Position numbers and translations under genes: made by a program. A stretch of 64,000 bases of DNA from Fimbriimonadaceae bacterium. GTDB lineage: Bacteria; Armatimonadota; Fimbriimonadia; Fimbriimonadales; Fimbriimonadaceae. A model generated the notes under the pieces. The model was not told the DNA's origin. It worked only from the letters and a program-made list of their open reading frames with translations, and made no database searches. The stretch is from positions 1,458,605 to 1,522,604 of the forward strand of contig JAHBTE010000001.1 in assembly GCA_019638675.1 (NCBI GenBank), in the 5' to 3' direction. This document shows, one piece after another, positions 1 through 64,000 of the stretch (its first letter is position 1; each line of letters begins with the position of its first letter).

Positions 1-65
<65 letters not shown>

Positions 66-140
66 AAGATTTATCAGCCAGCCATTGAAATGTGGTTGGC
101 ATTTTTGTTTTATTGGGGACAGTGTATGTAAAATTGCTAA

Positions 141-850
141 ATGGTAAAAGTAATTCTCGCCCGTTCTGTAGCAGCAGTTAGTTTGTGTGTTGCGATCGCG
201 GGACCGCAGGGAGAGGTAGGGAGTTTTAAAGCTTTTTACATCCCCATTTCCGTGACCAACTGTATGGCAAATTATGATGAGGAAATGATTGAGAATTGGC
301 ACAATATTTCGAGTATTTTCAGTACAAAAAAATCCCAGCAGGCGATAGTAGGTCAACTTACTGGAGGGGATGGAATGTGTCATTTTCAGGATTACAATAT
401 TCGGCTAAAATCATTGACGGAAAATCTAAGTTAATGATGGATCAAGAGGGGTGTGTCAACATTAACGGCAAGATTGCGCAACTTTCCGATGCACAACTTT
501 CTAAAGTGATATATCAAATAAGAGAATCGCTCCCTTATAATGATCTTCGCACCTCTGGAGTTAGCGAGCAAAGCCAGGTAAATAATGGTGGTTTTAGTAC
601 TTCGGTAAGAACCACCCAATCAGTATACATTGCAGTAAATGATTTTAAAAAACTCAAAAGGCTATCTGATGCCGAACTCGAATTTTGCAGAATAGCGGTG
701 GAGGACGCTGGGGAAAAAGTAGTTGTGAACATCTCATTGCCATCAGAATCAATCCGCCAAGAACTATACGGCATGCCCGCAAAGCCAGTAGTCAGTTACA
801 CACTACTTAAAAGTAGCGGACAAATATTCGAGTGCAAGGAGTCACACTAA
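141..850 (+). pseudogene. Secreted protein gene split by a -1 frame change at an A7 run
   Basis: Two overlapping ORFs (141-434 and 296-850) look like one gene. The first begins with a basic residue and a hydrophobic, Ala/Val-rich stretch typical of a signal peptide (residues 1-21). The second lacks a signal but has a well-formed soluble sequence up to 850. Both frames pass through the run of seven A at 326-332, and a -1 shift there joins them into about 236 residues. The family is not recognised. Either a real indel, a sequencing error in the homopolymer, or slippage would explain it. Two independent overlapping genes are less likely because the second ORF has no obvious ribosome site. Confidence 0.45.
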
Positions 851-974
851 GTCCCTTTTAAGGGGAGTTAATTAGTGCTTTAGGTTCAAAATCTGGCAGA
901 TTCTATAAGGCTAATAGCAGTTTGTATAAAGGTTTCGTAAAACTGGGAACGAGAAAAGATCTGTACCCATCCTA

Positions 975-1178
975 ATGAGTATGAGGACAAAAGAACGCAT
1001 TCTCGATTTTGTAGAAGACATGGTGAGCAAAGCTCGACCTGAACCATCACGACAAACCAAATGGAAGAGAGCGGCGGCGATTGCAGCGGTTGTGGGCACA
1101 GTTGCCACAGTAGGTTACGGAGCTTATCGCTCCTTTAACTCGGCTCACCCTGGTCGTCAAGACCCAGATTTGAGCTAA
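975..1178 (+). CDS. Small basic single-pass membrane protein, unknown function
   Basis: This 67-residue ORF starts with a charged amphipathic segment (residues 1-31, many Lys/Arg). A hydrophobic Ala/Val/Gly helix follows (about residues 32-50), then a short polar tail. It is followed within 30 bases by a convincing hairpin terminator at 1208-1244, which supports it being a transcribed unit. The ATG GTA... region upstream shows no strong ribosome site. No family is recognised. It could be a small membrane anchor, but nothing in the neighbourhood points to a partner. Confidence 0.5.
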   Translation: MSMRTKERILDFVEDMVSKARPEPSRQTKWKRAAAIAAVVGTVATVGYGAYRSFNSAHPGRQDPDLS

Positions 1179-1207
1179 TAGCTTTTGCACCCTCCTTGGG
1201 TACAAGG

Positions 1208-1244
1208 CGAAACGGCGGTTTGAGTTTTCATTCCGCCGTTTTCG
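1208..1244. terminator. Bidirectional intrinsic terminator
   Basis: Left arm CGAAACGGCGG (1208-1218) pairs with CCGCCGTTTTCG (1233-1244), with one extra T in the right arm. The loop is 14 bases. A and T runs flank the GC core on both sides, so it can stop transcription from the plus-strand small gene and from the minus-strand gene ending at 1265. Confidence 0.65.
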
Positions 1245-1264
1245 TATTGAGCAAGTTCTTCGCT

Positions 1265-2605
1265 CTAAAACTTTACTGTTACACCAGCTTTGTATTTTGG
1301 AGTATCTAATTCAAATCCGCTGGAAGGGTTTGCCCCTCCAGATGCGGACAAAGTAAGTTTACGATCTTTAGAACCGAATTCTAATTTGATTTCGAAGATT
1401 TCACGCCACTCATCGTCAATTAAGGAGGCAGAAAAGTGGTCGAAAAGATAAAAGTATCTGATGTTTGCGGAAAGCTTGCCACCAAATACCTCTGCTGCAT
1501 TAATGCCAAGTCGAATATTCGGTCGTACTAAAGGACCAAGTCCTGAATACTCACCTAATAAAATTCCGTCTTCCTGAATGGCATAAGTGCCTCCAAACTG
1601 GATGCCAAAATCGAAGTAGATTGGAGCAATGGATTCTTCAGCTGTGTAAAAGGAATCACCGTTAGAGCGATGATCGCCAAATCGCCAATTCCAATCAAAG
1701 AATGCTGAGTTTAGCAAGGCATTTTGGCTAGTTTGAAACCCGAAACCGGATAATCCTACTAGTCCTCCCCCACTCAGCATTGAGGACACGCCACTGAAAG
1801 AGCCCTCAATCCTTGATGACTTATCGATAGCAAATTCTGAAAGTGTAGTGGAAAGAGAGAAATCATGTTAGCTAGATTCCTTGTAAAAAAGGCCTTGTAA
1901 TGGATTCCCAATCCCTTGATAGTTGCCCGAGATTTCCAGCTGAAATCCTTTTTTTGTGTCACCGTCTACTAGAGTTACATCACTTGACTTAAGGTTTGTA
2001 GTAGTCGAAACACTGCCACGATTTTGCCATCTCAGTGGTTTGCTTTGAGGTGCTTGGGTGCCTCTTGGCAGAGAAGCTTGAGGAAGAAACTGTACAGTAA
2101 ATTCGGCATTGTGGCTAAGACCGCCCATAATTAATTGTATATTTTCCTTCTTCTCCCCAGTGAATCTAACATATTTGTAAAATCTCACTTTGAACCTTTC
2201 TAAGGCCACGGGATCATGAGTAGTCAATTTTATGTCGAAATGCTTAACAAAATCCTTTTCTTCAAAGAGCTTTTTAATGTCTAGATCAAATTCTTCTTTG
2301 GTTGTCCCGTTTGGCACAGCCTTGTACAGTGCAGCCACAAGATCGTCTTTTTTAATATTGACAACAGGCAGTGGTGTTCCAATATTTGGTAGTAGATCCT
2401 TTTCTTCAAACTCTGTTATGGATACTTTGCCCGGGTTAATCTGAGATTTTACTAAATCTGGTGTTTTACGTAAAGGGCTATTTTTACCAGAAAAAACGAC
2501 TCCCCCATGAGTAGCAAGAAGTTCGATTTCTTGAGCAGAAGCGACATGGAATAGGAAGATTGCGGCTATTAGAAATCGCAATGGAGTGTAAGAGTTATAA
2601 CTCAT
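1265..2605 (-). pseudogene. Outer-membrane beta-barrel-like protein interrupted by in-frame TAA
   Basis: Reading from 2605, a signal peptide (hydrophobic residues 9-23, ending VASA) leads into about 245 residues that stop at TAA 1870-1868. The same frame then continues open from the codons for HDFSLSTTL to 1265, with no shift in frame, for another 200 residues. The downstream part has alternating short hydrophobic strands and ends in Val-Thr-Val-Lys-Phe, a terminal aromatic residue typical of outer-membrane barrels. One nonsense codon therefore appears to split a protein of about 446 residues. The specific family is not recognised. Translation of the second half alone from the GTG at 1789 would give a protein without a signal peptide. 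Confidence 0.6.
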
Positions 2606-2667
2606 CTTACTGAGTATAGAGATTTATGGCCACTTTGTCAATTAGTGAAATAAACATGAATTATCTG

Positions 2668-3366
2668 CTAGCCAAAGATTGCATCGGCGGCGAGCACAGA
2701 TGTTGTTTCGCCTTCGATACTGCAGATGAGTTGGCCATTCGGGCCAAGCCCGATTGCCGTGCTGATTTCACCGTTTGGAAGCTGATACTGCTTACCCGGG
2801 GTTTTGTCGAAAATCATCCAGGCAGGAGCAATAGATTCCCAACAGTCCGGCTCGGGAGCACTTTCTAGACTTGCGATAATCTGTTTTGCCAGGGATTCTG
2901 AATCGAACGTTTTTCCAGTCTGAATTTTGAAACTCGTTGCGCGGTTGGCGATTGATTCAGGGAACTGTTCTTGGTTCAAATTGATGCCAATTCCCACCAC
3001 GGGGATACGTGCGCCGTGAGAGTTTGGGTGAATTTCGGTCAGGATGCCAGCAACTTTTTTGCCGCCGAGAATTACATCGTTCGGCCATTGGAGTTGAGCG
3101 TGCAGCACGCCGGCAACTGCAACCGCAACCGACATTCCCACCAACCACGGCTCTTTGTGATCGGCGTATTGATCGAGAATCAGCGACATTGTGAGCGAGT
3201 CGCCAAAATCGCTTTCCCAAGTTCGTTTGAACCGTCCACGACCAGCGGCTTGATGGTGGGCGAAAATAACTCCCGTAGGCGTAGCGGTGAGTAGTGATTC
3301 CTTAGCAACATCTTGGGTGGATTCCACCACTGGGTAATCCACAAATTCACCGGTAGGTGGTTTCAT
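2668..3366 (-). CDS. birA: Biotin--[acetyl-CoA carboxylase] ligase, short form
   Basis: This enzyme activates biotin as biotinyl-AMP and transfers it to the lysine of biotin carboxyl carrier domains. The 232-residue protein has the biotin-ligase signature AAGRGRFKRTW (about 41-51), the catalytic QWPND followed by GGKKVAGIL (about 93-108), and VVGIGINLN (about 122-130). It lacks the N-terminal winged-helix DNA-binding domain of E. coli BirA, so it is the non-repressor class. The start overlaps the nadC stop by four bases (ATGA at 3363-3366), so translation is probably coupled. A biotin-dependent carboxylase beta subunit is encoded at 18147-19757 and would depend on this activity. Confidence 0.93.
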   Translation of the reverse strand: MKPPTGEFVDYPVVESTQDVAKESLLTATPTGVIFAHHQAAGRGRFKRTWESDFGDSLTMSLILDQYADHKEPWLVGMSVAVAVAGVLHAQLQWPNDVILGGKKVAGILTEIHPNSHGARIPVVGIGINLNQEQFPESIANRATSFKIQTGKTFDSESLAKQIIASLESAPEPDCWESIAPAWMIFDKTPGKQYQLPNGEISTAIGLGPNGQLICSIEGETTSVLAADAIFG

Positions 3367-4220
3367 TCGACTTCGAGATGGAAGGCCAGGGATTTTGCGC
3401 TGTGAGTCAGGGCACCAACGGAAATGGCATCAACTCCAGTTTGCGCGACTCCGCGAACCGTTTCGAGCGATATTCCGCCGCTGGCCTCCAAAATGACTTT
3501 GCCTTTGAATTCTCTCACAACGTCGCTCATTTGGAAAGGATCCATGTTGTCGAGCATGATGATATTTGCCCCGGCTTTGTAAGCCTCTCTCACCATTTCG
3601 ATTGATTCGCATTCGACTTCAATCAAGGTCATGTGCCCGGCAGCTTGCTTGGCGCGTTGAACCGCCTGAGTAATCGAGCCTTGAGCTTTGATGTGGTTGT
3701 CTTTGAGCATGATTCCGTCGTACAAGCCCATGCGGTGATTCGTGCCTCCTCCGCACCTGACGGCATACTTTTGGAGTGCTCTCAGGCCTGGGGTAGTTTT
3801 GCGAGTATCAACAATTTTTGTATCGAATTCTTCTACTTTACGAACGAATTGGTGGGTAAGGCTCGCGATGCCGCTCAAGTGCATGATGAAGTTCAAGGCG
3901 GTACGTTCTTTGGTCAGCAGGCGGCCGGGATTGCTGACTCCAGAAAGAACGGTGGTTCCGGGTTTTACAAAATCACCATCTTGCGCGCTCAGGTCGCAAT
4001 GGCAATGTTCTGGTTCATCGGGCTCTGGCTGAAGCAAATAGTGCGCGATTCCCAATCCACAAACGATGCCTTCCGCTTGCGCTTCGATATACCAAGAAAC
4101 AGTAGCGTCGTCGCTAAAAAGGGCACTAGTTGGGTCGCCCGCTCCCACGTCTTCGGACATAGCCGTCCAGAGCTGTTCCACCCATCCTTCGGGGGCTGGT
4201 TTTTTCCATCCTGAGTTCAT
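3363..4220 (-). CDS. nadC: Nicotinate-nucleotide diphosphorylase (quinolinate phosphoribosyltransferase)
   Basis: Converts quinolinate and PRPP to nicotinate mononucleotide, CO2 and pyrophosphate in de novo NAD synthesis. The 285-residue length is normal. Recognisable blocks are EDVGAGDPTS near the N-terminus, LNFIMHLSGIAS, DTRKTTPGLR followed by KYAVRCGGGTNHR (active-site Lys/Arg/His cluster), MLKDNH, IEVEC, MLDNM and ILEASGGI in the barrel strands. The start overlaps the end of the upstream PH-like gene by four bases, and its own end overlaps birA. The three genes therefore form one coupled cofactor operon. No nadA or nadB is present in the window. Confidence 0.95.
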   Translation of the reverse strand: MNSGWKKPAPEGWVEQLWTAMSEDVGAGDPTSALFSDDATVSWYIEAQAEGIVCGLGIAHYLLQPEPDEPEHCHCDLSAQDGDFVKPGTTVLSGVSNPGRLLTKERTALNFIMHLSGIASLTHQFVRKVEEFDTKIVDTRKTTPGLRALQKYAVRCGGGTNHRMGLYDGIMLKDNHIKAQGSITQAVQRAKQAAGHMTLIEVECESIEMVREAYKAGANIIMLDNMDPFQMSDVVREFKGKVILEASGGISLETVRGVAQTGVDAISVGALTHSAKSLAFHLEVE

Positions 4221-4708
4221 TCGGCGATGATTTCCACTCCGCTTCTTGCCGAGATTTCTTCGATCAACACGATGAAGGGAACCTCGGTTCCGTTGCGGAG
4301 CCAGCCTACCGGAACTCGATATCTTCCGGCAACCAAATGGGCTACGGGTTTTATGGTGATATTTCCGCCGTTGTATAAAACTAGGTATCGGTCGTTGGCT
4401 TTACTCACAATTTGGCGGACTTGATCGTAGCCAATTTTCACGCGGCGGGTGAGTTCGTTCACTTCAAAACCGGTTTCGTAAAGGTCAATTCGTGTTTCTG
4501 TCGCCTGCTTTTGGATAACTGTTCCGTATGCTCCTTTACCGATGCTGAGGGCCGCACCTGCGGCCTGTTTCAGCCCGGGGAGAAAGCCTTCTTCGTTTGC
4601 AGTTTTGGCAATATCTTTGGTTTGAGCACGGGCGATTGCGTTGGTTCTTTTGGATTCAGTATCGAACCAGTGCATCACTTCAGCGGGCTTGTAGACTACA
4701 TTTGCCAT
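4217..4708 (-). CDS. PH-like domain protein of unknown function
   Basis: The 163-residue soluble protein has no signal peptide. The N-terminal 60 residues are Lys/Ala-rich and helical. The rest resembles a bacterial pleckstrin-homology-like fold, with short beta strands around LYETGFEV, VKIGYDQV, YLVLYNGGNITI and YRVPVGW, similar to proteins in which a Tyr-Asp-x-Val strand precedes the domain core. No catalytic motif is seen. It is the first gene of the coupled nadC-birA unit (4-base overlap with nadC), but the context does not reveal its job. The domain assignment is from pattern only. Confidence 0.7.
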   Translation of the reverse strand: MANVVYKPAEVMHWFDTESKRTNAIARAQTKDIAKTANEEGFLPGLKQAAGAALSIGKGAYGTVIQKQATETRIDLYETGFEVNELTRRVKIGYDQVRQIVSKANDRYLVLYNGGNITIKPVAHLVAGRYRVPVGWLRNGTEVPFIVLIEEISARSGVEIIAE

Positions 4709-4736
4709 TGCGTTCCAGATTCATTACGTCGGTTGG

Positions 4737-5753
4737 TTACGAGAGGTTTTCTAATTTTGATCGCAGATAGTCCGCTCGCTGGCGGGCGGCGGTTCGGGGG
4801 TTTTGTGTGCCGAACACTTCCATTTCGGTAATCCAGGTGTCTACGTCTCGAACGGGGATTGGGAATTCGGGCAGTTCAATCGCCGCCGACCAGCGCACAT
4901 ATCCGAGAACCAGCAGGGCATCTCGCAAGGAAACTTCCTTACTTGCAACTGCAAAATCAACCGCGGTCTGGGCTTTTTCTAGTGTGGTTTGCCGAGAAGA
5001 TTCTTTACGTGCGATGCGCTCTTCTTGGATGAGGTGGTTGCAGGCGCCAATGAATTCGACTTCGGATACGGTCGTTCCGCTGACCTGCACAAATGAGGCG
5101 ATGCCTCGGGAGGATTCGCCAAACAGCCCGCGTGTAGTGATTCCTGTGTGATGCAGAGATTTAATGAGTCGATTGAGGCGGCCCTGCGATGAAAGGCCAG
5201 CCATGTGGAAGAGGGCCGACCTGCGCGTGCCGCCCCCGAGGTTAGAGGGGCTCGCGGTGAGAGGGCCGTGGGTTTTGCAAGTCTGGAAATCCAGCGACTG
5301 CGACAGGGATTTGGTGATGGCTTGCCCGGCGGTGACCGCGTTTCGGATTGACCATCCCGCGCTTACAGCCTGGATTCGCAGGTGATCTTCTTCGTTTACC
5401 ATCACGCTCACCAAGCGGTCTTCATCCAGCAAAACCATCCGCCCGGGGGAAGAATGCTTAAATTCTGGGGAGATCAACCGCGCACCAAGGAGATAATCTC
5501 GTTCGGCTTCGGAAATTGTGGTGAGGGGCGAAATAGGTAAATCTTTAGCCGCAGACTTGATCTTATTTTGGATTTCGATGAGTTCCTGCGAATCCGCGCG
5601 GTCGGGGTATCGGTGAAGGCGCAGATTGCGGGCGGTGCGGAACCGCGAAGATATGACGATGTCCGAATCGGGAGCATCCGGCGAAAGCCACGCTGGCGCG
5701 GGCATGGATCGGAGAACCATCTTTTTCCAAGATTCGGATGAGGGTTCTGGCAT
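4737..5753 (-). CDS. McsB-like protein arginine kinase (ATP:guanido phosphotransferase)
   Basis: McsB phosphorylates arginine residues on proteins and marks them for ClpCP in Firmicutes. This 338-residue homologue carries the ATP-binding SSRFRTARNL (about 32-41), the MVNEEDHLRIQ loop (about 118-128) and a GGGTRRSALFH stretch (about 173-183). Two things are unusual. The segment that in guanidino kinases reads cysteine-Pro-Thr-Asn here reads SPSN, so the conserved Cys is replaced by Ser. Neither mcsA, clpC nor ctsR lies beside it. It is likely an ATP:guanido kinase fold, but protein-arginine kinase activity is uncertain. Confidence 0.85.
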   Translation of the reverse strand: MPEPSSESWKKMVLRSMPAPAWLSPDAPDSDIVISSRFRTARNLRLHRYPDRADSQELIEIQNKIKSAAKDLPISPLTTISEAERDYLLGARLISPEFKHSSPGRMVLLDEDRLVSVMVNEEDHLRIQAVSAGWSIRNAVTAGQAITKSLSQSLDFQTCKTHGPLTASPSNLGGGTRRSALFHMAGLSSQGRLNRLIKSLHHTGITTRGLFGESSRGIASFVQVSGTTVSEVEFIGACNHLIQEERIARKESSRQTTLEKAQTAVDFAVASKEVSLRDALLVLGYVRWSAAIELPEFPIPVRDVDTWITEMEVFGTQNPRTAARQRADYLRSKLENLS

Positions 5754-5832
5754 CTAAATACTATTATGACCGCGCAAATAGAGGATGTAGAATCAATGAA
5801 AGGCCGCAAGACACTGGCAAAGGAATTATCTA

Positions 5833-6192
5833 TTGGGATTAAATGAACTTGCAACAGGCAAAGTGGAAATTATCGAGGGAGTTATTTTCTATGATGATTG
5901 GTGCGGCGATCTGCGAATTTTCGAGATCGGATTAATTGAACGCATTTGGATGTTCAACCGTGATTTAATAACAATAGATGGCATTGTAATTGAACTAGAA
6001 TTATCGGTTGGTGACCCTGTGGCGATGACTGAAGATGATGTCGGGTTTCAGGAGTTTTTTAAAGCAATATGTGATGAGCTAAGTATAAGTGATACAGTTT
6101 GGAAACGTCATGCTTACGGTTCTTTTAATAAGGAGCGCTCGTTATTTTTTGACCGTAACACTTTAACTACCATTGATGAAGTTAAGTTGTGA
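5833..6192 (+). CDS. Small hypothetical protein (TTG start)
   Basis: This 119-residue acidic soluble ORF has no signal or membrane segment. Sequence features include an Ile/Glu-rich first half with alternating hydrophobic residues, and a conserved-looking end, HAYGSFNKERSLFF. The TTG at 5833 is chosen because AAGGA lies at suitable distance upstream; no in-frame ATG is available near it. It converges on flhB with nine bases between the ends. The family is not recognised. The style suggests a small accessory protein of the immunity or regulatory type, but this is only an impression. Confidence 0.6.
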   Translation: MGLNELATGKVEIIEGVIFYDDWCGDLRIFEIGLIERIWMFNRDLITIDGIVIELELSVGDPVAMTEDDVGFQEFFKAICDELSISDTVWKRHAYGSFNKERSLFFDRNTLTTIDEVKL

Positions 6193-6201
6193 CTTTCTAT
6201 A

Positions 6202-7278
6202 TTAGGAAGCTTTCTTACGCTTGCCCTTGACTGTTTTGTAAACGTACGCCAAGACTTCGGCGACGGGGCCGAAGAGGTCACGCGGAACAAAGTCGCCTGG
6301 TTCGCACTGCTTGTAAAGCGCGCGGGCAAGGGGTTTATTCTCGACAATTGGCAGATCAAGAGAGCCAGCGATTTCCCGCATTTTGAGAGCCAAGTGGTCT
6401 TGACCTTTTGCGAGCACGATCGGCGCGTGCATAGAATTGCGTGTGTATTTGACGGCAACCGCAAAGTGGGTTGGGTTGGTGATGAGAACATCAGCCTCGG
6501 CGAGCTTTTTTGCCATCCCGCCTTTGAGGAGTTGGCGGCGCTTTTGGAACATCGCCGATTTGACTTCCGGCGAACCTTCTTGTTCCTTCATCTCCTGCTT
6601 GAGTTCTTGCTTGGTCATTTTGAGTTGCTTTTCGACTTCTTTGCGTTGGAAGAAGTAGTCAAGGCAAGCAATGATGAACCACACGAAGGCGACCTTTACA
6701 AGGAGTCCGTGAAGCAATGCCCCGAGTTCGGTGGCAGCTTGGGAAGGGTGAAGCCAGACCAAGCCGATGAGTTTGTTCCAGTCTGTGGCAATAGCAGTGT
6801 AGGCGAGGTTGGCAAAGATTCCGAGCTTGGCGAGCGCCTTAGCTCCTTCCATCAAACCACGGCGGGAGAAGATTCGTTTGAAGCCAGCGGCTGGATTGAT
6901 TTTTTCCAACTTGGGAGCCATTGGCTCGGTGGACAGGACGAATCCGACTTGACCGAAATTGGTCACGACACCTACGGTAGTAAGAGTTCCAAACAGCACG
7001 AGTGTGGCAATAATCCATGGCGATGCCAGAGCGTTGGTGAACCCCATGATGGAAGCGGGATCAAGTGTTCGCGGTGCCTGGGAAAGCGTATTCGAGAAAG
7101 TGGTGACGGCTCCGCTAGAAATCGATTGGACAAACGGCGGTAACGCAAGAGCCGCCGCGAGCAAAGTGATGGCACCAGTGAGGTCGGTGGATTTGGCGAC
7201 CGTTCCTTTTTTGCGGGCTTCCTGCCTCCGTTTGGGGGTTGCGTCTTCGGTCTTTTCGCCGGCTGGTTGTTCTGCCAT
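6202..7278 (-). CDS. flhB: Flagellar type III export switch protein FlhB
   Basis: FlhB gates substrate specificity of the flagellar export apparatus in the inner membrane. The 358-residue protein opens with the typical EKTEDATPKRRQEARKKG segment and has four hydrophobic helices between about residues 30 and 210. The linker is charged and helical (KQELKQEMKEQEGSPEVK), and the NPTH autocleavage site sits in the sequence VLITNPTHFAVAVKY. The C-terminal cytoplasmic domain is complete. It is the last gene of the fliM-to-flhB operon, three bases after fliR. flhA is not in the window. Confidence 0.96.
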   Translation of the reverse strand: MAEQPAGEKTEDATPKRRQEARKKGTVAKSTDLTGAITLLAAALALPPFVQSISSGAVTTFSNTLSQAPRTLDPASIMGFTNALASPWIIATLVLFGTLTTVGVVTNFGQVGFVLSTEPMAPKLEKINPAAGFKRIFSRRGLMEGAKALAKLGIFANLAYTAIATDWNKLIGLVWLHPSQAATELGALLHGLLVKVAFVWFIIACLDYFFQRKEVEKQLKMTKQELKQEMKEQEGSPEVKSAMFQKRRQLLKGGMAKKLAEADVLITNPTHFAVAVKYTRNSMHAPIVLAKGQDHLALKMREIAGSLDLPIVENKPLARALYKQCEPGDFVPRDLFGPVAEVLAYVYKTVKGKRKKAS

Positions 7279-7281
7279 CGT

Positions 7282-8040
7282 TTAACCTCCCATCATGTGG
7301 CCCATGCCAGCAAACGTCACTTCAACTCCACGCTGAACCGCGATCGTCAGAGCAGGTAACCCTAGACTCAGGGCAACCAAACCGAGGGCAAGTTTTGCCG
7401 GGAGCGAAATCAAGAACGGCTGGGTTTGCGGTACGGCGCGGTTGATCAACCCAGATGCCACGTCAATCACAACTGTCACTGCGACAATCGGCGCGGCGAT
7501 TTGAACGCTCAAAATCAATAGCTGAGCGAGAAGATTTGCTCCGTGGGAGATCACATCTGAGGAACTGCCGATGGGTGCTCCCGTCAGTGAAAAGCTACTC
7601 ATGAACGCTTTGAACATCAGTTGGTGAGCATTCAGTAAGAATAGCAAAACGACTCCGAGCCAAAACTTGAACTGACCAATCGGGGAAGTCTGGCCACCCA
7701 AAGCTGGGTTGAATAGTTGGGCCGAGCCAATACCGATCTGCATGTCGGAAACTGCGCCGGCCATTTGAATCGCCGCGACGAGAAACTGCATGCACATCCC
7801 GATGAGCAATCCGAAGATTGCCTCACGACCCATGATCATTGCGAGTTCGATCAGGTTGTTCGGGGAAAAAACTAACTGGGATTGCAACACAGGGGTGAGG
7901 CTAAGAGAAATCACCGCTGCCGCCATTACGCGGATGTTCACCGGGGTTGCCCCGCCATAGAGCGGAGATGCGAGCATCATCGCACTGCACCGAATAAAGA
8001 TGGCGAAGAATGCGAGGATGAATGAAGTTTCAAGAACCAC
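7282..8040 (-). CDS. fliR: Flagellar export protein FliR
   Basis: FliR is an inner-membrane component of the FliPQR export gate. This 252-residue protein is hydrophobic throughout with about six predicted helices. It has the family-typical RCSAMMLASPLYGG near the N-terminus, and GREAIFGLLIG and the PIV-V-VV-D-A-GLINRA region in the middle. The order fliP-fliQ-fliR-flhB with spacings of only a few bases is the standard arrangement and supports the call strongly. Confidence 0.95.
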   Translation of the reverse strand: MVLETSFILAFFAIFIRCSAMMLASPLYGGATPVNIRVMAAAVISLSLTPVLQSQLVFSPNNLIELAMIMGREAIFGLLIGMCMQFLVAAIQMAGAVSDMQIGIGSAQLFNPALGGQTSPIGQFKFWLGVVLLFLLNAHQLMFKAFMSSFSLTGAPIGSSSDVISHGANLLAQLLILSVQIAAPIVAVTVVIDVASGLINRAVPQTQPFLISLPAKLALGLVALSLGLPALTIAVQRGVEVTFAGMGHMMGG

Positions 8041-8043
8041 TGG

Positions 8044-8313
8044 TTATCCTCCGACTTTCGTTGCCATGTTCAAACACAGGTGCATAAAATTAACGAGGGT
8101 TTGGAGCATCCATCCGCCCATGAAAACCACGATCAAGCCAGCGCCGATGATCTTGGGGAGGTAGGTCAGAGTCATTTCTTGGATTTGCGTGACCGCTTGA
8201 AAAACGGAGACGATCAGACCAGTGAACAGTGCTACCGCCAAGATTGGCATGGTGACCATGAGGGTAACCATGATGCCCTGGCGGGCGAGTTCCATGACGA
8301 CTGACTGATCCAT
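8044..8313 (-). CDS. fliQ: Flagellar export protein FliQ
   Basis: This is an 89-residue two-helix protein of the export gate. The start at 8313 (Met-Asp-Gln) is chosen because it gives the normal FliQ length and lies seven bases after the fliP stop. The longer reading frame to 8412 would overlap fliP heavily with a non-family sequence. Hydrophobic helices lie at about 15-40 and 52-80, with the family-like stretch QAVTQIQEMTLTYLPK between them. It is located between fliP and fliR. Confidence 0.95.
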   Translation of the reverse strand: MDQSVVMELARQGIMVTLMVTMPILAVALFTGLIVSVFQAVTQIQEMTLTYLPKIIGAGLIVVFMGGWMLQTLVNFMHLCLNMATKVGG

Positions 8314-8320
8314 AGCTCTC

Positions 8321-9124
8321 CTACATGTATCCGCTGAGAATCGCGCGGACGAGCACCGACCATCCATCGGCGAGGACAAAGACAAGAATCTTGGCGGGCA
8401 GCGACACAACAACCGGAGGCATCATCATCATCCCCATACCCATCAAGATGCTGGCGACGATGAGGTCTATGATGATGAACGGCACAAAGATGTAAAAACC
8501 GATGATGAACGACGTTTTGAGTTCGCTGATCACGAATGCGGGGATCAGAGTCATGATGTCAACATCCGCCCGGGTTGCCGCCTTTTGGTTCTTGAACTCC
8601 ATGAACATCAAAAGGTCGCTTTCGTAAGTGTTCTTGAGCATGAACTCCTTGATAGGAGCTTCTGCTTTTTGAACCGCCATTTCAAAGCTAATCGGATTGG
8701 TTTCCCTCATGTAAGGAGCAATCGCTTCGTTGTTGATCTTTTGGTAAGTCGGCGCCATGATAAACATGGTCAGAAACAAGCTGAGGCCGATAATGACTTG
8801 GTTCGGTGGAATGTTCTGCGCACCAAGTGCCGTGCGGGTAAAGCTCAGGATAATGACGATCCGCGTGAACGCAGTGGTCAGGATGAGAATCGCGGGGGCG
8901 ATACTCAAAATCGTGAGCAAGGCGAGGATGCGGAGCGAACTTGAAAGTTGTTCTTTATCTGTTCCGCTACCGATTCCCAAATTGATGCTGGGAACGCTGA
9001 CTGACCCATTGCCAGCCGATTGAGCGAGCGCGAAAACTCCAAGCAAGGTGAACAGAATCACGAAGAAGATTCTGAGATTGCCCCGGTTGAGCAGATTATT
9101 GATTGCTTTGACTGGGAGCTTCAT
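8321..9124 (-). CDS. fliP: Flagellar export protein FliP
   Basis: This is the main subunit of the flagellar export gate. The 267-residue protein has an N-terminal cleavable-type hydrophobic segment (about 16-35), which is known for FliP. Next come LALLTILSIAPAILIL, the diagnostic TRIVIILSFTRTALG and PPNQVIIGLSLFLT. The periplasmic domain follows, and the C-terminal helices MTLIPAFVISELK and GMGMMMMPPVVVSLPAKIL close the protein. The start codon touches the stop of fliO. Confidence 0.97.
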   Translation of the reverse strand: MKLPVKAINNLLNRGNLRIFFVILFTLLGVFALAQSAGNGSVSVPSINLGIGSGTDKEQLSSSLRILALLTILSIAPAILILTTAFTRIVIILSFTRTALGAQNIPPNQVIIGLSLFLTMFIMAPTYQKINNEAIAPYMRETNPISFEMAVQKAEAPIKEFMLKNTYESDLLMFMEFKNQKAATRADVDIMTLIPAFVISELKTSFIIGFYIFVPFIIIDLIVASILMGMGMMMMPPVVVSLPAKILVFVLADGWSVLVRAILSGYM

Positions 9125-9738
9125 TACTTTGCGAGCTTTTGCAGTTGCTCAAGTCGGGCGATCAGTTCTTCTCGGGAAGGAGAATCAGTCTTTTTGGTGG
9201 TTTGAGATTTGTAAGCTTTTGCGGCGGGATGTGCCTTAGTCGCGGGTTTGGTTTCCTCTTCGATAACCGCATGAGTCACCAACTTTTGTTCTTTTGGCTG
9301 CTCCGATTCTTGATCGAGGATTTCAAAGAACGCAGGTGGGGAATTATCTTCAACCTTCACGTCTAGCTCAGCTAGGCAACTGACACCTTGCGGAGTCACT
9401 GCGAGTAGAAGCGATTTCCCTCGAACCGTAACCACTTGCAATGAACCGGTTGCGAATGAAGCGGATTCTTGAAGAAGGATTGGGCTATCGAACGGAGTAG
9501 ATAGAGTCTTATTGAACTTGCCCATCACTTTTGGGAGAGCAAATTTAAGCAAAAAGAAAATGATTCCGAGCGCGACCATCATGGGGGCAAATTGCCAGAT
9601 GTTCACTCCCGATCCAGATGGTTGCGTGGTGTGTTGAACCACCAAATCTTTTTTCGCACCGATGTCTTGGGAAAGCTCTTGCGCGAACGCAAATGCGCTA
9701 GCAAGAGGTTCAATGAGGGTAAGGGTCAATCGAAACAT
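9124..9738 (-). CDS. fliO: FliO-like flagellar assembly protein
   Basis: FliO assists FliP oligomerisation. The frame is open to 9843, but Met at 9738 is preferred: it lies just after the fliN/Y stop (9758) and starts a signal-like segment ending in AFAFAQ. The protein of about 204 residues has one membrane helix (FAPMMVALGIIFFLLKFAL). A small beta domain follows (LQESASFATGSLQVVTVRGKSLLLAV, read in parts), then a long Lys/Thr/Glu-rich tail. The sequence is poorly conserved in general, and the position between fliN and fliP is the best evidence. Confidence 0.88.
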   Translation of the reverse strand: MFRLTLTLIEPLASAFAFAQELSQDIGAKKDLVVQHTTQPSGSGVNIWQFAPMMVALGIIFFLLKFALPKVMGKFNKTLSTPFDSPILLQESASFATGSLQVVTVRGKSLLLAVTPQGVSCLAELDVKVEDNSPPAFFEILDQESEQPKEQKLVTHAVIEEETKPATKAHPAAKAYKSQTTKKTDSPSREELIARLEQLQKLAK

Positions 9739-9757
9739 GATCGTGAAAGACTTCGCT

Positions 9758-10657
9758 TTAAGCGACGTCGTTGAGGCGGGCAAGGCGGTCAGCTGGGCTG
9801 AGGATTTCAGTGATACGCACACCAAAGTTGTCCTCAATAACAACTACTTCACCGTGGGCAACTAGGCGACCATTGACCATGATGTCAACTGGTTCACCGG
9901 CGGCTTTGTCGATTTCTACAATGGAGCCAGAACCGAGTTCGATAACGTCTTTGACAACCATCTTGACGCGACCAAGTTCTACGCTGACCTCGAGGGGAAT
10001 ATCGAGAATTAGTTCAAGTCCGCTATCTTCAAAATTGCCGCTTGCGCCAAGATTGTTAGGCGATGCGCTTTGTGCACCCGCCGCCATTCCAGCTGTATTT
10101 GATTCGTCAATCCCCGCCATGAGCTTTGCGGTTTCCTCATCACACAGCCAGATAAGGTTTCCGTTAACGTCGTCGGTGGAAATGCGCAGGTTGGTTCGGA
10201 GAACCGCATCTGCGGATTGCATATTGGAAGGAAGGCTGAAAATTTGGAGTCGCACCGACATTCCACTGGCGACAATCGCTTCGTTGCGGATATTTCCGGC
10301 GGCAACGCACAGGCCTTGAACAATTGCTTCTACCGCTTCACGGATTTCGGAAAGCGTGTTTTCGTCAATGCTCTCAGCTTCTTTGCCAGTGATTGTGTTG
10401 TAAAGGTCAACCAGGGTTTCGGTTGGGATCAATACGATTTGAGCGTTATCTGGATTGTTAGCAAACGCAAACTGAAGGATCAGCTTGGGGCTGGACATTT
10501 CGCTGTACAAGTCGCTGATTTCCGTTGACATGGTGAGGGGATCATTAAAGTTGATCGCCATGCCGGCGGCTTCGCTGACTGCGAGCGAGACGTTTTGCCA
10601 GATATTGGACTGCAAGTTGCTGAACCTACTGACGATTTCTTCTGAGATGTTTGCCAT
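9758..10657 (-). CDS. fliY: Flagellar motor switch protein FliN/FliY (CheC-like plus SpoA domain)
   Basis: This cytoplasmic C-ring protein has about 299 residues. The first two thirds resemble a CheC/FliY-type domain, with NTITGKEAESIDENTLSEI and the helical segment AVEAIVQGLCVAAGN. A Ser/Ala/Gly linker (about 195-212) leads to a C-terminal SpoA/FliN domain: LELILDIPLEVSVELGR, then VIELGSGSIVEIDK, then PVDIMVNGRLVAHGEVVVI. The two-domain layout matches FliY rather than the short FliN of proteobacteria. Phosphatase activity on CheY-P is known for some FliY proteins, but the needed residues cannot be confirmed by eye here. It lies nine bases after fliM. Confidence 0.92.
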   Translation of the reverse strand: MANISEEIVSRFSNLQSNIWQNVSLAVSEAAGMAINFNDPLTMSTEISDLYSEMSSPKLILQFAFANNPDNAQIVLIPTETLVDLYNTITGKEAESIDENTLSEIREAVEAIVQGLCVAAGNIRNEAIVASGMSVRLQIFSLPSNMQSADAVLRTNLRISTDDVNGNLIWLCDEETAKLMAGIDESNTAGMAAGAQSASPNNLGASGNFEDSGLELILDIPLEVSVELGRVKMVVKDVIELGSGSIVEIDKAAGEPVDIMVNGRLVAHGEVVVIEDNFGVRITEILSPADRLARLNDVA

Positions 10658-10666
10658 GTGCGAGTG

Positions 10667-11743
10667 TTAGTCCTCTTGGATCGTGCTGTTGACGTGAAAA
10701 GCGATTGTGTTTCCGTTGAGTGATGGAATCCCACGGAATTTGTCTTGATTTGAAACGGTTAGAACCATGTCTTGCTTGACCTTTTGATCAAGGCGGATGA
10801 CATCATCCTTACGGAGCGACAAGAATTCTTGTACGGAAATTCGTGACTTGCCCATGCGGATTGCAAGGTCAACCGGGGCAGAATTGAGTTGTCCAACCAG
10901 TGCGTTGCGGTGGGCTTTAGTTTGCTTTCGGTTACTGGTTGCGGCGAACCACTTTTGCGCGCTGAGTTTTGCGGTGATCGGTTTGAGCACCATGTAGGGA
11001 ATACAAAGGCTTAGCGCGCCGTGAGCTTCGCCTACGCGAACTTCAAACAAAATGCTGACTACGATGTCGCTAGGCGGCGCGATTTGAACGAACTGTGAGC
11101 TCGTTTCGATTTCTTCAATACTGGGATTGACGATAACAACGCCTTCCCAAGCTGACTTCAATGCGGCGAACATCCGACCAGCAATTTGGTGGAAGAGTGG
11201 CACTTCGATATCAGTAAGGTTATTGCGCTTGAACGGTCGGCCAGGGCCGCCGAGCAAGCGATCAATCATCGTGAAGATGAGATCGAATTCCATTTCAATA
11301 GCGGCTTGGCCACTAAGTGGTGGAATAGAGAAAATCGTGAATACGCTGCTGCTGATGCTGCGAAGATATTCTTCGTAAGGCACTTGCTCAAGTGAGATCA
11401 GATCAATGCTGACGTTAGTGCGGAGCAGAGCGGAGAGGTTGGTTCCGGCAAGGCGACCAAATGTTTCGTGGAGCATCTGCAAGGTGCGGAGTTGCTCCTT
11501 GCTGAATTTGTCTGGTCGGCGGAAATCGTAAACTTCGTAAGCAACTGCAGATCGTGATGCGCGCTTACTGAATCCGGAAATTTGACTGCCAGTGCTTCCA
11601 TCCTTCTTACCTGCAGCCGCAGCTTCGCCACCTTCCCCTCCTCCATCAGAGAGAGAGTTCAGTAGAGATTCGATCTCGTCTTGCGAGAGGATGTCCGACA
11701 CTGTTGATTCCTTGTTGCCCGGCAGATTTACGAGGTCTGCCAT
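10667..11743 (-). CDS. fliM: Flagellar motor switch protein FliM
   Basis: FliM forms the middle of the C-ring and binds CheY-P. The 358-residue protein contains the N-terminal CheY-binding-type peptide SDILSQDEIESLLNSL (about 16-31). It then has the core YDFRRPDKFSKEQLRTLQ and ETFGRLAGTNLSALLRT, and finishes with a C-terminal SpoA domain. The sequence before SDILSQ is 15 residues longer than usual (a Met-Ala-Asp-Leu-Val extension), because no start codon lies nearer. It opens the seven-gene flagellar operon; upstream bases 11744-11830 probably hold the promoter. Confidence 0.96.
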   Translation of the reverse strand: MADLVNLPGNKESTVSDILSQDEIESLLNSLSDGGGEGGEAAAAGKKDGSTGSQISGFSKRASRSAVAYEVYDFRRPDKFSKEQLRTLQMLHETFGRLAGTNLSALLRTNVSIDLISLEQVPYEEYLRSISSSVFTIFSIPPLSGQAAIEMEFDLIFTMIDRLLGGPGRPFKRNNLTDIEVPLFHQIAGRMFAALKSAWEGVVIVNPSIEEIETSSQFVQIAPPSDIVVSILFEVRVGEAHGALSLCIPYMVLKPITAKLSAQKWFAATSNRKQTKAHRNALVGQLNSAPVDLAIRMGKSRISVQEFLSLRKDDVIRLDQKVKQDMVLTVSNQDKFRGIPSLNGNTIAFHVNSTIQED

Positions 11744-11830
11744 GGGCTTTCAGTTCAGTTGTCGGCTTTCTGTCGTTAGCTCCTTAGGGTGAACCGGGAA
11801 CTTTTTTAGATATTTTTACTAGCCAGTAAT

Positions 11831-12973
11831 TTACTGTGGAGGCAATGGCGGATTCTTGATGGTTACCGGTTCAGCAGTCGGCTGAATTTTCGCCCATTTC
11901 CCTTTTCGGCTTAAAACCTTGGCATTGGAGACTTTGCCATTGCAGAGGGGGATATAAATCGGCTTGCCTTTGAGATACGCGGGAATATTGACCGTCCAGT
12001 TTTCGCGTTCTTCCGCTGCATCAAGCATGCCTTTTTCAAGGTCTTTGGCTTCTCGAGCAGTTAAACCTTGGGAACGTCCAAAGATTTCTTTCGGCAGGAT
12101 TTGGCTTGCGTACACGCTGAGAGCAACGTATTCGTTGTATCCCTTTACAGTTTTGTCTAAAAGAAGCTTCTCATCAACTCCTCTGGTAGCTATTTCTGTA
12201 ACAAGAGGTTCAACTTTTTCCGTGATGTATTTATCTAAGGCGGGAATTGGAGTAAAGACCGCATCGTCTGGCAGGATTTTTCCTGACTTCAAATCATCTC
12301 GCAACCAGGTCATAAAGATGCGTTCGCCCACGTCGCCATTGGCATAACTTTCTGGAGCTGACTTATCGTAGCCGCCCACGGTTGGCAGGATTGCATGCCC
12401 GTACTCGTGAGCAATCTCGCGGCACAGCTCAAAGTTATTAGGGATTTTTTGGACTTGGTAAATATAGATAGTGTTGACACGGGTTGGACGATCATAGTCA
12501 TCCAATTCGTAAGTGTCGACATCAAATAATTGCTCGCCGCCAGGGTCGCCTTCTTGACAGAGATATACATCAACCCATCGTCGGAACAGTAGGTTGTGAT
12601 CGAGGCTGGCTCGGAAGTAAGCGTAGTTCCACAATCTGAGAAAGAGGCGAGTCGTCCAGTGGGCTACGTCTTCTGGGCCCTCGTTTCGGGTTTGGGCGAA
12701 AACTCTGAATCGTACAGTTAAGTTATCTGATGTAGGGGGTTGTACAAAACCAAGGCTGCTATAAGGAAACTTCCACTCCTTTTTAGGAGATGTTTTTGGT
12801 TCTTGTAAAGGCGTAATGTAGTGAATCAAGTGCAGCTGAGACTTTTCATTATCTTGAGCTGGCATAGTGTATTCAAAAAATAAGCGTGCTGAATTAGGAT
12901 CAATCTGACCTTTATCTTGAGCTGGCTGGCTGGGCAAACTCAAAAGGTGGGTGGCGAGGATCAGACTAATCAT
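11831..12973 (-). CDS. Secreted protein with HExxH motif, putative zinc metallopeptidase
   Basis: The 380-residue protein starts with a short signal-like segment (ISLILATHLLSLPSQPA). Around residues 185-215 it has AHEYGHAILPTVGG followed by an acidic NGDVGERIFM. The HExxH pair and a downstream Glu are the usual zinc ligands of gluzincin peptidases. The flanking sequence has no family I recognise. The last 60 residues contain a proline-rich end. A related arrangement (HEYFH plus downstream Glu-Glu) occurs in the gene at 31535-32329. Peptidase activity is inferred from the motif only. Confidence 0.7.
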   Translation of the reverse strand: MISLILATHLLSLPSQPAQDKGQIDPNSARLFFEYTMPAQDNEKSQLHLIHYITPLQEPKTSPKKEWKFPYSSLGFVQPPTSDNLTVRFRVFAQTRNEGPEDVAHWTTRLFLRLWNYAYFRASLDHNLLFRRWVDVYLCQEGDPGGEQLFDVDTYELDDYDRPTRVNTIYIYQVQKIPNNFELCREIAHEYGHAILPTVGGYDKSAPESYANGDVGERIFMTWLRDDLKSGKILPDDAVFTPIPALDKYITEKVEPLVTEIATRGVDEKLLLDKTVKGYNEYVALSVYASQILPKEIFGRSQGLTAREAKDLEKGMLDAAEERENWTVNIPAYLKGKPIYIPLCNGKVSNAKVLSRKGKWAKIQPTAEPVTIKNPPLPPQ

Positions 12974-13021
12974 TGTTGTGGCTCTTGTGTTACGACGGTT
13001 CGAACGGGATGATCGTTTTGA

Positions 13022-13957
13022 TTAATGTCCAAGCGATTCGAGATAACGCTCGGCATCGATTGCGGCCATGCATCCTGTTCCAGCGGCACTGACTGCCTGG
13101 CGGTAGATGCTGTCGGCCACGTCGCCGCAAACAAACACACCGGGAACGACGGTTTTGGTTGATCCTGGCTCGGGAATGAGATAGCCAGTTTCATCATGCT
13201 TAAGTTTATCCACGAATAAATCGGAATTGGGTTTATGACCGATGGCGATAAAGATCCCATCAATCGGCATTTGAGTTTTTTCGCCAGTCACAGTGTCTTC
13301 AAGTGTGACTCCGGTTACCTTCTTTTTCGGTTCCAAATCGCCATGGATTTCCGCCAACGAAGAGTTATAAATAATCTCGATTTTGGGATTATCAATAACC
13401 CGTTGCTGCATGACCTTGCTGGCGCGGAATGTATCGCGCCGATGGACAAGATAAACTTTTTCTGCGTGGCGTGTCAGATAGTTTGCTTCTTCCATCGCGG
13501 TATCACCGCCGCCAACTACGATTACTTGCTTGCCTCGGAAAAAGAATCCGTCGCAGGTGGCACAGGCAGATACTCCGTAGCCTCCCCAGGTGACTTCTCC
13601 TTCAAGCCCTAGCCACTTTGCGCTAGCTCCGGTTGAAACGATGATTGTTTCAGCAGTGTGCTCTTCTTCGCCGGCCCAGATTCGAAACGGTCTAGCATCC
13701 AAGTCAACCTTAGTTACTATTTTTTGATGTACAGTTGCGCCGAATCGCTCAGCTTGTTTTTGAAAGAGTGCCATCATGTCTGGACCCATGATTCCATCCG
13801 GAAATCCTGGATAGTTTTCAACGTCGGTGGTGATCATGAGTTGTCCTCCTGGTTCTGGTCCAGCAAATACGATTGGAGCAAGGTCGGCGCGCGCGGCGTA
13901 GAGAGCGGCGGTGTAGCCGGCGGGGCCAGAGCCAATGATGGCAACTCGATGATTCAT
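13022..13957 (-). CDS. trxB: Thioredoxin-disulfide reductase
   Basis: NADPH-dependent flavoenzyme that reduces thioredoxin in the cytoplasm. The protein of about 311 residues has the FAD motif IIGSGPAGYTAALYAA at the N-terminus, GGQLMITTDVENYPGFP, the redox pair CATC in SACATCDGFF, the NADP motif VVGGGDTAMEEA, and the FAD site GVFVCGDVAD near the C-terminus. The frame extends to 14017, but Met at 13957 gives the normal N-terminus directly before the FAD motif. It is transcribed divergently from the diguanylate cyclase gene. A thioredoxin-fold protein is encoded at 54371. Confidence 0.96.
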   Translation of the reverse strand: MNHRVAIIGSGPAGYTAALYAARADLAPIVFAGPEPGGQLMITTDVENYPGFPDGIMGPDMMALFQKQAERFGATVHQKIVTKVDLDARPFRIWAGEEEHTAETIIVSTGASAKWLGLEGEVTWGGYGVSACATCDGFFFRGKQVIVVGGGDTAMEEANYLTRHAEKVYLVHRRDTFRASKVMQQRVIDNPKIEIIYNSSLAEIHGDLEPKKKVTGVTLEDTVTGEKTQMPIDGIFIAIGHKPNSDLFVDKLKHDETGYLIPEPGSTKTVVPGVFVCGDVADSIYRQAVSAAGTGCMAAIDAERYLESLGH

Positions 13958-14059
13958 GATCTTAGTAAGCAGGTTACCTAGCACCAAGTTCCGGCTTAGA
14001 ATCTTGTGGCCCATCACAAAAGCTGAGTTTTCTCATTTCGCTTGCCAACAATATCAAAG

Positions 14060-17017
14060 ATGGTGCGGGGAGAGCAATTTAAGCGCGGGTGGCATTTTGT
14101 CGCCTTCAAATATTTATTGTCCGCACTCTTCCTTGCATTTTTAGCTATTCGGGTTCAATCACTAGCTACTCTTGGTCAGGCCCGGAGTTTGCTTCTAGAC
14201 GCCAAAGTCAGGGGACTCTTTGAAGGCGAAGAAGTTGATTTCCTCAATCGGCTAGAACGCTTGGTCGGATTGATGGCGGCTGAAGCCTATAGTTTAATGG
14301 GGATTACGCTGGCCGCGTGTGGCATCGTTTTAACCGCGACAATTTTGCGAAACCGCAAATATGCTTCCGATATTGCGGCGGTTGAAGCAGAGAAGACCAC
14401 CATTGCTGAGCGGGAATCGAAACTCGCAAGTGTGTTAGAAGAACTTAAGGAGAAGCACGATGCGCTCACCGATGCATTGGATTATGCTGAGCTTCAAAAA
14501 TCTATGCAGGAACACGCCTCGAGAAGGTTCCAAAGCTTATTCGATGGACTCCCGGTTGGCTGTGTGACATTTGACCAAGAAGGGACAATTTACGAATGGA
14601 ACAAGCGGATGTCCGAGATTATGGACATCGAGCCTCATTTTGCGGTTTTGCATAACGTAGCTAAAGGAATTCGCGCAGAACACGATCCGAGCAAGATTTC
14701 AGAAATCATGCATCGAACGTTTGAACTAGGTGAGCCTACTGAGTTCGATTGGACTTTTGAAATTAACGAGTTAGAGAGAACAGTTAGTTTCTTATTCTTC
14801 CCACTTAGAAATCACGAAGGAACGATCCTTGGCGGAATTGGGTGCGCCATAGATGTTACGCAGGATATTGCTAACCAAAAACTGATCGCCGACATGGCTG
14901 GCCTTCAAACCGCCGTATTGAATGCGGCTGAATACAGCATTATTTGGACAGATAAGGATAGAAAAATCATAGGTGTTAACCGAGCGGCTTGCGAAATGCT
15001 TGGTTATACGTCTGAGCAAATGGTTGGCAACATGACGCTCTCTGATTTCCATTTACCAACCGAACTTGCCTTACGCCAGGCGGAAATCGAAGCCAAAACT
15101 GGATTGATGATCGATAATCCGGCTGAAGCTATCACCTATTGGGCGAAACTAGAAGAAACTGAAGAAAGTGAATGGCAATATCTCACCTCACGAGACGCGA
15201 CGGTTGACGTCAATTTAAGTGTTAGCTGCCTGCGTGATGAAACAGGAGAGATTCGGGGTTATCTCACGATTGCCAAAGACATCACTGAAGAAAAGGCGAC
15301 AGCAGAACGACTAGAACTGCTCAGTATGGTTGCTGAAAAATCTATGTCTAGTGTTCTTATCTTGGATTCTTCTGGACATATTCTGTTTGCGAACCCTATG
15401 TTTGAGCGAACATCAGGGTTTGAATTAGCCCAAGTTATTGGACAAACTCCTATCGCATTCCGTGTTGGTGAGCGCACAAACCAAGAGGACGCAACAAAGC
15501 TGACAGACGCGATTCGCATGAAGCAAACTGCGAAGTGCGACCTCCTTCTTTATCGAACCGATGGCGCCGAATACTGGTCAAGATTCTCGATTTCACCTGT
15601 TACTGTTGAAAGCGGATTCTGCACGAATATAGTTATTATCGAAGAAGATATCACAGATCAGAAGCACGCCCATCTACAAGTAATTGAAAGTGAGCAACGC
15701 TTCCGCGACGTTGTCGAAGCCGCTGGCGAATACATTTGGGAAGTTGATGCTAACTTTAGGTTCACATATGCAAGTCCAAAAATTAAGCTTGTTTTAGGAT
15801 ACGAATCTGATGAGGTCATCGGTCACAGTCCGCTTGACTTCCTGGAAAAGCCGGAAGTGCGTCGAGTGCAAAACCTTGTGTCGGCTTCAGTAATTGATGG
15901 CAGTCCGGTCACAAACCTCATCCTAAAATCAATCAGCAAAGATGGTAGTACGGTTTGGCAAAACTTTAACGCGATTCCATTTTTTGACCAGCAAGGCGAG
16001 TTGCAAGGATTCCGGGGCACGGGGCTTGACATTACAGAACGGCAAAACGCTCAAGACGCGCTTGCGGCTGCTAATGTGAAAATTCAGAGAATTTTGGAAA
16101 GTATCAATGATAGTTTCTATTCACTGGATAGCGAAGGAAGATTCACCTATATCAACAGCTCGGCATTAAAGAACTCGAAGTCATTCAACACTGATTTGGT
16201 CGGCGTGCACATTTGGGACATGCACGTTGAGGATTTTTGGCAGCCGATTAGAACTCTGTTCCACCAAGTCCAAAAAAGCGGAGAACCGGGCAACATCGAA
16301 TTCTTCCATGAACCCACCCACACATGGTTTGAATTTAGGGTTTATCCGAACGCAGATGGCGGCATCAGTGTCTTCTACCAAGACATCACGGAACGTGTGG
16401 AAAGCAAGCAACAAATTGAAAACAACCTCGCAGCAATCCATGAAGCTCACGTTCAGTTAGAAATGCAACAAGAGCAACTCCGGGAAGCAAACGATAAGCT
16501 GATGAATCTGGCTTCCACCGATGGCTTGACTGGTCTGAAGAACCACAAAACCTTCCAAGAATTTCTTGCTGATAAGGTGACGGCAGCTGAACTCGCTGGT
16601 GTGGATGTTGGCGTTATTCTAATGGACGTGGATAAATTCAAACTCTTTAATGATGGATTTGGTCACCTTGCCGGCGACGAAGTTCTCAAAAAGGTTGCGA
16701 AAACACTCCAGCATTGTGTGAAGGAACCAAACATGGTTGCGCGGTACGGAGGCGAAGAATTCGTTATCGTTGGCGTGGGGCTAACCGAAGATGAGTTGTT
16801 CGAGTTAGCGGAAGAATGTCGAGCTTGTATTGAAGAACAGGAATGGAAGCACCGAGACGTTACAGCCAGCTTTGGGCTTTCTATGTGGAGTCCGGCAGTT
16901 AAAGATCGAGCGGAGATAATTCAGCAAGCCGATGAAGCTCTTTATGCTTCGAAAGAAGGCGGTCGAAATCGCGTGACGCGATACTCTCAAATGGGCGAAA
17001 CCAAACGAGCGGCTTAG
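14060..17017 (+). CDS. Membrane diguanylate cyclase with five PAS domains
   Basis: Makes cyclic di-GMP from two GTP. Two hydrophobic segments near the N-terminus (about 15-38 and 72-94) enclose a short extracytoplasmic loop. A coiled segment rich in Glu/Lys then precedes five PAS domains, which begin at about 150, 285, 420, 545 and 675. The GGDEF domain starts near 815 with the usual STDGLTGLKNH and carries the active-site signature RYGGEEF. The product-inhibition RxxD motif is absent: the corresponding residues are KEPN. The frame opens at a TTG (14042), but the ATG at 14060 is a better start. A perfect hairpin terminator follows. Confidence 0.93.
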   Translation: MVRGEQFKRGWHFVAFKYLLSALFLAFLAIRVQSLATLGQARSLLLDAKVRGLFEGEEVDFLNRLERLVGLMAAEAYSLMGITLAACGIVLTATILRNRKYASDIAAVEAEKTTIAERESKLASVLEELKEKHDALTDALDYAELQKSMQEHASRRFQSLFDGLPVGCVTFDQEGTIYEWNKRMSEIMDIEPHFAVLHNVAKGIRAEHDPSKISEIMHRTFELGEPTEFDWTFEINELERTVSFLFFPLRNHEGTILGGIGCAIDVTQDIANQKLIADMAGLQTAVLNAAEYSIIWTDKDRKIIGVNRAACEMLGYTSEQMVGNMTLSDFHLPTELALRQAEIEAKTGLMIDNPAEAITYWAKLEETEESEWQYLTSRDATVDVNLSVSCLRDETGEIRGYLTIAKDITEEKATAERLELLSMVAEKSMSSVLILDSSGHILFANPMFERTSGFELAQVIGQTPIAFRVGERTNQEDATKLTDAIRMKQTAKCDLLLYRTDGAEYWSRFSISPVTVESGFCTNIVIIEEDITDQKHAHLQVIESEQRFRDVVEAAGEYIWEVDANFRFTYASPKIKLVLGYESDEVIGHSPLDFLEKPEVRRVQNLVSASVIDGSPVTNLILKSISKDGSTVWQNFNAIPFFDQQGELQGFRGTGLDITERQNAQDALAAANVKIQRILESINDSFYSLDSEGRFTYINSSALKNSKSFNTDLVGVHIWDMHVEDFWQPIRTLFHQVQKSGEPGNIEFFHEPTHTWFEFRVYPNADGGISVFYQDITERVESKQQIENNLAAIHEAHVQLEMQQEQLREANDKLMNLASTDGLTGLKNHKTFQEFLADKVTAAELAGVDVGVILMDVDKFKLFNDGFGHLAGDEVLKKVAKTLQHCVKEPNMVARYGGEEFVIVGVGLTEDELFELAEECRACIEEQEWKHRDVTASFGLSMWSPAVKDRAEIIQQADEALYASKEGGRNRVTRYSQMGETKRAA

Positions 17018-17033
17018 TTCAATAGACGGAATG

Positions 17034-17065
17034 AAAGTGCCCTGAGAAATCTCAGGGCACTTTTT
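17034..17065 (+). terminator. Intrinsic terminator after the diguanylate cyclase gene
   Basis: A perfect 13-bp inverted repeat: AAAGTGCCCTGAG (17034-17046) pairs with CTCAGGGCACTTT (17051-17063). The loop is AAAT, and the run TTTTT (17061-17065) follows. It lies 17 bases after the cyclase stop codon. Confidence 0.9.
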
Positions 17066-17093
17066 GCGTTCTGGCTACGGTAAAACGATAAGC

Positions 17094-18146
17094 ATGAACG
17101 TTGAGTTGTTAAAAGAGTTGACCGAAGCGCACGGGGTGCCGGGGCAAGAAGACAAAATTAGAGCGATCGTCAACCGAGAACTCAAAAGTATTTGTGATGT
17201 TTCTGTTGACCCAATGGGCAACGTTATCTGCTTGAAAAAGGGTAAGAAAGGCGGCACAAAGTTGATGTTAGCCGCACACATGGACGAAATCGGATTTGTT
17301 GTTAAGTACATTGATGACAAGGGATTCTTGAGAGTGCATCCGGTTGGCGGTTGGGATCCGCGAATGATGTCGGCCCAGCGAGTTTTCGTTCATACGAAAA
17401 CGGAAGTTCGCAACGGATTGATGATGGCGGGCACAAAACCGAAACATCTTTTAAGCCCTGCGGAAGCTGGACAAGCTCCGAAGCACGATGATTATTTTGT
17501 TGATACTGGTCTGAGTGGGGAAGAAGCTAAGAAGCAGATTCGCATCGGCGACATGGTTACTATGAACCGAACCTTTCAAACGATGGGCGATTTGTTCACT
17601 TGTAAAAGCATGGATGACCGATCTGCGCTGTTCGTGATGATTGAAGCAGTCAAAGCCGCTAAATCGCATGACGTCGACGTTTACGCGGTGGCGACGGTTC
17701 AAGAAGAAATCGGACTCCGCGGTGCGACTGCGGCTGGTTCAGGAATTCTTCCGGATATTTGTGTTGCACTTGACGTAACGCTGGCGAACGATTTTCCTGG
17801 CATTCCAGCCGAATACTGCGTGACAACTCTAGGCGAAGGAACTGCGATTAAGGTGATGGATTCATCGCTGATCTGTAACCCTAAGATGGTAGATCACTTT
17901 GAATCGCTGGCGAAGAAGCACAAGATCAAGTATCAGCTAGAGCTACTCACGGCGGGCGGAACTGATGCGGGAGGCGTTCAACGACAGAACGGCGGAATTC
18001 CGAGCTTTACGCTCTCTATTCCAACCCGATACATCCACACGGTGAATGAGACGGTTCACAAGGATGACGTCCAGGCTTCAATTGATCTGTTGGCGCGGTA
18101 CATCGAGGATGCACACAAGGGCGATTATTCGTTTGGTTTAGGCTAA
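17094..18146 (+). CDS. M42 family metallo-aminopeptidase
   Basis: Cytoplasmic tetrahedral aminopeptidases of this family trim short peptides and use two metal ions. Visible blocks are EAHGVPGQE at the N-terminus, LAAHMDEIGFVV (first metal His/Asp), KSMDDRSALFV, VATVQEEIGLRGA (catalytic Glu-Glu), ALDVTLANDFPG, GTDAGGVQ and the closing RYIHTVNETVHKDD. The length, about 350 residues, is standard. The Met at 17094 is preferred over the frame opening at 17064, because the earlier residues overlap the terminator and do not match the family. The gene ends directly against the convergent carboxylase gene. Confidence 0.93.
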   Translation: MNVELLKELTEAHGVPGQEDKIRAIVNRELKSICDVSVDPMGNVICLKKGKKGGTKLMLAAHMDEIGFVVKYIDDKGFLRVHPVGGWDPRMMSAQRVFVHTKTEVRNGLMMAGTKPKHLLSPAEAGQAPKHDDYFVDTGLSGEEAKKQIRIGDMVTMNRTFQTMGDLFTCKSMDDRSALFVMIEAVKAAKSHDVDVYAVATVQEEIGLRGATAAGSGILPDICVALDVTLANDFPGIPAEYCVTTLGEGTAIKVMDSSLICNPKMVDHFESLAKKHKIKYQLELLTAGGTDAGGVQRQNGGIPSFTLSIPTRYIHTVNETVHKDDVQASIDLLARYIEDAHKGDYSFGLG

Positions 18147-19757
18147 TTACATCCTAAACAAGCTGAATCCTTGTTCTTCTACCTTGGCGTTGCGGGCGGC
18201 TTCAATTCCAAGTGCGACGACTCTACGAGTATCGACTGGATCAATGATTCCGTCGTCCCATAGGCGAGCGGTGGCGTAGTACGCACTTGATTCTTCGGCG
18301 TACTTAGCGAGGGTGGGAGCTTTGAAGTCTTGCTGTTCGGCTTCGCTCATGGATTGCCCACTTGCGGCGAGTTGATCCATTTTCACTGTGAGCAATACGT
18401 TCGCCGCTTGTTCACCCCCCATCACGCTGATGCTGGCATTGGGCCACATCCACATTTGGCGCGGGCCGTAGGCGCGCCCACACATTCCGTAGTTACCAGC
18501 CCCGTAGCTTCCGCCGACGATGACGGTGAACTTAGGAACGTTTGCCGTACTCACGGCGGTCACGAGTTTGGCGCCGTTTTTGGCGATCCCTTCGTTTTCG
18601 TACTTGCGACCGACCATGAATCCGGTGATATTTTGTAGGAACAGTAGTGGAATTTGACGTTGGGTGCAGAGTTCGATGAAGTGCGCGCCTTTGAGAGCAG
18701 ACTCGGAAAATAAGATGCCATCGTTGGCCAAGATGCCGACAAGGTGGCCGTGCATCCGAGCGAACCCGCAAATGAGGGTTGTTCCGTACCGGGCTTTGAA
18801 TTCTTGGAATCGGGAACCATCTGTTATGCGGGCGATCACACCGCGCATGTTCATCGGCTTCTTGGTATCCGCCGGAACCAATGAATACAGTTCGCTGGGG
18901 TCGTAGACCGGGTCTTCCGGGGCAACAGGGTCGGTGAGAGAAGGTTTAGGTTTGTGTCCCAGATTTTCGACGATATTGCGGACGATTTCTAATGCGTGGT
19001 GATCGTCTTCGGCGTAGTGATCTGCAACTCCTGAAAGGCGGGTGTGAACGTCGGCCCCGCCTAAATCTTCGGCTGACACTTCTTCGCCAGTTGCGGCCTT
19101 GACCAGAGGAGGGCCACCGAGGAAGATGGTGGCTTGATCTTTGACCATGACGGTTTCATCCGACATGGCGGGCACATAGGCACCCCCCGCGGTGCAGCTT
19201 CCCATCACGCTTGCGATTTGCGGAATTTTCCGCGCTGACATGGTGGCTTGGTTATAAAAAATGCGCCCAAAGTGATTTTTATCCGGGAAAACTTCGCTTT
19301 GTAATGGGAGGAAGGCTCCGCCGCTATCGACTAGATAAATACACGGCAGGTTGTTTTCTAACGCGATTTCCTGAGCCCGCAAGTGCTTTTTAACCGTGAT
19401 TGGGAAATAGGTTCCACCTTTTACGGTGGCATCGTTTGCGACGATAACGCATTCCCGGTTATGGATTCGGCCGATCCCGGTGACAACGCCAGCGCAGGGT
19501 GCGGCATTACCATACATATTGAATCCGGCGAATGTGGAGAACTCTAGGAATGGAGCACCAGGATCAAGCAGAGCATCAATCCGTTCGCGGGCGAGGAGCT
19601 TTCCGCGCGATTTATGCTTTTCGATATTCGCTTCGCCGCCTCCGAGCATGGTCTCGGCGAGCCGTTCGCGGTAAGTCGCCATGGTTTGATCCATCGCGGC
19701 GCGATTGGCCTTGTGCTCTTCGTCGTTGAAGTTGATGCTGGAGGGGATGACTTCCAT
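18147..19757 (-). CDS. Acyl-CoA carboxylase carboxyltransferase (beta) subunit, MCC/PCC type
   Basis: Transfers the carboxyl group from biotin to an acyl-CoA. The 536-residue protein shows the methylcrotonyl/propionyl-CoA carboxylase beta layout. An N-terminal [20 protein letters not shown] is followed by the acyl-CoA site [11 protein letters not shown] and [16 protein letters not shown]. The second crotonase half has [35 protein letters not shown] and a long Met/Gly-rich loop. Substrate (methylcrotonyl-CoA, propionyl-CoA or similar) cannot be fixed from sequence alone. No biotin carboxylase or carrier subunit is nearby; biotin would be attached by birA at 2668. A hairpin ends directly before its start codon. 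Confidence 0.93.
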
Positions 19758-19779
19758 GCCGAGTTTGATGATACTCGGC
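19758..19779 (-). promoter_or_regulatory. Leader hairpin flush with the carboxylase start codon
   Basis: On the minus strand GCCGAGT and ACTCGGC form a 7-bp stem with a loop of 8 bases. The hairpin ends at the base next to the ATG (19757-19755). No Shine-Dalgarno sequence is visible. The placement could influence initiation; its regulatory role is inference. Confidence 0.4.
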
Positions 19780-19844
19780 TGGGACTATGCTCTGCGGGGG
19801 CGATTGTCATTCGTCAGAATTTCGATTGATTTAGGGGGACAAAA

Positions 19845-20495
19845 ATGATTACAACTGCTCTGCTACTTGCGAAATTGCTTGCCACTGAGCCTGAAGTTAG
19901 AACCATGAGCCAGGTTTCTCTTGGCGTTCTTGAGAACAAACTGGTTATCACCAGAACGGTTTTAGAAAGCGGGAATGTGATCTGGGAAGAAAAGACAACT
20001 CAGGACAAGAAAAGCACATGGATTGATCGGCGAGAGTTTAGTGGTACGGGGAGTTTGATTTCTCAGACAATCAACTGGGATTTGGAAGGCCAAGGTGCTA
20101 GTTCTTGGGTTGTTGAAACGAACGAAGAGGGTGGCAAAGTAAAGACTCTTAAATACCGAGGAGAAACGCAGAGTTTAGTAGAAAACGTTGGTAAGGAAAC
20201 TCTTTTAGGTGATCCATCTTTGCTTTGGTGGATGGGGCCGGAGCCGCCTGTGGTTGGGACAAAAGCTACTGGTTCAGTATTTATCCCATTGAATGGATTG
20301 CATAAATTTGAAGTTGAATATGTTAAAGATGTGCAAATAAAGGTGAAAGGTAAGCGATACAATTCTCATAAGCTTGTTAAAAAATTAGGAATTCGCAATG
20401 AGACCTGGTGGGTAGATGATAAGGGATTACCTTTGCTACGTTATTTTTGGTCGAAAGACGAAAGCAATCCCCATCGCATAGACGAAGTTCAGTAG
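19845..20495 (+). CDS. Hypothetical protein with N-terminal hydrophobic leader
   Basis: The 216-residue protein starts with ITTALLLAKLLATEPE, which may be a short signal peptide. It continues as a beta-rich, Trp-containing chain (WDLEGQG, LLWWMGPEPP, NETWWVDDKG). A purine-rich AGGGGGAC box sits seven bases before the ATG. The pattern resembles secreted proteins built from repeated antiparallel strands, but no family is recognised. It converges with pheT, leaving only three bases between the ends, and is divergent from the carboxylase gene. Confidence 0.7.
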   Translation: MITTALLLAKLLATEPEVRTMSQVSLGVLENKLVITRTVLESGNVIWEEKTTQDKKSTWIDRREFSGTGSLISQTINWDLEGQGASSWVVETNEEGGKVKTLKYRGETQSLVENVGKETLLGDPSLLWWMGPEPPVVGTKATGSVFIPLNGLHKFEVEYVKDVQIKVKGKRYNSHKLVKKLGIRNETWWVDDKGLPLLRYFWSKDESNPHRIDEVQ

Positions 20496-20498
20496 TAC

Positions 20499-22532
20499 TT
20501 AGCGTAGAGTTGCGCCGAGCGATTCAAGAGCCGCTAAGATTTTATCGCGGAGGCTATTTGCTTCTTCGTCGGTAAAGTTCTCACCAAGCTTACGAAATTG
20601 CAATGCTATTGCCAGTGAGTGTTGACCATCCGGTACGCCTTTGCCTTCGTACACATCGAACAGCCAGTGATTTTCGAGCGTTTCGCCGCCTGATTTCACG
20701 ATTGCCTGATCAATTTCTGCGTAAGGAACTTCCTTTTTAATGAGGATGGCAATATCTCGGCGGGCGGCGGGGTTGCGTGAAATAGCCTTGCTTGTGGGCA
20801 CTCCTGTTTGCTCAGTTTTGAGCGGATCAAGTGTGATTTCTGCCATTACAGCGGTGGGCGAAAGATCGGTTTTTTCCGCGACCAGCGGGTGAATTTGACC
20901 GAAGATTCCAACTTCGCTTTTGCCGAAAATGATTCGCGCCTGACGGGTGGGGTGGAATCGGAGATCGGTGGTTGTGCGGCGATACGAAACGGGGAGCTGA
21001 ATCGCGTGGGCGATTTGCTCAATCGTGCCTTTGAGCGTGAAGAAATCGGCAGTTGTTGGGTCAGATTCTCGCCAAGTCGGACTTTCAAATGATCCTGAAC
21101 TGATGATTCCGAGTTGTGTGGATTCGGTTTCATCGTTGTGAACTCGCCCAATTTCGAATATATGGATGTTTTCCGCGTTGTTTTTTCGAACCGCATCACA
21201 AAGGGAGGGGAGGATGCTGTTTCGGAGATAAGCCATTTCCGGGCTATGTGGAGTTCGGACTTGGGTGCGGGTTCCTTCGGCATCCAGCGGATGAATGTCT
21301 CTGAGAGAATGCGAAATGCACTGGTCGAGACCGCATCGGAGGGCGGCTTCGCGGATGTCATCGGTGAGTTGTTCAAAGCCTTGAGGGCCGCCGATGGGAG
21401 TTGAACCGATAGGAAGTTCTTCCGGGATGAGTTCGTAACCGTGAACGCGTCCGAGTTCTTCGATCAGGTCTTCTTCTCGCAAGATGTCGGATCGCCAGGT
21501 TGGGGCAACAACTTCCAGAGAATCTGGCGATTTGCCAACAATGGCAAATCCTAATCGGTGCAAATATGACTCGGCTTGGTCGAGCAATATCTCCATGCCT
21601 AACAGTCGAGAAGCTCTCTTTATAAAAACAGTGAGTTGGACGAGTGGAGGTTTTGTGGCGATAACATCAACGATTCCACCGACTGGAGAATTGTTAGTGA
21701 TTTCGAGATAAAGTTCAGCAAATCGGTTCAGCGCAGCGGTGGTGCCTTCTGGATCGACATGGCGTTCGAATCGGTAAGAGGCTTCGGTAAAGAGTCCAAG
21801 TTCCTTTCGCGTTCGACGAATAGAAGTGTTGACGAAGTGGGCCGATTCTAGGAGGCAGCGAGTGGTTGAGGCTGAGACTTCTGTGTCTTCGCCGCCCATT
21901 ATCCCAGCAAGAGCGATTGCTCGCTCTGCATCTGCGATGACCATATGATGAGGATGTAATTCGTGATCCGTTCCATCCAGGGTTTGCAGTTTTTCACCAT
22001 CTAACGCATTGCGAACTATGATCCTTTCGCCTGCTAACTTATCTAAATCAAATGAATGCAAGGGTTGCCCAGTTTCCATCATCACGTAGTTGGTGAGATC
22101 CACGAGAAGGGAAATTGGGCGTTGTCCGATCTGCCGTAGTCGCAGTTGGAGCCATTCGGGAGACGGCCCGTTTTGGACGTTTTCAAAGATGCGGCAAGAA
22201 AACCGCGTGCAGGTTTGGGTTTGGATTTCAGCAGAGGTTTTCGACCAAATATCTCGATTGCCCGTATCGGTAGCAGGGAAACGCTTTTCTGCTCGCAAGA
22301 AGAGTTCAGTCGGAGTAGCGTTCGGAACCTTGGCAAGAAACTCCCGTGCGAGTTGAATCACCGAGGCTCCGTCGCCCCGGTTGGCCATGATGTTGATATC
22401 AAGGACTTTGTCGCCTTCAACTTCGGTGATTTCTTCAAGTTCAAAGCCGGTCATCGTGAGTTTATCGGCGATTTGTTCGGCGTTGAACGAAGTATCAACG
22501 TAGTCGCGGAGCATGGAGTAGGTGAGTTTCAT
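20499..22532 (-). CDS. pheT: Phenylalanine--tRNA ligase beta subunit without the N-terminal tRNA-binding domain
   Basis: Beta subunit of the (alpha-beta)2 enzyme that charges tRNA-Phe. At 677 residues it is clearly shorter than the usual 790-800. The N-terminus KLTYSMLRDYVD and LTMTGFELEEI runs directly into VLDINIMANRGDGASV. In the common form about 110 residues of an EMAP/OB-fold tRNA-binding domain are inserted between these points. The B3/B4 editing region (RIIVRNALDGEKLQTLDG), the B5 domain, the pseudo-catalytic core and the C-terminal anticodon-binding FDX-ACB domain (SRNPAARRDIAIL, ending in NSLRDKILAALES) remain. It follows pheS by 12 bases. Confidence 0.93.
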   Translation of the reverse strand: MKLTYSMLRDYVDTSFNAEQIADKLTMTGFELEEITEVEGDKVLDINIMANRGDGASVIQLAREFLAKVPNATPTELFLRAEKRFPATDTGNRDIWSKTSAEIQTQTCTRFSCRIFENVQNGPSPEWLQLRLRQIGQRPISLLVDLTNYVMMETGQPLHSFDLDKLAGERIIVRNALDGEKLQTLDGTDHELHPHHMVIADAERAIALAGIMGGEDTEVSASTTRCLLESAHFVNTSIRRTRKELGLFTEASYRFERHVDPEGTTAALNRFAELYLEITNNSPVGGIVDVIATKPPLVQLTVFIKRASRLLGMEILLDQAESYLHRLGFAIVGKSPDSLEVVAPTWRSDILREEDLIEELGRVHGYELIPEELPIGSTPIGGPQGFEQLTDDIREAALRCGLDQCISHSLRDIHPLDAEGTRTQVRTPHSPEMAYLRNSILPSLCDAVRKNNAENIHIFEIGRVHNDETESTQLGIISSGSFESPTWRESDPTTADFFTLKGTIEQIAHAIQLPVSYRRTTTDLRFHPTRQARIIFGKSEVGIFGQIHPLVAEKTDLSPTAVMAEITLDPLKTEQTGVPTSKAISRNPAARRDIAILIKKEVPYAEIDQAIVKSGGETLENHWLFDVYEGKGVPDGQHSLAIALQFRKLGENFTDEEANSLRDKILAALESLGATLR

Positions 22533-22544
22533 GCGGATTATTAA

Positions 22545-23540
22545 CTAAGCAAACTGAGCAAGAAAACGCTGGTCGTTTTCTAAGAAATTGCGGAGATCAT
22601 CAACTCCGTACGCCATCATGGGAATGCGTTCTACTCCGAGTCCGAAGGCAAATCCGGAGAATTCTCGCGAATCAACGTTATACTTTTCTAGAATATTTGG
22701 GTGGATCAACCCGGCGCCGCCGAGTTCTACCCAACGTCCGTTAAACAACTTTGGGCTAGAAATTGCGTAGTCAACGCCAGGTTCAACAAATGGGAAGAAG
22801 TCGGGCCGGAACCGCACCTTCACCTCGTCGCCGAACATCGCTTTGGCGAAGACTCCGAGGGTTCCTTTGAGGTGAGCCATCGAAATGCCCCGGTCGATCA
22901 TAAAGCAGTCAACTTGGTGGAATGTGTGGCTGTGGGTTCGATCAACCGCTTCGTTCCGGAAAGTGCGGCCAACGGTGAAGACTCTGAGGGGAGGCTCAGT
23001 GGATTCAAAAACACGGCCTTGGAGAGCAGTGCATTGAGTCCGCAAAACCTTGTCATCAGTCACATAAAATGTGTCCTGTTCATCCATCGCTGGGTGATCA
23101 GGTGGATAGTTGAGTGCATCAAAATTGTATTTGAACTCTTCAAGTTCAGGAGATTCTTTATAGACAAATCCCATAGAACCAAGAACACGTTTGATTTTAT
23201 TTGTTGTTTGTTGGAGTACATGCTCGCGACCGTAGCGTGGGGTGCGACCGGGCATCGTTATATCAATTCGCTCGGCTTCGAACTGCTTGCTTAACTCACC
23301 CACTTTGAGGTCTTGAACCCTGGCATCGAGCATGGATTGCACCGTGTTTTTTGCCTCGTTAATCTTTGCGCCAAAGAGTGGTTTTTGATCGTTCGGCAAA
23401 GCACCGATGCCTTTCATCAGTGCGCTCAGCTTTCCGTTTTTTCCGAGAAAATCGAGTTCAACGGTACGAAGTTCTTCCGTGCTTTTTGCCGCTTGAATCG
23501 CGGCGATTGCGTCATTTTGAACGTGGGTGATTTGCTCCAT
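22545..23540 (-). CDS. pheS: Phenylalanine--tRNA ligase alpha subunit
   Basis: Catalytic class II subunit; activates phenylalanine with ATP. The 331-residue length is normal. An N-terminal coiled-coil region ends near MPGR, and motif 2 is visible as TVGRTFRNEAVDRTHSHTFHQV. FRPDFFPFVEPGVD follows, then motif 3 FAFGLGVERIPMMAYG near the C-terminus. The start codon overlaps the stop of rocD by one base and pheT follows, so the three are probably one transcript. Confidence 0.97.
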   Translation of the reverse strand: MEQITHVQNDAIAAIQAAKSTEELRTVELDFLGKNGKLSALMKGIGALPNDQKPLFGAKINEAKNTVQSMLDARVQDLKVGELSKQFEAERIDITMPGRTPRYGREHVLQQTTNKIKRVLGSMGFVYKESPELEEFKYNFDALNYPPDHPAMDEQDTFYVTDDKVLRTQCTALQGRVFESTEPPLRVFTVGRTFRNEAVDRTHSHTFHQVDCFMIDRGISMAHLKGTLGVFAKAMFGDEVKVRFRPDFFPFVEPGVDYAISSPKLFNGRWVELGGAGLIHPNILEKYNVDSREFSGFAFGLGVERIPMMAYGVDDLRNFLENDQRFLAQFA

Positions 23541-24820
23541 TAACCAGCAACCGCCAGGATTGATTTTTTCACCCGTTCTAGTGCATCCATCAGCAAATCA
23601 TCTTCGATTGTCAACGGAGGCGTTAGGCGGAAGGTGCGGTGCCGCGTTTCTTTGGTGAGAATTCCATTCTTAGTGAGTTCAGCGCTCAGGGCTTTGCTGT
23701 CAACGGTGTCGTTAACTTCAATTCCGATCAGGAAGCCACGACCGCGAACCTCTTTGATTGCGGGATGATCGATGCCGCGCAGGTAGGTAAAGGCTTTTTC
23801 GCCGAGGAATTTGACTCGGTGCGGAATATCGCTTGTTTCGAATTCCGCAAGTGCGGCCAAAGCAACGGCGGCGGCAAGTGGGTTTCCGCCGAAAGTTGAA
23901 CCGTGATCTCCAGGTTCAAAAACTTCCATGACATGGTTTTTACCGACAGCGGCGCTGACGGGGAGAATTCCACCGCCAAGAGGCTTGCCAACGGTGATGA
24001 TGTCTGGCTTCGCTCCTTTTTCATGCATCCAGGCGAATTTATCGCCGGTTCGGTAGAAGCCGACTTGGATTTCATCCCAGATCAGCAAAACGTTGTTGTC
24101 ATCGCATAGCTCACGAACTTCGGTCATCCATCCATCAGGCGGCATCAGGATTCCGCCTTCAGCTTGGATCGGTTCGCAAAGGATGCCAACTGTGTTGGGA
24201 GTTATCGCCGCTTTCAGAGCCTCAATATCACCAAACGGAACGATTTTGAACCCAGGCGTATAAGGGCCGAAGTATTTGGTGTAGGCGTGCTCCGTGCTAA
24301 ATCCGATGATGGTGGTGGTTCGCCCGTGGAAGTTATCTTCAAAGCAGATGATTTCGGCTTTGTCCATTGGGACACCTTTCACGGTGTATCCCCATTTGCG
24401 GGTGAGTTTGATCGCGGTTTCAACTGCTTCTGCACCTGTGTTCATAGGGCATGCGCGATCGAGTTCGCAGAATTCGCAGATTCCTTGCAAAAATAATCCG
24501 ACTTCGGTGTTGTTAAAAGCTCGGGAAACAACGGCAACGTGGTCGAGTTGTTCCTTGAGCGCATTGATTACCTGCGGGTTGAGGTGACCATGAGCGGTCG
24601 CCGAATACGAACCGATGCAATCAACATACTCGTTTCCGGCGTGATCCCAAACCCGGGCGTTCTCTGCTCGCACTAGGTTGACGGGGAGGGGTTTATAGTT
24701 ATGGGTTCCGTACCGATAATTGACCGCAATAGACTCTTCATCGGTCATCGAATCAACGAGGTCACGGAATCCGCCCTGCGCGATTTTTTGCCATAAAGTG
24801 AGTTCTTGTGTGCTGGCCAT
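23540..24820 (-). CDS. rocD: Ornithine--oxo-acid aminotransferase
   Basis: PLP enzyme that moves the delta-amino group of ornithine to 2-oxoglutarate, linking arginine, proline and glutamate metabolism. The 426-residue protein has the class III aminotransferase pattern. The N-terminal block is YKPLPVNLVRAENARVWD, followed by the substrate/PLP region NTGAEAVETAIKLTRKWGY and FHGRTTTIIGFS. DEIQVGFYRTG and the PLP lysine in ITVGKPLGGG complete it. Acetylornithine aminotransferase is the closest alternative, but the N-terminal block and Tyr-rich entry fit RocD better. It leads the rocD-pheS-pheT unit. Confidence 0.88.
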   Translation of the reverse strand: MASTQELTLWQKIAQGGFRDLVDSMTDEESIAVNYRYGTHNYKPLPVNLVRAENARVWDHAGNEYVDCIGSYSATAHGHLNPQVINALKEQLDHVAVVSRAFNNTEVGLFLQGICEFCELDRACPMNTGAEAVETAIKLTRKWGYTVKGVPMDKAEIICFEDNFHGRTTTIIGFSTEHAYTKYFGPYTPGFKIVPFGDIEALKAAITPNTVGILCEPIQAEGGILMPPDGWMTEVRELCDDNNVLLIWDEIQVGFYRTGDKFAWMHEKGAKPDIITVGKPLGGGILPVSAAVGKNHVMEVFEPGDHGSTFGGNPLAAAVALAALAEFETSDIPHRVKFLGEKAFTYLRGIDHPAIKEVRGRGFLIGIEVNDTVDSKALSAELTKNGILTKETRHRTFRLTPPLTIEDDLLMDALERVKKSILAVAG

Positions 24821-24942
24821 GGAGTCATTGTGAAGGTTTAAGGGCCCTCTTGTGAACCCCCATAGGTAGGGCGGCTGATTTCTGCATTTGTCATGTGAAA
24901 TTACCGGGGAGATGTGGAACAGGATATTTACGGGTAGCTAGG

Positions 24943-25578
24943 ATGGCGGAAAAGGCGAAGAAGAAAGGCGGCAAGTTGCCGATCATATTGGTGGCAGTGC
25001 TTGTTGTGGCAGGCGGTGGCTTTTTTGCAATGAGTGGCAAAAAAGATAAGGGTGAAAAGCCGAAGGAGCCACCAGTTGAACTCGGTGCAGTTCAAAGTTT
25101 AGGCGACCAGTTTTTGGTGAATCTCGCCGACGGACGCACATTTTTAGTGTGCAACGTTTCAGTCCAACTTGATAAAAAGGGACACGTCAACGATCCGGCA
25201 GCGGCTGAAGAAGGTGGCGGCGGCGGACACGGAGGCGGTGCAGAGATGACTTTTTCAGTTGCCCGTGATGCTGTCAACACAGTACTTTCAGGCAAAGAAT
25301 TGAGTGAAATCACCAAGAAAGATGGATTGAAGTACCTGAAGCGAGAGATCGCGGCGGCAATCAACCACGCTCTGCATGCGGCTCATCCGGCGAAGGATGG
25401 CGAAGAGGCGACCGATCCTAAGGAAGAATTTAAGAAAGCCAAGGAAGGGCATAGTGGTTCGGCAGAGGAGCATCACGAAGAAATCGACCATGAGTGGTTA
25501 GATGAACTCGGATTTGATGCAGAAAAAGGGCCAGTTCTCAAGGTCTACTTCGACACATTCACTTATCACAAACGCTAA
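24943..25578 (+). CDS. fliL: FliL-like flagellar basal body protein
   Basis: FliL proteins are single-span membrane proteins around the motor stator. This protein of about 211 residues has a Lys-rich cytoplasmic start, one helix (PIILVAVLVVAGGGFFAM), and the periplasmic FliL core: SLGDQFLVNLADGRTFLVCNVSVQL, read in two parts, then ARDAVNTVLSGKELSEIT. Two Gly/His/Glu-rich stretches (EEGGGGGHGGG and the GHSGSAEEHHEE region) interrupt the core. Met at 24943 is chosen over the frame opening at 24895. It stands alone, 13 kb from the flagellar operon, and converges on a glycosyltransferase gene. Confidence 0.8.
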   Translation: MAEKAKKKGGKLPIILVAVLVVAGGGFFAMSGKKDKGEKPKEPPVELGAVQSLGDQFLVNLADGRTFLVCNVSVQLDKKGHVNDPAAAEEGGGGGHGGGAEMTFSVARDAVNTVLSGKELSEITKKDGLKYLKREIAAAINHALHAAHPAKDGEEATDPKEEFKKAKEGHSGSAEEHHEEIDHEWLDELGFDAEKGPVLKVYFDTFTYHKR

Positions 25579-26874
25579 TTAGAGTTCAATCTCTGGCGGG
25601 TATCCGTAACGATCTGGGTCGGGCGAGTTTTCTCGTCCGACCCAGTCTCTTAATGTCGCAAGGGTTGCGGCGGCAAGCATAGCTTGAAACGGAATCGTGG
25701 GTAATGCAAATCGCCCGTTGCCAAAGAAGACGCTGACCACAAATGCAGTGAGAAAAATTTGAGGCAGGGCGACGAAAATCAACCTCCTGCCTGAAGGAGT
25801 GAGCGACCCAACAGCAACTCCCAAAAACATGGCAAACAGCAACGTGCCAGTAAAGATGTTCGTATAGGTTCGGAAACCGAGAAACAATTCCCGTTGGTCA
25901 TCCATGCCTGGCGAAATGAGTTTCTCAGGGTTTGTTTGAAACGCCCAATACGTGATATCTGTTGGAGTGCCGAAAGTGGCTCTAATTTTGGCAGGCACTA
26001 GCGAAAGGGATCTGCCGAAATTTGATTTGATTTCTGCGGTAGCCAGGGATTTGGTTGATTGGTCGTTGGCGACTTCGTTTGCTGGTGTATCAGGCTTTCC
26101 TGGAGGAGTTTGATAGGCTCCAGTTGCATTGGGGTTGTGGCCAATCCACAGGTTGTCGCCCCCGTTGGCGGATACGAATACGAAGTGCCCGTGCGTTCGC
26201 GCGTTTCGGATAATCCAGGGGGTTACGGTGAGCAGGGCGGCTCCTAAGCAGATAGCAATCGCGAAGGGGAGTTTAGGGCGTCGATATTCAGCTTCGGGGC
26301 GAGGAGAGGTCGCCAGCGCAAATGGAATGAGGATTGCTTGTGGACGAACAAGGGTTGCTAAACCGATCCAAAAACCTGTGAACCCCCAACGCACATAGCT
26401 CTGCGACCAAAGAGCGAGATGAACAGCAAGAAGCGTAAGAACAGTGTAGAGAGGCTCGGAAGCGATAATTCCTGAGTAAGCAATCATTCCGGGTGACAGG
26501 GCGACTAGGAGCCCTGTAAAGCTGGAGAGCTTTTTGCTCCCGGTCAGGCGATGAGTGATTGCACCGGTGAGATATGCGGCAAACAGGGTGAGGAGACAAT
26601 TAAGAATCTTGGCGACCAACAATCCAGAGCCAAAAATCTTAAAAACAACGGCAAGAATAAGCGGATAGCCGACGGGCCAATATGCGGTGGGGCCGTGCTC
26701 TGTACGGTAACCCATGAACTGAGAAATATCAGTTGCGCGTTGTAGATACCAGGCAAAGTCAGTTTGAGGTTGGGTGTTGACTTCGCTGAGCCACCAGATT
26801 CTCGCGATAGCGCCGACAAGAAGGATCAGCAGGGCAGGCCAGTGACGATTGAGTATTCGTTCTCCGCTGACCAT
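25579..26874 (-). CDS. GT-C fold glycosyltransferase (ArnT/PMT-like) membrane protein
   Basis: The 431-residue protein has about nine to eleven hydrophobic segments. A conserved-type first loop with TDFAWYLQRA and the downstream AYWPVGYPLILAVVFKIFG are typical of lipid-linked sugar transferases of the ArnT/mannosyltransferase superfamily. In these enzymes the first loop Asp acts in catalysis using a polyprenyl-phosphate sugar. The C-terminal half carries an extracytoplasmic part rich in Asn/Gly. The acceptor is unknown. It lies downstream of the plug-domain gene with a hairpin between them. Confidence 0.85.
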   Translation of the reverse strand: MVSGERILNRHWPALLILLVGAIARIWWLSEVNTQPQTDFAWYLQRATDISQFMGYRTEHGPTAYWPVGYPLILAVVFKIFGSGLLVAKILNCLLTLFAAYLTGAITHRLTGSKKLSSFTGLLVALSPGMIAYSGIIASEPLYTVLTLLAVHLALWSQSYVRWGFTGFWIGLATLVRPQAILIPFALATSPRPEAEYRRPKLPFAIAICLGAALLTVTPWIIRNARTHGHFVFVSANGGDNLWIGHNPNATGAYQTPPGKPDTPANEVANDQSTKSLATAEIKSNFGRSLSLVPAKIRATFGTPTDITYWAFQTNPEKLISPGMDDQRELFLGFRTYTNIFTGTLLFAMFLGVAVGSLTPSGRRLIFVALPQIFLTAFVVSVFFGNGRFALPTIPFQAMLAAATLATLRDWVGRENSPDPDRYGYPPEIEL

Positions 26875-26910
26875 GAACGTATTTTGCCTGGTTTACGGAA
26901 TGAAATGTGT

Positions 26911-26945
26911 GATTGGTCAGCCCCTAATTTTGAAGCTGACCAATC
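26911..26945 (-). terminator. Probable terminator after the plug-domain gene
   Basis: An 11-bp perfect inverted repeat (GATTGGTCAGC at 26911-26921 with GCTGACCAATC at 26935-26945) lies six bases beyond the stop of the minus-strand gene ending at 26952. The downstream T content is weak, so it may be a stabilising or leaky terminator. Confidence 0.5.
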
Positions 26946-26951
26946 GAATGT

Positions 26952-28805
26952 TTATAGGCCAGCGAGCAGAGCTTTTGCGGCGGCTTTGTTTGCATCGCCA
27001 GGGCCGTTTTTGGCGACATATTCCAGAGCAACTTTCGATTTAGTAGTTGGCATATCGGTCGCCATTACTTCCAGAGCAAGCTTTACTTCCGCTTCATTCT
27101 TTGAATAAAGACTCATACTCAAGTCGCCGACTTTGCCTTTCGCAACTGGAATTTTGGTTACGTTCTTTTTCACGAATCCGAGAGCGGCTTTGCGTACGTC
27201 AGGGGATGCCGATCTCAGGCACCATTCCAGTACCTTGACCAAATGTTCTTGCTCGTAATCTTCGGCGTCGCTCGCGGAGAGTCTGGTTAACGCTTCAGGA
27301 GATGTATCGAGCCATTTTGCGACTTCTTTTGGCAAGTTCTTAAGCAAGTTTTGACTGATCCAAGCAACAGCGTAGTCGGGGGCGGCGGAGCCAGAGAGCA
27401 AACTTGGAGTGAAGAGGTCTTTGTCTAAGAATTGCTTTGCTTCAAGTCCTCCAGCGATTCCGACATCCGCGAGTGCCATCGCAAAAGCTGAGTCTGTCAT
27501 TGGGCTGACGAGTTTTGCATTGATTTGCTTCATCGTCGCTTTATCGGTGTAAATCCACAAACGGGCTTGATCCCAGACGCCACGGAAATTGGAGTTGTTC
27601 ATGCGTCCTGTTATCTCTCGAAGTATCGGGTCTTGGCAACGGTAGGGCAGATACTTGACGCCGGCGGCTGGCTCCTTCTTTTCCATGTTCATGCAGAGCA
27701 CGCGCATTTGAGCGGGAGATTGAACCGGATCGTTGTTGAGCGAGGCAAAGACATCAAGGTTGTTAAATGTCATGCGGTTGAATGAAACGCCAGTAGTCAT
27801 TGTTTGAAACGCGGGATTCGTTGGAATCCACATGGTTCCGACCGGGGCATCTAAATCCATGTTGCACGGGTTCTGTTGCTGCTCTACTAGCGGGAAGAAG
27901 AGGTGGTTCATATCTTCGCCTTCGGGGGCGTACATCCCGATAATCGCAAGAAGTTCAGCTGGCGTGTATTGTCCGGATTCAATAAACTTGTCAATCACAC
28001 TAGGTGGGTTAGATCGCTTGATATCTGAATAGAATGTGCCGATACTCACGCTTGGCACAAGATAGTCGAGCTTGCCTGCGTAGGTGAATCCTTCGTATTG
28101 GTTGGCCTTAGTAGTAGGGAAAATGATTTGAGTGCTTTCCCCATCCTTATTGGTTACCGTTAAGCCCCCAAGTGCTTGTTGAAGTTCTTTGTTCGGTTGC
28201 CCATCAGCGAAGTATTGGCTAGCGATCGGTTTATCAAGCGGATCGTAGTAGGTGCCAATCGGGTATTTCCATTCTCCTATGGTCTCAAATTGAAGACCGG
28301 CTGACGTTGTCCATTCTTTTCGGTAAGTAAGACTAAGATCAACATTGTAAGGTTGGTATCCGTATTCAAGTTTCGTCCAGCCGTTTGGTTTTAAACTAGC
28401 CGAAGGGTTGATGCGAGTATCTGTGGGAAGCGAATTAAAAATATCATCCGCTTTCGTCATGATGTTGACGACACCAGCGACAGCATCTGATCCATAAACT
28501 GCAGTAGATAAGTCTCGCAAGACTTCAACTCGATCTACAGCTGCGGTAGGAATCGTGTTCAGGTCTACTCTGCCCCGAAGATTAAAAGGGCTAGCAAGTT
28601 GGTCGGGCCTGGTGTTGACTGAAAGGCCTCGTATAGGCATTCCTGTTTGAGTGAGTTGTAAATTGGTTTGAACTCTGAGGTTCACAATATCTTTGACGTT
28701 GGTGGTTGAATTGAGCTGTTCGATTTGACCAACATCAACTACAGATACTGGGATGGTTGTCTCAACTTTGGCAGTTGTCGTGAATACAAGAATTGCAGCC
28801 AACAT
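26952..28805 (-). CDS. TonB-plug domain fused to a non-barrel helical C-terminal region
   Basis: The 617-residue protein begins with a short hydrophobic leader, followed by a clear TonB-dependent receptor plug (about residues 20-120). The plug shows NLRGRVDLNTIPTAAVDRVEV followed by LRDLSTAVYGSDAVAGVVNI. A full receptor would continue for some 500-600 residues of beta-barrel, but here only a few strand-like pieces follow (VDLSLTYRKEW, LQFETIGEWKYP). From about residue 330 the chain becomes helical and resembles a HEAT/ARM-type repeat (EVAKWLDTSPEALTRLSASD, VRKAALGFVKKN, EVKLALEVMATD). The gene ends without an aromatic terminal residue. It may be a real chimeric protein or a decayed receptor joined to another gene. 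Confidence 0.75.
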   Translation of the reverse strand: MLAAILVFTTTAKVETTIPVSVVDVGQIEQLNSTTNVKDIVNLRVQTNLQLTQTGMPIRGLSVNTRPDQLASPFNLRGRVDLNTIPTAAVDRVEVLRDLSTAVYGSDAVAGVVNIMTKADDIFNSLPTDTRINPSASLKPNGWTKLEYGYQPYNVDLSLTYRKEWTTSAGLQFETIGEWKYPIGTYYDPLDKPIASQYFADGQPNKELQQALGGLTVTNKDGESTQIIFPTTKANQYEGFTYAGKLDYLVPSVSIGTFYSDIKRSNPPSVIDKFIESGQYTPAELLAIIGMYAPEGEDMNHLFFPLVEQQQNPCNMDLDAPVGTMWIPTNPAFQTMTTGVSFNRMTFNNLDVFASLNNDPVQSPAQMRVLCMNMEKKEPAAGVKYLPYRCQDPILREITGRMNNSNFRGVWDQARLWIYTDKATMKQINAKLVSPMTDSAFAMALADVGIAGGLEAKQFLDKDLFTPSLLSGSAAPDYAVAWISQNLLKNLPKEVAKWLDTSPEALTRLSASDAEDYEQEHLVKVLEWCLRSASPDVRKAALGFVKKNVTKIPVAKGKVGDLSMSLYSKNEAEVKLALEVMATDMPTTKSKVALEYVAKNGPGDANKAAAKALLAGL

Positions 28806-28860
28806 GATGTTGCCATGATAACAAAAAAGCGTCGTGACAATGTACTTTTTAGCTCGACTT

Positions 28861-29997
28861 TTAATCTGCTGGAGCTAGTAAAAGCGTGACTTCACTGCAG
28901 AAATGTTGACCAGTTTGTGTGAGATAGAGACGGTCGTTATCTAATTTGATCCAGCTCCGCGAAATGGATTTTTCCAATCCCTGAGTGTCTAGATTAAGGC
29001 CAGTGGTTGGTAACCCTTCGTTTAGTCGCAGACCGAGCATGAGCTTTTCAAAGTTTTGGTCGCTCTCAGTAAGGAATTCACTTTCGCAGTGGAGGGATTT
29101 GTTGTCTTCTATTGCGGTCGAATATCCTTCTGGGTGCTTGAGATTTGTGTAGCGGTATTTGCCTTGAGCAGTGTAGTAGCAACCAACGGCTCCCGGGCCA
29201 TAAGCGAGATACTCCTCGTTGCGCCAATAAGCGAGGTTGTGGCGGGATTCGTTCCCTGGCAATGCGAAGTTCGAGATTTCGTACTGACTTAATCCGGCAG
29301 ATTCCGTGACTTCGATTGCTTTTGAATACATCTGCGTTTGCGCTTCATCGTCCGGCAGATTGAGCATGCCTTTTGTATGATGGCGATAGAACCGAGTGTT
29401 TGGCTCGATGGTCAAGCAGTAGAGGCTGAGGTGTTGTGTGCCAAGCGAGAGCGCAGTTTCGAGATTGTTTTGCCACGCTCGCGGTGATTGTCCGGGCAAG
29501 GCGAACATGAGATCAATGTTGATACTCGTGAACCCTGCGGCTTTAGCTTTGGCGACGGCTTGTGCGATATGAGTCGGTGCGTGGACTCTGCCAAGGCGAA
29601 CCAAATCGTCGGCCTGGAAGCTCTGTGCACCCAGGGACAAGCGGTTGAAGCCAGCTTTACGCATCGCTTCGAATTTAGGAAAATCTATCGTGCCGGGGTT
29701 GGCTTCGGATGTGATTTCGCAGTCCTCAGTTGGGGGATGGGCTTCGATGACTGCTTCCAGGATTGCGACAAGTTGTTCGGTTGGGAGATAGGTTGGGGTG
29801 CCGCCTCCGATAAAGATGGTTTTGGCCGGGCGTCCTCGGTTGGTGGAGTTTGTGATTTCAGCGATGGTTGCCGCAGTGGTGCGCGCCATGATGTCGCCCT
29901 GCATGGCATAGGAATTAAAATCGCAGTATCCACACTTCGAAGGGCAAAACGGAGTGTGGATGTAAACGGCAACGGGATCGTGATTGATCGGTTCTAT
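28861..29997 (-). CDS. hemW: HemW-like radical SAM protein; non-standard start
   Basis: HemW is a heme-chaperone-type member of the coproporphyrinogen III oxidase-like radical SAM family. The 4Fe-4S motif CPSKCGYC is preceded by VAVYIHTPF, as in HemW. Then come TIFIGGGTPTYL, SLGAQSF, and a C-terminal domain containing QYEISNFALPG and SRHNLAYWRNEEYLAYGPGA. The part after Met at 29904 is 347 residues, but the iron-sulfur motif lies upstream of it. In that frame, between TAA (30003-30001) and the motif, there is no ATG, GTG or TTG: only ATA (29997) and ATC (29988) could serve. The start given here is therefore tentative. Confidence 0.85.
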   Translation of the reverse strand: MEPINHDPVAVYIHTPFCPSKCGYCDFNSYAMQGDIMARTTAATIAEITNSTNRGRPAKTIFIGGGTPTYLPTEQLVAILEAVIEAHPPTEDCEITSEANPGTIDFPKFEAMRKAGFNRLSLGAQSFQADDLVRLGRVHAPTHIAQAVAKAKAAGFTSINIDLMFALPGQSPRAWQNNLETALSLGTQHLSLYCLTIEPNTRFYRHHTKGMLNLPDDEAQTQMYSKAIEVTESAGLSQYEISNFALPGNESRHNLAYWRNEEYLAYGPGAVGCYYTAQGKYRYTNLKHPEGYSTAIEDNKSLHCESEFLTESDQNFEKLMLGLRLNEGLPTTGLNLDTQGLEKSISRSWIKLDNDRLYLTQTGQHFCSEVTLLLAPAD

Positions 29998-30021
29998 GGG
30001 TTAATTATGGTGGGATGTGGC

Positions 30022-30192
30022 TCAGTCGCGCGATGCTAAGGCCGCGATCAGCCCTAATACGATTCCTGCAATCACCGGCACCGCCGGCTGATGACACGAA
30101 ATTCATCCAGAGTTGGAGGCTTTCATCAATAGGTGGTAGCCGAACCCGGCGGCACCTCCGATGATCGCAGATGAGATTGCTTTGATGAGCAT
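30022..30192 (-). CDS. Small two-helix membrane protein ORF with internal in-frame UGA (candidate selenoprotein)
   Basis: The frame starts at ATG 30192-30190, is interrupted by TGA at 30105-30103, and stays open to the TGA at 30024-30022, giving 56 positions in all. Before the UGA is a helix rich in small residues (IKAISSAIIGGAAGFGYHLL). After it come ISCHQP and a second helix (VPVIAGIVLGLIAALA). The UGA is followed two residues later by Cys, giving UxxC. By memory the layout resembles small DUF6132-type proteins with a CxxGxC loop between two helices, and the UGA falls at the second Cys position. Downstream a SECIS-like hairpin is present. No Shine-Dalgarno box is visible. A nonsense pseudogene is the main alternative. 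Confidence 0.5.
30071..30092 (-). promoter_or_regulatory. SECIS-like hairpin 3' of the internal UGA
   Basis: On the minus strand the 22 bases fold as ATCA/TGAT, a bulged G, and CCGGC/GCCGG around the apical loop GGT. The loop starts 20 bases after the UGA codon. Published rules for bacterial SECIS elements (loop about 16-37 bases after UGA, G in the first two loop bases, short upper stem) are met. Whether it binds SelB is unknown. Confidence 0.4.
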
Positions 30193-30263
30193 TGATTATT
30201 CAGAGTGCAGAACGAGTGGCATTCGTTCCGTTACTGGGACTGTCATTTTTTTCACTAGTGGAG

Positions 30264-31436
30264 TTACTTATCAAGTAACGCAGCAATCCCGGGAAGCACT
30301 TGCCCTTCGAGGAATTCCAGCGATGCGCCGCCACCGGTGGAGACGTGGGTGACCTGGTATGCGAGTCCAAACTTTTCGATTGCAGCCGCAGAATCGCCGC
30401 CACCTACGATACTTGTGCCTTTGCACTCAGCCAATCCCAGAGCGACTTGCTTGGTGCCGTTGGCAAACGCATCAAATTCGAAAACTCCCATTGGCCCGTT
30501 CCACAAAACGGTTTGGGCATTTGCGGCAATTTCTCGGAATCGTTTTGCTGATTCCGGGCCAATATCTAATCCCATTTGATCGGCAGGAATGGCGTTTGAA
30601 GGCACTACCTTAGCCGGAGCATCAGCTTTGAATTCGGGAGCCACCACGGTATCGGTCGGTAACACTATTTTGGGATTTGCTAGCAAGGTTTTGCAGTAGT
30701 CCAGAGATTCTTCGTCGAGCAAAGACTTACCGATCTCGTTACCCTCTGCCTTGAGGAAGGTGTATGCCATGCCTCCGCCAATAATGAGTTGGTCAACTTT
30801 TGGTAAAAGCGATTCAATGACCTGAATTTTATCTTTGACTTTTGCGCCGCCCATGATTGCTACGAACGGGCGTTTGGGGTCTTCCACTGCATTGCCAAGG
30901 AAGTTAATCTCTTTCTCGATGAGGAATCCCGCAACGGCGGGAAGGTGGTGCGCGATTCCTTCGGTGGAAGCGTGTGCGCGATGAGCGGTACCAAACGCAT
31001 CATTTACGTAAATGTCTGCCAGGCTGGCGAGTTCCTTGGCAAAAGCAGGGTCGTTGGCTTCTTCTTCGTTGTGGTAACGCACGTTTTGGAGGAGAATCAC
31101 TTGTCCAGGCTGAACCGCTTTAGCGGCGGCTTGGGCGGCGGGGCCGATGCAGTCGGAGGTCAGCACAACTGGTTGTCCCAAGAGCTCAGTGAGTCTTTGC
31201 GCGACAGGCGCAAGCGAGAATTCTGGATCGGGCTTGCCTTTTGGTCGGCCCATGTGAGAAGCCAGGATGAGTGCCGCCCCTTGATCTAAGCAGTAATGAA
31301 TGGTAGGAAGTGACGACGTGATACGGATGTCGTCGGTGATTTGCCCGTTTTCCATCGGAACATTGAAATCGCATCGGATGAATACCTTTTTGCCGGAAAG
31401 GTCAATTTCGCGGACGGTCTTTTTATTGAGGGGCAT
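30264..31436 (-). CDS. pgk: Phosphoglycerate kinase
   Basis: Glycolytic enzyme that makes ATP and 3-phosphoglycerate from 1,3-bisphosphoglycerate. The 390-residue protein has the N-terminal signature [13 protein letters not shown], the substrate-binding [48 protein letters not shown] and the nucleotide-binding end [13 protein letters not shown]. Nothing is truncated. The next genes on the same strand are the UGA-containing small ORF and hemW. Confidence 0.97.
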
Positions 31437-31534
31437 AAGGACGATTCTACTGCGGTCGCTAACGTTATATTAGGAATTTGTTTTCAGCAAGGAAGGGAAC
31501 CAGAAATCGGGATTACCGAGTAAATTGATTTAGT

Positions 31535-32329
31535 ATGTTGGGTTCATTTGCAGTTTTGGTTTTTGCCGGAATTGGACAAACACCGCCCTCCTCGTTATCT
31601 GAGCTTGGAACTCAATACGGTTTTGAAGTTGAGGTTCCGACATCGACTGTTTCATGGCAAGGCCAGGGATACACAGTAAAAGGTGAGCCAACATCGCAAG
31701 ATGCCCTGGAAAAATACACACAGTTATTTGCGAACGAATGGAAGCTTTATCCTGTTTCGTTTGTTAAGAAAGCAAAGGTTTTTAAGATTACATTTTGTGT
31801 TTCGTTATCGCTAAATAATCAGTTCCGGGCGGCAGTGCCATCTTATGATGCTGATCGTATGTTTTACGATACAGCGGCGGGTGCATACAACTCGAATTAT
31901 CAAAGGAACGTAGTTCACCACGAGTATTTTCATATGGTGGATCAGCGCGAGAAGCGGCTCTACACTGATCCTGAATGGGCATCCTTGAACCCACCCGATT
32001 TTAAATACGGCTCAGGGGGAGCACAAATGCGAACAAGCGGAGCAGGTTCATTAACCGACAAGATTCCTGGATTTTTGACACTGTACGGTACTTCAGGAGT
32101 TGAGGAAGACAAGGCCGAACTGTTCGCTCATATGATTGTTGATGGGGAGTTTGTTGCGAATCGGGCGAAACTTGATCCAGTGCTGAATAAAAAAATCGGC
32201 CTACTCAAAAAGCGGCTTACTGAATTTGACAGTTCAATGGGCGACTTGTTTTGGAAGAAGATTCCAGGCTGGAAACCAGTTGATGACAAGCTTCCTATTT
32301 TAGGATTAGCTAAGTTAAATAAGAATTAA
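31535..32329 (+). CDS. Secreted putative zinc metallopeptidase (HEYFH)
   Basis: The 264-residue protein starts with a signal-like segment (LGSFAVLVFAGIGQ). Its centre reads VVHHEYFHMVDQREKRLY, an HExxH site with a following Asp, and further on GVEEDKAELFAH supplies Glu residues that could be the third ligand. The order of sites fits gluzincin-type peptidases. The protein is unrelated in overall sequence to the one at 11831 but shares the layout. It is the last cellular gene before the phage-type structural module; no promoter or terminator between the two is obvious. Confidence 0.65.
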   Translation: MLGSFAVLVFAGIGQTPPSSLSELGTQYGFEVEVPTSTVSWQGQGYTVKGEPTSQDALEKYTQLFANEWKLYPVSFVKKAKVFKITFCVSLSLNNQFRAAVPSYDADRMFYDTAAGAYNSNYQRNVVHHEYFHMVDQREKRLYTDPEWASLNPPDFKYGSGGAQMRTSGAGSLTDKIPGFLTLYGTSGVEEDKAELFAHMIVDGEFVANRAKLDPVLNKKIGLLKKRLTEFDSSMGDLFWKKIPGWKPVDDKLPILGLAKLNKN

Positions 32330-32391
32330 TCGGTGGGACGAAGTTACATTACTTCAGGGTTGCCAGTATTTATTAGTTGACTAGGTTTTTT

Positions 32392-32949
32392 ATGGAGCGG
32401 AAAATTTGTTTGCTCGATGTACAAGTTGGTTCTGCGTGTGAACTGGGATCGGCTCTGGAAGGATACGCCTCCATTAAGCACGTTGTTGATGCGTATGGAG
32501 ACGTGATCTTGGACGGAGCTTATGGTGACTTGGCTGAGTTCGTCCGAAGTGGATTCGTGGCGGTTGGTCACGACCATTCGGGAATTCCAGTGGGCTACAT
32601 CACTCAAGCGGTGGAAGATGCAAAAGGGTTGTTCGTTGGAATGGAATTCCACTCTACTGAGGCGGCTCAGTCTGCCCAAACTGTGACGAAGGAACGTCTA
32701 CAGGCGGGCAAAAGAGTCGGCCTGAGTATTGGCTACCTACCGCTTGAGTGGGGGTTTGAAACACGCAACGGAAAACGGGTTCGGCTACTGAAAAAACTTG
32801 AACTCAAAGAGTTCAGTTTAGTGACCTTGCCAGCAGTGGCAAATGCTGAAGTCACTTATTTGAAGGAGTCTACAACGGAACTAGATTTTGCCACGATTGA
32901 GCAACTCAGCACTGAGTGGAGCCAGCATTTGAACGGCGCAACCAATTAG
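32392..32949 (+). CDS. HK97-family prohead protease
   Basis: Serine protease that processes the capsid scaffold during head maturation. The chain has the family order: ERKICLLDVQ, the glycine-rich strand LEGYASIKHVVDAYGD, a central VAVGHDHSGIPVGYI (His of the catalytic site), and KRVGLSIGYLPLEW with the nucleophile Ser, followed by KKLELKEFSLVTLPA. The frame opens at TTG 32377 but the ATG at 32392 is a better start. It lies 23 bases before the capsid gene, as is usual. Length about 185 residues fits. Confidence 0.85.
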   Translation: MERKICLLDVQVGSACELGSALEGYASIKHVVDAYGDVILDGAYGDLAEFVRSGFVAVGHDHSGIPVGYITQAVEDAKGLFVGMEFHSTEAAQSAQTVTKERLQAGKRVGLSIGYLPLEWGFETRNGKRVRLLKKLELKEFSLVTLPAVANAEVTYLKESTTELDFATIEQLSTEWSQHLNGATN

Positions 32950-32972
32950 ATTTTTGAAAGAGAAAGATAGAA

Positions 32973-34202
32973 ATGAATAGTGTTAATCATATTGAATTAG
33001 GGCGTGAGCTTGAATCGAAGCGGGCAGCATACAAACAAAGGTGGGATGGCTACGCAACGAAATCGTTAGTTGATGGCAAGCAGGTGAAAGATATCCCTGC
33101 TAATGACTTGGAAGGGTTGCGGCGAATGATGGATGACATCAACGAAGTTGCATCCAAACACGAGATTGCTTTAGCCGCATTTGAGAATGCTCAGGCGATT
33201 GAATCGAAGCAAATTGAGAATTCACGACCTCTTAATAGGGTTGCCGCAGCGACGGATATCCATTCGGTATCCGAACAGTTTCTAAAGAGTTCCGCTTGGA
33301 ACGGGCGAGTAGGTGGTAAGTTCAGCGACGTTGAGCTAGATCGTGCCGCCCTTGCTTTTCTTGGGGTGAAAAGCGTGATGACCACTGGTTCTGGATTTGC
33401 ACCGCAGGTGCTTCGAGATGGAACGGTCGTGCCGATTATCTCTCGACCTCCGCAACTGCTTGACCTGATCCGCATTGATCAGACCGACCAAAACGCGGTC
33501 AAGTTCATGAAGCAGTCCACAAGGACAAATGCTGCGGGAACAAAAGGTGAGACAGTTGGACTGGATGAGGCGGGAATCGCTTATTCTGAAGCAACGGTCA
33601 ACATCCGCAAGATCGGGGTGTTTCTGCCGATAACGGAAGAGCAGTTAGACGATGAGCCGGGGGTTCGCGCTCTGATTGATGAAGACCTCAAATTAATGGT
33701 TCGCCAGAAACTAGATGAGCAGATCACGGTCGGCGATGGCACGGGCACTAATATCTTGGGTCTGTATAACCAAGCGGCGGTGCTTTCACAAGCGGCAGGA
33801 ACCGATTCGGCTTTCGACCAGATCATGAAGGCGATGACGAAGGTTCGGACATCGGGGCGGGCTAAGCCGAATTTGGTGGTTCTACACAGTGACAATTATC
33901 AGTCATTAGCGCTGACTAAAACATCTGACGGCTTATATGTTTTTGGGCATCCCGGCGACGCGCCGCTCAACCGAGTGTGGGGTGTGCAGATTGTGGCGAG
34001 CGAGGCGCTGACTGCGGGCACGGGAATGGTTCTTGATACTGATTTTTCACGCATTAAAATCAGGGGCGAACTTGCTGTAACGAGCAGTAACTCGCACGAA
34101 GACTATTTCACTTCTAACCAGGTGGCGATACGCGCAGTCGTGCGCGCAGGTTTGCAGGTTTTGCGAGATCAGTCGATCTGCCGATTGACAGGGCTGAGCT
34201 AG
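32973..34202 (+). CDS. HK97-type major capsid protein
   Basis: The 409-residue protein has an N-terminal helical region (about 1-85) of the delta/scaffold type that the protease would remove, rich in Glu/Lys/Gln. The HK97-fold core follows: ALAFLGVKSVMTTGSGFAP, IRIDQTDQNAVKFMKQ, the E-loop-like IRKIGVFLPITEEQLDD, DEQITVGDGTGTN, VLHSDNYQSLAL and GVQIVASEAL, ending with a typical A-domain strand. A strong hairpin with a T-run lies just downstream and may lower transcription of the following connectors. Confidence 0.9.
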   Translation: MNSVNHIELGRELESKRAAYKQRWDGYATKSLVDGKQVKDIPANDLEGLRRMMDDINEVASKHEIALAAFENAQAIESKQIENSRPLNRVAAATDIHSVSEQFLKSSAWNGRVGGKFSDVELDRAALAFLGVKSVMTTGSGFAPQVLRDGTVVPIISRPPQLLDLIRIDQTDQNAVKFMKQSTRTNAAGTKGETVGLDEAGIAYSEATVNIRKIGVFLPITEEQLDDEPGVRALIDEDLKLMVRQKLDEQITVGDGTGTNILGLYNQAAVLSQAAGTDSAFDQIMKAMTKVRTSGRAKPNLVVLHSDNYQSLALTKTSDGLYVFGHPGDAPLNRVWGVQIVASEALTAGTGMVLDTDFSRIKIRGELAVTSSNSHEDYFTSNQVAIRAVVRAGLQVLRDQSICRLTGLS

Positions 34203-34213
34203 GGATAGCAATT

Positions 34214-34244
34214 GGGCGACCCAGCACAGGGTCGCCCACGTTTT
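34214..34244 (+). terminator. Hairpin with T-run after the capsid gene (attenuator)
   Basis: GGGCGACCC (34214-34222) and GGGTCGCCC (34229-34237) form a 9-bp perfect stem with loop AGCACA, followed by ACG and TTTT (34241-34244). It lies 12 bases after the capsid stop and 15 before the next gene start. That is the usual place for a partial terminator that keeps capsid mRNA in excess. Confidence 0.65.
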
Positions 34245-34258
34245 AAGGAGGATTACTT

Positions 34259-34837
34259 ATGGCGTTTGATGCGTGGCCGACAGAAGCTCTGGTCGGCGAA
34301 TTTTTACTGGATTGCGGCTACAGTTCGTTGCCTTCTGCTGATATTGCAGAGGTTGTAGAAAGGGCAGTTGCCGAGTTGGAATCGTTAGTGGGCTTCTTTC
34401 CATTTTTAGCAGATGAGCTGGTGGAGATTGAATTAGCGGCAGATGGATCGGTGGCTTTGCCTCAGCCGTTTGCGAGCATAGATTGGGTGAAACTAGATGA
34501 ACAAGAAATTGAATGGACAGCGTGCCCAGCCGGGATTATTCCGATTCGGGTTGTTCGGCTGGCTGAAGGAATATCTGGAACGGTTTCGGTGGCCGGACGG
34601 GCTGGATATGGACTGACTGTGCCAAGTGATGTTTGGTATGCAGTTCGCGATCTGGCGGCGAGTTGGGTAATAGAGATGATCGCTCAAAGTAGCACTTCGG
34701 AGATTGAATCAGTCAAGCAAGATTCGGTCACAGTGAAGTACCGAGCAGATGCTCTTTCTACTCGGATGGCTTCGTTACTTGCCGATCGTGCAAGGTTAGT
34801 TTTTGCCAGATATTGGGTGTCAGGGATGGGAGCGTAG
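34259..34837 (+). CDS. Phage head-tail connector-like protein
   Basis: The 192-residue soluble protein follows the capsid gene directly, the normal place for the first head-tail connector (gp6-like). It is largely acidic in the N-terminal half, contains VGFFPFLADELVEIELA, a central strand ...RVVRLAEGISGTVSV, and a helical end rich in Arg/Ala. The function is assigned from position and size, because the sequence itself is too divergent to match a named family by eye. The purine-rich AGGAGG upstream (34246-34251) is a strong ribosome site. Confidence 0.6.
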   Translation: MAFDAWPTEALVGEFLLDCGYSSLPSADIAEVVERAVAELESLVGFFPFLADELVEIELAADGSVALPQPFASIDWVKLDEQEIEWTACPAGIIPIRVVRLAEGISGTVSVAGRAGYGLTVPSDVWYAVRDLAASWVIEMIAQSSTSEIESVKQDSVTVKYRADALSTRMASLLADRARLVFARYWVSGMGA

Positions 34838-34839
34838 GA

Positions 34840-35175
34840 TTGGCACTCGTTTGGAAACCTCACGAGTTTCATTTGTGGAAATTAGTGCCGGAAGTCGTTG
34901 AAGGAAGGGTCATAAAGAGCGAATGGGTTTGGGATAGCACGTTCAGCGGATTGTTGGTTGAAAAGGCGGCTCATGAAGTTCGCGACTTGACTGATATTGA
35001 AAGCCAAAACTTAGCGGTTGTGTTAATGGAATTGGAGGATTCGGAAGCAGTTGAGCTGGGAGACCAGCTTGTGTTGGATGCATGGAAATACCGAGTCCTC
35101 GTTGATCCGATCCGATTCAGTATTGACTTGCCCACTGACCACGCAAAAGTTGTTGTCGAGAGGTTGGATTCGTGA
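34840..35175 (+). CDS. Phage head closure/neck-like protein
   Basis: This is a 111-residue protein with several beta strands (LVWKPHEFHLWKLVP, AVELGDQLVLDAWKYRVLVDP, AKVVVERL). The TTG at 34840 is chosen because GGGAG (34828-34832) lies seven bases upstream. The frame opens earlier at 34813 inside the previous gene. Its place between the connector and the tail completion protein and its small beta-rich fold fit a head-tail joining protein, but the family is not certain. The end overlaps the next start by four bases. Confidence 0.6.
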   Translation: MALVWKPHEFHLWKLVPEVVEGRVIKSEWVWDSTFSGLLVEKAAHEVRDLTDIESQNLAVVLMELEDSEAVELGDQLVLDAWKYRVLVDPIRFSIDLPTDHAKVVVERLDS

Positions 35176-35585
35176 GTTGGGGGAACGACGTTATCGCGGT
35201 TCGCGACTGGCTGGTTGAAGCAGTTCATACGGTCTGGCCAGGAATGCTAGTTGCTACGGAAAAACCTGAGCGTGATTTCGGGGTTCCGTTCGCCCGAATA
35301 GTGACTAAGCAATTGGAATTTCATTCGGAAACCGTAGAATATGACCGATTGCAGGTTCAATTTGCGATTAGGGTTCGGCGAGAAGTTACAGCGGGGATTG
35401 TGGGCAATCAGTTGATCGCAGATGCAGAGAATTTAAGGTCAGAACTTCTGGGATCAGCCAATCCGGCGGGAGTTGCTGACTCGCCTCTTGTAACCGGAGT
35501 GCAGATAGAACAAGAAACGCCGGGTGACCAAGAGTTTGATTTATTAGTGAACTTTAGTTGCTGGATGAGTGCGGCGAGGGGATAG
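35172..35585 (+). CDS. Phage tail completion-like protein
   Basis: The 137-residue protein is acidic and alternates helix and strand. It starts with GTG at 35172, overlapping the previous stop. Segments such as VRDWLVEAVHTVWPGM and LVTGVQIEQETPGDQEFDLLVNFSCWM resemble small minor tail or tail-completion proteins found between head-tail joining and tail tube genes. Position gives most of the weight to this call. No enzymatic motif is visible. Confidence 0.55.
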   Translation: MSWGNDVIAVRDWLVEAVHTVWPGMLVATEKPERDFGVPFARIVTKQLEFHSETVEYDRLQVQFAIRVRREVTAGIVGNQLIADAENLRSELLGSANPAGVADSPLVTGVQIEQETPGDQEFDLLVNFSCWMSAARG

Positions 35586-35591
35586 GTTTTA

Positions 35592-36362
35592 ATGGCTCGA
35601 TTAACCGGAGTAGATGTATCAGTTTTTAATGTTGGTGGGGCAGATTTGCTGGCAGATCTGAAGTCGGCAGAGGTGATATCAACGACAAGCTTTGTGGACG
35701 CGACGCCTGTTGTTTCAGCAGGTGCGGTGCGCGAACCTGTTAAGCAGAATGTGGCAATTAAAGGTGCTCTTCTCAGTTCTAAAGGCGGAGGCGTGAGGGT
35801 TACGCATCTGGATGTTTCCGCTTTGTTATTGGCGGGTTCGGACTTCCGTCCGGTTGTGCGAGAGGTTTTGTTTGAGGGCACGATCCAGCACGAAGAAACG
35901 AGTGGCATTGGTGACGAATGGGCTTGGCCAGTTGCAGTGCAGAAAGATTATCGGGCCAAGTTTTTGATGGCAGTTGATACGGAATCTTCGGCGGTTTTGG
36001 TCGGAAAAGCGTTGGGAGCACTCTCGGGAAAGGCGGTGCCCATCAGTTTGGTTATCAACGGAATTACGATCACTCTGACTCTTCTTCTTGCCAAATTTGA
36101 GCGCAAAATGACGGCGGGTCAAGTTCAAACTTGGGAAGTTTCTCTGGTTGGTTCGGCTCCCATTTCTGGGGCATATCCCGCATCGCCAACCGGGAACGCG
36201 ACGCTGTTGGCGTATTCATTCAACTCGCCAGGCGTGCCCCTTGCTATTGAAGCGAATGGCTATTCGGGCGAGTTTTTGGTAAAGGCTTTTGGGTTTCGTT
36301 TTTCCAGCGGATCAGCGGTAGAGAGTTGGTACGACTTTGCCAGCCAAGGAGCGGTCAGTTGA
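35592..36362 (+). CDS. Putative major tail tube protein
   Basis: The 256-residue protein is rich in Ala, Val, Gly and Ser. It has repeated beta strands (VDVSVFNVGGADLL, VVSAGAVREPVKQNVAIKG, FLVKAFGFRFSSG), and the gene sits just before the tail chaperone pair. Tail tube proteins have this position and composition in siphophages. No motif is diagnostic by eye. The stop codon overlaps the TTG start of the next gene. Confidence 0.55.
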   Translation: MARLTGVDVSVFNVGGADLLADLKSAEVISTTSFVDATPVVSAGAVREPVKQNVAIKGALLSSKGGGVRVTHLDVSALLLAGSDFRPVVREVLFEGTIQHEETSGIGDEWAWPVAVQKDYRAKFLMAVDTESSAVLVGKALGALSGKAVPISLVINGITITLTLLLAKFERKMTAGQVQTWEVSLVGSAPISGAYPASPTGNATLLAYSFNSPGVPLAIEANGYSGEFLVKAFGFRFSSGSAVESWYDFASQGAVS

Positions 36363-36700
36363 GTTGGTTCGCGGATTATCTGAATGCGGTCAAATCTCAG
36401 CCGCGTTACGAACAAGTGATCGTACAGGATAGGGCTTTTCAAGTTCGGACAACCGTGAGCTACGACGAGGTTCAGAAGCTTATTCAAACGGCTAAGCAAG
36501 TGTTGAATGATATCCGTATGGAGGGTGCTCGGGCAGAATCGTCCGAGTTATCCGATGATGCCATTGCAAGCGCAGTGGCGATTTCGGAGCTGATTATAAA
36601 CCCACTCATTTCACTAGATCAAGCGTTGGAAACTGCCCGTATTTCGGGCCTGCTGTTTGCCGAGTTGGCGGAGAAGGTTGATGCAATCGGGCGGCTTTGA
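36359..36700 (+). CDS. Tail assembly chaperone, short form (gpG-like)
   Basis: The TTG at 36359 is preceded by AAGGAG (36346-36351) at seven bases and overlaps the tail tube stop. The 113-residue acidic, helical protein fits the tail chaperone that lambda calls gpG. Its last sense codon and stop are CTT-TGA (36695-36700), and the following ORF is in the +1 frame. It ends in VDAIGRL. In many tailed phages a longer fused form is made by frameshifting at this point and is needed for tail assembly. Confidence 0.65.
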   Translation: MSWFADYLNAVKSQPRYEQVIVQDRAFQVRTTVSYDEVQKLIQTAKQVLNDIRMEGARAESSELSDDAIASAVAISELIINPLISLDQALETARISGLLFAELAEKVDAIGRL

Positions 36701-36917
36701 ATCGTTGAAGGGGCTGGTTGGATTCGTCAGCCGATCAGTGAATGTTGGTTCAGCGTTTTCGTTGGATTTTGAACCTGGTCAAGAGCAATTAATTGAGGTT
36801 AATCGTTCGGAAACCGAAATTAATTCACCTATTCCAATGGCAGCAAATACAGATTCTTCAGTATTAGATTGGATGGACGAAGCTTTGGGTGAGGCACTTC
36901 GTTTAAGGAGGTTTTAA
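36681..36917 (+). CDS. Tail assembly chaperone second ORF (gpT-like extension)
   Basis: The ORF is in the +1 frame relative to the upstream chaperone. It can be reached by +1 frameshifting on CTT-TGA (36695-36700) to give a fused protein of about 185 residues, or it can start independently at ATG 36681. The second option has a GGAG box (36670-36673) seven bases upstream. The 78 residues contain a hydrophobic start (KGLVGFVSRSVNV), an acidic middle and a Leu/Arg-rich end. It ends two bases before the next gene. Confidence 0.6.
   Translation: MQSGGFESLKGLVGFVSRSVNVGSAFSLDFEPGQEQLIEVNRSETEINSPIPMAANTDSSVLDWMDEALGEALRLRRF
36690..36701 (+). promoter_or_regulatory. Candidate +1 programmed frameshift site CGG-CTT-TGA
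   Basis: CTT-TGA followed by A resembles the E. coli prfB site CUU-UGA-C, in which tRNA-Leu slips from CUU to UUU. GGGCGG lies directly upstream as a weak anti-Shine-Dalgarno candidate. After a +1 slip the frame reads GAA-TCG-TTG-AAG and continues for 72 codons. Slippage is inferred; independent initiation at 36681 is possible. Confidence 0.45.
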
Positions 36918-36919
36918 TT

Positions 36920-39085
36920 ATGAGTTTTGTCTTGAACATCAACCACAGTCAGCGGCGGCTAGCGGCTGATCGCTTGACCGTAGTCGCCGGTGGCTTAGAA
37001 CTCAACGGGGCGATTTGGGAAGGCACTTGGATTGATCCGATCACGCACACGCTCATGCTTCGCCCGTGTCCGTTGGAGACGGAGTGGTACATGGAATCAG
37101 GTGGTGCTTACGCCAAGCTTAGCCTTGCTGATTTCGACACTGATGCGGCGTGGGAAGAACGTCAAGACCAGCACTGGGCAGGGCCGTGGCTCGCCGTTAA
37201 AGATACGTCAGCAAATCCCGCCGCTCTTTCTGTTGCGAGCTATCCCAAAAACATGGGGCTTTCATTTAGCTGGTTCAGCTACGGTGCGGGAGATACCTTT
37301 TTGCAGTACGAACTAGGCTGGAACAGCGAAGCCACCATTAGCGGCGGAGTGGCGCTGCAATTTTGGAGCGATGGTCGGGTCGACGTTTATCGAAACGGAG
37401 AGTTCATTCAGTCGGGAAAAATCAGCGGGGCGAAGTCTCGGGAAGTCCGAAGGCTACAGGTTTTCGAGGTGATGATTATTCCTATGCGGAAACGAGAACT
37501 ACTCATCGTTTCGCAAAGTGGGGACGGCTTTTCGGTTGTGTTCAATGATATTGATTTGACTGAGAGCGAGCCAGAAATCACTCCCGCAGGCAAGATTTGG
37601 TTTCGGTGTCAAAGTGGCGCAACCCAGGCGCAAATTGCGCCGATTCGATACGCAACCGCCGGATATGCAACCTCACTAAAAACCAGTTTTCTGGAAGCAC
37701 CTCAGGCGGATGAGGAACTCGTTGAATTCGAGAACGATAGCTGGCTGGATTCCCCCGCCCCCTACAAGATTTATGGCTTCCCGGGATTCAGCAACGGAGA
37801 TCAGACGGTAACCGCTTCGCTGATGGAATGGGATGGAGTAACTGAGTTCTCGCCGGATGGAACCGCTAACGAAATCAGGGTGAAACTTAATCTGGAAACG
37901 ACGGATGAATTGTTCACTCCATTTGTGATGGGTGCCCAGTTGGGTTATGCGGCGATCGCTGGATTAACGGATGGCGACAGCGTTTTTGATTGCGCAGAGT
38001 TTGTGGATTCAGCGGCTCTATCTGTCCCTGATCGCGCCAGTGGGGTTGTGCTTGACGTTGAACTGTTGAGGGCATCTGAACTTGATGATTTAGCCAGCGG
38101 AGGATTATCTGCTGGGCGGTTGCCGGCTCAGCTACGCATAGACGAAGAAACTATTTTGGAAGGCATTTGCGGTGCGATGGATGTTGTTCATTCTTTAGGA
38201 AATGTTGCGCGTGGAACCCTAGAAATTCGCGACCGATGGCTAGCCTTAGAAGATGCAATCTTTGCGGATCGAATTCCGCTTGATAGGCTTCCGTTTGAAC
38301 AGGCAATCCGGTTGCTGGTCGAAAAAAGTGGCATTGCTACAGAGCGGATCAATGTGTTTTCTTCCGGATTCAAACTCCCCTTTTCATCCGGAGAAATTAG
38401 CGGCGAATGGGGGATGCTGATCGAATCTGGCGACCGAGCTTCTGATTGGCTTCGGCGACTGATGGAGACTTTTGCTCCAAGTTGGTTCTACGGGTTTCGT
38501 CCGGCTCCCGATGGAAGTGGAGAACAGTTCTATGCTTTGCCCATTGCCGAATTGGATTATGAACCTGCGGTTACGCTCTACGCATCCCGCGAAGAAGCGA
38601 TTTTGGATGGAGTCGATGAATCGGAAGCCTCGAAATTTACTTTCAGATCGCTTACTCAAGCTTCATTAGAGCCTGCGGCAAACGAGGTGAGAGTGACCGG
38701 AATTGACCCTCGCACCGGACGGCCACTGCAGAGTGTAAAGACCGACTACGCCGCTCAAACAGTAGCGGCGCCGGCTGGCTCTCGTTCCGAGAGTTGGAGC
38801 GGTTCCATACGACGATTTGTCTTGGTTGATGCGGGGCTTACCGAACAGGCGGCGATTGATTCTGCCAGCTTGGCATTATTTGATGACCTCACAGCCCGAA
38901 AGGAATTAGTAGAGTTTGAGGCGGACTTTCTTCAAAAACCGGGCGGCGTTCCAGTTTGGCGGGGTGATGTCGTCCGCATTTTTGGATTAGGCGATGTACG
39001 AATTCGCTCGTTTGGCGTTCGGTTTGAATTTGAATCGTCGCTAGGAACTTACCGCCGGGCACTTTATGTAGGTGAACGCCTGTGA
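36920..39085 (+). CDS. Phage tail tip/baseplate hub-like protein
   Basis: The 721-residue protein begins after a strong AAGGAGG box. The first third carries strands with aromatic pairs (SFSWFSYGAGDTFLQYELGW, FWSDGRVDVYRNGEF) that look like a lectin-like beta-sandwich. The middle is variable, and the last 250 residues hold a hub-type domain ending in VVRIFGLGDVRIRSFGVRFEF. In its position a tape-measure protein would be expected, but the chain lacks the long helical repeats of one. The tail-tip call therefore rests on position and general character. Confidence 0.5.
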   Translation: MSFVLNINHSQRRLAADRLTVVAGGLELNGAIWEGTWIDPITHTLMLRPCPLETEWYMESGGAYAKLSLADFDTDAAWEERQDQHWAGPWLAVKDTSANPAALSVASYPKNMGLSFSWFSYGAGDTFLQYELGWNSEATISGGVALQFWSDGRVDVYRNGEFIQSGKISGAKSREVRRLQVFEVMIIPMRKRELLIVSQSGDGFSVVFNDIDLTESEPEITPAGKIWFRCQSGATQAQIAPIRYATAGYATSLKTSFLEAPQADEELVEFENDSWLDSPAPYKIYGFPGFSNGDQTVTASLMEWDGVTEFSPDGTANEIRVKLNLETTDELFTPFVMGAQLGYAAIAGLTDGDSVFDCAEFVDSAALSVPDRASGVVLDVELLRASELDDLASGGLSAGRLPAQLRIDEETILEGICGAMDVVHSLGNVARGTLEIRDRWLALEDAIFADRIPLDRLPFEQAIRLLVEKSGIATERINVFSSGFKLPFSSGEISGEWGMLIESGDRASDWLRRLMETFAPSWFYGFRPAPDGSGEQFYALPIAELDYEPAVTLYASREEAILDGVDESEASKFTFRSLTQASLEPAANEVRVTGIDPRTGRPLQSVKTDYAAQTVAAPAGSRSESWSGSIRRFVLVDAGLTEQAAIDSASLALFDDLTARKELVEFEADFLQKPGGVPVWRGDVVRIFGLGDVRIRSFGVRFEFESSLGTYRRALYVGERL

Positions 39086-39231
39086 TGCAGTTTCGTCCGC
39101 TAGTCAATTTGAAGAGTATCGTTCTCGCTTACCGGCGGTTGGCCAGATCGCGGACGGTTGTCACTCGAGGCTCTGGTGAATTGGCGAAAAAGCTCGTGCG
39201 AAACGTCAAGCGGTTGAACGAGGAGATTTAG
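39085..39231 (+). CDS. Small basic tail-module protein
   Basis: A 48-residue ORF is missed by longer-ORF searches. The ATG at 39085 overlaps the previous stop (TGATG), and the frame ends at TAG 39231, only three bases before the next start. The protein is very basic (many Arg/Lys: AYRRLARSRTVVTRG, KKLVRNVKRL) with two helical segments. The overlap on one side and tight spacing on the other support real translation. No family is recognised; small basic proteins of this type may bind nucleic acid or the tail tip. Confidence 0.55.
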   Translation: MQFRPLVNLKSIVLAYRRLARSRTVVTRGSGELAKKLVRNVKRLNEEI

Positions 39232-39234
39232 CAG

Positions 39235-42096
39235 TTGGCCGAGTATCTCAGCGGGCGAACCCGTCGAATCATCGTGACTGGGCGTTGGCAATCTCCCATC
39301 CGCGTGGAGTGGCGGTGCACACGCGAATGGCCAGTTGCTCCAAACCGATACGCCACATATTCGGAGGCATGGCCAGAGTCAATCGAGGTTCGGGCTCTGG
39401 GCATGAAGGTCGAATACTGGCCCAGTTCAGGGTTTGGAAGTTTCCCGGCAGATAGTGCCTGCTCAGTAACGTTAACTGGGCAGTACACGGTCAATCAACG
39501 AATCACCTCGGGTGAGGGCTTGAGCTTTGAGACTACTGATTCGGATAGCCACACGACAAATTACACAGTTGGGGATGAGGAAATCTTTGATCTTGATCCT
39601 CAAGCTAACTACACATTTTGGGCCGATGTGGAAGAGTGGTTTGAAGTCATTGATCCGATTGAGGATTCGGATACTGACGGATTTCCGAACTACGGAGGCG
39701 ATGCGGTCAAGGATGGAATCACTGGACGTTCGGTTCGGTTTTTTGAGCGCTTACAGGAAGGCGGGGAAATGGGTGTTTCTGTCACTGGATTAGTGCCGCT
39801 AACCCTTGCTCGAACGATTCTTTCCGGTGACATTGCCGAATTTGGTGAGATAAACCATAGTCTTGATCGCAGAGGATCAATTCATGCGGAAAACGCGACG
39901 GCTCTTCTTTCGATCACGGGCAAGGTTGCGGGATTAGATGTTGAGCCCAATTACTTGCGAAGCACTTCAAGTTCATCTTTCGACGCCACAACTGGATTTG
40001 AATTGGAACTCACAAAAGGGCTGAACGAATCTGGCGAGAGTTACGGATTTTGTTGGGGTGTTCCTGATACTAAATTTAAGTGGATGGGCGTAACTTTTTC
40101 TGGCTCGGAAGAACTTGAAGAGCCGTTCCAGATTGAGTTTGAACGTCAATTTGGGTCGACTGATTTGATTGACATATCAGGTAGTGCAACCGAAGAGTGG
40201 AGTCAACAAGCGTTTGAAGCCTTTTGTGTGCTTGATGGGTCATCTCAGGATTCAGTTAGTTTTGATAATCGGACGCCGATTCGCCATTGGCTAACCGGGG
40301 AATCGCTCGCGGAAAGCCGTGATCAAGTTGATGATTGGCGGATGCAGTTTCGGGGGCGAAAATGGTCAGCGTTTACAATTGAACACGCAGAGGAAACCGT
40401 GCTTGATGATGGTAGCTCACTTGCCGGATGGAGCGGCGAAAACGTTGAGCTTTCGTTGGATGAATCAGTGCGTATTGAGGTTGAAGAAGGCGGTTTTGCA
40501 TTGCGAACGTTTACCCCGCCCGTTGTCAGCGAAACTTATCGGTATTTAGAGATCGGGGCCAGGAGCTTAACGACCGAGCAAGCACCGGCGACGATCAAGA
40601 TTGGTTCTAAAAGTTGGCTACGAAAAACAGGCGAAGCGCAAGAATGGGTGACTTGGACAATTGATTTATGCCAGCCAGGAACCACCTGGGTGGAAATTGA
40701 TGAGAAGGAAAGCCGATACCCACTGGATGAGTTTGGGGAAGTGGCAGATTCAGGGCATTGGGGTGTCAGCCGAATCGAACAAATTGAGTTTTCTAACTTG
40801 CTAAATGCGGAAGCTTATGAAATCAGGAAGGTTGCACTGGTACGCAAAGGCGAAGCAAAACTTAGTTTTCTATCAACCTTCAGGCAGTTTCAGCTTAGGC
40901 AACAGGAAGAAACGGATGAACTCAAAATCGGGGTTTGGAGCGAAGTTGATGGCCGGATTGCTGATTTGCCTTCGATGCGGAAATCGGGAGCTACTATTTC
41001 TTGGGATTCGATTTCCGATCTCGCCGAATCATTAAGCGGTCTCGGTGGATGGACAATCATACCGGGCGTCGTGCCCTCAGATGGCTATCACACGAATGAA
41101 CTTGAAGCAGAACTAGCCTGGGGCGCAGGAGTGGTATCAGATGACGGTTCACTGCTCAATGGTGTGGATTTGCCTTGCTCTGAAGAGACAAATATTTTTG
41201 CTCAGGCATTGTGGGATTCGGTAGCGGTTTTTCCCGGCGCAGGGGATGTGTGGTTCTCCAGCGGAGAGTTTGGTGCCGAAACAGAATTATTTTCCGCGAA
41301 GATTCTGCGGCCTCAAGCTTGGGGGTTGATTTTGGGCGAGTCGGCTCCCCGAAGCGGTGTGCTTGTCCAACTGTTGCTAGATGATGAGCTACGTGGAGAG
41401 GACACAACTAACAGCCGCGGATGGTTTACCACTGGCCTTCCGGGAGGCTTAGAGGGTTTTGATCATCACGTTAGGCGAGCCGGGACTTCCACGGATGATT
41501 TCTCGCCAATCACACGTTGGCGGCACCGGCGGGTTTTACATGAGCTTTCGGTTGCCGGATCGGTGAGTTACGACTGGCACTTAGCTGGTCTCGCCGCCCG
41601 AGCGAACATTACAGACGGCGGAATAGTGCTGGCCATCAAGAGCAACGGATTCTCGGCGGAATACAGTCACCGATTATTAGAATTTGAGGCGAGTTCGCTC
41701 GCTATTCGGTGGGATTTAGGCAGGGAACTCAAATTGATTATGGTCACGGAAGAAGAGGGGCAGATCAAAGAAAGAACTTCACTTGACCTAGGAGAGAATT
41801 GGAGCATGGCAGAAACATTAGCAGTTGGAAACGTGCGGTATCCCGCGCTGACAATCCATCCAGACGGGCGGAGATTCGTGTATTGGATTGAAGATGGAGC
41901 AGTGAACGGAGTGATCCGAGACCGGAGCGGTGCAGTGCTTCAATCTGTTACCGAGGCACGCGCAGACGTTGAAGAATCTGGGTTAGCTGTAGGAACACTA
42001 GATCAGCCAGGCGGCTATATGACGATTGAGTTGATCACGGTTGAAGGAGATTCAGTGGTGAGTAGCCTAAGCTCTAATGGCGTGGAATTCAGTTAA
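39235..42096 (+). CDS. Large tail fibre/tail-tip-like protein
   Basis: The 953-residue protein starts at TTG 39235, with AGGAG (39221-39225) nine bases upstream. It is acidic, rich in Ser/Thr/Glu and Trp, and built from many beta strands, for example FWADVEEWFEVIDP, YGFCWGVPDTKFKWMGV and WGVSRIEQIEFSNL. In the last third are YPALTIHPDGRRFVYWIEDG and similar strand pairs that look like a beta-propeller or receptor-binding end. It is the last gene of the capsid-tail module and overlaps the convergent SGNH gene by four bases. Confidence 0.5.
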   Translation: MAEYLSGRTRRIIVTGRWQSPIRVEWRCTREWPVAPNRYATYSEAWPESIEVRALGMKVEYWPSSGFGSFPADSACSVTLTGQYTVNQRITSGEGLSFETTDSDSHTTNYTVGDEEIFDLDPQANYTFWADVEEWFEVIDPIEDSDTDGFPNYGGDAVKDGITGRSVRFFERLQEGGEMGVSVTGLVPLTLARTILSGDIAEFGEINHSLDRRGSIHAENATALLSITGKVAGLDVEPNYLRSTSSSSFDATTGFELELTKGLNESGESYGFCWGVPDTKFKWMGVTFSGSEELEEPFQIEFERQFGSTDLIDISGSATEEWSQQAFEAFCVLDGSSQDSVSFDNRTPIRHWLTGESLAESRDQVDDWRMQFRGRKWSAFTIEHAEETVLDDGSSLAGWSGENVELSLDESVRIEVEEGGFALRTFTPPVVSETYRYLEIGARSLTTEQAPATIKIGSKSWLRKTGEAQEWVTWTIDLCQPGTTWVEIDEKESRYPLDEFGEVADSGHWGVSRIEQIEFSNLLNAEAYEIRKVALVRKGEAKLSFLSTFRQFQLRQQEETDELKIGVWSEVDGRIADLPSMRKSGATISWDSISDLAESLSGLGGWTIIPGVVPSDGYHTNELEAELAWGAGVVSDDGSLLNGVDLPCSEETNIFAQALWDSVAVFPGAGDVWFSSGEFGAETELFSAKILRPQAWGLILGESAPRSGVLVQLLLDDELRGEDTTNSRGWFTTGLPGGLEGFDHHVRRAGTSTDDFSPITRWRHRRVLHELSVAGSVSYDWHLAGLAARANITDGGIVLAIKSNGFSAEYSHRLLEFEASSLAIRWDLGRELKLIMVTEEEGQIKERTSLDLGENWSMAETLAVGNVRYPALTIHPDGRRFVYWIEDGAVNGVIRDRSGAVLQSVTEARADVEESGLAVGTLDQPGGYMTIELITVEGDSVVSSLSSNGVEFS

Positions 42097-42917
42097 TTCT
42101 TTCGCCGCTTTCGAGCCAAGGCTAATACTCCGATGCTCATGAGTACAATGCTGGTCGGTTCCGGAACAGATTCCGTCGTCATCGTTTCGTAGAATTTGTC
42201 GGCTCCAACCTGTGCACCTGCGTTGTTCCAGTGGATTCCATCGAAATGGTGAACTCCAGGGGTTTGCGAGATATTCTCAAATATAGGCACGTACTTGATG
42301 TTTGCTCCATTAAGTTGGTATTCCACTACCAATTGCTGGACAAGTACAGCTGTATCTGCTGCCCAAGAGTTAAATCCTGCTGCGACGTTATCAACTTGAG
42401 TTTCCGGGGTCGGAGAAGCAAAATAAATCGTCATTCCCGGGTTAAATCCGAGGGCAGTATTTAATAGCCCCGTCAGTTTGTCTCGATTCCAAGCTTCTGC
42501 CTGATCACGTGTAGCCTGTGAGGTCAGGTAGCTACCACTCCATCTCCACCATCCGTTGATCGGGGTCATCAACAACATAGTATCGGTATGGTTAGCAGTA
42601 AGCCAATCACTTAGTTTGCCTGCAGAGAGGGAGGAGGGATTTCCGTTGAGTATATGGTCAGCGTCCCAGCCACCCATTCCAGAGTGGTGATTTGCATGAC
42701 CAGAGGGAAACGAACCCCAATTGTGGAATCCAACCCAATCGTATGTATGTCCATTTATTGAAAGCCTAGAGTCAAGAAAAGAACGATAGCTATTTCCTGC
42801 TTCACCAGTACCTCCTGTCATAGAATCGCCTACCGCCATGATCGAGCCAAAATTTTTAGCTTGTGCAGAAATGGCGCTGCACAATATGCAGGCCGTGAGG
42901 ATCAGTCGGAAATTCAT
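42093..42917 (-). CDS. SGNH-type hydrolase with PEP-CTERM sorting signal
   Basis: Secreted esterase/lipase-like protein. The N-terminus at 42917 gives a signal peptide (LILTACILCSAISAQA). Block I is VGDSMTGG with the nucleophile Ser, and block V is FDGIHWN with the catalytic Asp and His. The C-terminus is a PEP-CTERM signal: VPEPTS, a hydrophobic helix (IVLMSIGVLALA) and RKRRK. Such proteins are cut by an exosortase, but no exosortase gene is seen in this window. The frame extends to 42935; the Met at 42917 is a better start. Substrate unknown. Confidence 0.85.
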   Translation of the reverse strand: MNFRLILTACILCSAISAQAKNFGSIMAVGDSMTGGTGEAGNSYRSFLDSRLSINGHTYDWVGFHNWGSFPSGHANHHSGMGGWDADHILNGNPSSLSAGKLSDWLTANHTDTMLLMTPINGWWRWSGSYLTSQATRDQAEAWNRDKLTGLLNTALGFNPGMTIYFASPTPETQVDNVAAGFNSWAADTAVLVQQLVVEYQLNGANIKYVPIFENISQTPGVHHFDGIHWNNAGAQVGADKFYETMTTESVPEPTSIVLMSIGVLALARKRRKN

Positions 42918-43012
42918 AGTGGTTCTTCCTGGCATGAGTACTTACAGCTATTATGCGAGGTTTTCAACTCAATGTTTGGGCAAACCTATCGTTAAAATTG
43001 CTGGTTTTCAGG

Positions 43013-44008
43013 CTATGAACGAATCCTTAATGATTGGATTCGCTTGACCTGCTTGGAAAACTCGGATGGATTTTCCTCAGGCTGAGAGGTTGGAAAAACG
43101 TGCTTTCTAAACTCCTCCATCGGCAAGTAAGAGCCCAGATATCTTTTAGCAACCTGCTTGCGGTTGGGGTTGATTTTCCAGCTTTGAAGGAGCGATTTTC
43201 GTACCTGAGCTATGTTGTAAAAGTAAGCGTACATCGCACTGAGGTTGATAAGGTTCTGAGCCAGCCCTTTGCGAATCAATCTTTGGTCAAATCTCGACAA
43301 ATCCCATGATTGCCATTGATCTTGAATCGCCTGTCGCACCCGGATTTCTTCCAACGCTTGTTTGTGGCTGAACAGATAGGAATTAGTCTCATGTTGTCGC
43401 CAAAAAGTGAGTCGTTCATTTATGCATAAAACAGGAGATTTGATGGATGCTTCAAGCAATGCTAGCCAGTCGCCTGAGTAGCGGCAAGTTGTCTCAAATC
43501 GAACACATTCCTTTCGCCACAAAACGCCGGAGGCGAGAATTCGGTTTTCGTACAGCAAATTGGGCAAAGGCTCTTGAACCTCAGAAGTCGGCCAATCAGC
43601 ATGAACATCGTCCTCAGTAATTGGATTACCTTCCTTGTCAACCATCCACCCAAGTACGTAACACAGAGGCGTATCTGGATGCTGTTTGAGCAAGTTCACT
43701 TGCTGCTCAAGTTTCTTAGGTGCCCATAAATCATCTGAATTCATGATCGCCACAAACGGCGATTTTGCAAGTTCCAACCCGCGAGCCTGGGTTCCATAAG
43801 TGCCTAGATTGTTCTCGTTCTGATAGACACTCAGTCGGGGTTCAGAATTGGCGATTTCTTTAGCTAACTCTACACTGTTGTCAGTCGATCCATCGTCGAT
43901 CAGGATGATTTCGAAGTCTTGAAACGACTGGTCAAGGATAGACTGAATGCAGTCGCGTAAATAAGCCGCGTGGTTGTAGCTGGGAATAATCACGCTGACT
44001 TCTGGCAT
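43013..44008 (-). CDS. Family 2 glycosyltransferase
   Basis: Inverting sugar transferase, cytoplasmic. The GT-A signature is complete at the N-terminus: VSVIIPSYNHAAYLRDCIQSIL, then FEIILIDDGSTDNS and a later MNSDDLWAPKKLEQQ with the DxD-type nucleotide-sugar site. The 331-residue length is typical for enzymes that act on cell-surface glycans. A divergent gene for a methyltransferase starts 45 bases away, so both may belong to a glycan-modifying locus. Acceptor and donor are unknown. Confidence 0.9.
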   Translation of the reverse strand: MPEVSVIIPSYNHAAYLRDCIQSILDQSFQDFEIILIDDGSTDNSVELAKEIANSEPRLSVYQNENNLGTYGTQARGLELAKSPFVAIMNSDDLWAPKKLEQQVNLLKQHPDTPLCYVLGWMVDKEGNPITEDDVHADWPTSEVQEPLPNLLYENRILASGVLWRKECVRFETTCRYSGDWLALLEASIKSPVLCINERLTFWRQHETNSYLFSHKQALEEIRVRQAIQDQWQSWDLSRFDQRLIRKGLAQNLINLSAMYAYFYNIAQVRKSLLQSWKINPNRKQVAKRYLGSYLPMEEFRKHVFPTSQPEENPSEFSKQVKRIQSLRIRS

Positions 44009-44053
44009 CGCATTTCAGGTTTTACCCCGGCCTTTCGCGCCACAATGTTCGTG

Positions 44054-44806
44054 ATGGCAGAGGCGCAGTACGACAAGGCTTTTTTTGATGAAATCACTGA
44101 GGCGTCGCTTAAAGCCGCCCGGCTGATTGTGCCGCATCTCATGGAGCTTGTCCAACCAAGTTCGGTCGTCGATCTCGGCTGTGGCAGAGGAAGTTGGCTC
44201 AAGGCGTTTCAAGACGCGGGGGTCGCTAAACTACGGGGTTATGACGGAGGGGAAATCAATCAAGCTGATTTCTGTGTCAGTCCTGAGTTTTTCACTCCTT
44301 ATGATCTCCGACAGCCGTTGAATTCAACCGAGAAAGTGGATTTAGCGATTTCAATGGAAACCGCGGAGCATTTGCCTCCTGAACGCGCTGAGAGTTTTGT
44401 TGCGGATCTAGTTAATCTTGCTCCCGCAGTTTATTTTTCTGCGGCTGTTCCCCGGCAAGGCGGAGTGGGACACATCAACGAGCGTCCCCAGAGTTTTTGG
44501 GCGAGCCTTTTTTCCGCCCACGGCTACCGACCGATTGATGAAATACGTAGAAGAATTTGGTTGAATCTGGATGCAGGAGTGGTTTACGCTCAGAACGGAA
44601 TCCTGTACATTTCAGAGGAGGCAATAGAACAGAACCAGAACTTGAAAGCGCTGGCTGACCAAACGAGAATCGAAATGCTGGACGTTATCCACCCCAAGAT
44701 TTTTGAAATGAAAAACAGCTACTACTTGCCCGAAGAAGCGGGCATTGCTCAAATTATTAAGTCCCTGCCGTATGCGATCAAAGCCACACTAGCCCGAAGA
44801 AAATGA
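44054..44806 (+). CDS. Class I SAM-dependent methyltransferase
   Basis: The 250-residue protein has motif I in VVDLGCGRGSWLKAF (about 40-53) with the SAM glycine loop. An acidic residue of motif II lies in LRGYDGGEI, and motif IV is VDLAISMETAEHL. It resembles methyltransferases that act next to glycosyltransferases. Two possible starts (44045 and 44054) are available and neither has a clear ribosome site; 44054 is chosen. It overlaps the following gene by four bases. The acceptor substrate cannot be told. Confidence 0.85.
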   Translation: MAEAQYDKAFFDEITEASLKAARLIVPHLMELVQPSSVVDLGCGRGSWLKAFQDAGVAKLRGYDGGEINQADFCVSPEFFTPYDLRQPLNSTEKVDLAISMETAEHLPPERAESFVADLVNLAPAVYFSAAVPRQGGVGHINERPQSFWASLFSAHGYRPIDEIRRRIWLNLDAGVVYAQNGILYISEEAIEQNQNLKALADQTRIEMLDVIHPKIFEMKNSYYLPEEAGIAQIIKSLPYAIKATLARRK

Positions 44807-45255
44807 TCGAAATCCGCTCAGTCCTCATTGAAAACTTCGACTACGATTTGTGGGCGAATCGCCAATGGCTTGAGTTTTATCAATCAAAGCCAGGAACAGA
44901 AAGAGCCCTTGAAGTTATAGATCATATCGTTTGGGCGCAACTCGTTTGGATCGAAAGGGTGGAGCCACTTTTCACTCCTCCGGAAGGAAATCTTACGACA
45001 AAAATGGAAGCTATGAATTTGGCTTGGAAATCTCTTTTGCTAGGGGCCGATTTAGAACACGTCGTGCAATACAGAAGGTTAGGCGGGGAAGCGCAACAGC
45101 GTACTCTTTGGGCAATCGCGCGGCACGTTGCGGATCACGGCACTTATCACCGGGGGCAACTGCGCGAAATGGCATCTACTTATGGATTTGAGGATTTCCC
45201 TGAGGTTGGACTAAATTATTTTCTTCAGGATCACTCGCTACATGAAGGTTCATGA
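44803..45255 (+). CDS. DinB family protein
   Basis: Four-helix bundle protein of the DinB/YfiT superfamily; members carry a metal site formed by three histidines. The 150-residue chain has DHIVWAQLVW with the first His near residue 45, and HVADHGTYHRGQL near residues 110-122 with the second and third. This is the typical spacing. Biochemical roles in the family vary (thiol transferases, metal hydrolases, stress). It is translationally coupled on both sides, with 4-base overlaps to the methyltransferase and the next small gene. Confidence 0.85.
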   Translation: MIEIRSVLIENFDYDLWANRQWLEFYQSKPGTERALEVIDHIVWAQLVWIERVEPLFTPPEGNLTTKMEAMNLAWKSLLLGADLEHVVQYRRLGGEAQQRTLWAIARHVADHGTYHRGQLREMASTYGFEDFPEVGLNYFLQDHSLHEGS

Positions 45256-45521
45256 TGTCGGAAGTTGTTGACATCTCGGCCTACTTAGATGAAGAAGGTC
45301 GAATCACTCAGTGGTCGTCAGAGAACAAAGTAATCGCATCAGCACTCAGCGAGTATTTGGTCAGTAAGATTTCACCCACCTTCACCCTGAATGAGCAAGC
45401 GATAATCCATCTCATCAACCGCTGGCATACATTAGGTAAGGCAGAGCAGATTCTGCAGGATCTTATTACGGCTGGTTTGATCAAACACGATGAGATGGGT
45501 ACAGCATTTTGGAGAGAGTAG
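45252..45521 (+). CDS. DUF2087-like protein
   Basis: The 89-residue soluble protein matches the DUF2087 outline: DISAYLDEEGRITQWSSENK at the start, a central helix with LNEQAIIHLINRWHTLG, and the end LIKHDEMGTAFWR. Proteins of this family are often fused to DNA-binding regulators. Here the domain stands alone. Overlap with the DinB gene (ATG within the stop) suggests co-expression. The function is not known. It converges with the deacylase gene at 45527, leaving five bases. Confidence 0.8.
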   Translation: MMSEVVDISAYLDEEGRITQWSSENKVIASALSEYLVSKISPTFTLNEQAIIHLINRWHTLGKAEQILQDLITAGLIKHDEMGTAFWRE

Positions 45522-45526
45522 CGTTT

Positions 45527-47158
45527 TTATGCGCCAGCACAGCAATCGGCTGGCTCAACGATTGTTGAATGGAATTCTTGAACAGTTGATCGCGTTTTAT
45601 ATCCTTCTCTTCGTAGAGGAACTCCAGAACGAACTCCTGTGTGCTCGTCGTTTTTAACCACCAGTTTTCCATTCACAATGACGGCCTTGAAACCCGTCGA
45701 ATATTTGTGAGGATCAACATAAGTGCTCGGATCAGTAACCAGCGCAGGATCAAAAATGTTAATGTCAGCCGCCATTCCGACTTTTAGGATTCCCCGGTTT
45801 TTCAAGCGAAAAGTTTGAGCAGGCAGGCTGGTCATTTTTCTCACCGCATCTTCCAGCCGAATAGTTTTTAGTTCGCGGACGTACCGCCCGAGAACGCGGG
45901 CGTTATTGCCATATCCGCGTGGGTGGGGAACTCCTTCCCCATATTCCCGGCAGGATGCGTCACAAGCGATCATCGTATTGGGATGCTGCATAAATGCGGT
46001 TACGTCTGGCTCACTCATTCCATGAAATACTGCGCTTGCTCCACCGTTGAGCTGAATCCAGAAAACAGTTTCAATTTGATCAGCGAGCGTAGATTTGCCG
46101 AGCCTAATCTGGGCGGCTTCTATCAGGTTCTTCCCGTTCAGGCGGGAATCTGCACGGCAACTCGCGATTACGGCGTATCCGTAATCCGTTCGCTTCCGCA
46201 GTGCCAACCGGTCGGTCATATCTTTGGCGATTGCTGCTCGCTGAATTGGGTCATCCAGCTTCTTTTTGAGTTCGGCTGTGCCACCCTCTAACGCAGAATC
46301 GGGCAATAGTGTTGAAATAGATGTGCTGGAAGCTGTATATGCGTATTGATCCTGAGTGATTTCAAGCCCCTCGGCCCGTGCTTTTTCTAAACGAGCTAGA
46401 ACCTCGTTGGTTCGACCCCAAACGTTTTCTCCAGAGAGCTTGATATGCGAATATTCCACCCGGCATTTCGATTCAACACCGATCCGAATCATCTCTTCAA
46501 TGGCACTGAAGATATTTGTTCCCTCGCTCCGCATGTGTGTTGCATATACACCACGATATTCTCCGGCGATTTTTGCAAGTTCTATGATCTCTTCAGTTTT
46601 AGAGTAGGCGCCAGGAAGATAGATAAGCCCCGTTGAAAGCCCGACGGCACCGTCTTCCATTGCCCGGCGCACAGACGCCTTCATCTTTGTCATTTCGGAA
46701 TCTGAAGGCAACCGGTCAAAATTGCCACCCATCGCAGAACGCCGAACCGTGTTCTGACCAACTAAGCTTGCAACATTGACAGAAACCGGGTCTTTTTCAA
46801 GCTTTGCAAAAAATGAACCGAGATCTAGCTCCGAACCGCCGCAATTGCCGATCACAATGCTGGTCACTCCCATCCGAACAAAGTTCTCTGCATTTGGCAG
46901 TTCGATAACGTTTTCAGCATGAGTGTGAACATCAATGAATCCTGGTGTTACAGCCATGTTATTGGCGTCAATTTCTTGTTTCCCCGTTTCTGAAATAGTG
47001 CCAATTTCTTGGATGACCCCGCTGTTTATTGCAATATCTGCATAGTAAGCAGGATTGCCGGAACCATCGATCACCATTCCATTTCGGATGACTAAATCGT
47101 AGGTCGGGAGCATCAGTGACTTGGAAAGAGTCACGGCTAAGAATCCTGCTGTCAGCAT
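45527..47158 (-). CDS. N-acyl-D-amino-acid deacylase-like amidohydrolase
   Basis: Metal-dependent amidohydrolase. The 543-residue protein starts with a hydrophobic leader (MLTAGFLAVTLSKSL), so it is probably exported. A dihydroorotase-like beta-domain start, YDLVIRNGMVIDGSG, leads to the metal site PGFIDVHTHAE. IVIGNCGGSE follows with the Cys typical of D-aminoacylases, then ATHMRSEG and VEYSHIKLSG with further His. The family cleaves N-acyl-D-amino acids and related dipeptides; the precise substrate is unknown. It is preceded on the same strand by a terminator and a small lipoprotein gene. Confidence 0.9.
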   Translation of the reverse strand: MLTAGFLAVTLSKSLMLPTYDLVIRNGMVIDGSGNPAYYADIAINSGVIQEIGTISETGKQEIDANNMAVTPGFIDVHTHAENVIELPNAENFVRMGVTSIVIGNCGGSELDLGSFFAKLEKDPVSVNVASLVGQNTVRRSAMGGNFDRLPSDSEMTKMKASVRRAMEDGAVGLSTGLIYLPGAYSKTEEIIELAKIAGEYRGVYATHMRSEGTNIFSAIEEMIRIGVESKCRVEYSHIKLSGENVWGRTNEVLARLEKARAEGLEITQDQYAYTASSTSISTLLPDSALEGGTAELKKKLDDPIQRAAIAKDMTDRLALRKRTDYGYAVIASCRADSRLNGKNLIEAAQIRLGKSTLADQIETVFWIQLNGGASAVFHGMSEPDVTAFMQHPNTMIACDASCREYGEGVPHPRGYGNNARVLGRYVRELKTIRLEDAVRKMTSLPAQTFRLKNRGILKVGMAADINIFDPALVTDPSTYVDPHKYSTGFKAVIVNGKLVVKNDEHTGVRSGVPLRREGYKTRSTVQEFHSTIVEPADCCAGA

Positions 47159-47199
47159 GATTCAACTATATCTGAAACGAATCACTTTCAAATAAACGA

Positions 47200-47246
47200 A
47201 AAAACCGCAGGTCTTAGGATAATCGAGTGGCCTTAAACCTGCGGTT
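47200..47246 (-). terminator. Intrinsic terminator after the small lipoprotein gene
   Basis: On the minus strand AACCGCAGGTTTAAGG pairs with CCTAAGACCTGCGGTT with a small bulge; the loop is about 14 bases. The run TTTTTT follows directly (plus strand A-run at 47199-47204). It lies 17 bases after the stop of the gene ending at 47263. Confidence 0.8.
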
Positions 47247-47262
47247 ATCTAGTTGGGAGTAA

Positions 47263-47499
47263 TTACATTTTCTTGCAGTGATCGCAAACCATCTTTCCGT
47301 CTTCGCTCACCAACTCGCCTTTAGCGACTTCCATTCCGCACTTCTCACACTTTTCCATTTCAGCCGCCGTGCTCATTTCGGTTGTGCCGGTTGAAGTGGT
47401 TGCGGGTGTAGATTCGTTTGCTGCGGCTGGTTCAGCAGGAGTGCATCCGATGATGAACATAGCGGCGAAAAGTGCGGTGATTGCGAGAATTGATTTCAT
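47263..47499 (-). CDS. Small lipoprotein with CxxC-type metal-binding end
   Basis: The 78-residue protein has a lipoprotein signal (ILAITALFAAMFIIGC), then a Thr/Ala/Ser-rich linker, and ends with two Cys pairs in the segments EKCEKCGMEV and MVCDHCKKM. The four Cys can bind zinc or another metal, or act in redox. The lipobox Cys would be lipidated. It stands just downstream of the Gly/Cys-rich membrane protein gene and is followed by a strong terminator. It is likely anchored to the cell surface or outer membrane. Confidence 0.75.
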   Translation of the reverse strand: MKSILAITALFAAMFIIGCTPAEPAAANESTPATTSTGTTEMSTAAEMEKCEKCGMEVAKGELVSEDGKMVCDHCKKM

Positions 47500-47561
47500 G
47501 CTGTTTTCCTATTAAAGCTCATAGAAGAATGTCTTGAGCTCTCAAATAGTTCCATTGAAGT

Positions 47562-48404
47562 TTAACCTCCTCCACAACCGCCGCCACAGCCTCCTCCGCA
47601 TCCACCCCCGCCGCACCCGGAACTACACCCTCCGGCACTGCATCCGTGACCTCCATCTCCACCTGAATGAGAATCGCCACCTCCACATCCTGCGGTGGCA
47701 CACCCATTGTTATGGTGGTCCTTGTTTCGATTTCCTCCTGAGTGATTGTTGAGCAAGATGAGAATGGCGATTAACCCGAATAATCCTAGGCAGATGAATA
47801 TCCCAGCACTAGCCATTCCTCGGTTTAAGCCCTGGGTTGCAGTGGTGCATCCAATCAGAAGGAGCACCATTGCTAACCCAAATGCAGGAAGGGTGACTCG
47901 CTGAGTTTTTCGTTTTGGTATGAGCCAGTATTCCTCGGTATTAATCCGGGCAAAATTCGCTGGCTGGAACCGGATTTCGGAACTTGGCCAGATATCCTCC
48001 GGTGGTTCTTCTCCAAACTCCCGTAGGTAGGATTCTTTGGTTTTCTGGTACCAATCGGTAAATTTTTCGCCTTCTGCTTGACCGCCTTTAGTTGGTTCAT
48101 GAGCCAGCGTGCGACCGAGAACTTCATTGCAGAATCGGTCGAAGTAACTGCTTGTGTAGAGCATGTGCAAGTGCCAGGCTTGGTCAACTTCGTCACTCGG
48201 CGTGCAAGGGTGTCCTGCGGTGATGCAGAGATAGGCAAATCTTTTATATTCGTTTACAACTCTTAAGGAGTAGTTGCGAGACCAGTGGTTTTCGCGGGCG
48301 AGTCGTTGTGAAAATGGGAGTGCGACGGTTGGCTCGTCGATTGAAAAGTCGGAAATTTGTTGATAGAGTTTAGGGTTGGTTAAGTTTTTTGAGATGGTTT
48401 CCAT
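47562..48404 (-). CDS. Gly/Cys-rich membrane protein, TIGR04222/glycine-rich domain type
   Basis: The 280-residue protein begins with a domain resembling glycine-rich domain proteins (DUF1399-like): VDQAWHLHMLYTSSYFDRF and RTLAHEPTKGG. Two membrane helices follow (LPAFGLAMVLLLIGCTTA and AGIFICLGLFGLIAILILL). The C-terminus is a run of Gly, Cys and Ser of about 40 residues (CGGGGCGGGCGGG at the end), typical of TIGR04222-type proteins whose tail is exposed. Function is not known. The start lies next to a triple repeat that may be an operator at 48427-48475. Confidence 0.75.
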   Translation of the reverse strand: METISKNLTNPKLYQQISDFSIDEPTVALPFSQRLARENHWSRNYSLRVVNEYKRFAYLCITAGHPCTPSDEVDQAWHLHMLYTSSYFDRFCNEVLGRTLAHEPTKGGQAEGEKFTDWYQKTKESYLREFGEEPPEDIWPSSEIRFQPANFARINTEEYWLIPKRKTQRVTLPAFGLAMVLLLIGCTTATQGLNRGMASAGIFICLGLFGLIAILILLNNHSGGNRNKDHHNNGCATAGCGGGDSHSGGDGGHGCSAGGCSSGCGGGGCGGGCGGGCGGG

Positions 48405-48426
48405 CTACTTTTATTTTATGGCGGTT

Positions 48427-48475
48427 CTTAACAATTCGTTGTTATTGAATTGTTAAGACGAACCAAATTGTTAAG
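48427..48475. promoter_or_regulatory. Three copies of an AATTGTTAAG motif between divergent genes
   Basis: CTTAACAATT (48427-48436) and AATTGTTAAG (48448-48457) form a perfect 10-bp inverted repeat. A third copy in the same orientation as the second lies at 48466-48475. The site is just upstream of the 48404 minus gene and 156 bases before the 48631 plus gene, so it could control both. The bound regulator is unknown. Confidence 0.5.
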
Positions 48476-48630
48476 AGGTCAGACTGCCGGGTGAAGCAAT
48501 CAGCGCAGGTAAAGAGTGGACTTGAATTGTCATGGACGTTGGCCGCGAATTGTCATTTTTTGTAAGAGGTATCTCCCTTTGGAACTTGAGCCAAGTACTC
48601 GCCCGTAATATTCTGGACAGGAATACAACC

Positions 48631-50343
48631 ATGAATTTGCACAATGTCGCACGAATGAGCATTGCCGCGATATGCCTTGTCGGAGCTGTTGCTTGCCTAC
48701 CGACAGCATCCGCAAACTCCAAAACTGATGCATCCCTCCAACAACAAAATCCTTTGCAAGAAGTTCAGCAACTCATCGCAAATCAGAAGTGGCAAGAAGC
48801 CGAGACGATTTTGGTGGATTTCGTTGAAAAGAACCCGATTTCACCTGGTGGTTGGTTCCAGTTAGGCTACGTGCGTCATGTTCAAAAGAACTATTCGGGT
48901 GCTTTGGAAGCCTACGAAAAAGCTTCGGCATTCCCCGCTGTCAAGCCGACCGCGCTGTTCAATACCGGATGCATTTACTCCCTACAGAACGATCTGGATA
49001 AATCAGTTGAAACTTTAAAGGCGGCAGTTGCGGCTGGATTTAAGGATCGCGAGCAGTTTTACATTGATGCAGACTTGGCAACGGTAAGAAAGGACACTAG
49101 GTTTGATGCAATTATTCCTCCATTACTTGAAGGTGCTGACTTGTTTGTTGAGCCTACAAAAGTAATCGCTACATTCACTGGCGAGAACGCAGGAGATCAG
49201 TTTGGCTGGACTGCCCGACGCGTCGGCGATTTGGATGGCGACAAGGTTATCGATTTCGTTGCCACTGCTCCCGCTTACAACAATGGCGCGGGCAAAGTGT
49301 ATGTTTATTCCTCCAAGACCCAAAAATTGCTCTTTAGCTATGAAGGGAAGAGCGGTCAAAGGGTCGGCAACATTGCAACGGCGGCTGGTGACGTAAATGC
49401 AGATGGAACTCCTGATGTACTGATTGGTGCACCCCGAGGAATCTCGGGAGCTGTTATTGTGCTTTCCGGTAAAGATGGTAAGGAACTCTTGAACCGAGCC
49501 GGAGATGAACCAGCCACTGGATTCGGTTATAAAGCCTGCGCGATTGGCGATATCAACAGGGATAAGTTTGATGATGTCGCCGTAACAGCTTTGACGGGCA
49601 ATGGAGCGTCCTCAAAAAGCGGAAAGTGCTATGGCATTTCTGGCAAGGATGGCTCCACCTTGTTTACGCTTGACGGTGAAGCGACAGGAGATCAGTTTGG
49701 TAGCGCGATTTCGTGTGATTTGAAATCGAAGGTAATGGCGGTTGGTGCTCAGAATGCAGGAGAAGGTCAACGTGGATGCACCTATCTGTATTCGCTTGAG
49801 AGCGGAAAGCCAAAGCTAACGCACAAACTATCGGGCGATGCTAAAGGAGCCAATTTTGGGCAAATGTTTCTCTCGTTTCCGGGTGATTACGATAAAGATG
49901 GCAAAGCAGATGTATTCGTATCGGACTTCAATTCATCTGCCGGAGCTTCCGGTGGTGGCCAGGTGTTTGTTTTCGCCACAGGAACAGGGAAAGAGCTTTT
50001 CCACATTAACGGCACTCGGCCAGGCGAGAATTTAGGCACATCTGTTTCCGATGCGGGAGATTGCAATGGTGATGGAATCGGTGACTTGATCGTTGGTGCG
50101 TGGCAACATAATAGTGCCGCTCGCTCAGGAGGAAAATGCTATCTATTCTCTGGGGCGGATCAAAAAGTTTTAGCGACTTACTCATGCAAGCAGCCAGCGG
50201 ATACGTTTGGATTTGATGCCACCGGAATTGGAGACGTAGATGGTGATGGAACGGTGGATTTTCTCATCACCTCTGCTTGGAGTCCGGTAAAAGGGCAGAA
50301 TACTGGGCGAGTCTTTATCATTTCTGGCCCAAAAGTTAAATAG
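48631..50343 (+). CDS. Secreted TPR and FG-GAP repeat protein
   Basis: The Met at 48631 gives a normal signal peptide (MSIAAICLVGAVACL then TASAN). About residues 35-160 form tetratricopeptide-like helices, for example AEYILVD-type pairs in WQEAETILVDFVEKNP and NYSGALEAYEKA. The rest consists of about seven FG-GAP/integrin-alpha-like blades, each with a calcium-type loop such as DLDGDKVIDFV, DVNADGTPDVLIGAP, DINRDKFDDVAV and DCNGDGIGDLIVGA. Such proteins are found at the surface or in the periplasm. Frame is open to 48532. A role in adhesion is possible but not shown. Confidence 0.85.
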   Translation: MNLHNVARMSIAAICLVGAVACLPTASANSKTDASLQQQNPLQEVQQLIANQKWQEAETILVDFVEKNPISPGGWFQLGYVRHVQKNYSGALEAYEKASAFPAVKPTALFNTGCIYSLQNDLDKSVETLKAAVAAGFKDREQFYIDADLATVRKDTRFDAIIPPLLEGADLFVEPTKVIATFTGENAGDQFGWTARRVGDLDGDKVIDFVATAPAYNNGAGKVYVYSSKTQKLLFSYEGKSGQRVGNIATAAGDVNADGTPDVLIGAPRGISGAVIVLSGKDGKELLNRAGDEPATGFGYKACAIGDINRDKFDDVAVTALTGNGASSKSGKCYGISGKDGSTLFTLDGEATGDQFGSAISCDLKSKVMAVGAQNAGEGQRGCTYLYSLESGKPKLTHKLSGDAKGANFGQMFLSFPGDYDKDGKADVFVSDFNSSAGASGGGQVFVFATGTGKELFHINGTRPGENLGTSVSDAGDCNGDGIGDLIVGAWQHNSAARSGGKCYLFSGADQKVLATYSCKQPADTFGFDATGIGDVDGDGTVDFLITSAWSPVKGQNTGRVFIISGPKVK

Positions 50344-50426
50344 AGATGGATGACCGGGACATTGCAATAAATGCCTCGGTCAACCTATATGAGTAGGTGC
50401 CGTTCTCTTAGGCGAAGACAGGGTGT

Positions 50427-50891
50427 TTAATTCCAGTGCCACTCGTCATCGCCGAGTAGGGTCTGGATGAAATTCAGTTGTCCGCTGTGATACCAAAGGT
50501 GCAGAGCAATGAATCTACACCGCTCAAACCGGGTGGTCTCGCCTTCTTCAGTTTTGAACGGCGTAGTGAACTCATCTTCGGAAAACGATTCTGCGGTTGC
50601 AATAATCTGATCGGAAGAATTCTTGAACGCCTCAATCACCACTTCCTTGGATTGGAAATCGTCGGGCGCGGTAATCCAACCGCCTTCCGGCCAATCAAAT
50701 GGTTTTTCTCCGCGAATGACCATGCCGATGTGATCGTTAACCATATTCACTTCAAAAACGATGTCCGCCACTGTTCTTACTTTCGGGCCAAACTTTTTGG
50801 TGAAGGCTTCGGTAGGTAAGGCTTCCAAGTCCTGCATAAATATTCGGCAAGCACTTTTTAATGCGTTGGTGGCGATTGGTTTGGTCTCCAT
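50427..50891 (-). CDS. DinB family protein (second copy type)
   Basis: A 154-residue four-helix protein. The first metal His could be in NMVNDHIGMVI (about 47-57) and the second and third in FIALHLWYHSGQLNF (about 126-140), the same spacing as in the protein at 44803. Sequence identity between the two looks low. No operon partner is evident. The role is unknown; the family includes metal-dependent transferases. Confidence 0.8.
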   Translation of the reverse strand: METKPIATNALKSACRIFMQDLEALPTEAFTKKFGPKVRTVADIVFEVNMVNDHIGMVIRGEKPFDWPEGGWITAPDDFQSKEVVIEAFKNSSDQIIATAESFSEDEFTTPFKTEEGETTRFERCRFIALHLWYHSGQLNFIQTLLGDDEWHWN

Positions 50892-51028
50892 CTCTTTAGC
50901 CTACCTTGCGCGGAATTTGTAAGTTGAAAGCCTTAAAGAATATGAAGGAACCGTATACGCTTTTTGATTCCCGTCAAGAAACTATAAAGATGGGAGTCAG
51001 AGCTTTTTTATTGCGTTAGTATAACCAT

Positions 51029-51556
51029 ATGGACAAAGATTTAATGATTAAAGAGCAGGCGATTTTGGAAGATCATAGCGAGGCTAATGAGCAAGCTTCT
51101 AAAGTGCTCAATAGGGTAATTGCTAAAGCCATAAACTCAAGTAAAGAATTCTTGACTTTCTCTGGTAAGGCGGATTCGACCGCACTCTTTGATCTGTGCA
51201 TGAAGTTGAAGCATCGGCGCGATGATTTTGTTTTGGCTTTACAGCGTGAAGTCGTCTCTCTCGGTTCCGATCCTGCAACCGAACAAAACTTTGCTGGTTG
51301 GGTTCACAGTGGTTGGCTCAAAGCGCGACTGGCGGTGGAACCTGATTCTGATTTCGTCATCGTTTCAGAGGCGATTCGGGAAGAGGAAAGTATGCGCATG
51401 GCTCTAAACGATGCGCTCAAATCAGGAGATGTTCCTCTATTAGTCGCTCCACTTTTGAAATCAGAGATGGAGTTCTCGGAAAATCTTCGGGATACTATGA
51501 AAGAATTAAAAGAAAAACTTAAGCCAGAAGATTACGTTGATGTTCATAAGGAGTGA
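51029..51556 (+). CDS. PA2169/DUF2383-type helical bundle protein
   Basis: The 175-residue chain is rich in charged helices and lacks any signal. Helices are evident at VLNRVIAKAINSSKEFLTFS, LFDLCMKLKHRRDDFVLALQREV and SEMEFSENLRDTMKELKEKL. The second helix carries the pattern typical for DUF2383 four-helix bundles, where Glu/His residues can hold a metal. The core sequence LGSDPATEQNFAGWVHSGW and the later EEESMRMALNDAL agree with the family outline. The role in the cell is unknown. A long inverted repeat lies downstream. Confidence 0.7.
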   Translation: MDKDLMIKEQAILEDHSEANEQASKVLNRVIAKAINSSKEFLTFSGKADSTALFDLCMKLKHRRDDFVLALQREVVSLGSDPATEQNFAGWVHSGWLKARLAVEPDSDFVIVSEAIREEESMRMALNDALKSGDVPLLVAPLLKSEMEFSENLRDTMKELKEKLKPEDYVDVHKE

Positions 51557-51590
51557 TGGATTTTGAAATAGCCATACTCATAAGCTTAAT

Positions 51591-51638
51591 CCCTTACTTT
51601 TGGTCATGTGCTAACAGCAATATTGACAAAAGTAAGGG
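51591..51638. repeat. Long imperfect inverted repeat, CCCTTACTTTTG...
   Basis: CCCTTACTTTTGGTCA (51591-51606) pairs with TGACAAAAGTAAGGG (51624-51638) with one extra base; the spacer is 17 bases. It lies in the 200-base gap between the helical protein and the kelch gene. It could be a weak terminator or an operator; the T-run expected for a terminator is missing. Confidence 0.5.
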
Positions 51639-51756
51639 TTACCGCTTTAACATAAAATGTCTTCAATCTTCAGACATTTAGTTTTTTTTGAATAGCAGAT
51701 TAAGATTTGGCGGTACTACGGGAACGTTCAGCCAATAAAGACTGGTACTTGAGGTT

Positions 51757-52695
51757 ATGTTAAGCAACGCCATGGCCGTAATTCTGCTTACTTGCCAGCC
51801 AGCTACTCCGCGTGTAAGGGCGCATCATGACCTTGTTTATGACGAGGCTAGTAAAAATATTCTTTTATTTGGAGGAAGTACACCACTGGAGGATGGAAAA
51901 TCGTTTGAGTTTTACAACGAGCTTTGGCGACTTAATGGAGAACGATGGAATCTAGTTGGAAACATAGGCAAGCCAATCAGCAGTTTCCGGTTGGCATACG
52001 ATAAGCATAAAAGAAAAGTATTTTCTTATGGCGGCTACACTTCAGCCGGGGAAGTAGTTGGAGATTTTCGAGTATTAGAAGGTAACCAATGGCGAACCAT
52101 TACAGCCAATCCTGAGATGGCAGCTGCTGAGCCTGGATTTGTATATGACTCTAAAAGGAAGATATTGGTGGCCTTTGGTGGGTCAGCCAATGGCAAATCG
52201 AATACTGCAACTTGGGAATGGTCGGGGGAGAAGTGGGAAAAGGTAAGTTGCAGTCCGCCTACTGTACGAGGAAGTTTCGTAATGGTTTTTGATGAAAAAG
52301 CGCAGAGAACAATTCTTGTTACCACCTCTGGTGAGGCGGATTCTCGAATGACAACATGGGCTTACGATGGGAAAACTTGGTCTACTGTGGATTCACAAGG
52401 GCCTGAGAAGAGGGTGGCTGCTAGTTCTGCTTATGATAGTAGGCGTGGTGTAATTATTTTATTTGGTGGATTTGGTTCAGCCGGAGTTTTTGCCGATACA
52501 TGGGAGTGGAATGGCAAATCTTGGCGTCGCGTAGCGGAGAACGGACCGAGGGCACGCGGTATGGGGTATATGGCTTATGATTCTCACCGTGACCGAACTG
52601 TCATGTTTGGGGGAAGATATTCCTGGCCAAACGATGCTAATGACACATGGGAATGGGATGGAAAATCGTGGATGCAGATTTTGCCTCATGAGTGA
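51757..52695 (+). CDS. Kelch-repeat protein, probably secreted
   Basis: The 312-residue protein opens with a short hydrophobic leader (MLSNAMAVILLT). Kelch-type blades follow, with a double Gly after hydrophobic residues: NILLFGGSTP, KVFSYGGYTSAG, ILVAFGGSANG, VIILFGGFGSAG and TVMFGGRYSW. The end of each blade carries a Trp-rich strand (ATWEWSGEKWEKV, DTWEWNGKSWRRV). The layout fits one six-bladed beta-propeller. No enzyme residues are visible. It sits directly next to the tRNA-Leu element boundary. Confidence 0.85.
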   Translation: MLSNAMAVILLTCQPATPRVRAHHDLVYDEASKNILLFGGSTPLEDGKSFEFYNELWRLNGERWNLVGNIGKPISSFRLAYDKHKRKVFSYGGYTSAGEVVGDFRVLEGNQWRTITANPEMAAAEPGFVYDSKRKILVAFGGSANGKSNTATWEWSGEKWEKVSCSPPTVRGSFVMVFDEKAQRTILVTTSGEADSRMTTWAYDGKTWSTVDSQGPEKRVAASSAYDSRRGVIILFGGFGSAGVFADTWEWNGKSWRRVAENGPRARGMGYMAYDSHRDRTVMFGGRYSWPNDANDTWEWDGKSWMQILPHE

Positions 52696-52738
52696 AAATT
52701 AGTTTTGCCCTTTTCCCGGCGCGATAACTGTGCAATTA

Positions 52739-52754
52739 AGAGAGAGAGAGAGAG
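52739..52754. repeat. (AG)8 dinucleotide run
   Basis: A perfect AG repeat of eight units, ending three bases before the left attachment-like repeat at 52758. Its significance is unknown; it marks the boundary between the kelch gene region and the integrated element. Confidence 0.9.
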
Positions 52755-52757
52755 TAT

Positions 52758-52778
52758 TGGTGCCCAGGAAAGGATTCG
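52758..52778. repeat. att-like direct repeat, left copy
   Basis: Twenty of 21 bases match the 3' end of the tRNA-Leu gene at 54180-54200: the shared start is TGGTGCCCAGGAAAGGA, then one mismatch and TCG. It is only the 3' end, not a tRNA. Its distance from the tRNA and the content between the copies fit an attachment site. Confidence 0.75.
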
Positions 52779-52914
52779 CTTAGGTTCACGGTAGGTTCAA
52801 CGATTTCACCACTTTACGACAGCTTTTTGTCGTACCAAGCCCGACATGTGTCTAACTCTGTCCTGAGAGTATCTTAGACTCTGCAATATATGCAGGCATG
52901 GAGAACGGACCGAA

Positions 52915-53784
52915 ATGACCCTCATACTTACATGGCTTGACCAAGGCGCTATCTGCCAAGCCGCAGATCGGCAACTCACATGGCCGGACCGTCGAGAAGA
53001 TGGTTACAACAAGCAAAGTTGCATTCAATGCGCTGATGGCAACATCTCGATTGCGTTCACCGGAATGGCGCAACTAGGCCCGCCGCAACAAAGTTCCTTA
53101 CCGAATGCCGACGCATATTACACCGATGACATGATTGCCGATGTTGCAGTGCACTTGGTCGCCGGAGGAGAGCCAATAGCAGAACTTGTGAACGTGCTTG
53201 CGAGGTGTGCCAAGTATTGGGTTGGGCTGTATTGGGCACGATGCATGTACGGGACCCCGAAACGCCGGTTTCTATCGATAGTCGTCACTGGCTTTGAAAA
53301 CGGAAAACCATTTAGCCTAGAAATCACCAACGCTGAAGGCGCTATGTCAGGCCATGTGGCTGGTCCGGAAAGGTTTAAAATTGTGCGCCATTCTGTCAAG
53401 CCTGGAAAATTGTATGTTCATGGAGCGAGAGGAGCATGGACAAGTGAATTGCGATACCGAGCAAAGCTTAAGAGCCGTACGGTTATTACGAATGCACCCG
53501 GCGACAGGTGCGAGCAGCTTGCCAGATTTATCATTGAATCGGCTAAATCTCCGAAGGCAAACGGAGTAATTGGCCGGTCTGTGGTCGCCGCCGAAATACA
53601 CCCCAACCGGCCAGTGCCATTCGATTCCGTTTACTGTCTAGAAAGTGGTGAGTCATTCCTTGACTACGCGCCAAATGTCATATCACCCGTAGGCAATCTC
53701 CTAGGAACGTGCACAGCTTCCGTAGCGCCAACCGCTCAGACATTTCTTGGGGTGCTAAATAAGCTTTTGCCAAGGGTCGTCTGA
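52915..53784 (+). CDS. Putative Ntn-hydrolase-like (proteasome-related) cargo protein
   Basis: The 289-residue protein begins MTLILTWLDQGAICQAADRQ, then has an inner strand ISIAFTGMAQL. Proteasome-fold Ntn hydrolases begin with a similar Met-Thr followed by a strand, a Gly turn and A-D-x-R, and in them the Thr becomes the nucleophile after Met removal. The rest (LVHLVAGGEPIAEL-type helix region near residue 75, CAKYWVGLYWARCMYG and a beta-rich C-terminal half) is not recognised. A GGAG box lies upstream of the ATG. It is the only intact gene of the integrated element. The Ntn idea is from pattern only. Confidence 0.55.
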   Translation: MTLILTWLDQGAICQAADRQLTWPDRREDGYNKQSCIQCADGNISIAFTGMAQLGPPQQSSLPNADAYYTDDMIADVAVHLVAGGEPIAELVNVLARCAKYWVGLYWARCMYGTPKRRFLSIVVTGFENGKPFSLEITNAEGAMSGHVAGPERFKIVRHSVKPGKLYVHGARGAWTSELRYRAKLKSRTVITNAPGDRCEQLARFIIESAKSPKANGVIGRSVVAAEIHPNRPVPFDSVYCLESGESFLDYAPNVISPVGNLLGTCTASVAPTAQTFLGVLNKLLPRVV

Positions 53785-53786
53785 CT

Positions 53787-54146
53787 TTACACACTCAGGC
53801 GAAGACCGGTCTCTTCAGCCATTTTAGCGGCTGTAGAACATCTATCCCAAAGCATCTGCATCCACTTTCGCTTCTGCTCCATATGGGCATGGCTGTAGTT
53901 CGCGGTGTTGCCTTGCTTTGCTTTGCCGCTGAGTTCCGCGACGATGGATGGCGGACACTCATGCTCATTCTCAAGAAGGCTAATGAATGTGTGTCTAAGA
54001 GCATGGGGGCCAACGACCGGCACCCCTGCCCTGCAAGCCGCGTGAAGGCTTCTCGTGGCGTTATTGGGGGTGATATAGCCCCCCTTTTGTGTCCGAACAG
54101 CCCCACTGAACCCACGGGAAACCCTTGCAAAACCCTCACGTTCTAC
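53787..54146 (-). pseudogene. Tyrosine recombinase (integrase) C-terminal remnant
   Basis: In one minus-strand frame, open from 54146 to the stop at 53787, about 119 codons encode the C-terminal half of a phage-type integrase. The region reads KGGYITPNNATRSLHAAC, then the catalytic HALRHTF, then NTANYSHAHMEQKR with the active-site Tyr. A TAG (54149-54147) closes the frame upstream, and the tRNA-Leu begins 34 bases further on. The DNA-binding N-terminal half is therefore missing. Its position next to the tRNA is typical of such integrases. Confidence 0.8.
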
Positions 54147-54179
54147 CTAAACCTGGAATCAAACAGGTAGAAATAATTC

Positions 54180-54266
<87 letters not shown>

Positions 54267-54370
54267 ACAGGCGACCCATATAATACTCGGTTCACCCTTG
54301 GTTGCCGCTGGGCCGAGAACCAACATTTCAATTTGGAACCATTCTAAGCTCGGGTAACGTAACTTGAGTT

Positions 54371-54919
54371 ATGAAAAATCTCATTTTTGCCGGAATTTTC
54401 ATGTGCGCGTTTGCCGCTCAGGCCGAGGCTCCCCGAGTGGCCGAAACTACCGAGACGATCCTAAAAAATGCTTCTCTCAAGGCTGAGAAGGAGCACAAAA
54501 ACATCTTGGTGATGTTCCACGCTTCCTGGTGCGGTTGGTGCCATAAGTTGGATGATTTCTTGGAAAAATCGGAGCCAGGCAAAAAGGTTGCCGCTCAATT
54601 TGTTACGGTGCACATTACAGTGATGGAGAACGATGAGCATAAGGCGGATGAGAACGCAGGCGGAATGGAACTGCTCACCAAACTGGGTGGCGAAAAGTCG
54701 GGAATTCCTTATTACGCGATTATGGATTCCAAACAAAAAACTCTTATCACTAGCAATCCGAATAAGGATAAGCCAGGCAATATCGGCTACCCCGCAGCGG
54801 CCGACGAAATTGCCCACTTTATGAAGATGCTCAAAGTAGGAGCGCCCAAGCTTGCCGAAGCAGATCAGAAAGCCGCAGAAGCATGGTTAACCGAAACAGG
54901 CAAAAAGCTAGGCGGTTAA
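54371..54919 (+). CDS. Exported thioredoxin-fold protein
   Basis: The 182-residue protein has a signal peptide (NLIFAGIFMCAFAAQAEA). The thioredoxin active site is HASWCGWCHKL (about residues 53-63), embedded in the usual KNILVMFHASWC strand, followed by the helix LDDFLEK. The CGWC variant fits reducing or periplasmic thioredoxins of the DsbD/SoxW-like group. The middle (EKSGIPYYAIMD) contains the cis-Pro-type turn. The C-terminal helix is rich in Ala/Glu. A strong terminator follows. Confidence 0.88.
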   Translation: MKNLIFAGIFMCAFAAQAEAPRVAETTETILKNASLKAEKEHKNILVMFHASWCGWCHKLDDFLEKSEPGKKVAAQFVTVHITVMENDEHKADENAGGMELLTKLGGEKSGIPYYAIMDSKQKTLITSNPNKDKPGNIGYPAAADEIAHFMKMLKVGAPKLAEADQKAAEAWLTETGKKLGG

Positions 54920-54928
54920 TTGGTACTC

Positions 54929-54960
54929 AAGCCCAGGCAAATCAATTGCCTGGGCTTTTC
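54929..54960. terminator. Bidirectional intrinsic terminator
   Basis: AAGCCCAGGCAA (54929-54940) pairs perfectly with TTGCCTGGGCTT (54946-54957) with loop ATCAA, followed by T. It stands between convergent genes (thioredoxin ending 54919 and the gene ending 54963) and can serve both. Confidence 0.85.
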
Positions 54961-54962
54961 AT

Positions 54963-55559
54963 TTATCTGTCTTTTACGGGGATCACGAGTTTGAGTGCGC
55001 TGAGTTCTTCCGAGAACTTAGCGACCTTTACATCAACTAATCCGTTTTGAAGTGCGAACTCCCGGATGTGGTTTTCTCCAAACTTCTTTCGGCCTTTTGT
55101 CCAGATCGCCCAGATCATGCCAACTGGTTTGATCGCGGCTCGGGCATCCAGCAAGCGTCTTAATTCTTCGACCGAATGAACACGAACAAATACAACGTCA
55201 AGAGGGGCATCAAGCGGTTCGCCTGCGCGGGCTTCTAACTCATTTGGAAAAGCTTCATCGAACTCACCCCACGCTTGATATACATGGCCCGGCTTCAACC
55301 CAAGTTTGTCCAAGCGGCTCTTTGGATTAAGGATCGAGTGGCACCAATTATCAGCGGCATCGCCAAGGAAGAAAATAGCTTCATCCTCTTTTCGCCTCAC
55401 TACCAGTTGACCGTCAAACGATTCAACCGAGGATAGCTCTGTCCACTTCCACCGGAACTTAAAATCACCGCGAAAATCAATTTCGCCGTCGCCGCAATGG
55501 GCTTTGCCTGTGGATTCTTGCTGGTTCAATCGAACTCGGCACGTAGCTTCGGCCCCCAT
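54963..55559 (-). CDS. DUF3052-like protein
   Basis: The 198-residue protein has no signal. The second half matches the DUF3052 outline: LDKLGLKPGHVYQAWGEF, then DVVFVRVHSVEELRRLLD, VGMIWAIWTKGRKKF, and the end ALQNGLVDVKVAKFSEELSALKLVIPV. The first half holds strands with aromatic and Arg residues (FKFRWKWTELSSV). Function is unknown. The start codon touches the stop of the SRPBCC gene, so the two are coupled and are co-transcribed with the MarR gene. Confidence 0.8.
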   Translation of the reverse strand: MGAEATCRVRLNQQESTGKAHCGDGEIDFRGDFKFRWKWTELSSVESFDGQLVVRRKEDEAIFFLGDAADNWCHSILNPKSRLDKLGLKPGHVYQAWGEFDEAFPNELEARAGEPLDAPLDVVFVRVHSVEELRRLLDARAAIKPVGMIWAIWTKGRKKFGENHIREFALQNGLVDVKVAKFSEELSALKLVIPVKDR

Positions 55560-56095
55560 TAGTTCACCTCCGCTTGAAGTTTTGCTTCTAGCTGTTTAGC
55601 GTAGCTTTTTAAGTGCGTATCGTGCCCGAAAATGAATTTGGACATAAACCGAAATAGTGGGGAATAAACCTCTCCGTTCTCAGTGATGGTAACTTTGGTT
55701 TGGTTACCTTGCGGTTCGATTTCAAAACTCCAAGTCCCGCCAAACTGCAAATCTTTTCCCGAGATCCGAGTTACAAGGCGTCGTGGTGGATCACTTTGCT
55801 CAACGGTGAGTGGCATTTCGCCAAACTTAGAAACTTCAATCCAACTGGTTCTGCCTTGCGTGTCATCAACCGCGCGGACTTCCGAAAGTTCGGATCGCCA
55901 AGATGGAAAACTTTTGTAGTCAGTAATAAAGCTCCATATCTTTTCCGGCGAAGCATTTACGTTAGCAACTACCGAAGCGGTGTGTCTAACGGGGAGAGTT
56001 GCTCCAATGGCAAAAACGCCGCCGATCAGCAACAAAACGATTCCAACGATTGAAAGGAGAATGATCATAATTTTTCTCTTAATGATTTGGTTCAT
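55559..56095 (-). CDS. Membrane-anchored SRPBCC family protein
   Basis: The 178-residue protein has an N-terminal helix (IMIILLSIVGIVLLLIGGVFAI). A START/Bet v1-like domain follows, with VVANVNASPEKIWSFITDYKSFPSWRSEL, read in parts, and FGGTWSFEIEPQGNQTKVTITENG. The family binds hydrophobic ligands in a deep cavity. It overlaps the MarR gene by 17 bases and precedes the DUF3052-like gene, so it is likely controlled by that regulator. Confidence 0.88.
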   Translation of the reverse strand: MNQIIKRKIMIILLSIVGIVLLLIGGVFAIGATLPVRHTASVVANVNASPEKIWSFITDYKSFPSWRSELSEVRAVDDTQGRTSWIEVSKFGEMPLTVEQSDPPRRLVTRISGKDLQFGGTWSFEIEPQGNQTKVTITENGEVYSPLFRFMSKFIFGHDTHLKSYAKQLEAKLQAEVN

Positions 56096-56567
56096 CTGAA
56101 TAGCTCCAACCAGAACCGTGTGTCTGGATGAATTCCGAAGCCGCTTTTGCGAGGATTGCCAATCCTTTTAGCCCCGCTTCACGCTCTTCATCTGTCAATT
56201 GCTCAAGCATTGCCGCCACCCGCTTGGGGTCGAGAACGGAAGTTGCCTGGGTGATGCGGAGCCCTTCCTGCGTGAGAAGGAGTTGCACCACCCGCCGGTC
56301 AGTTTCCGATCGTGTGCGCTTTAGGTAGCCCAACTTTTCTAGCCGGCCTACGGCAACGCAGGCGGTTGCCGCTGTGATTCCGAGGTGCTTTGCCAAGCCG
56401 TTCAAACTGATTGGCTCGGCTGTATCCAAGTGGTCTAGCAAACTCGCTTGCTTAGAAGTGAGGAGATTGCCAGTTTCTTCATCGTGTACATGTTGTGCAT
56501 GACACGCGAAGTAAATCTTTGGATAGTGCTCTAGGAGTTCAGCCGCTGCTTTGCTCATTGATTTCAT
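56079..56567 (-). CDS. MarR family transcriptional regulator
   Basis: The 162-residue protein shows the winged-helix core: SLLDHLDTAEPISLNGLAKHLGITAATACVAVGRLEKLGYLKRTRSETDRRVVQLLLTQ, read in parts (about 40-105). The wing is the KRTRSETDRRVVQL hairpin. It forms dimers in the family and usually binds palindromes, often lifting repression on small phenolic or other ligands. The start codon lies against the palindrome TTAGTATAAACTAA. It heads the unit of the SRPBCC and DUF3052-like genes. Confidence 0.93.
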   Translation of the reverse strand: MKSMSKAAAELLEHYPKIYFACHAQHVHDEETGNLLTSKQASLLDHLDTAEPISLNGLAKHLGITAATACVAVGRLEKLGYLKRTRSETDRRVVQLLLTQEGLRITQATSVLDPKRVAAMLEQLTDEEREAGLKGLAILAKAASEFIQTHGSGWSYSDEPNH

Positions 56568-56602
56568 TAGTATAAACTAAATATTTGATTAGTGTAATCA
56601 AA
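56567..56602. promoter_or_regulatory. Two palindromes, candidate MarR operator
   Basis: TTAGTATAAACTAA (56567-56580) is a 5-bp arm palindrome with a 4-base centre. TTTGATTAGTGTAATCAAA (56584-56602) has perfect 8-bp arms around GTG. Both lie between the marR start codon (56567) and the EF-G-like gene. Autoregulation is the likely role, inferred from position. Confidence 0.6.
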
Positions 56603-56729
56603 ATAAAATAATTTACAAAAAAATCTATTTAGCTTGGCTTCGGGGCGCAGTTTTGTTACCTTAAAGTTAAGGGAACGACGCCCCCAAGAAAATCCTTGAG
56701 AGCGCCGGTTTTCCGAGGAAGGAAAAACG

Positions 56730-58799
56730 GTGAAACAATACACACCTGACTTGATTCGTAATGTGGCCATTGTGGGCCATGGCGGTGCGGGCAAAACAAT
56801 GCTCGTAGAACATATGCTCTACACCGCCGGAGCAACCGACCGGGTAGGAACCGTAGAAGCGGGAAGCACCCAAAGTGACTTTGATCCGCTGGAAGTCCGC
56901 CGAAAAATTAGCGTAAGCGCCAGCGTGACACCACTGGAATATCACGGACACAAACTGAATCTGATTGACGTACCAGGATTCCCAGACTTTGCCGGAGAAC
57001 TCCATGCCGTAGCCGAAGTCGTCGGCTCAATGATCCTGGTGTGCGAAGCAAAGCGCGACCTAGACGTCGGATTCGACCTAGCTTGGGAAGTAGCAGAAAA
57101 ACACAATCTTGCAAAGTTCATTTTTATCAATAAGCTCGAACGAGATAATGCAGATTATGAAGGGCTGATCGAAACTCTCCACCAACGGTATGGTCGCCGC
57201 ATTGTTAACGTGCAGATTCCCATCGGGCACCAGGCGGCATTTAGCGGAGTTCTCGACCTTGTTCAAATGAAAGTCTACAAAGGGCAAGATCGAGGCGAGA
57301 TTATTGAAGATATTCCGGCTGGCTACAAAGCTGAAGCTGAGGAGCGGCACGAAAAAATGATGGATGCGGCCGCAGAGGGCGACGATGAACTCGCAATGAA
57401 GTATTTAGACGGTCAGCAATTAACCGAAGCCGAAGTCGAGCACGGATTGCTGGAAGGAACGAGAAAAGGATCGGTTGTTCCTGTATTACTGGGTTCTGCG
57501 GCTAGTGGTATTGGGGTTGCGACTTTGATGGATCGCATCATCGGCGAACTTCCATCTCCCGTTTACAAACCGCTAGATATTGATGGTCAGCATTTCGAAG
57601 AAGATCCGAACGGGCCACTGATTGGCTACGTTTTCAAAACCACGGCCGACCCTTACGTTGGAAAGATTAACTACGTGCGAATTTTCAGCGGCACGCTGAA
57701 AGCGGATGACCATGTGATGAACACTGCCAGCGAAAAAGAGGAGCGAGTTCACAATCTGTTCTTCCCGCATGGCAAGAATCCGGAAGCGACCTCAGCCGTT
57801 GTAGCGGGCGACATTTGTATGATCGCTAAGCTCAATGATACGAGCACGGGTGACACACTTTGCGGGCCAAAAGTTAGAATTAAAATGGCTTCGCCATCGT
57901 TCCCGAGCCCGGTTTACCGAGTTGCGATTCACCCGAAAACAAAAGCCGACGAAGACAAGCTCGGTTCGGCGATGGAGCGGTTGCTCGAAGAAGATCCTAC
58001 TCTGCGATACACACGCGATGCGGAACTACATCAAGAACTGATCGAAGGTTTGGGCGATATCCACATTGATACGGCAATCGAAAAACTCAAGGTGCGCTTC
58101 GGAGTTTCGGTGGAGACTTCGGATGCGAAGGTGCCGTACCGAGAAACTATTCGTGGCAGTGCTAAGGCTCAAGGAAAGTTCAAACGTCAAACGGGTGGCA
58201 AAGGCCAATACGGCGATTGCTGGCTGGAACTTGAACCACTAGCTCAAGGGACTGGCTTTGAATTCCACAACAAAGTAGTTGGCGGGTCAATTCCTAAAAA
58301 CTATATTCCCGCAGTTGAAAAAGGGGTCGCGGAGACGATGACCAAGGGATTCCTCGCGGGTTATCCCGTTGTGGACGTGAAAGCGACCGTTTACGATGGC
58401 AGTTACCACGACGTTGACTCAAGCGAAGCCGCTTTCAAAATGGCGGGTCAGTTGGCGTTCAAGGCGGCGGCAGAAAAGGCTAATCCGCAACTGCTGGAAC
58501 CCATCATGCGCATCAACGTCGATGTGCCAGATGAATCGGTTGGTGATGTTGTGGGAGACCTCAATACTCGCAGGGGGCACATGCAGGGAATGGAGCCAGT
58601 TGCTCCGGGCAAAACCCGAATCATGGCGGAAGTTCCGATGGCAACCATGATGCGCTATGCGCTTGACTTGCGTTCTTTGACGAAAGGTCGGGGAATGTTC
58701 AGCTCAGAGTTTGCGCATTATTCGGAGGTTCCCACCCACGAAGCACAAGGGCTGATCAAGGCGTTCCAAGATTCGCACAATCACGCTGATTTGCATTAG
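56730..58799 (+). CDS. EF-G-like translation GTPase (EF-G paralogue type)
   Basis: The 689-residue protein has the GTPase motifs of elongation factor G relatives. G1 is VGHGGAGKTML, G2 is in the VEAGSTQSDFDPLEVRRKISV loop, and G3 is DVPGFPDF instead of the standard DTPG. G4 is INKLE, where the Asp of NKxD is replaced by Glu. Domains II to V follow with FKRQTGGKGQYGD, GSIPKNYIPAVEKG and the C-terminal ...LDLRSLTKGRGMFSSEF. It starts at GTG 56730 with GGAAGG upstream. It belongs with EF-G-like (FusA2 type) paralogues rather than the main EF-G. The ancestral G4 residue change may alter GTP specificity. Confidence 0.9.
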   Translation: MKQYTPDLIRNVAIVGHGGAGKTMLVEHMLYTAGATDRVGTVEAGSTQSDFDPLEVRRKISVSASVTPLEYHGHKLNLIDVPGFPDFAGELHAVAEVVGSMILVCEAKRDLDVGFDLAWEVAEKHNLAKFIFINKLERDNADYEGLIETLHQRYGRRIVNVQIPIGHQAAFSGVLDLVQMKVYKGQDRGEIIEDIPAGYKAEAEERHEKMMDAAAEGDDELAMKYLDGQQLTEAEVEHGLLEGTRKGSVVPVLLGSAASGIGVATLMDRIIGELPSPVYKPLDIDGQHFEEDPNGPLIGYVFKTTADPYVGKINYVRIFSGTLKADDHVMNTASEKEERVHNLFFPHGKNPEATSAVVAGDICMIAKLNDTSTGDTLCGPKVRIKMASPSFPSPVYRVAIHPKTKADEDKLGSAMERLLEEDPTLRYTRDAELHQELIEGLGDIHIDTAIEKLKVRFGVSVETSDAKVPYRETIRGSAKAQGKFKRQTGGKGQYGDCWLELEPLAQGTGFEFHNKVVGGSIPKNYIPAVEKGVAETMTKGFLAGYPVVDVKATVYDGSYHDVDSSEAAFKMAGQLAFKAAAEKANPQLLEPIMRINVDVPDESVGDVVGDLNTRRGHMQGMEPVAPGKTRIMAEVPMATMMRYALDLRSLTKGRGMFSSEFAHYSEVPTHEAQGLIKAFQDSHNHADLH

Positions 58800-58818
58800 C
58801 AACCGCTTTCGCGGCCCT

Positions 58819-60090
58819 CTAGTTAACTAGAGGGTCGCGATCGTCATTTTTATCTCTTGGCTTTGGCGGACAAGTGAACGTTCGTTCTTCTTTGACACCG
58901 CCTGGCGTTGCAAACTGAAGTGTAATCCGCTGACCATCGTACGAATAAGTTACCGGTGAACCATCGTAAGGGCTTTTTAAGTCAGAAAGATCCAAAGTTT
59001 TTGGAATAGACGGCTGTTCAAGGGCGCGCAATATCGCCGTGAATACGAGCTTTGAAGATTGATCGTTTAACGGGAGGAGAAATGTATTGTTATCGCCAGA
59101 GAGCGATTCCATGATTTTCGCGCCAGTAGGAAATGCTAGTCCCGCAGTGTAAATTTCCATCATTGATTCTTGGAGAGCTGCATCTGCTTTTCTGTAATCA
59201 GTTGGATCAACTTCGTAAGGCTTTCTGTAAGCACGGATGATTTTGATCAAAGCCGCTTTTTGAAGTGGTGCAGGAACCTTGCCTTCCATCGGTGAAACTT
59301 CGGATTCAGGGAGGCCGAGTTTCTCTCGCCCCTCCTTAGTTGATCCCCATTGCAAAATATCAGTTGTCCAATAAAGCTCAAGGGCATATCCTTTACGGTA
59401 ATCATTTACTGGCCAATTTTCAACCGCAGTTTTTAGCGCACTTACATACCTAGGATCAGGATGCTGAATATCCCACGTGCAAATTGCACGTGCCCCAATG
59501 TTTCTGATGGCTTGTCCAACAAGCAGTCCGATTGCCACTGGCTCCTCCTCAACATGTGAAGCAATTTGGTTGATTGCTCTGAAATCGGAAAGCGCGTCAT
59601 CAACACGGCCCTCGCTCGCCGCCACCGTGCCTCGAACAGCTGCCAACTGAGCCATGTTCTTCATTTTCGCGTACTCGGGAAATAGAACGGCATATCCATC
59701 CTCCCAAGGACGGTCGAACCAACATCTGGGCCGAGCAGCTGCTAGATCGACAGCATGTAATAAGCCATCCTTATGTTCGGCTACAAGCTGCTTTGCTTCG
59801 CTTAAATTGGCTCCAGTTGGATTGGCAAGCAGATCTGTCAAAATTAATGTATTGACAGCTTTTTCACCTGATTTTCGGCGATAGAATTCCGCTGCGTTTT
59901 CGGCTGGCTCGGCTGGGGCAACTGCTTTTCGGTAATCGTTTGCATGAATTGCAAATCCAGCTTTTTGGGCAAGATCAAATTCGCGCTTTAAATCAGCATC
60001 CTGCTTTTTATCAAAGATGATTAGTCCAAGCGGAGGAGTAATAACAACGAGCCCAACAACTGTCCAAATAATTTTTGCTTTCTTTGTCAA
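58819..60090 (-). CDS. Membrane-anchored protein of unknown function
   Basis: The 423-residue protein has one N-terminal membrane segment (IIWTVVGLVVITPPLGLIIF), followed by a helical domain rich in Ala/Glu/Lys. The chain contains paired helices with AQLAAVRGTVAASEGRVDDALSDFRAI and AIGLLVGQAIRNIGARAIC. Its last 60 residues are strand-rich and end with RTFTCPPKPRDK. No family is recognised. It overlaps the preceding gene by four bases, so it is the last gene of the von Willebrand A operon. Confidence 0.75.
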   Translation of the reverse strand: MTKKAKIIWTVVGLVVITPPLGLIIFDKKQDADLKREFDLAQKAGFAIHANDYRKAVAPAEPAENAAEFYRRKSGEKAVNTLILTDLLANPTGANLSEAKQLVAEHKDGLLHAVDLAAARPRCWFDRPWEDGYAVLFPEYAKMKNMAQLAAVRGTVAASEGRVDDALSDFRAINQIASHVEEEPVAIGLLVGQAIRNIGARAICTWDIQHPDPRYVSALKTAVENWPVNDYRKGYALELYWTTDILQWGSTKEGREKLGLPESEVSPMEGKVPAPLQKAALIKIIRAYRKPYEVDPTDYRKADAALQESMMEIYTAGLAFPTGAKIMESLSGDNNTFLLPLNDQSSKLVFTAILRALEQPSIPKTLDLSDLKSPYDGSPVTYSYDGQRITLQFATPGGVKEERTFTCPPKPRDKNDDRDPLVN

Positions 60091-60596
60091 CGTAAATACC
60101 CTTTGATCGGCAAGATTCCCATTCCAGCTCGGAGGGTTCTTCCGATCGGCCCTTCAGGGAAGTCTATACTCAAAAGGGGCAAAACTGTTAAAACTGCAAC
60201 AAAAACTGCTTGGGTGATGGGATCAAACGGAAGCACGATATAAAGGGCCGCGGTGCAGAGACCACCCGCAATTCCGAGAAAGATCGCCGCAAGTTGATGC
60301 ACGTAATCTTGTAATCCAAAAAACCAACCGTACAAACCGCCTACAAGCCCAAGGCTGATAAGCCGGGCGATATTTTCTATCATTTCCCAACTCCGCATGA
60401 ATTCAAATCCGCCCTCGGCGCCAAGTGCGAACAGGAATCCAAGGCAGATGGTTTGGAGTAGAAACGGTACATCAATTGGGACTGCGGCAATCCCTGCGCG
60501 CCGATTGATTCGGTTGATCAGCATTCGCGCCGCCAAGGGCACAACCATGAAGATCAGGCTCAAGTACACCAAGTGTTTGCTGAAAATGCTAATCAT
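60087..60596 (-). CDS. Multi-pass membrane protein of the vWA operon
   Basis: The 169-residue protein has about four to five hydrophobic helices (HLVYLSLIFMVVPLAA, VPFLLQTICLGFLFAL, LISLGLVGGLYGWFFGL, LAAIFLGIAGGLCTAALYIVL, AVFVAVLTVLPLL). No signature motif is visible. It starts by overlapping the previous vWA gene by four bases and overlaps the next gene as well. Function is unknown; the coupling suggests a complex with the two vWA proteins. Confidence 0.75.
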   Translation of the reverse strand: MISIFSKHLVYLSLIFMVVPLAARMLINRINRRAGIAAVPIDVPFLLQTICLGFLFALGAEGGFEFMRSWEMIENIARLISLGLVGGLYGWFFGLQDYVHQLAAIFLGIAGGLCTAALYIVLPFDPITQAVFVAVLTVLPLLSIDFPEGPIGRTLRAGMGILPIKGYLR

Positions 60597-61795
60597 TCAG
60601 GCCCCGTTTTTGGATTCGCTGCTCCATTGGCGGTGTTTTCGCCCTGAGTAGGTGGCTTTTCGGTTGAACCAGCCGGAAATTCAGGGTCGGCTAAGTTCGG
60701 ATTGTCGTTCTTTTGATAACCATTGGTTTGCCCGACATGAACGGTCATTCGTTCTGGGTTGCCTTTGGAACGAAAACCAATTTTGACTTCTTCGGATTCT
60801 TCAAAAACCTTGTTTTTGCGAACAAGCTCAAGTTCCACGTCGTGACCGATGGTAAGGGTTTCGAGCTTCTCCGCAAGTCGGCGGAAGGTTGGTGCGAGTT
60901 GGTTGCTTTCGGCAACTGGGATTACTTCGTCTGCAAGCTGTCTCAAGGCTCCGAGGTCTGGTGCCGGGCCAAGTGCAACGATGATTAGCTTGATACCACG
61001 TTTTTGTAGTTCCTGCCGAATAGAAGTTGGGTCGCCGCTGGTGCTAGTGGTGTCTCGACCATCGGTGAGCATCACCATGAACTTGGGTCGGTCACCTTCG
61101 TTTGATATCCAACCCAGGCCGAGTTCAAGTGCTCGGTAAAGTGGGGTACCGGAGTTTTCGTTGCCTTTGAGCTTGGGCAATACGGGCGGAATCGCCGACG
61201 GTTCGCCGAATCCTTTGAGCATTGCCGGAGGTTCAGCGCGGGGAATCCTAAATCCTGGTTCGGGGTTTAGGCGAGGGAACGTCGCAAGTCCAACTCGATC
61301 TTTTGCGCCGAGAACTTCGACAAGGGCGTTCACCGCGTCAATGCGTTTGTACTCTGCATCAGCCCGAGGCAACCAGTCACGGTTCCATCGGCTTGGTGGG
61401 GATGGTTGAACCATGCTGTAACTGTTATCAAGGAGCAGTAAGATTGACTTATCTTTGGTTTCGTGCTTAGTTTCCTTAACTGGCTTCACAGAAACAATCC
61501 GCACGGTCACCCCGCTCTGAAGCGAGATAAAACTCATCGGATCAATTTCAGAGTTGGGAATTCGGAAGTTCACTCGGCGCTTATAAATGTCCGGCGGCGG
61601 TTGCTTGACTGGAGTGACTTTCTTGGTTTTGATCACTGGCCGTTCGGCGACTGGAGGCATAAGAACGCCAACTTCGCTTGGCGTTGAATAAATGTTTGAA
61701 CTGGCTGAAGCGTTGATCAGACTCGATGCAAGGATGATTACCCCCGCAAAAACCGCGAGGGAACCAACTCGTACTGCCCAAGGATTCGGAACCAT
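60593..61795 (-). CDS. Membrane-anchored von Willebrand factor A domain protein
   Basis: The 400-residue protein has an N-terminal membrane helix (VRVGSLAVFAGVIILASSLIN). A Pro/Arg-rich segment follows, and then a vWA domain beginning ILLLLDNSYSMVQPSPPS with the MIDAS D-x-S-x-S. The later Thr of the metal site is in NSGTPLYRALELGLG, and the Asp loop is VMLTDGRDTTST. A Gly/Asn/Pro-rich tail ends the chain. In many bacteria such proteins organise complexes at the membrane or bind partners through the metal site. It overlaps the next gene by four bases. Confidence 0.85.
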   Translation of the reverse strand: MVPNPWAVRVGSLAVFAGVIILASSLINASASSNIYSTPSEVGVLMPPVAERPVIKTKKVTPVKQPPPDIYKRRVNFRIPNSEIDPMSFISLQSGVTVRIVSVKPVKETKHETKDKSILLLLDNSYSMVQPSPPSRWNRDWLPRADAEYKRIDAVNALVEVLGAKDRVGLATFPRLNPEPGFRIPRAEPPAMLKGFGEPSAIPPVLPKLKGNENSGTPLYRALELGLGWISNEGDRPKFMVMLTDGRDTTSTSGDPTSIRQELQKRGIKLIIVALGPAPDLGALRQLADEVIPVAESNQLAPTFRRLAEKLETLTIGHDVELELVRKNKVFEESEEVKIGFRSKGNPERMTVHVGQTNGYQKNDNPNLADPEFPAGSTEKPPTQGENTANGAANPKTGPE

Positions 61796-61806
61796 TACTA
61801 ATCCAC

Positions 61807-62985
61807 CTACTTAATGTAAGCCCGGTTACTTTTCGGGCGGTTACCCATGTTCTTAAAATCTGTCGCCACGCCGCGGAGGGTATGCAGAGCTGAAGCCCGG
61901 GCAACTGATGCCTTCGCATGTTGTGGATCAACTGCATCCATTTGCGCCATAAAGGTTTGCCATGCATCCTGGTTGTAGATCGCCAGAGTTCGGCCCTGAG
62001 CGAGCGCAACTTCGTCGTTGTATCGCTTGAGCGCGTTTAGGTAGCTGTTGCGAAGCCGAGCTTTGTCAATCGCTTGAGGCTCTTGCTGATAACGCAGAAT
62101 CTTGTAAGTGACAAAGAATTCATAGGCAATGACCGTGCCTACAAAAAGCAACGCAAGACCACCTGCGGCTACAACGGGACTTTCCAGTCCCCGGGCCGTG
62201 GAAAGCCTTTGCATATCCACTTGCATAAATGCGAGCAGAGTTCCTACCAGGGCGACGGTCATTCCGATCAGCAATCCAATCGCCATTTTCCGACCCAGCA
62301 TTTGTCCAGCTGTTCTAATTTCTTTAAATCCTTCACCAGGAGAGATTGCGGCAATCATCATCATGATGAATCGCACCATAAAGGTAATCCCGTAGCTAAG
62401 CGCTATTGCGAGCACAGTGGCAAAAACGAACTTAGTATTGGAAGTTCCAGTGCCGAGTACAGGCTCCATGAGTACGGAAGCCAACGGGATAAGCAAATAA
62501 GCCTTGAGGACAACCGCTACGAGTAGAGCAAAAATGCCTCCCGTAAGCTTTTTTGTGGTCGCATGGCTGTGGCTAAGCGCGGTGAGATAAACTTTTTCTA
62601 GGCTTTGAGCATCCATGTACTTTGGTGCTTTAACCCGTCCGCCGATTGCGCGACAATCTTCGATAAATTCGTTTGCGCGGGCACTGAATCCGCCGTTGAG
62701 TTCTTCATCGCGTTGGAGTGCTTCGTAACTTGCGTGCCATTGCTGAGTCTGCCGGACGTAAGCTTGAAGGAACTGCTTGGCTTCCCAAACGTGACGGCTC
62801 ATAAAGCCGAGCGAAAGCATATCGCCTTCTACGGTTCGAGCAAGTTCATCTCGCTCAAAATCGGTAACCATCCGAGGCTGTTCTTGAGCAAGTTGTTGTT
62901 CAGGATTCGGACGCGAGACGATCCGTTCCCGAATTGGTGGTGCGGGAATTGCAGGCGGTGTGTTCGTTGGAAAAGTTGTGCTCAT
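61807..62985 (-). CDS. Multi-pass membrane protein between two vWA genes
   Basis: The 392-residue protein has a helical cytoplasmic N-terminal part (about 1-150, with FERDELARTVEGDMLSLGFMSRHVW). Four membrane helices follow (IFALLVAVVLKAYLLIPLASV, FVFATVLAIALSYGITFMV, AIGLLIGMTVALVGTLLAFM, VVAAGGLALLFVGTVIAYEFF), and a positively charged C-terminal domain closes the chain. No named family is recognised. The start overlaps the upstream vWA lipoprotein gene by four bases, and the next vWA gene begins 11 bases after its stop, so all are one unit. Confidence 0.75.
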   Translation of the reverse strand: MSTTFPTNTPPAIPAPPIRERIVSRPNPEQQLAQEQPRMVTDFERDELARTVEGDMLSLGFMSRHVWEAKQFLQAYVRQTQQWHASYEALQRDEELNGGFSARANEFIEDCRAIGGRVKAPKYMDAQSLEKVYLTALSHSHATTKKLTGGIFALLVAVVLKAYLLIPLASVLMEPVLGTGTSNTKFVFATVLAIALSYGITFMVRFIMMMIAAISPGEGFKEIRTAGQMLGRKMAIGLLIGMTVALVGTLLAFMQVDMQRLSTARGLESPVVAAGGLALLFVGTVIAYEFFVTYKILRYQQEPQAIDKARLRNSYLNALKRYNDEVALAQGRTLAIYNQDAWQTFMAQMDAVDPQHAKASVARASALHTLRGVATDFKNMGNRPKSNRAYIK

Positions 62986-63752
62986 TCGCTCGTCTCGGAG
63001 GTAGCACCATCCGCGGCACTACTAGAATTGTTTTTTGCTTGTGTGATCAAAGCTTGTATCGCTTTTTGGGATTGGGCAAGCATCGGTTCGCCACCCGTCA
63101 GAGTGATATCGAAATACTGCTTGGGCATATCACCCATTGCACCCAAGATGAATCGGTCGCGCACCACTGAGTCAAGGTTCGTGATTTTCTTCGTGCCATC
63201 CGCATTAAGTCCGAGGAAAATAATCATCGGTGCATTTGGAATATCTCGAAGGACTTCTGCTTCCTTAGAGAGAGTGCTTGGATCGTCTTCAAACCCGCCA
63301 TCGGTGACAAAAATGCCAATGACTTGCTTATCTGGGTTGCGCGCGCACTGCGCCTCCAAATCTCGAAATGCTAAAGCTAAGTTTGTACCCTTAGACTTTT
63401 TGCTATCGCCATGCGGATCATTCTCATACTGATCCACGATTTCTTGCATGATGGCCCGGCTGGCAATCGTGGTTTTCATTTTGGAAACATCTTGGGCGTA
63501 CCAGTGAACCGTGGTTGTAATCGCATCAGGATAGAAGTCCATGAGGTTCACCAGTTGCTGACCAATATCTGCCCGGAGATGCTTTGCCGAGCCAGATCGA
63601 TCTAAATATACGTGGGCAACAACTCCTTCAGTCGTGGGCTCGGTTGGCCTAAACGTATCTCTACCGACTTGCTCTTTGACGCTTTCAACCGCGCCACATC
63701 CCACAAGTGCTAGCGAACAAATCGCTAAAAACAGCATCCCAACGCGTTTCAC
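62982..63752 (-). CDS. von Willebrand A domain lipoprotein
   Basis: The protein begins at GTG 63752 with a short lipoprotein signal (KRVGMLFLAICSLALVGC), then a vWA domain with MIDAS in VAHVYLDRSGSAKHL. The Thr site is KSKGTNLALAF, and VIGIFVTDGGFEDDP is the third metal loop. The frame also opens further upstream (63794, 63845 and 63860), but those give an unusually long leader. The C-terminal 50 residues are Gln/Ser/Ala-rich. It is the first gene of the five-gene vWA unit. The Cys would carry a lipid, placing the domain outside the inner membrane. Confidence 0.8.
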   Translation of the reverse strand: MKRVGMLFLAICSLALVGCGAVESVKEQVGRDTFRPTEPTTEGVVAHVYLDRSGSAKHLRADIGQQLVNLMDFYPDAITTTVHWYAQDVSKMKTTIASRAIMQEIVDQYENDPHGDSKKSKGTNLALAFRDLEAQCARNPDKQVIGIFVTDGGFEDDPSTLSKEAEVLRDIPNAPMIIFLGLNADGTKKITNLDSVVRDRFILGAMGDMPKQYFDITLTGGEPMLAQSQKAIQALITQAKNNSSSAADGATSETSE

Positions 63753-63892
63753 ACCACAAGATACGCTAAAAGTAGGGTGCGGTTTCGCCCGCATTTTTAA
63801 TAAATTTTCGCTATTTACTGGCGGGATTACTGGGTTATTGCTCATGTTCTTGAATTGCACAACGAAAAAATGTTGTTTCTGATTCCCTAATT

Positions 63893-64000
63893 ATGAAATT
63901 TTCTCGGGCTGGTAGGCTAGAAATCGTGGCAGGCAAAGAATCGGGGAAGTCACCCAAGACAATTTTAAGCAAAACCGGGGTTCGCGATATCCAGCGCGAA
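63893..64000 (+). CDS. Partial ORF at the window edge, unknown
   Basis: The frame from ATG 63893 stays open for 36 codons to the end of the window. The residues begin KFSRAGRLEIVAGKESGKSP, with a Lys/Thr/Ser-rich continuation; GTG 63926 or nearby could be an alternative start. Nothing is recognised. It is divergent from the vWA operon. Confidence 0.35.
   Translation, partial: MKFSRAGRLEIVAGKESGKSPKTILSKTGVRDIQRE

Follow-up and report, generated by a model that had tools for sequence, protein, structure and literature searches.

A 56-residue gene of a Fimbriimonadaceae bacterium (Armatimonadota) that seems broken by a stop codon reads, by comparison with its relatives, as a selenoprotein gene, its in-frame UGA being replaced by a Cys codon in nearly every relative that lacks selA. 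The gene lies in a stretch of 64,000 nucleotides (assembly GCA_019638675.1, contig JAHBTE010000001.1, positions 1,458,605–1,522,604), the whole of which is called the window here. It is highly likely, judging from the sequence comparisons described below, that the open reading frame (ORF) encodes a genuine selenoprotein of a DUF6132-related family; the hairpin following its UGA would act as the SECIS. This adds a selenoprotein family across the phylum Armatimonadota, whose members ordinary gene calling would miss or shorten, and places selenocysteine (Sec) in a predicted membrane protein of very small size whose partner Cys switched sides many times. It also offers a first functional handle on the unstudied DUF6132 family: the loop Cys of DUF6132 is probably reactive and not structural, since it was worth replacing by Sec.

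The ORF reads MLIKAISSAIIGGAAGFGYHLLMKASNSG-U-ISCHQPAVPVIAGIVLGLIAALASRD-stop, with 29 codons opening with the ATG, the internal TGA decoded as Sec, 26 further codons in the same frame and a final TGA at 30024–30022. An earlier reading of the letters made without database searches (the sequence-only reading) had proposed this ORF, together with a UxxC motif; its coordinates and frame proved exact, and U30 and Cys33 are present in the conceptual translation. The protein is predicted to be a two-helix membrane protein with Sec in the loop, the AlphaFold model showing helices at residues 2–25 and 37–54 with U30 between them (pLDDT 70, pTM 0.34, moderate confidence). No solved structure was found among the relatives, the CrcB matches, at E about 2, being due to chance, and no phage match was found. 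MyrrCad and DUF2613, which matched the single protein below threshold and over the second helix only (Pfam/NCBIfam), were set aside as low-complexity hits, and kinship with the YeeE/TsuA thiosulfate transporter, seen for one member only at E = 0.02, was not supported. In many Fimbriimonadia loci a short GCGTAGAA- or GCGTANNNT-like motif is located ~10–20 bases 5′ of the start; these loci are without a visible Shine-Dalgarno sequence, and their transcripts may be leaderless, with the motif as the −10 element of the promoter. The copy in the window does not show it clearly.

Table 1. Location of the selenoprotein gene, its elements and the flanking genes in the window
Feature	Position	Strand	Basis
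Gene of the 56-residue selenoprotein, with U as residue 30	30022..30192	-	ORF reading, UGA/Cys homologues and Sec machinery
Sec codon UGA (TGA)	30103..30105	-	89 homologues, 68 with UGA and 21 with Cys
Cys33 codon (UGU), partner thiol of the UxxC motif	30094..30096	-	Partner Cys on a single side only
SECIS hairpin; core CCGGC 30087-30083, loop GGU 30082-30080, GCCGG 30079-30075	30063..30100	-	Folding and conservation
hemW, adjacent on the downstream side; start probably AUA at 29997-29995	28861..29997	-	TIGR00539, 314 bits (cut-off 205)
Phosphoglycerate kinase gene, upstream	30264..31436	-	Context only

Conservation of the UGA and its exchange with cysteine

A protein search of 151 related genomes yielded dozens of homologues, each carrying a single in-frame TGA, that span many genera and another family of the same order. 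Widening the set to the whole phylum Armatimonadota with a profile search gave the 89 homologues whose residue at this position, UGA or Cys and nothing else, is counted in Table 1; the sequence-only reading had suggested looking for just these two codons. The UGA and the frame on both sides of it are conserved down to about 30–45% protein identity, as is the hairpin within Fimbriimonadia. When the window gene is compared with that of the nearest named relative, Fimbriimonadaceae bacterium ACE_ARM8, 13 of the 15 nucleotide differences are found at third codon positions, with seven silent codons and one changed before the UGA, and six silent and one changed after it. A Fimbriimonadaceae-type copy with UGA, 68% identical, was also found in JADZEW010000008.1 (L100), labelled Methanoregulaceae archaeon SJ84, an assembly that is probably mislabelled.

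The choice between the two codons follows selA, which is present in 66 of the 68 genomes with the UGA form and absent from 20 of the 21 with the Cys form (p = 1e-16, kinship ignored). The exceptions are two genomes with a UGA form and no detected selA (G042, 74% complete; G142, split into 220 contigs but 98% complete) and one with a Cys form and selA (G055, 77% complete). Both forms coexist in at least five genera (g4, g6, g20, g22 and g131), the Cys form each time in a genome without selA. On a weakly resolved tree, built with the motif columns left out, at least 12 Sec/Cys changes were counted. Only four independent pairs are well supported, all four concordant with selA; these are too few for formal significance alone, and the case is built on the combined evidence.

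The source genome itself, of 2.85 Mb, contains selA, selB, selD and a tRNA-Sec with anticodon UCA (identified by ARAGORN), the complete set that the sequence-only reading had proposed to look for. Its selD has an in-frame UGA of its own within the motif CAGUASK (G000:C1:651775-652689, locus L010), and a candidate SECIS, GGCGGAG-GUU-CUCCGCC, whose loop of three nucleotides starts with G. The formate dehydrogenase-like genes found in this genome are devoid of UGA, and Sec-FdhA is therefore probably not what maintains the Sec machinery here.

The hairpin downstream of the UGA

The SECIS-like hairpin announced by the sequence-only reading is present as described (AUCA.CCGGC/GGU/GCCGG.UGAU), with its 3-nt apical loop 20 nt 3′ of the UGA, and it agrees with the published rules for bacterial SECIS elements (PMC13188914). 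The 46-nt segment containing it folds with a minimum free energy (MFE) of −18.7 kcal/mol, which corresponds to z = −2.5 relative to dinucleotide-shuffled sequences; no Rfam match was found at the hairpin. Its core, CCGGC-GGU-GCCGG, is almost invariant in the UGA forms of Fimbriimonadia, silent codon positions included. Across the 37 gap-free forms of this kind, codons +6 to +9 are CCG for Pro (37/37), GCG for Ala (35/35), GTG for Val (27/30) and CCG for Pro (37/37), and all four glycine codons are used elsewhere in the same genes. The second Pro codon is free in the Cys forms (CCC 7, CCG 6, CCT 2), a contrast with the UGA forms that gives a hypergeometric p = 1.4e-6, kinship ignored. The silent-site constraint on the hairpin is thus kept with the UGA and lost in the Cys forms. 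Pairing is preserved in 99.5% of the cells, with a double change from C-G to U-A in two rows, and three loci (L060, L045 and L081) place a hairpin of different letters at about the same position. The peptide PAVPV is partly a shadow of the SECIS, because the hairpin constrains these codons. Under plain MFE folding, 50 of 67 UGA forms conform to the main loop rules versus 7 of 21 Cys forms; outside Fimbriimonadia, where the hairpin varies, this simple folding of the UGA forms found no common SECIS.

These observations bear on two other readings of the internal TGA. The sequence-only reading had allowed for a pseudogene, in which a nonsense mutation would have split an ordinary two-helix protein; TGA is indeed a stop in the standard reading, and no Shine-Dalgarno sequence is visible ahead of the window ORF. 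The same codon, however, occurs in 68 homologues of many genera, is always TGA where it is not Cys, and is followed by a frame in which silent changes dominate. With both the UGA and the downstream frame conserved in this way, a pseudogene is excluded for all practical purposes. The UGA could instead be read through, or decoded as an amino acid other than Sec, the evidence on residue 30 being drawn from sequences. We consider this very improbable, as genomes with the UGA form have selA and those with the Cys form lack it, with the few exceptions named above; the hairpin, too, is retained only alongside the UGA, and the Sec machinery is complete. The selenoprotein assignment, by contrast, is backed by that machinery, by the UGA and Cys homologues, by the SECIS rules and by the silent-site conservation.

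Partner cysteine, neighbouring genes and possible function

A second Cys accompanies position 30 on one side only, both in Sec and in Cys forms. Of the 89 homologues, 22 have it upstream (−3 to −6), 64 have it downstream (+3 or +4) and three have no such Cys; none has one on both sides. On the weakly resolved tree it switched sides about 14 times. A thiol that resolves a selenenylsulfide or disulfide would be expected to show this pattern, which could equally come from two metal ligands.

The neighbouring genes differ between families (hemW in Fimbriimonadia, thioredoxin in other families, or a heavy-metal-associated (HMA) domain), which leaves the pathway unsettled. hemW is the next gene downstream in 33 of the 60 loci searched (23 Sec and 10 Cys forms), many loci showing a four-base stop/start overlap with it (ATGA, GTGA or TTGA); it is not adjacent to the deep members in the loci examined. 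In the window, hemW contains no ATG, GTG or TTG between the in-frame stop ahead of it and its radical-SAM Cys motif. The hemW start of a relative, ATG GAA CCC GTC GCC, aligns with an AUA in the window, where ACE_ARM8 has the same letters as the window; the gene thus seems to start at this rare codon, or its true start is not visible. A thioredoxin gene is located directly upstream in five loci of one family (f8). In another locus (L147, G139) the Cys-form domain is continued in the same frame, with no stop, by a thioredoxin domain that is preceded by an internal Met, and a second (L083, G221), read by eye, apparently does likewise; either arrangement represents a fusion or two overlapping products. 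In Riemerella, an HMA-domain gene precedes the DUF6132 gene. A link with phosphoglycerate kinase was dropped, this gene being upstream in six loci only.

The function we somewhat favour is a membrane selenol/thiol redox relay. The UGA is very probably decoded as Sec by the SelB and tRNA-Sec of the genome, with the downstream hairpin serving as the SECIS. Sec30 would act as a reactive selenolate in the loop between the helices, pairing reversibly as a selenenylsulfide with its one partner Cys (here Cys33). The protein would thereby exchange electrons with a substrate on the membrane side and with a reductant of the thioredoxin type, presumably thioredoxin itself. A link to heme delivery is only inferred.

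The thioredoxin neighbours favour such a relay, while hemW and the HMA domain keep a heme or metal role in play. A genuine selenoprotein might use Sec and the partner Cys to ligate Cu(I), another soft metal, or heme for HemW clients, with no redox cycling. Small two-Cys membrane proteins that carry metals exist, and both the frequent position of hemW and the gene order in Riemerella would suit a carrier of this type; the thioredoxin genes adjoining or in frame with members of other families, and the separation of hemW from the deep members, speak against it, and we regard it as possible but rather unlikely. The stop/start overlaps could also suggest that the chief role of the ORF is to sense selenium as a leader gating hemW translation. 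This is quite improbable, since other families conserve the protein with no hemW beside it, the Cys forms keep the arrangement, and 24 bases separate the two genes in the window. Only marginally less speculative is a combination in which the Sec protein would be a selenium-dependent membrane redox switch acting on HemW or its client, the overlapping hemW start coupling HemW output to Sec decoding. The redox relay remains the reading that we prefer.

Relation to DUF6132 and to known selenoproteins

The sequence-only reading had pointed to small DUF6132-type proteins, with CxxGxC and then PITSNP between two helices. This lead held as to relatedness and as to the alignment of the UGA with the second loop Cys, but not as to membership, the window protein giving no match at the curated DUF6132 (PF19628) cut-off of 23.2 bits. 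Among its near homologues, seven of 60 match DUF6132 weakly (best E 0.0011). The Fimbriimonadia alignment matches a deeper Armatimonadota alignment (A4) with an hhalign probability of 98.6% and E = 5e-16, and 20 of the 25 rows of A4 in turn hit DUF6132 with E values no higher than 0.1 (best 1.2e-7); one that was checked reached 31.7 bits, over the cut-off. Deep members of the type of L159 read CAGGGUPMTSNP, and Sec is therefore taken to stand in for the later of the two cysteines in the DUF6132 motif. Being below the cut-off on its own, the window protein is termed DUF6132-related.

A May 2026 review table lists 119 prokaryotic selenoprotein families and names neither DUF6132 nor a comparable two-helix family (PMC13188914), and the June 2026 NCBIfam release holds no model for the family. 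In the open literature, beyond which a report could exist unseen, no paper on Armatimonadota selenoproteins was found, the sole co-mention being a sheep rumen study, and text matches to DUF6132 were limited to a 2011 paper on DUF6 transporters.

Three known systems can be compared with the window protein. DUF6132 shares with the family of the window protein the small, predicted two-helix architecture, the glycine-rich first helix and a loop with a Cys motif and Pro. In the annotated DUF6132 on a Riemerella plasmid, which reads GCSTGTCAITSKP, the second Cys aligns with the Sec of the window protein; the annotated DUF6132 examined has Cys, not Sec. The window loop, ASNSGU-ISCHQPAVP, departs from the DUF6132 pattern of CxxxxC followed by [PA]-x-T-S-x-P, in that the first motif Cys is absent, the partner Cys is at +3 and PAVPV stands instead of TSNP. 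SelD of the same genome resembles the window gene in its in-frame UGA and in its candidate SECIS with a 3-nt loop and initial G, but is a soluble enzyme, a selenophosphate synthetase, of unrelated sequence. Finally, the UxxC/CxxU thioredoxin-like selenoproteins (PMC13188914) have, as the window family does, a Sec near a Cys, replaceable by Cys, and a SECIS right after the UGA; the window family differs from them in having no thioredoxin fold, two predicted membrane helices in 56 residues, and a partner Cys that may be on either side.
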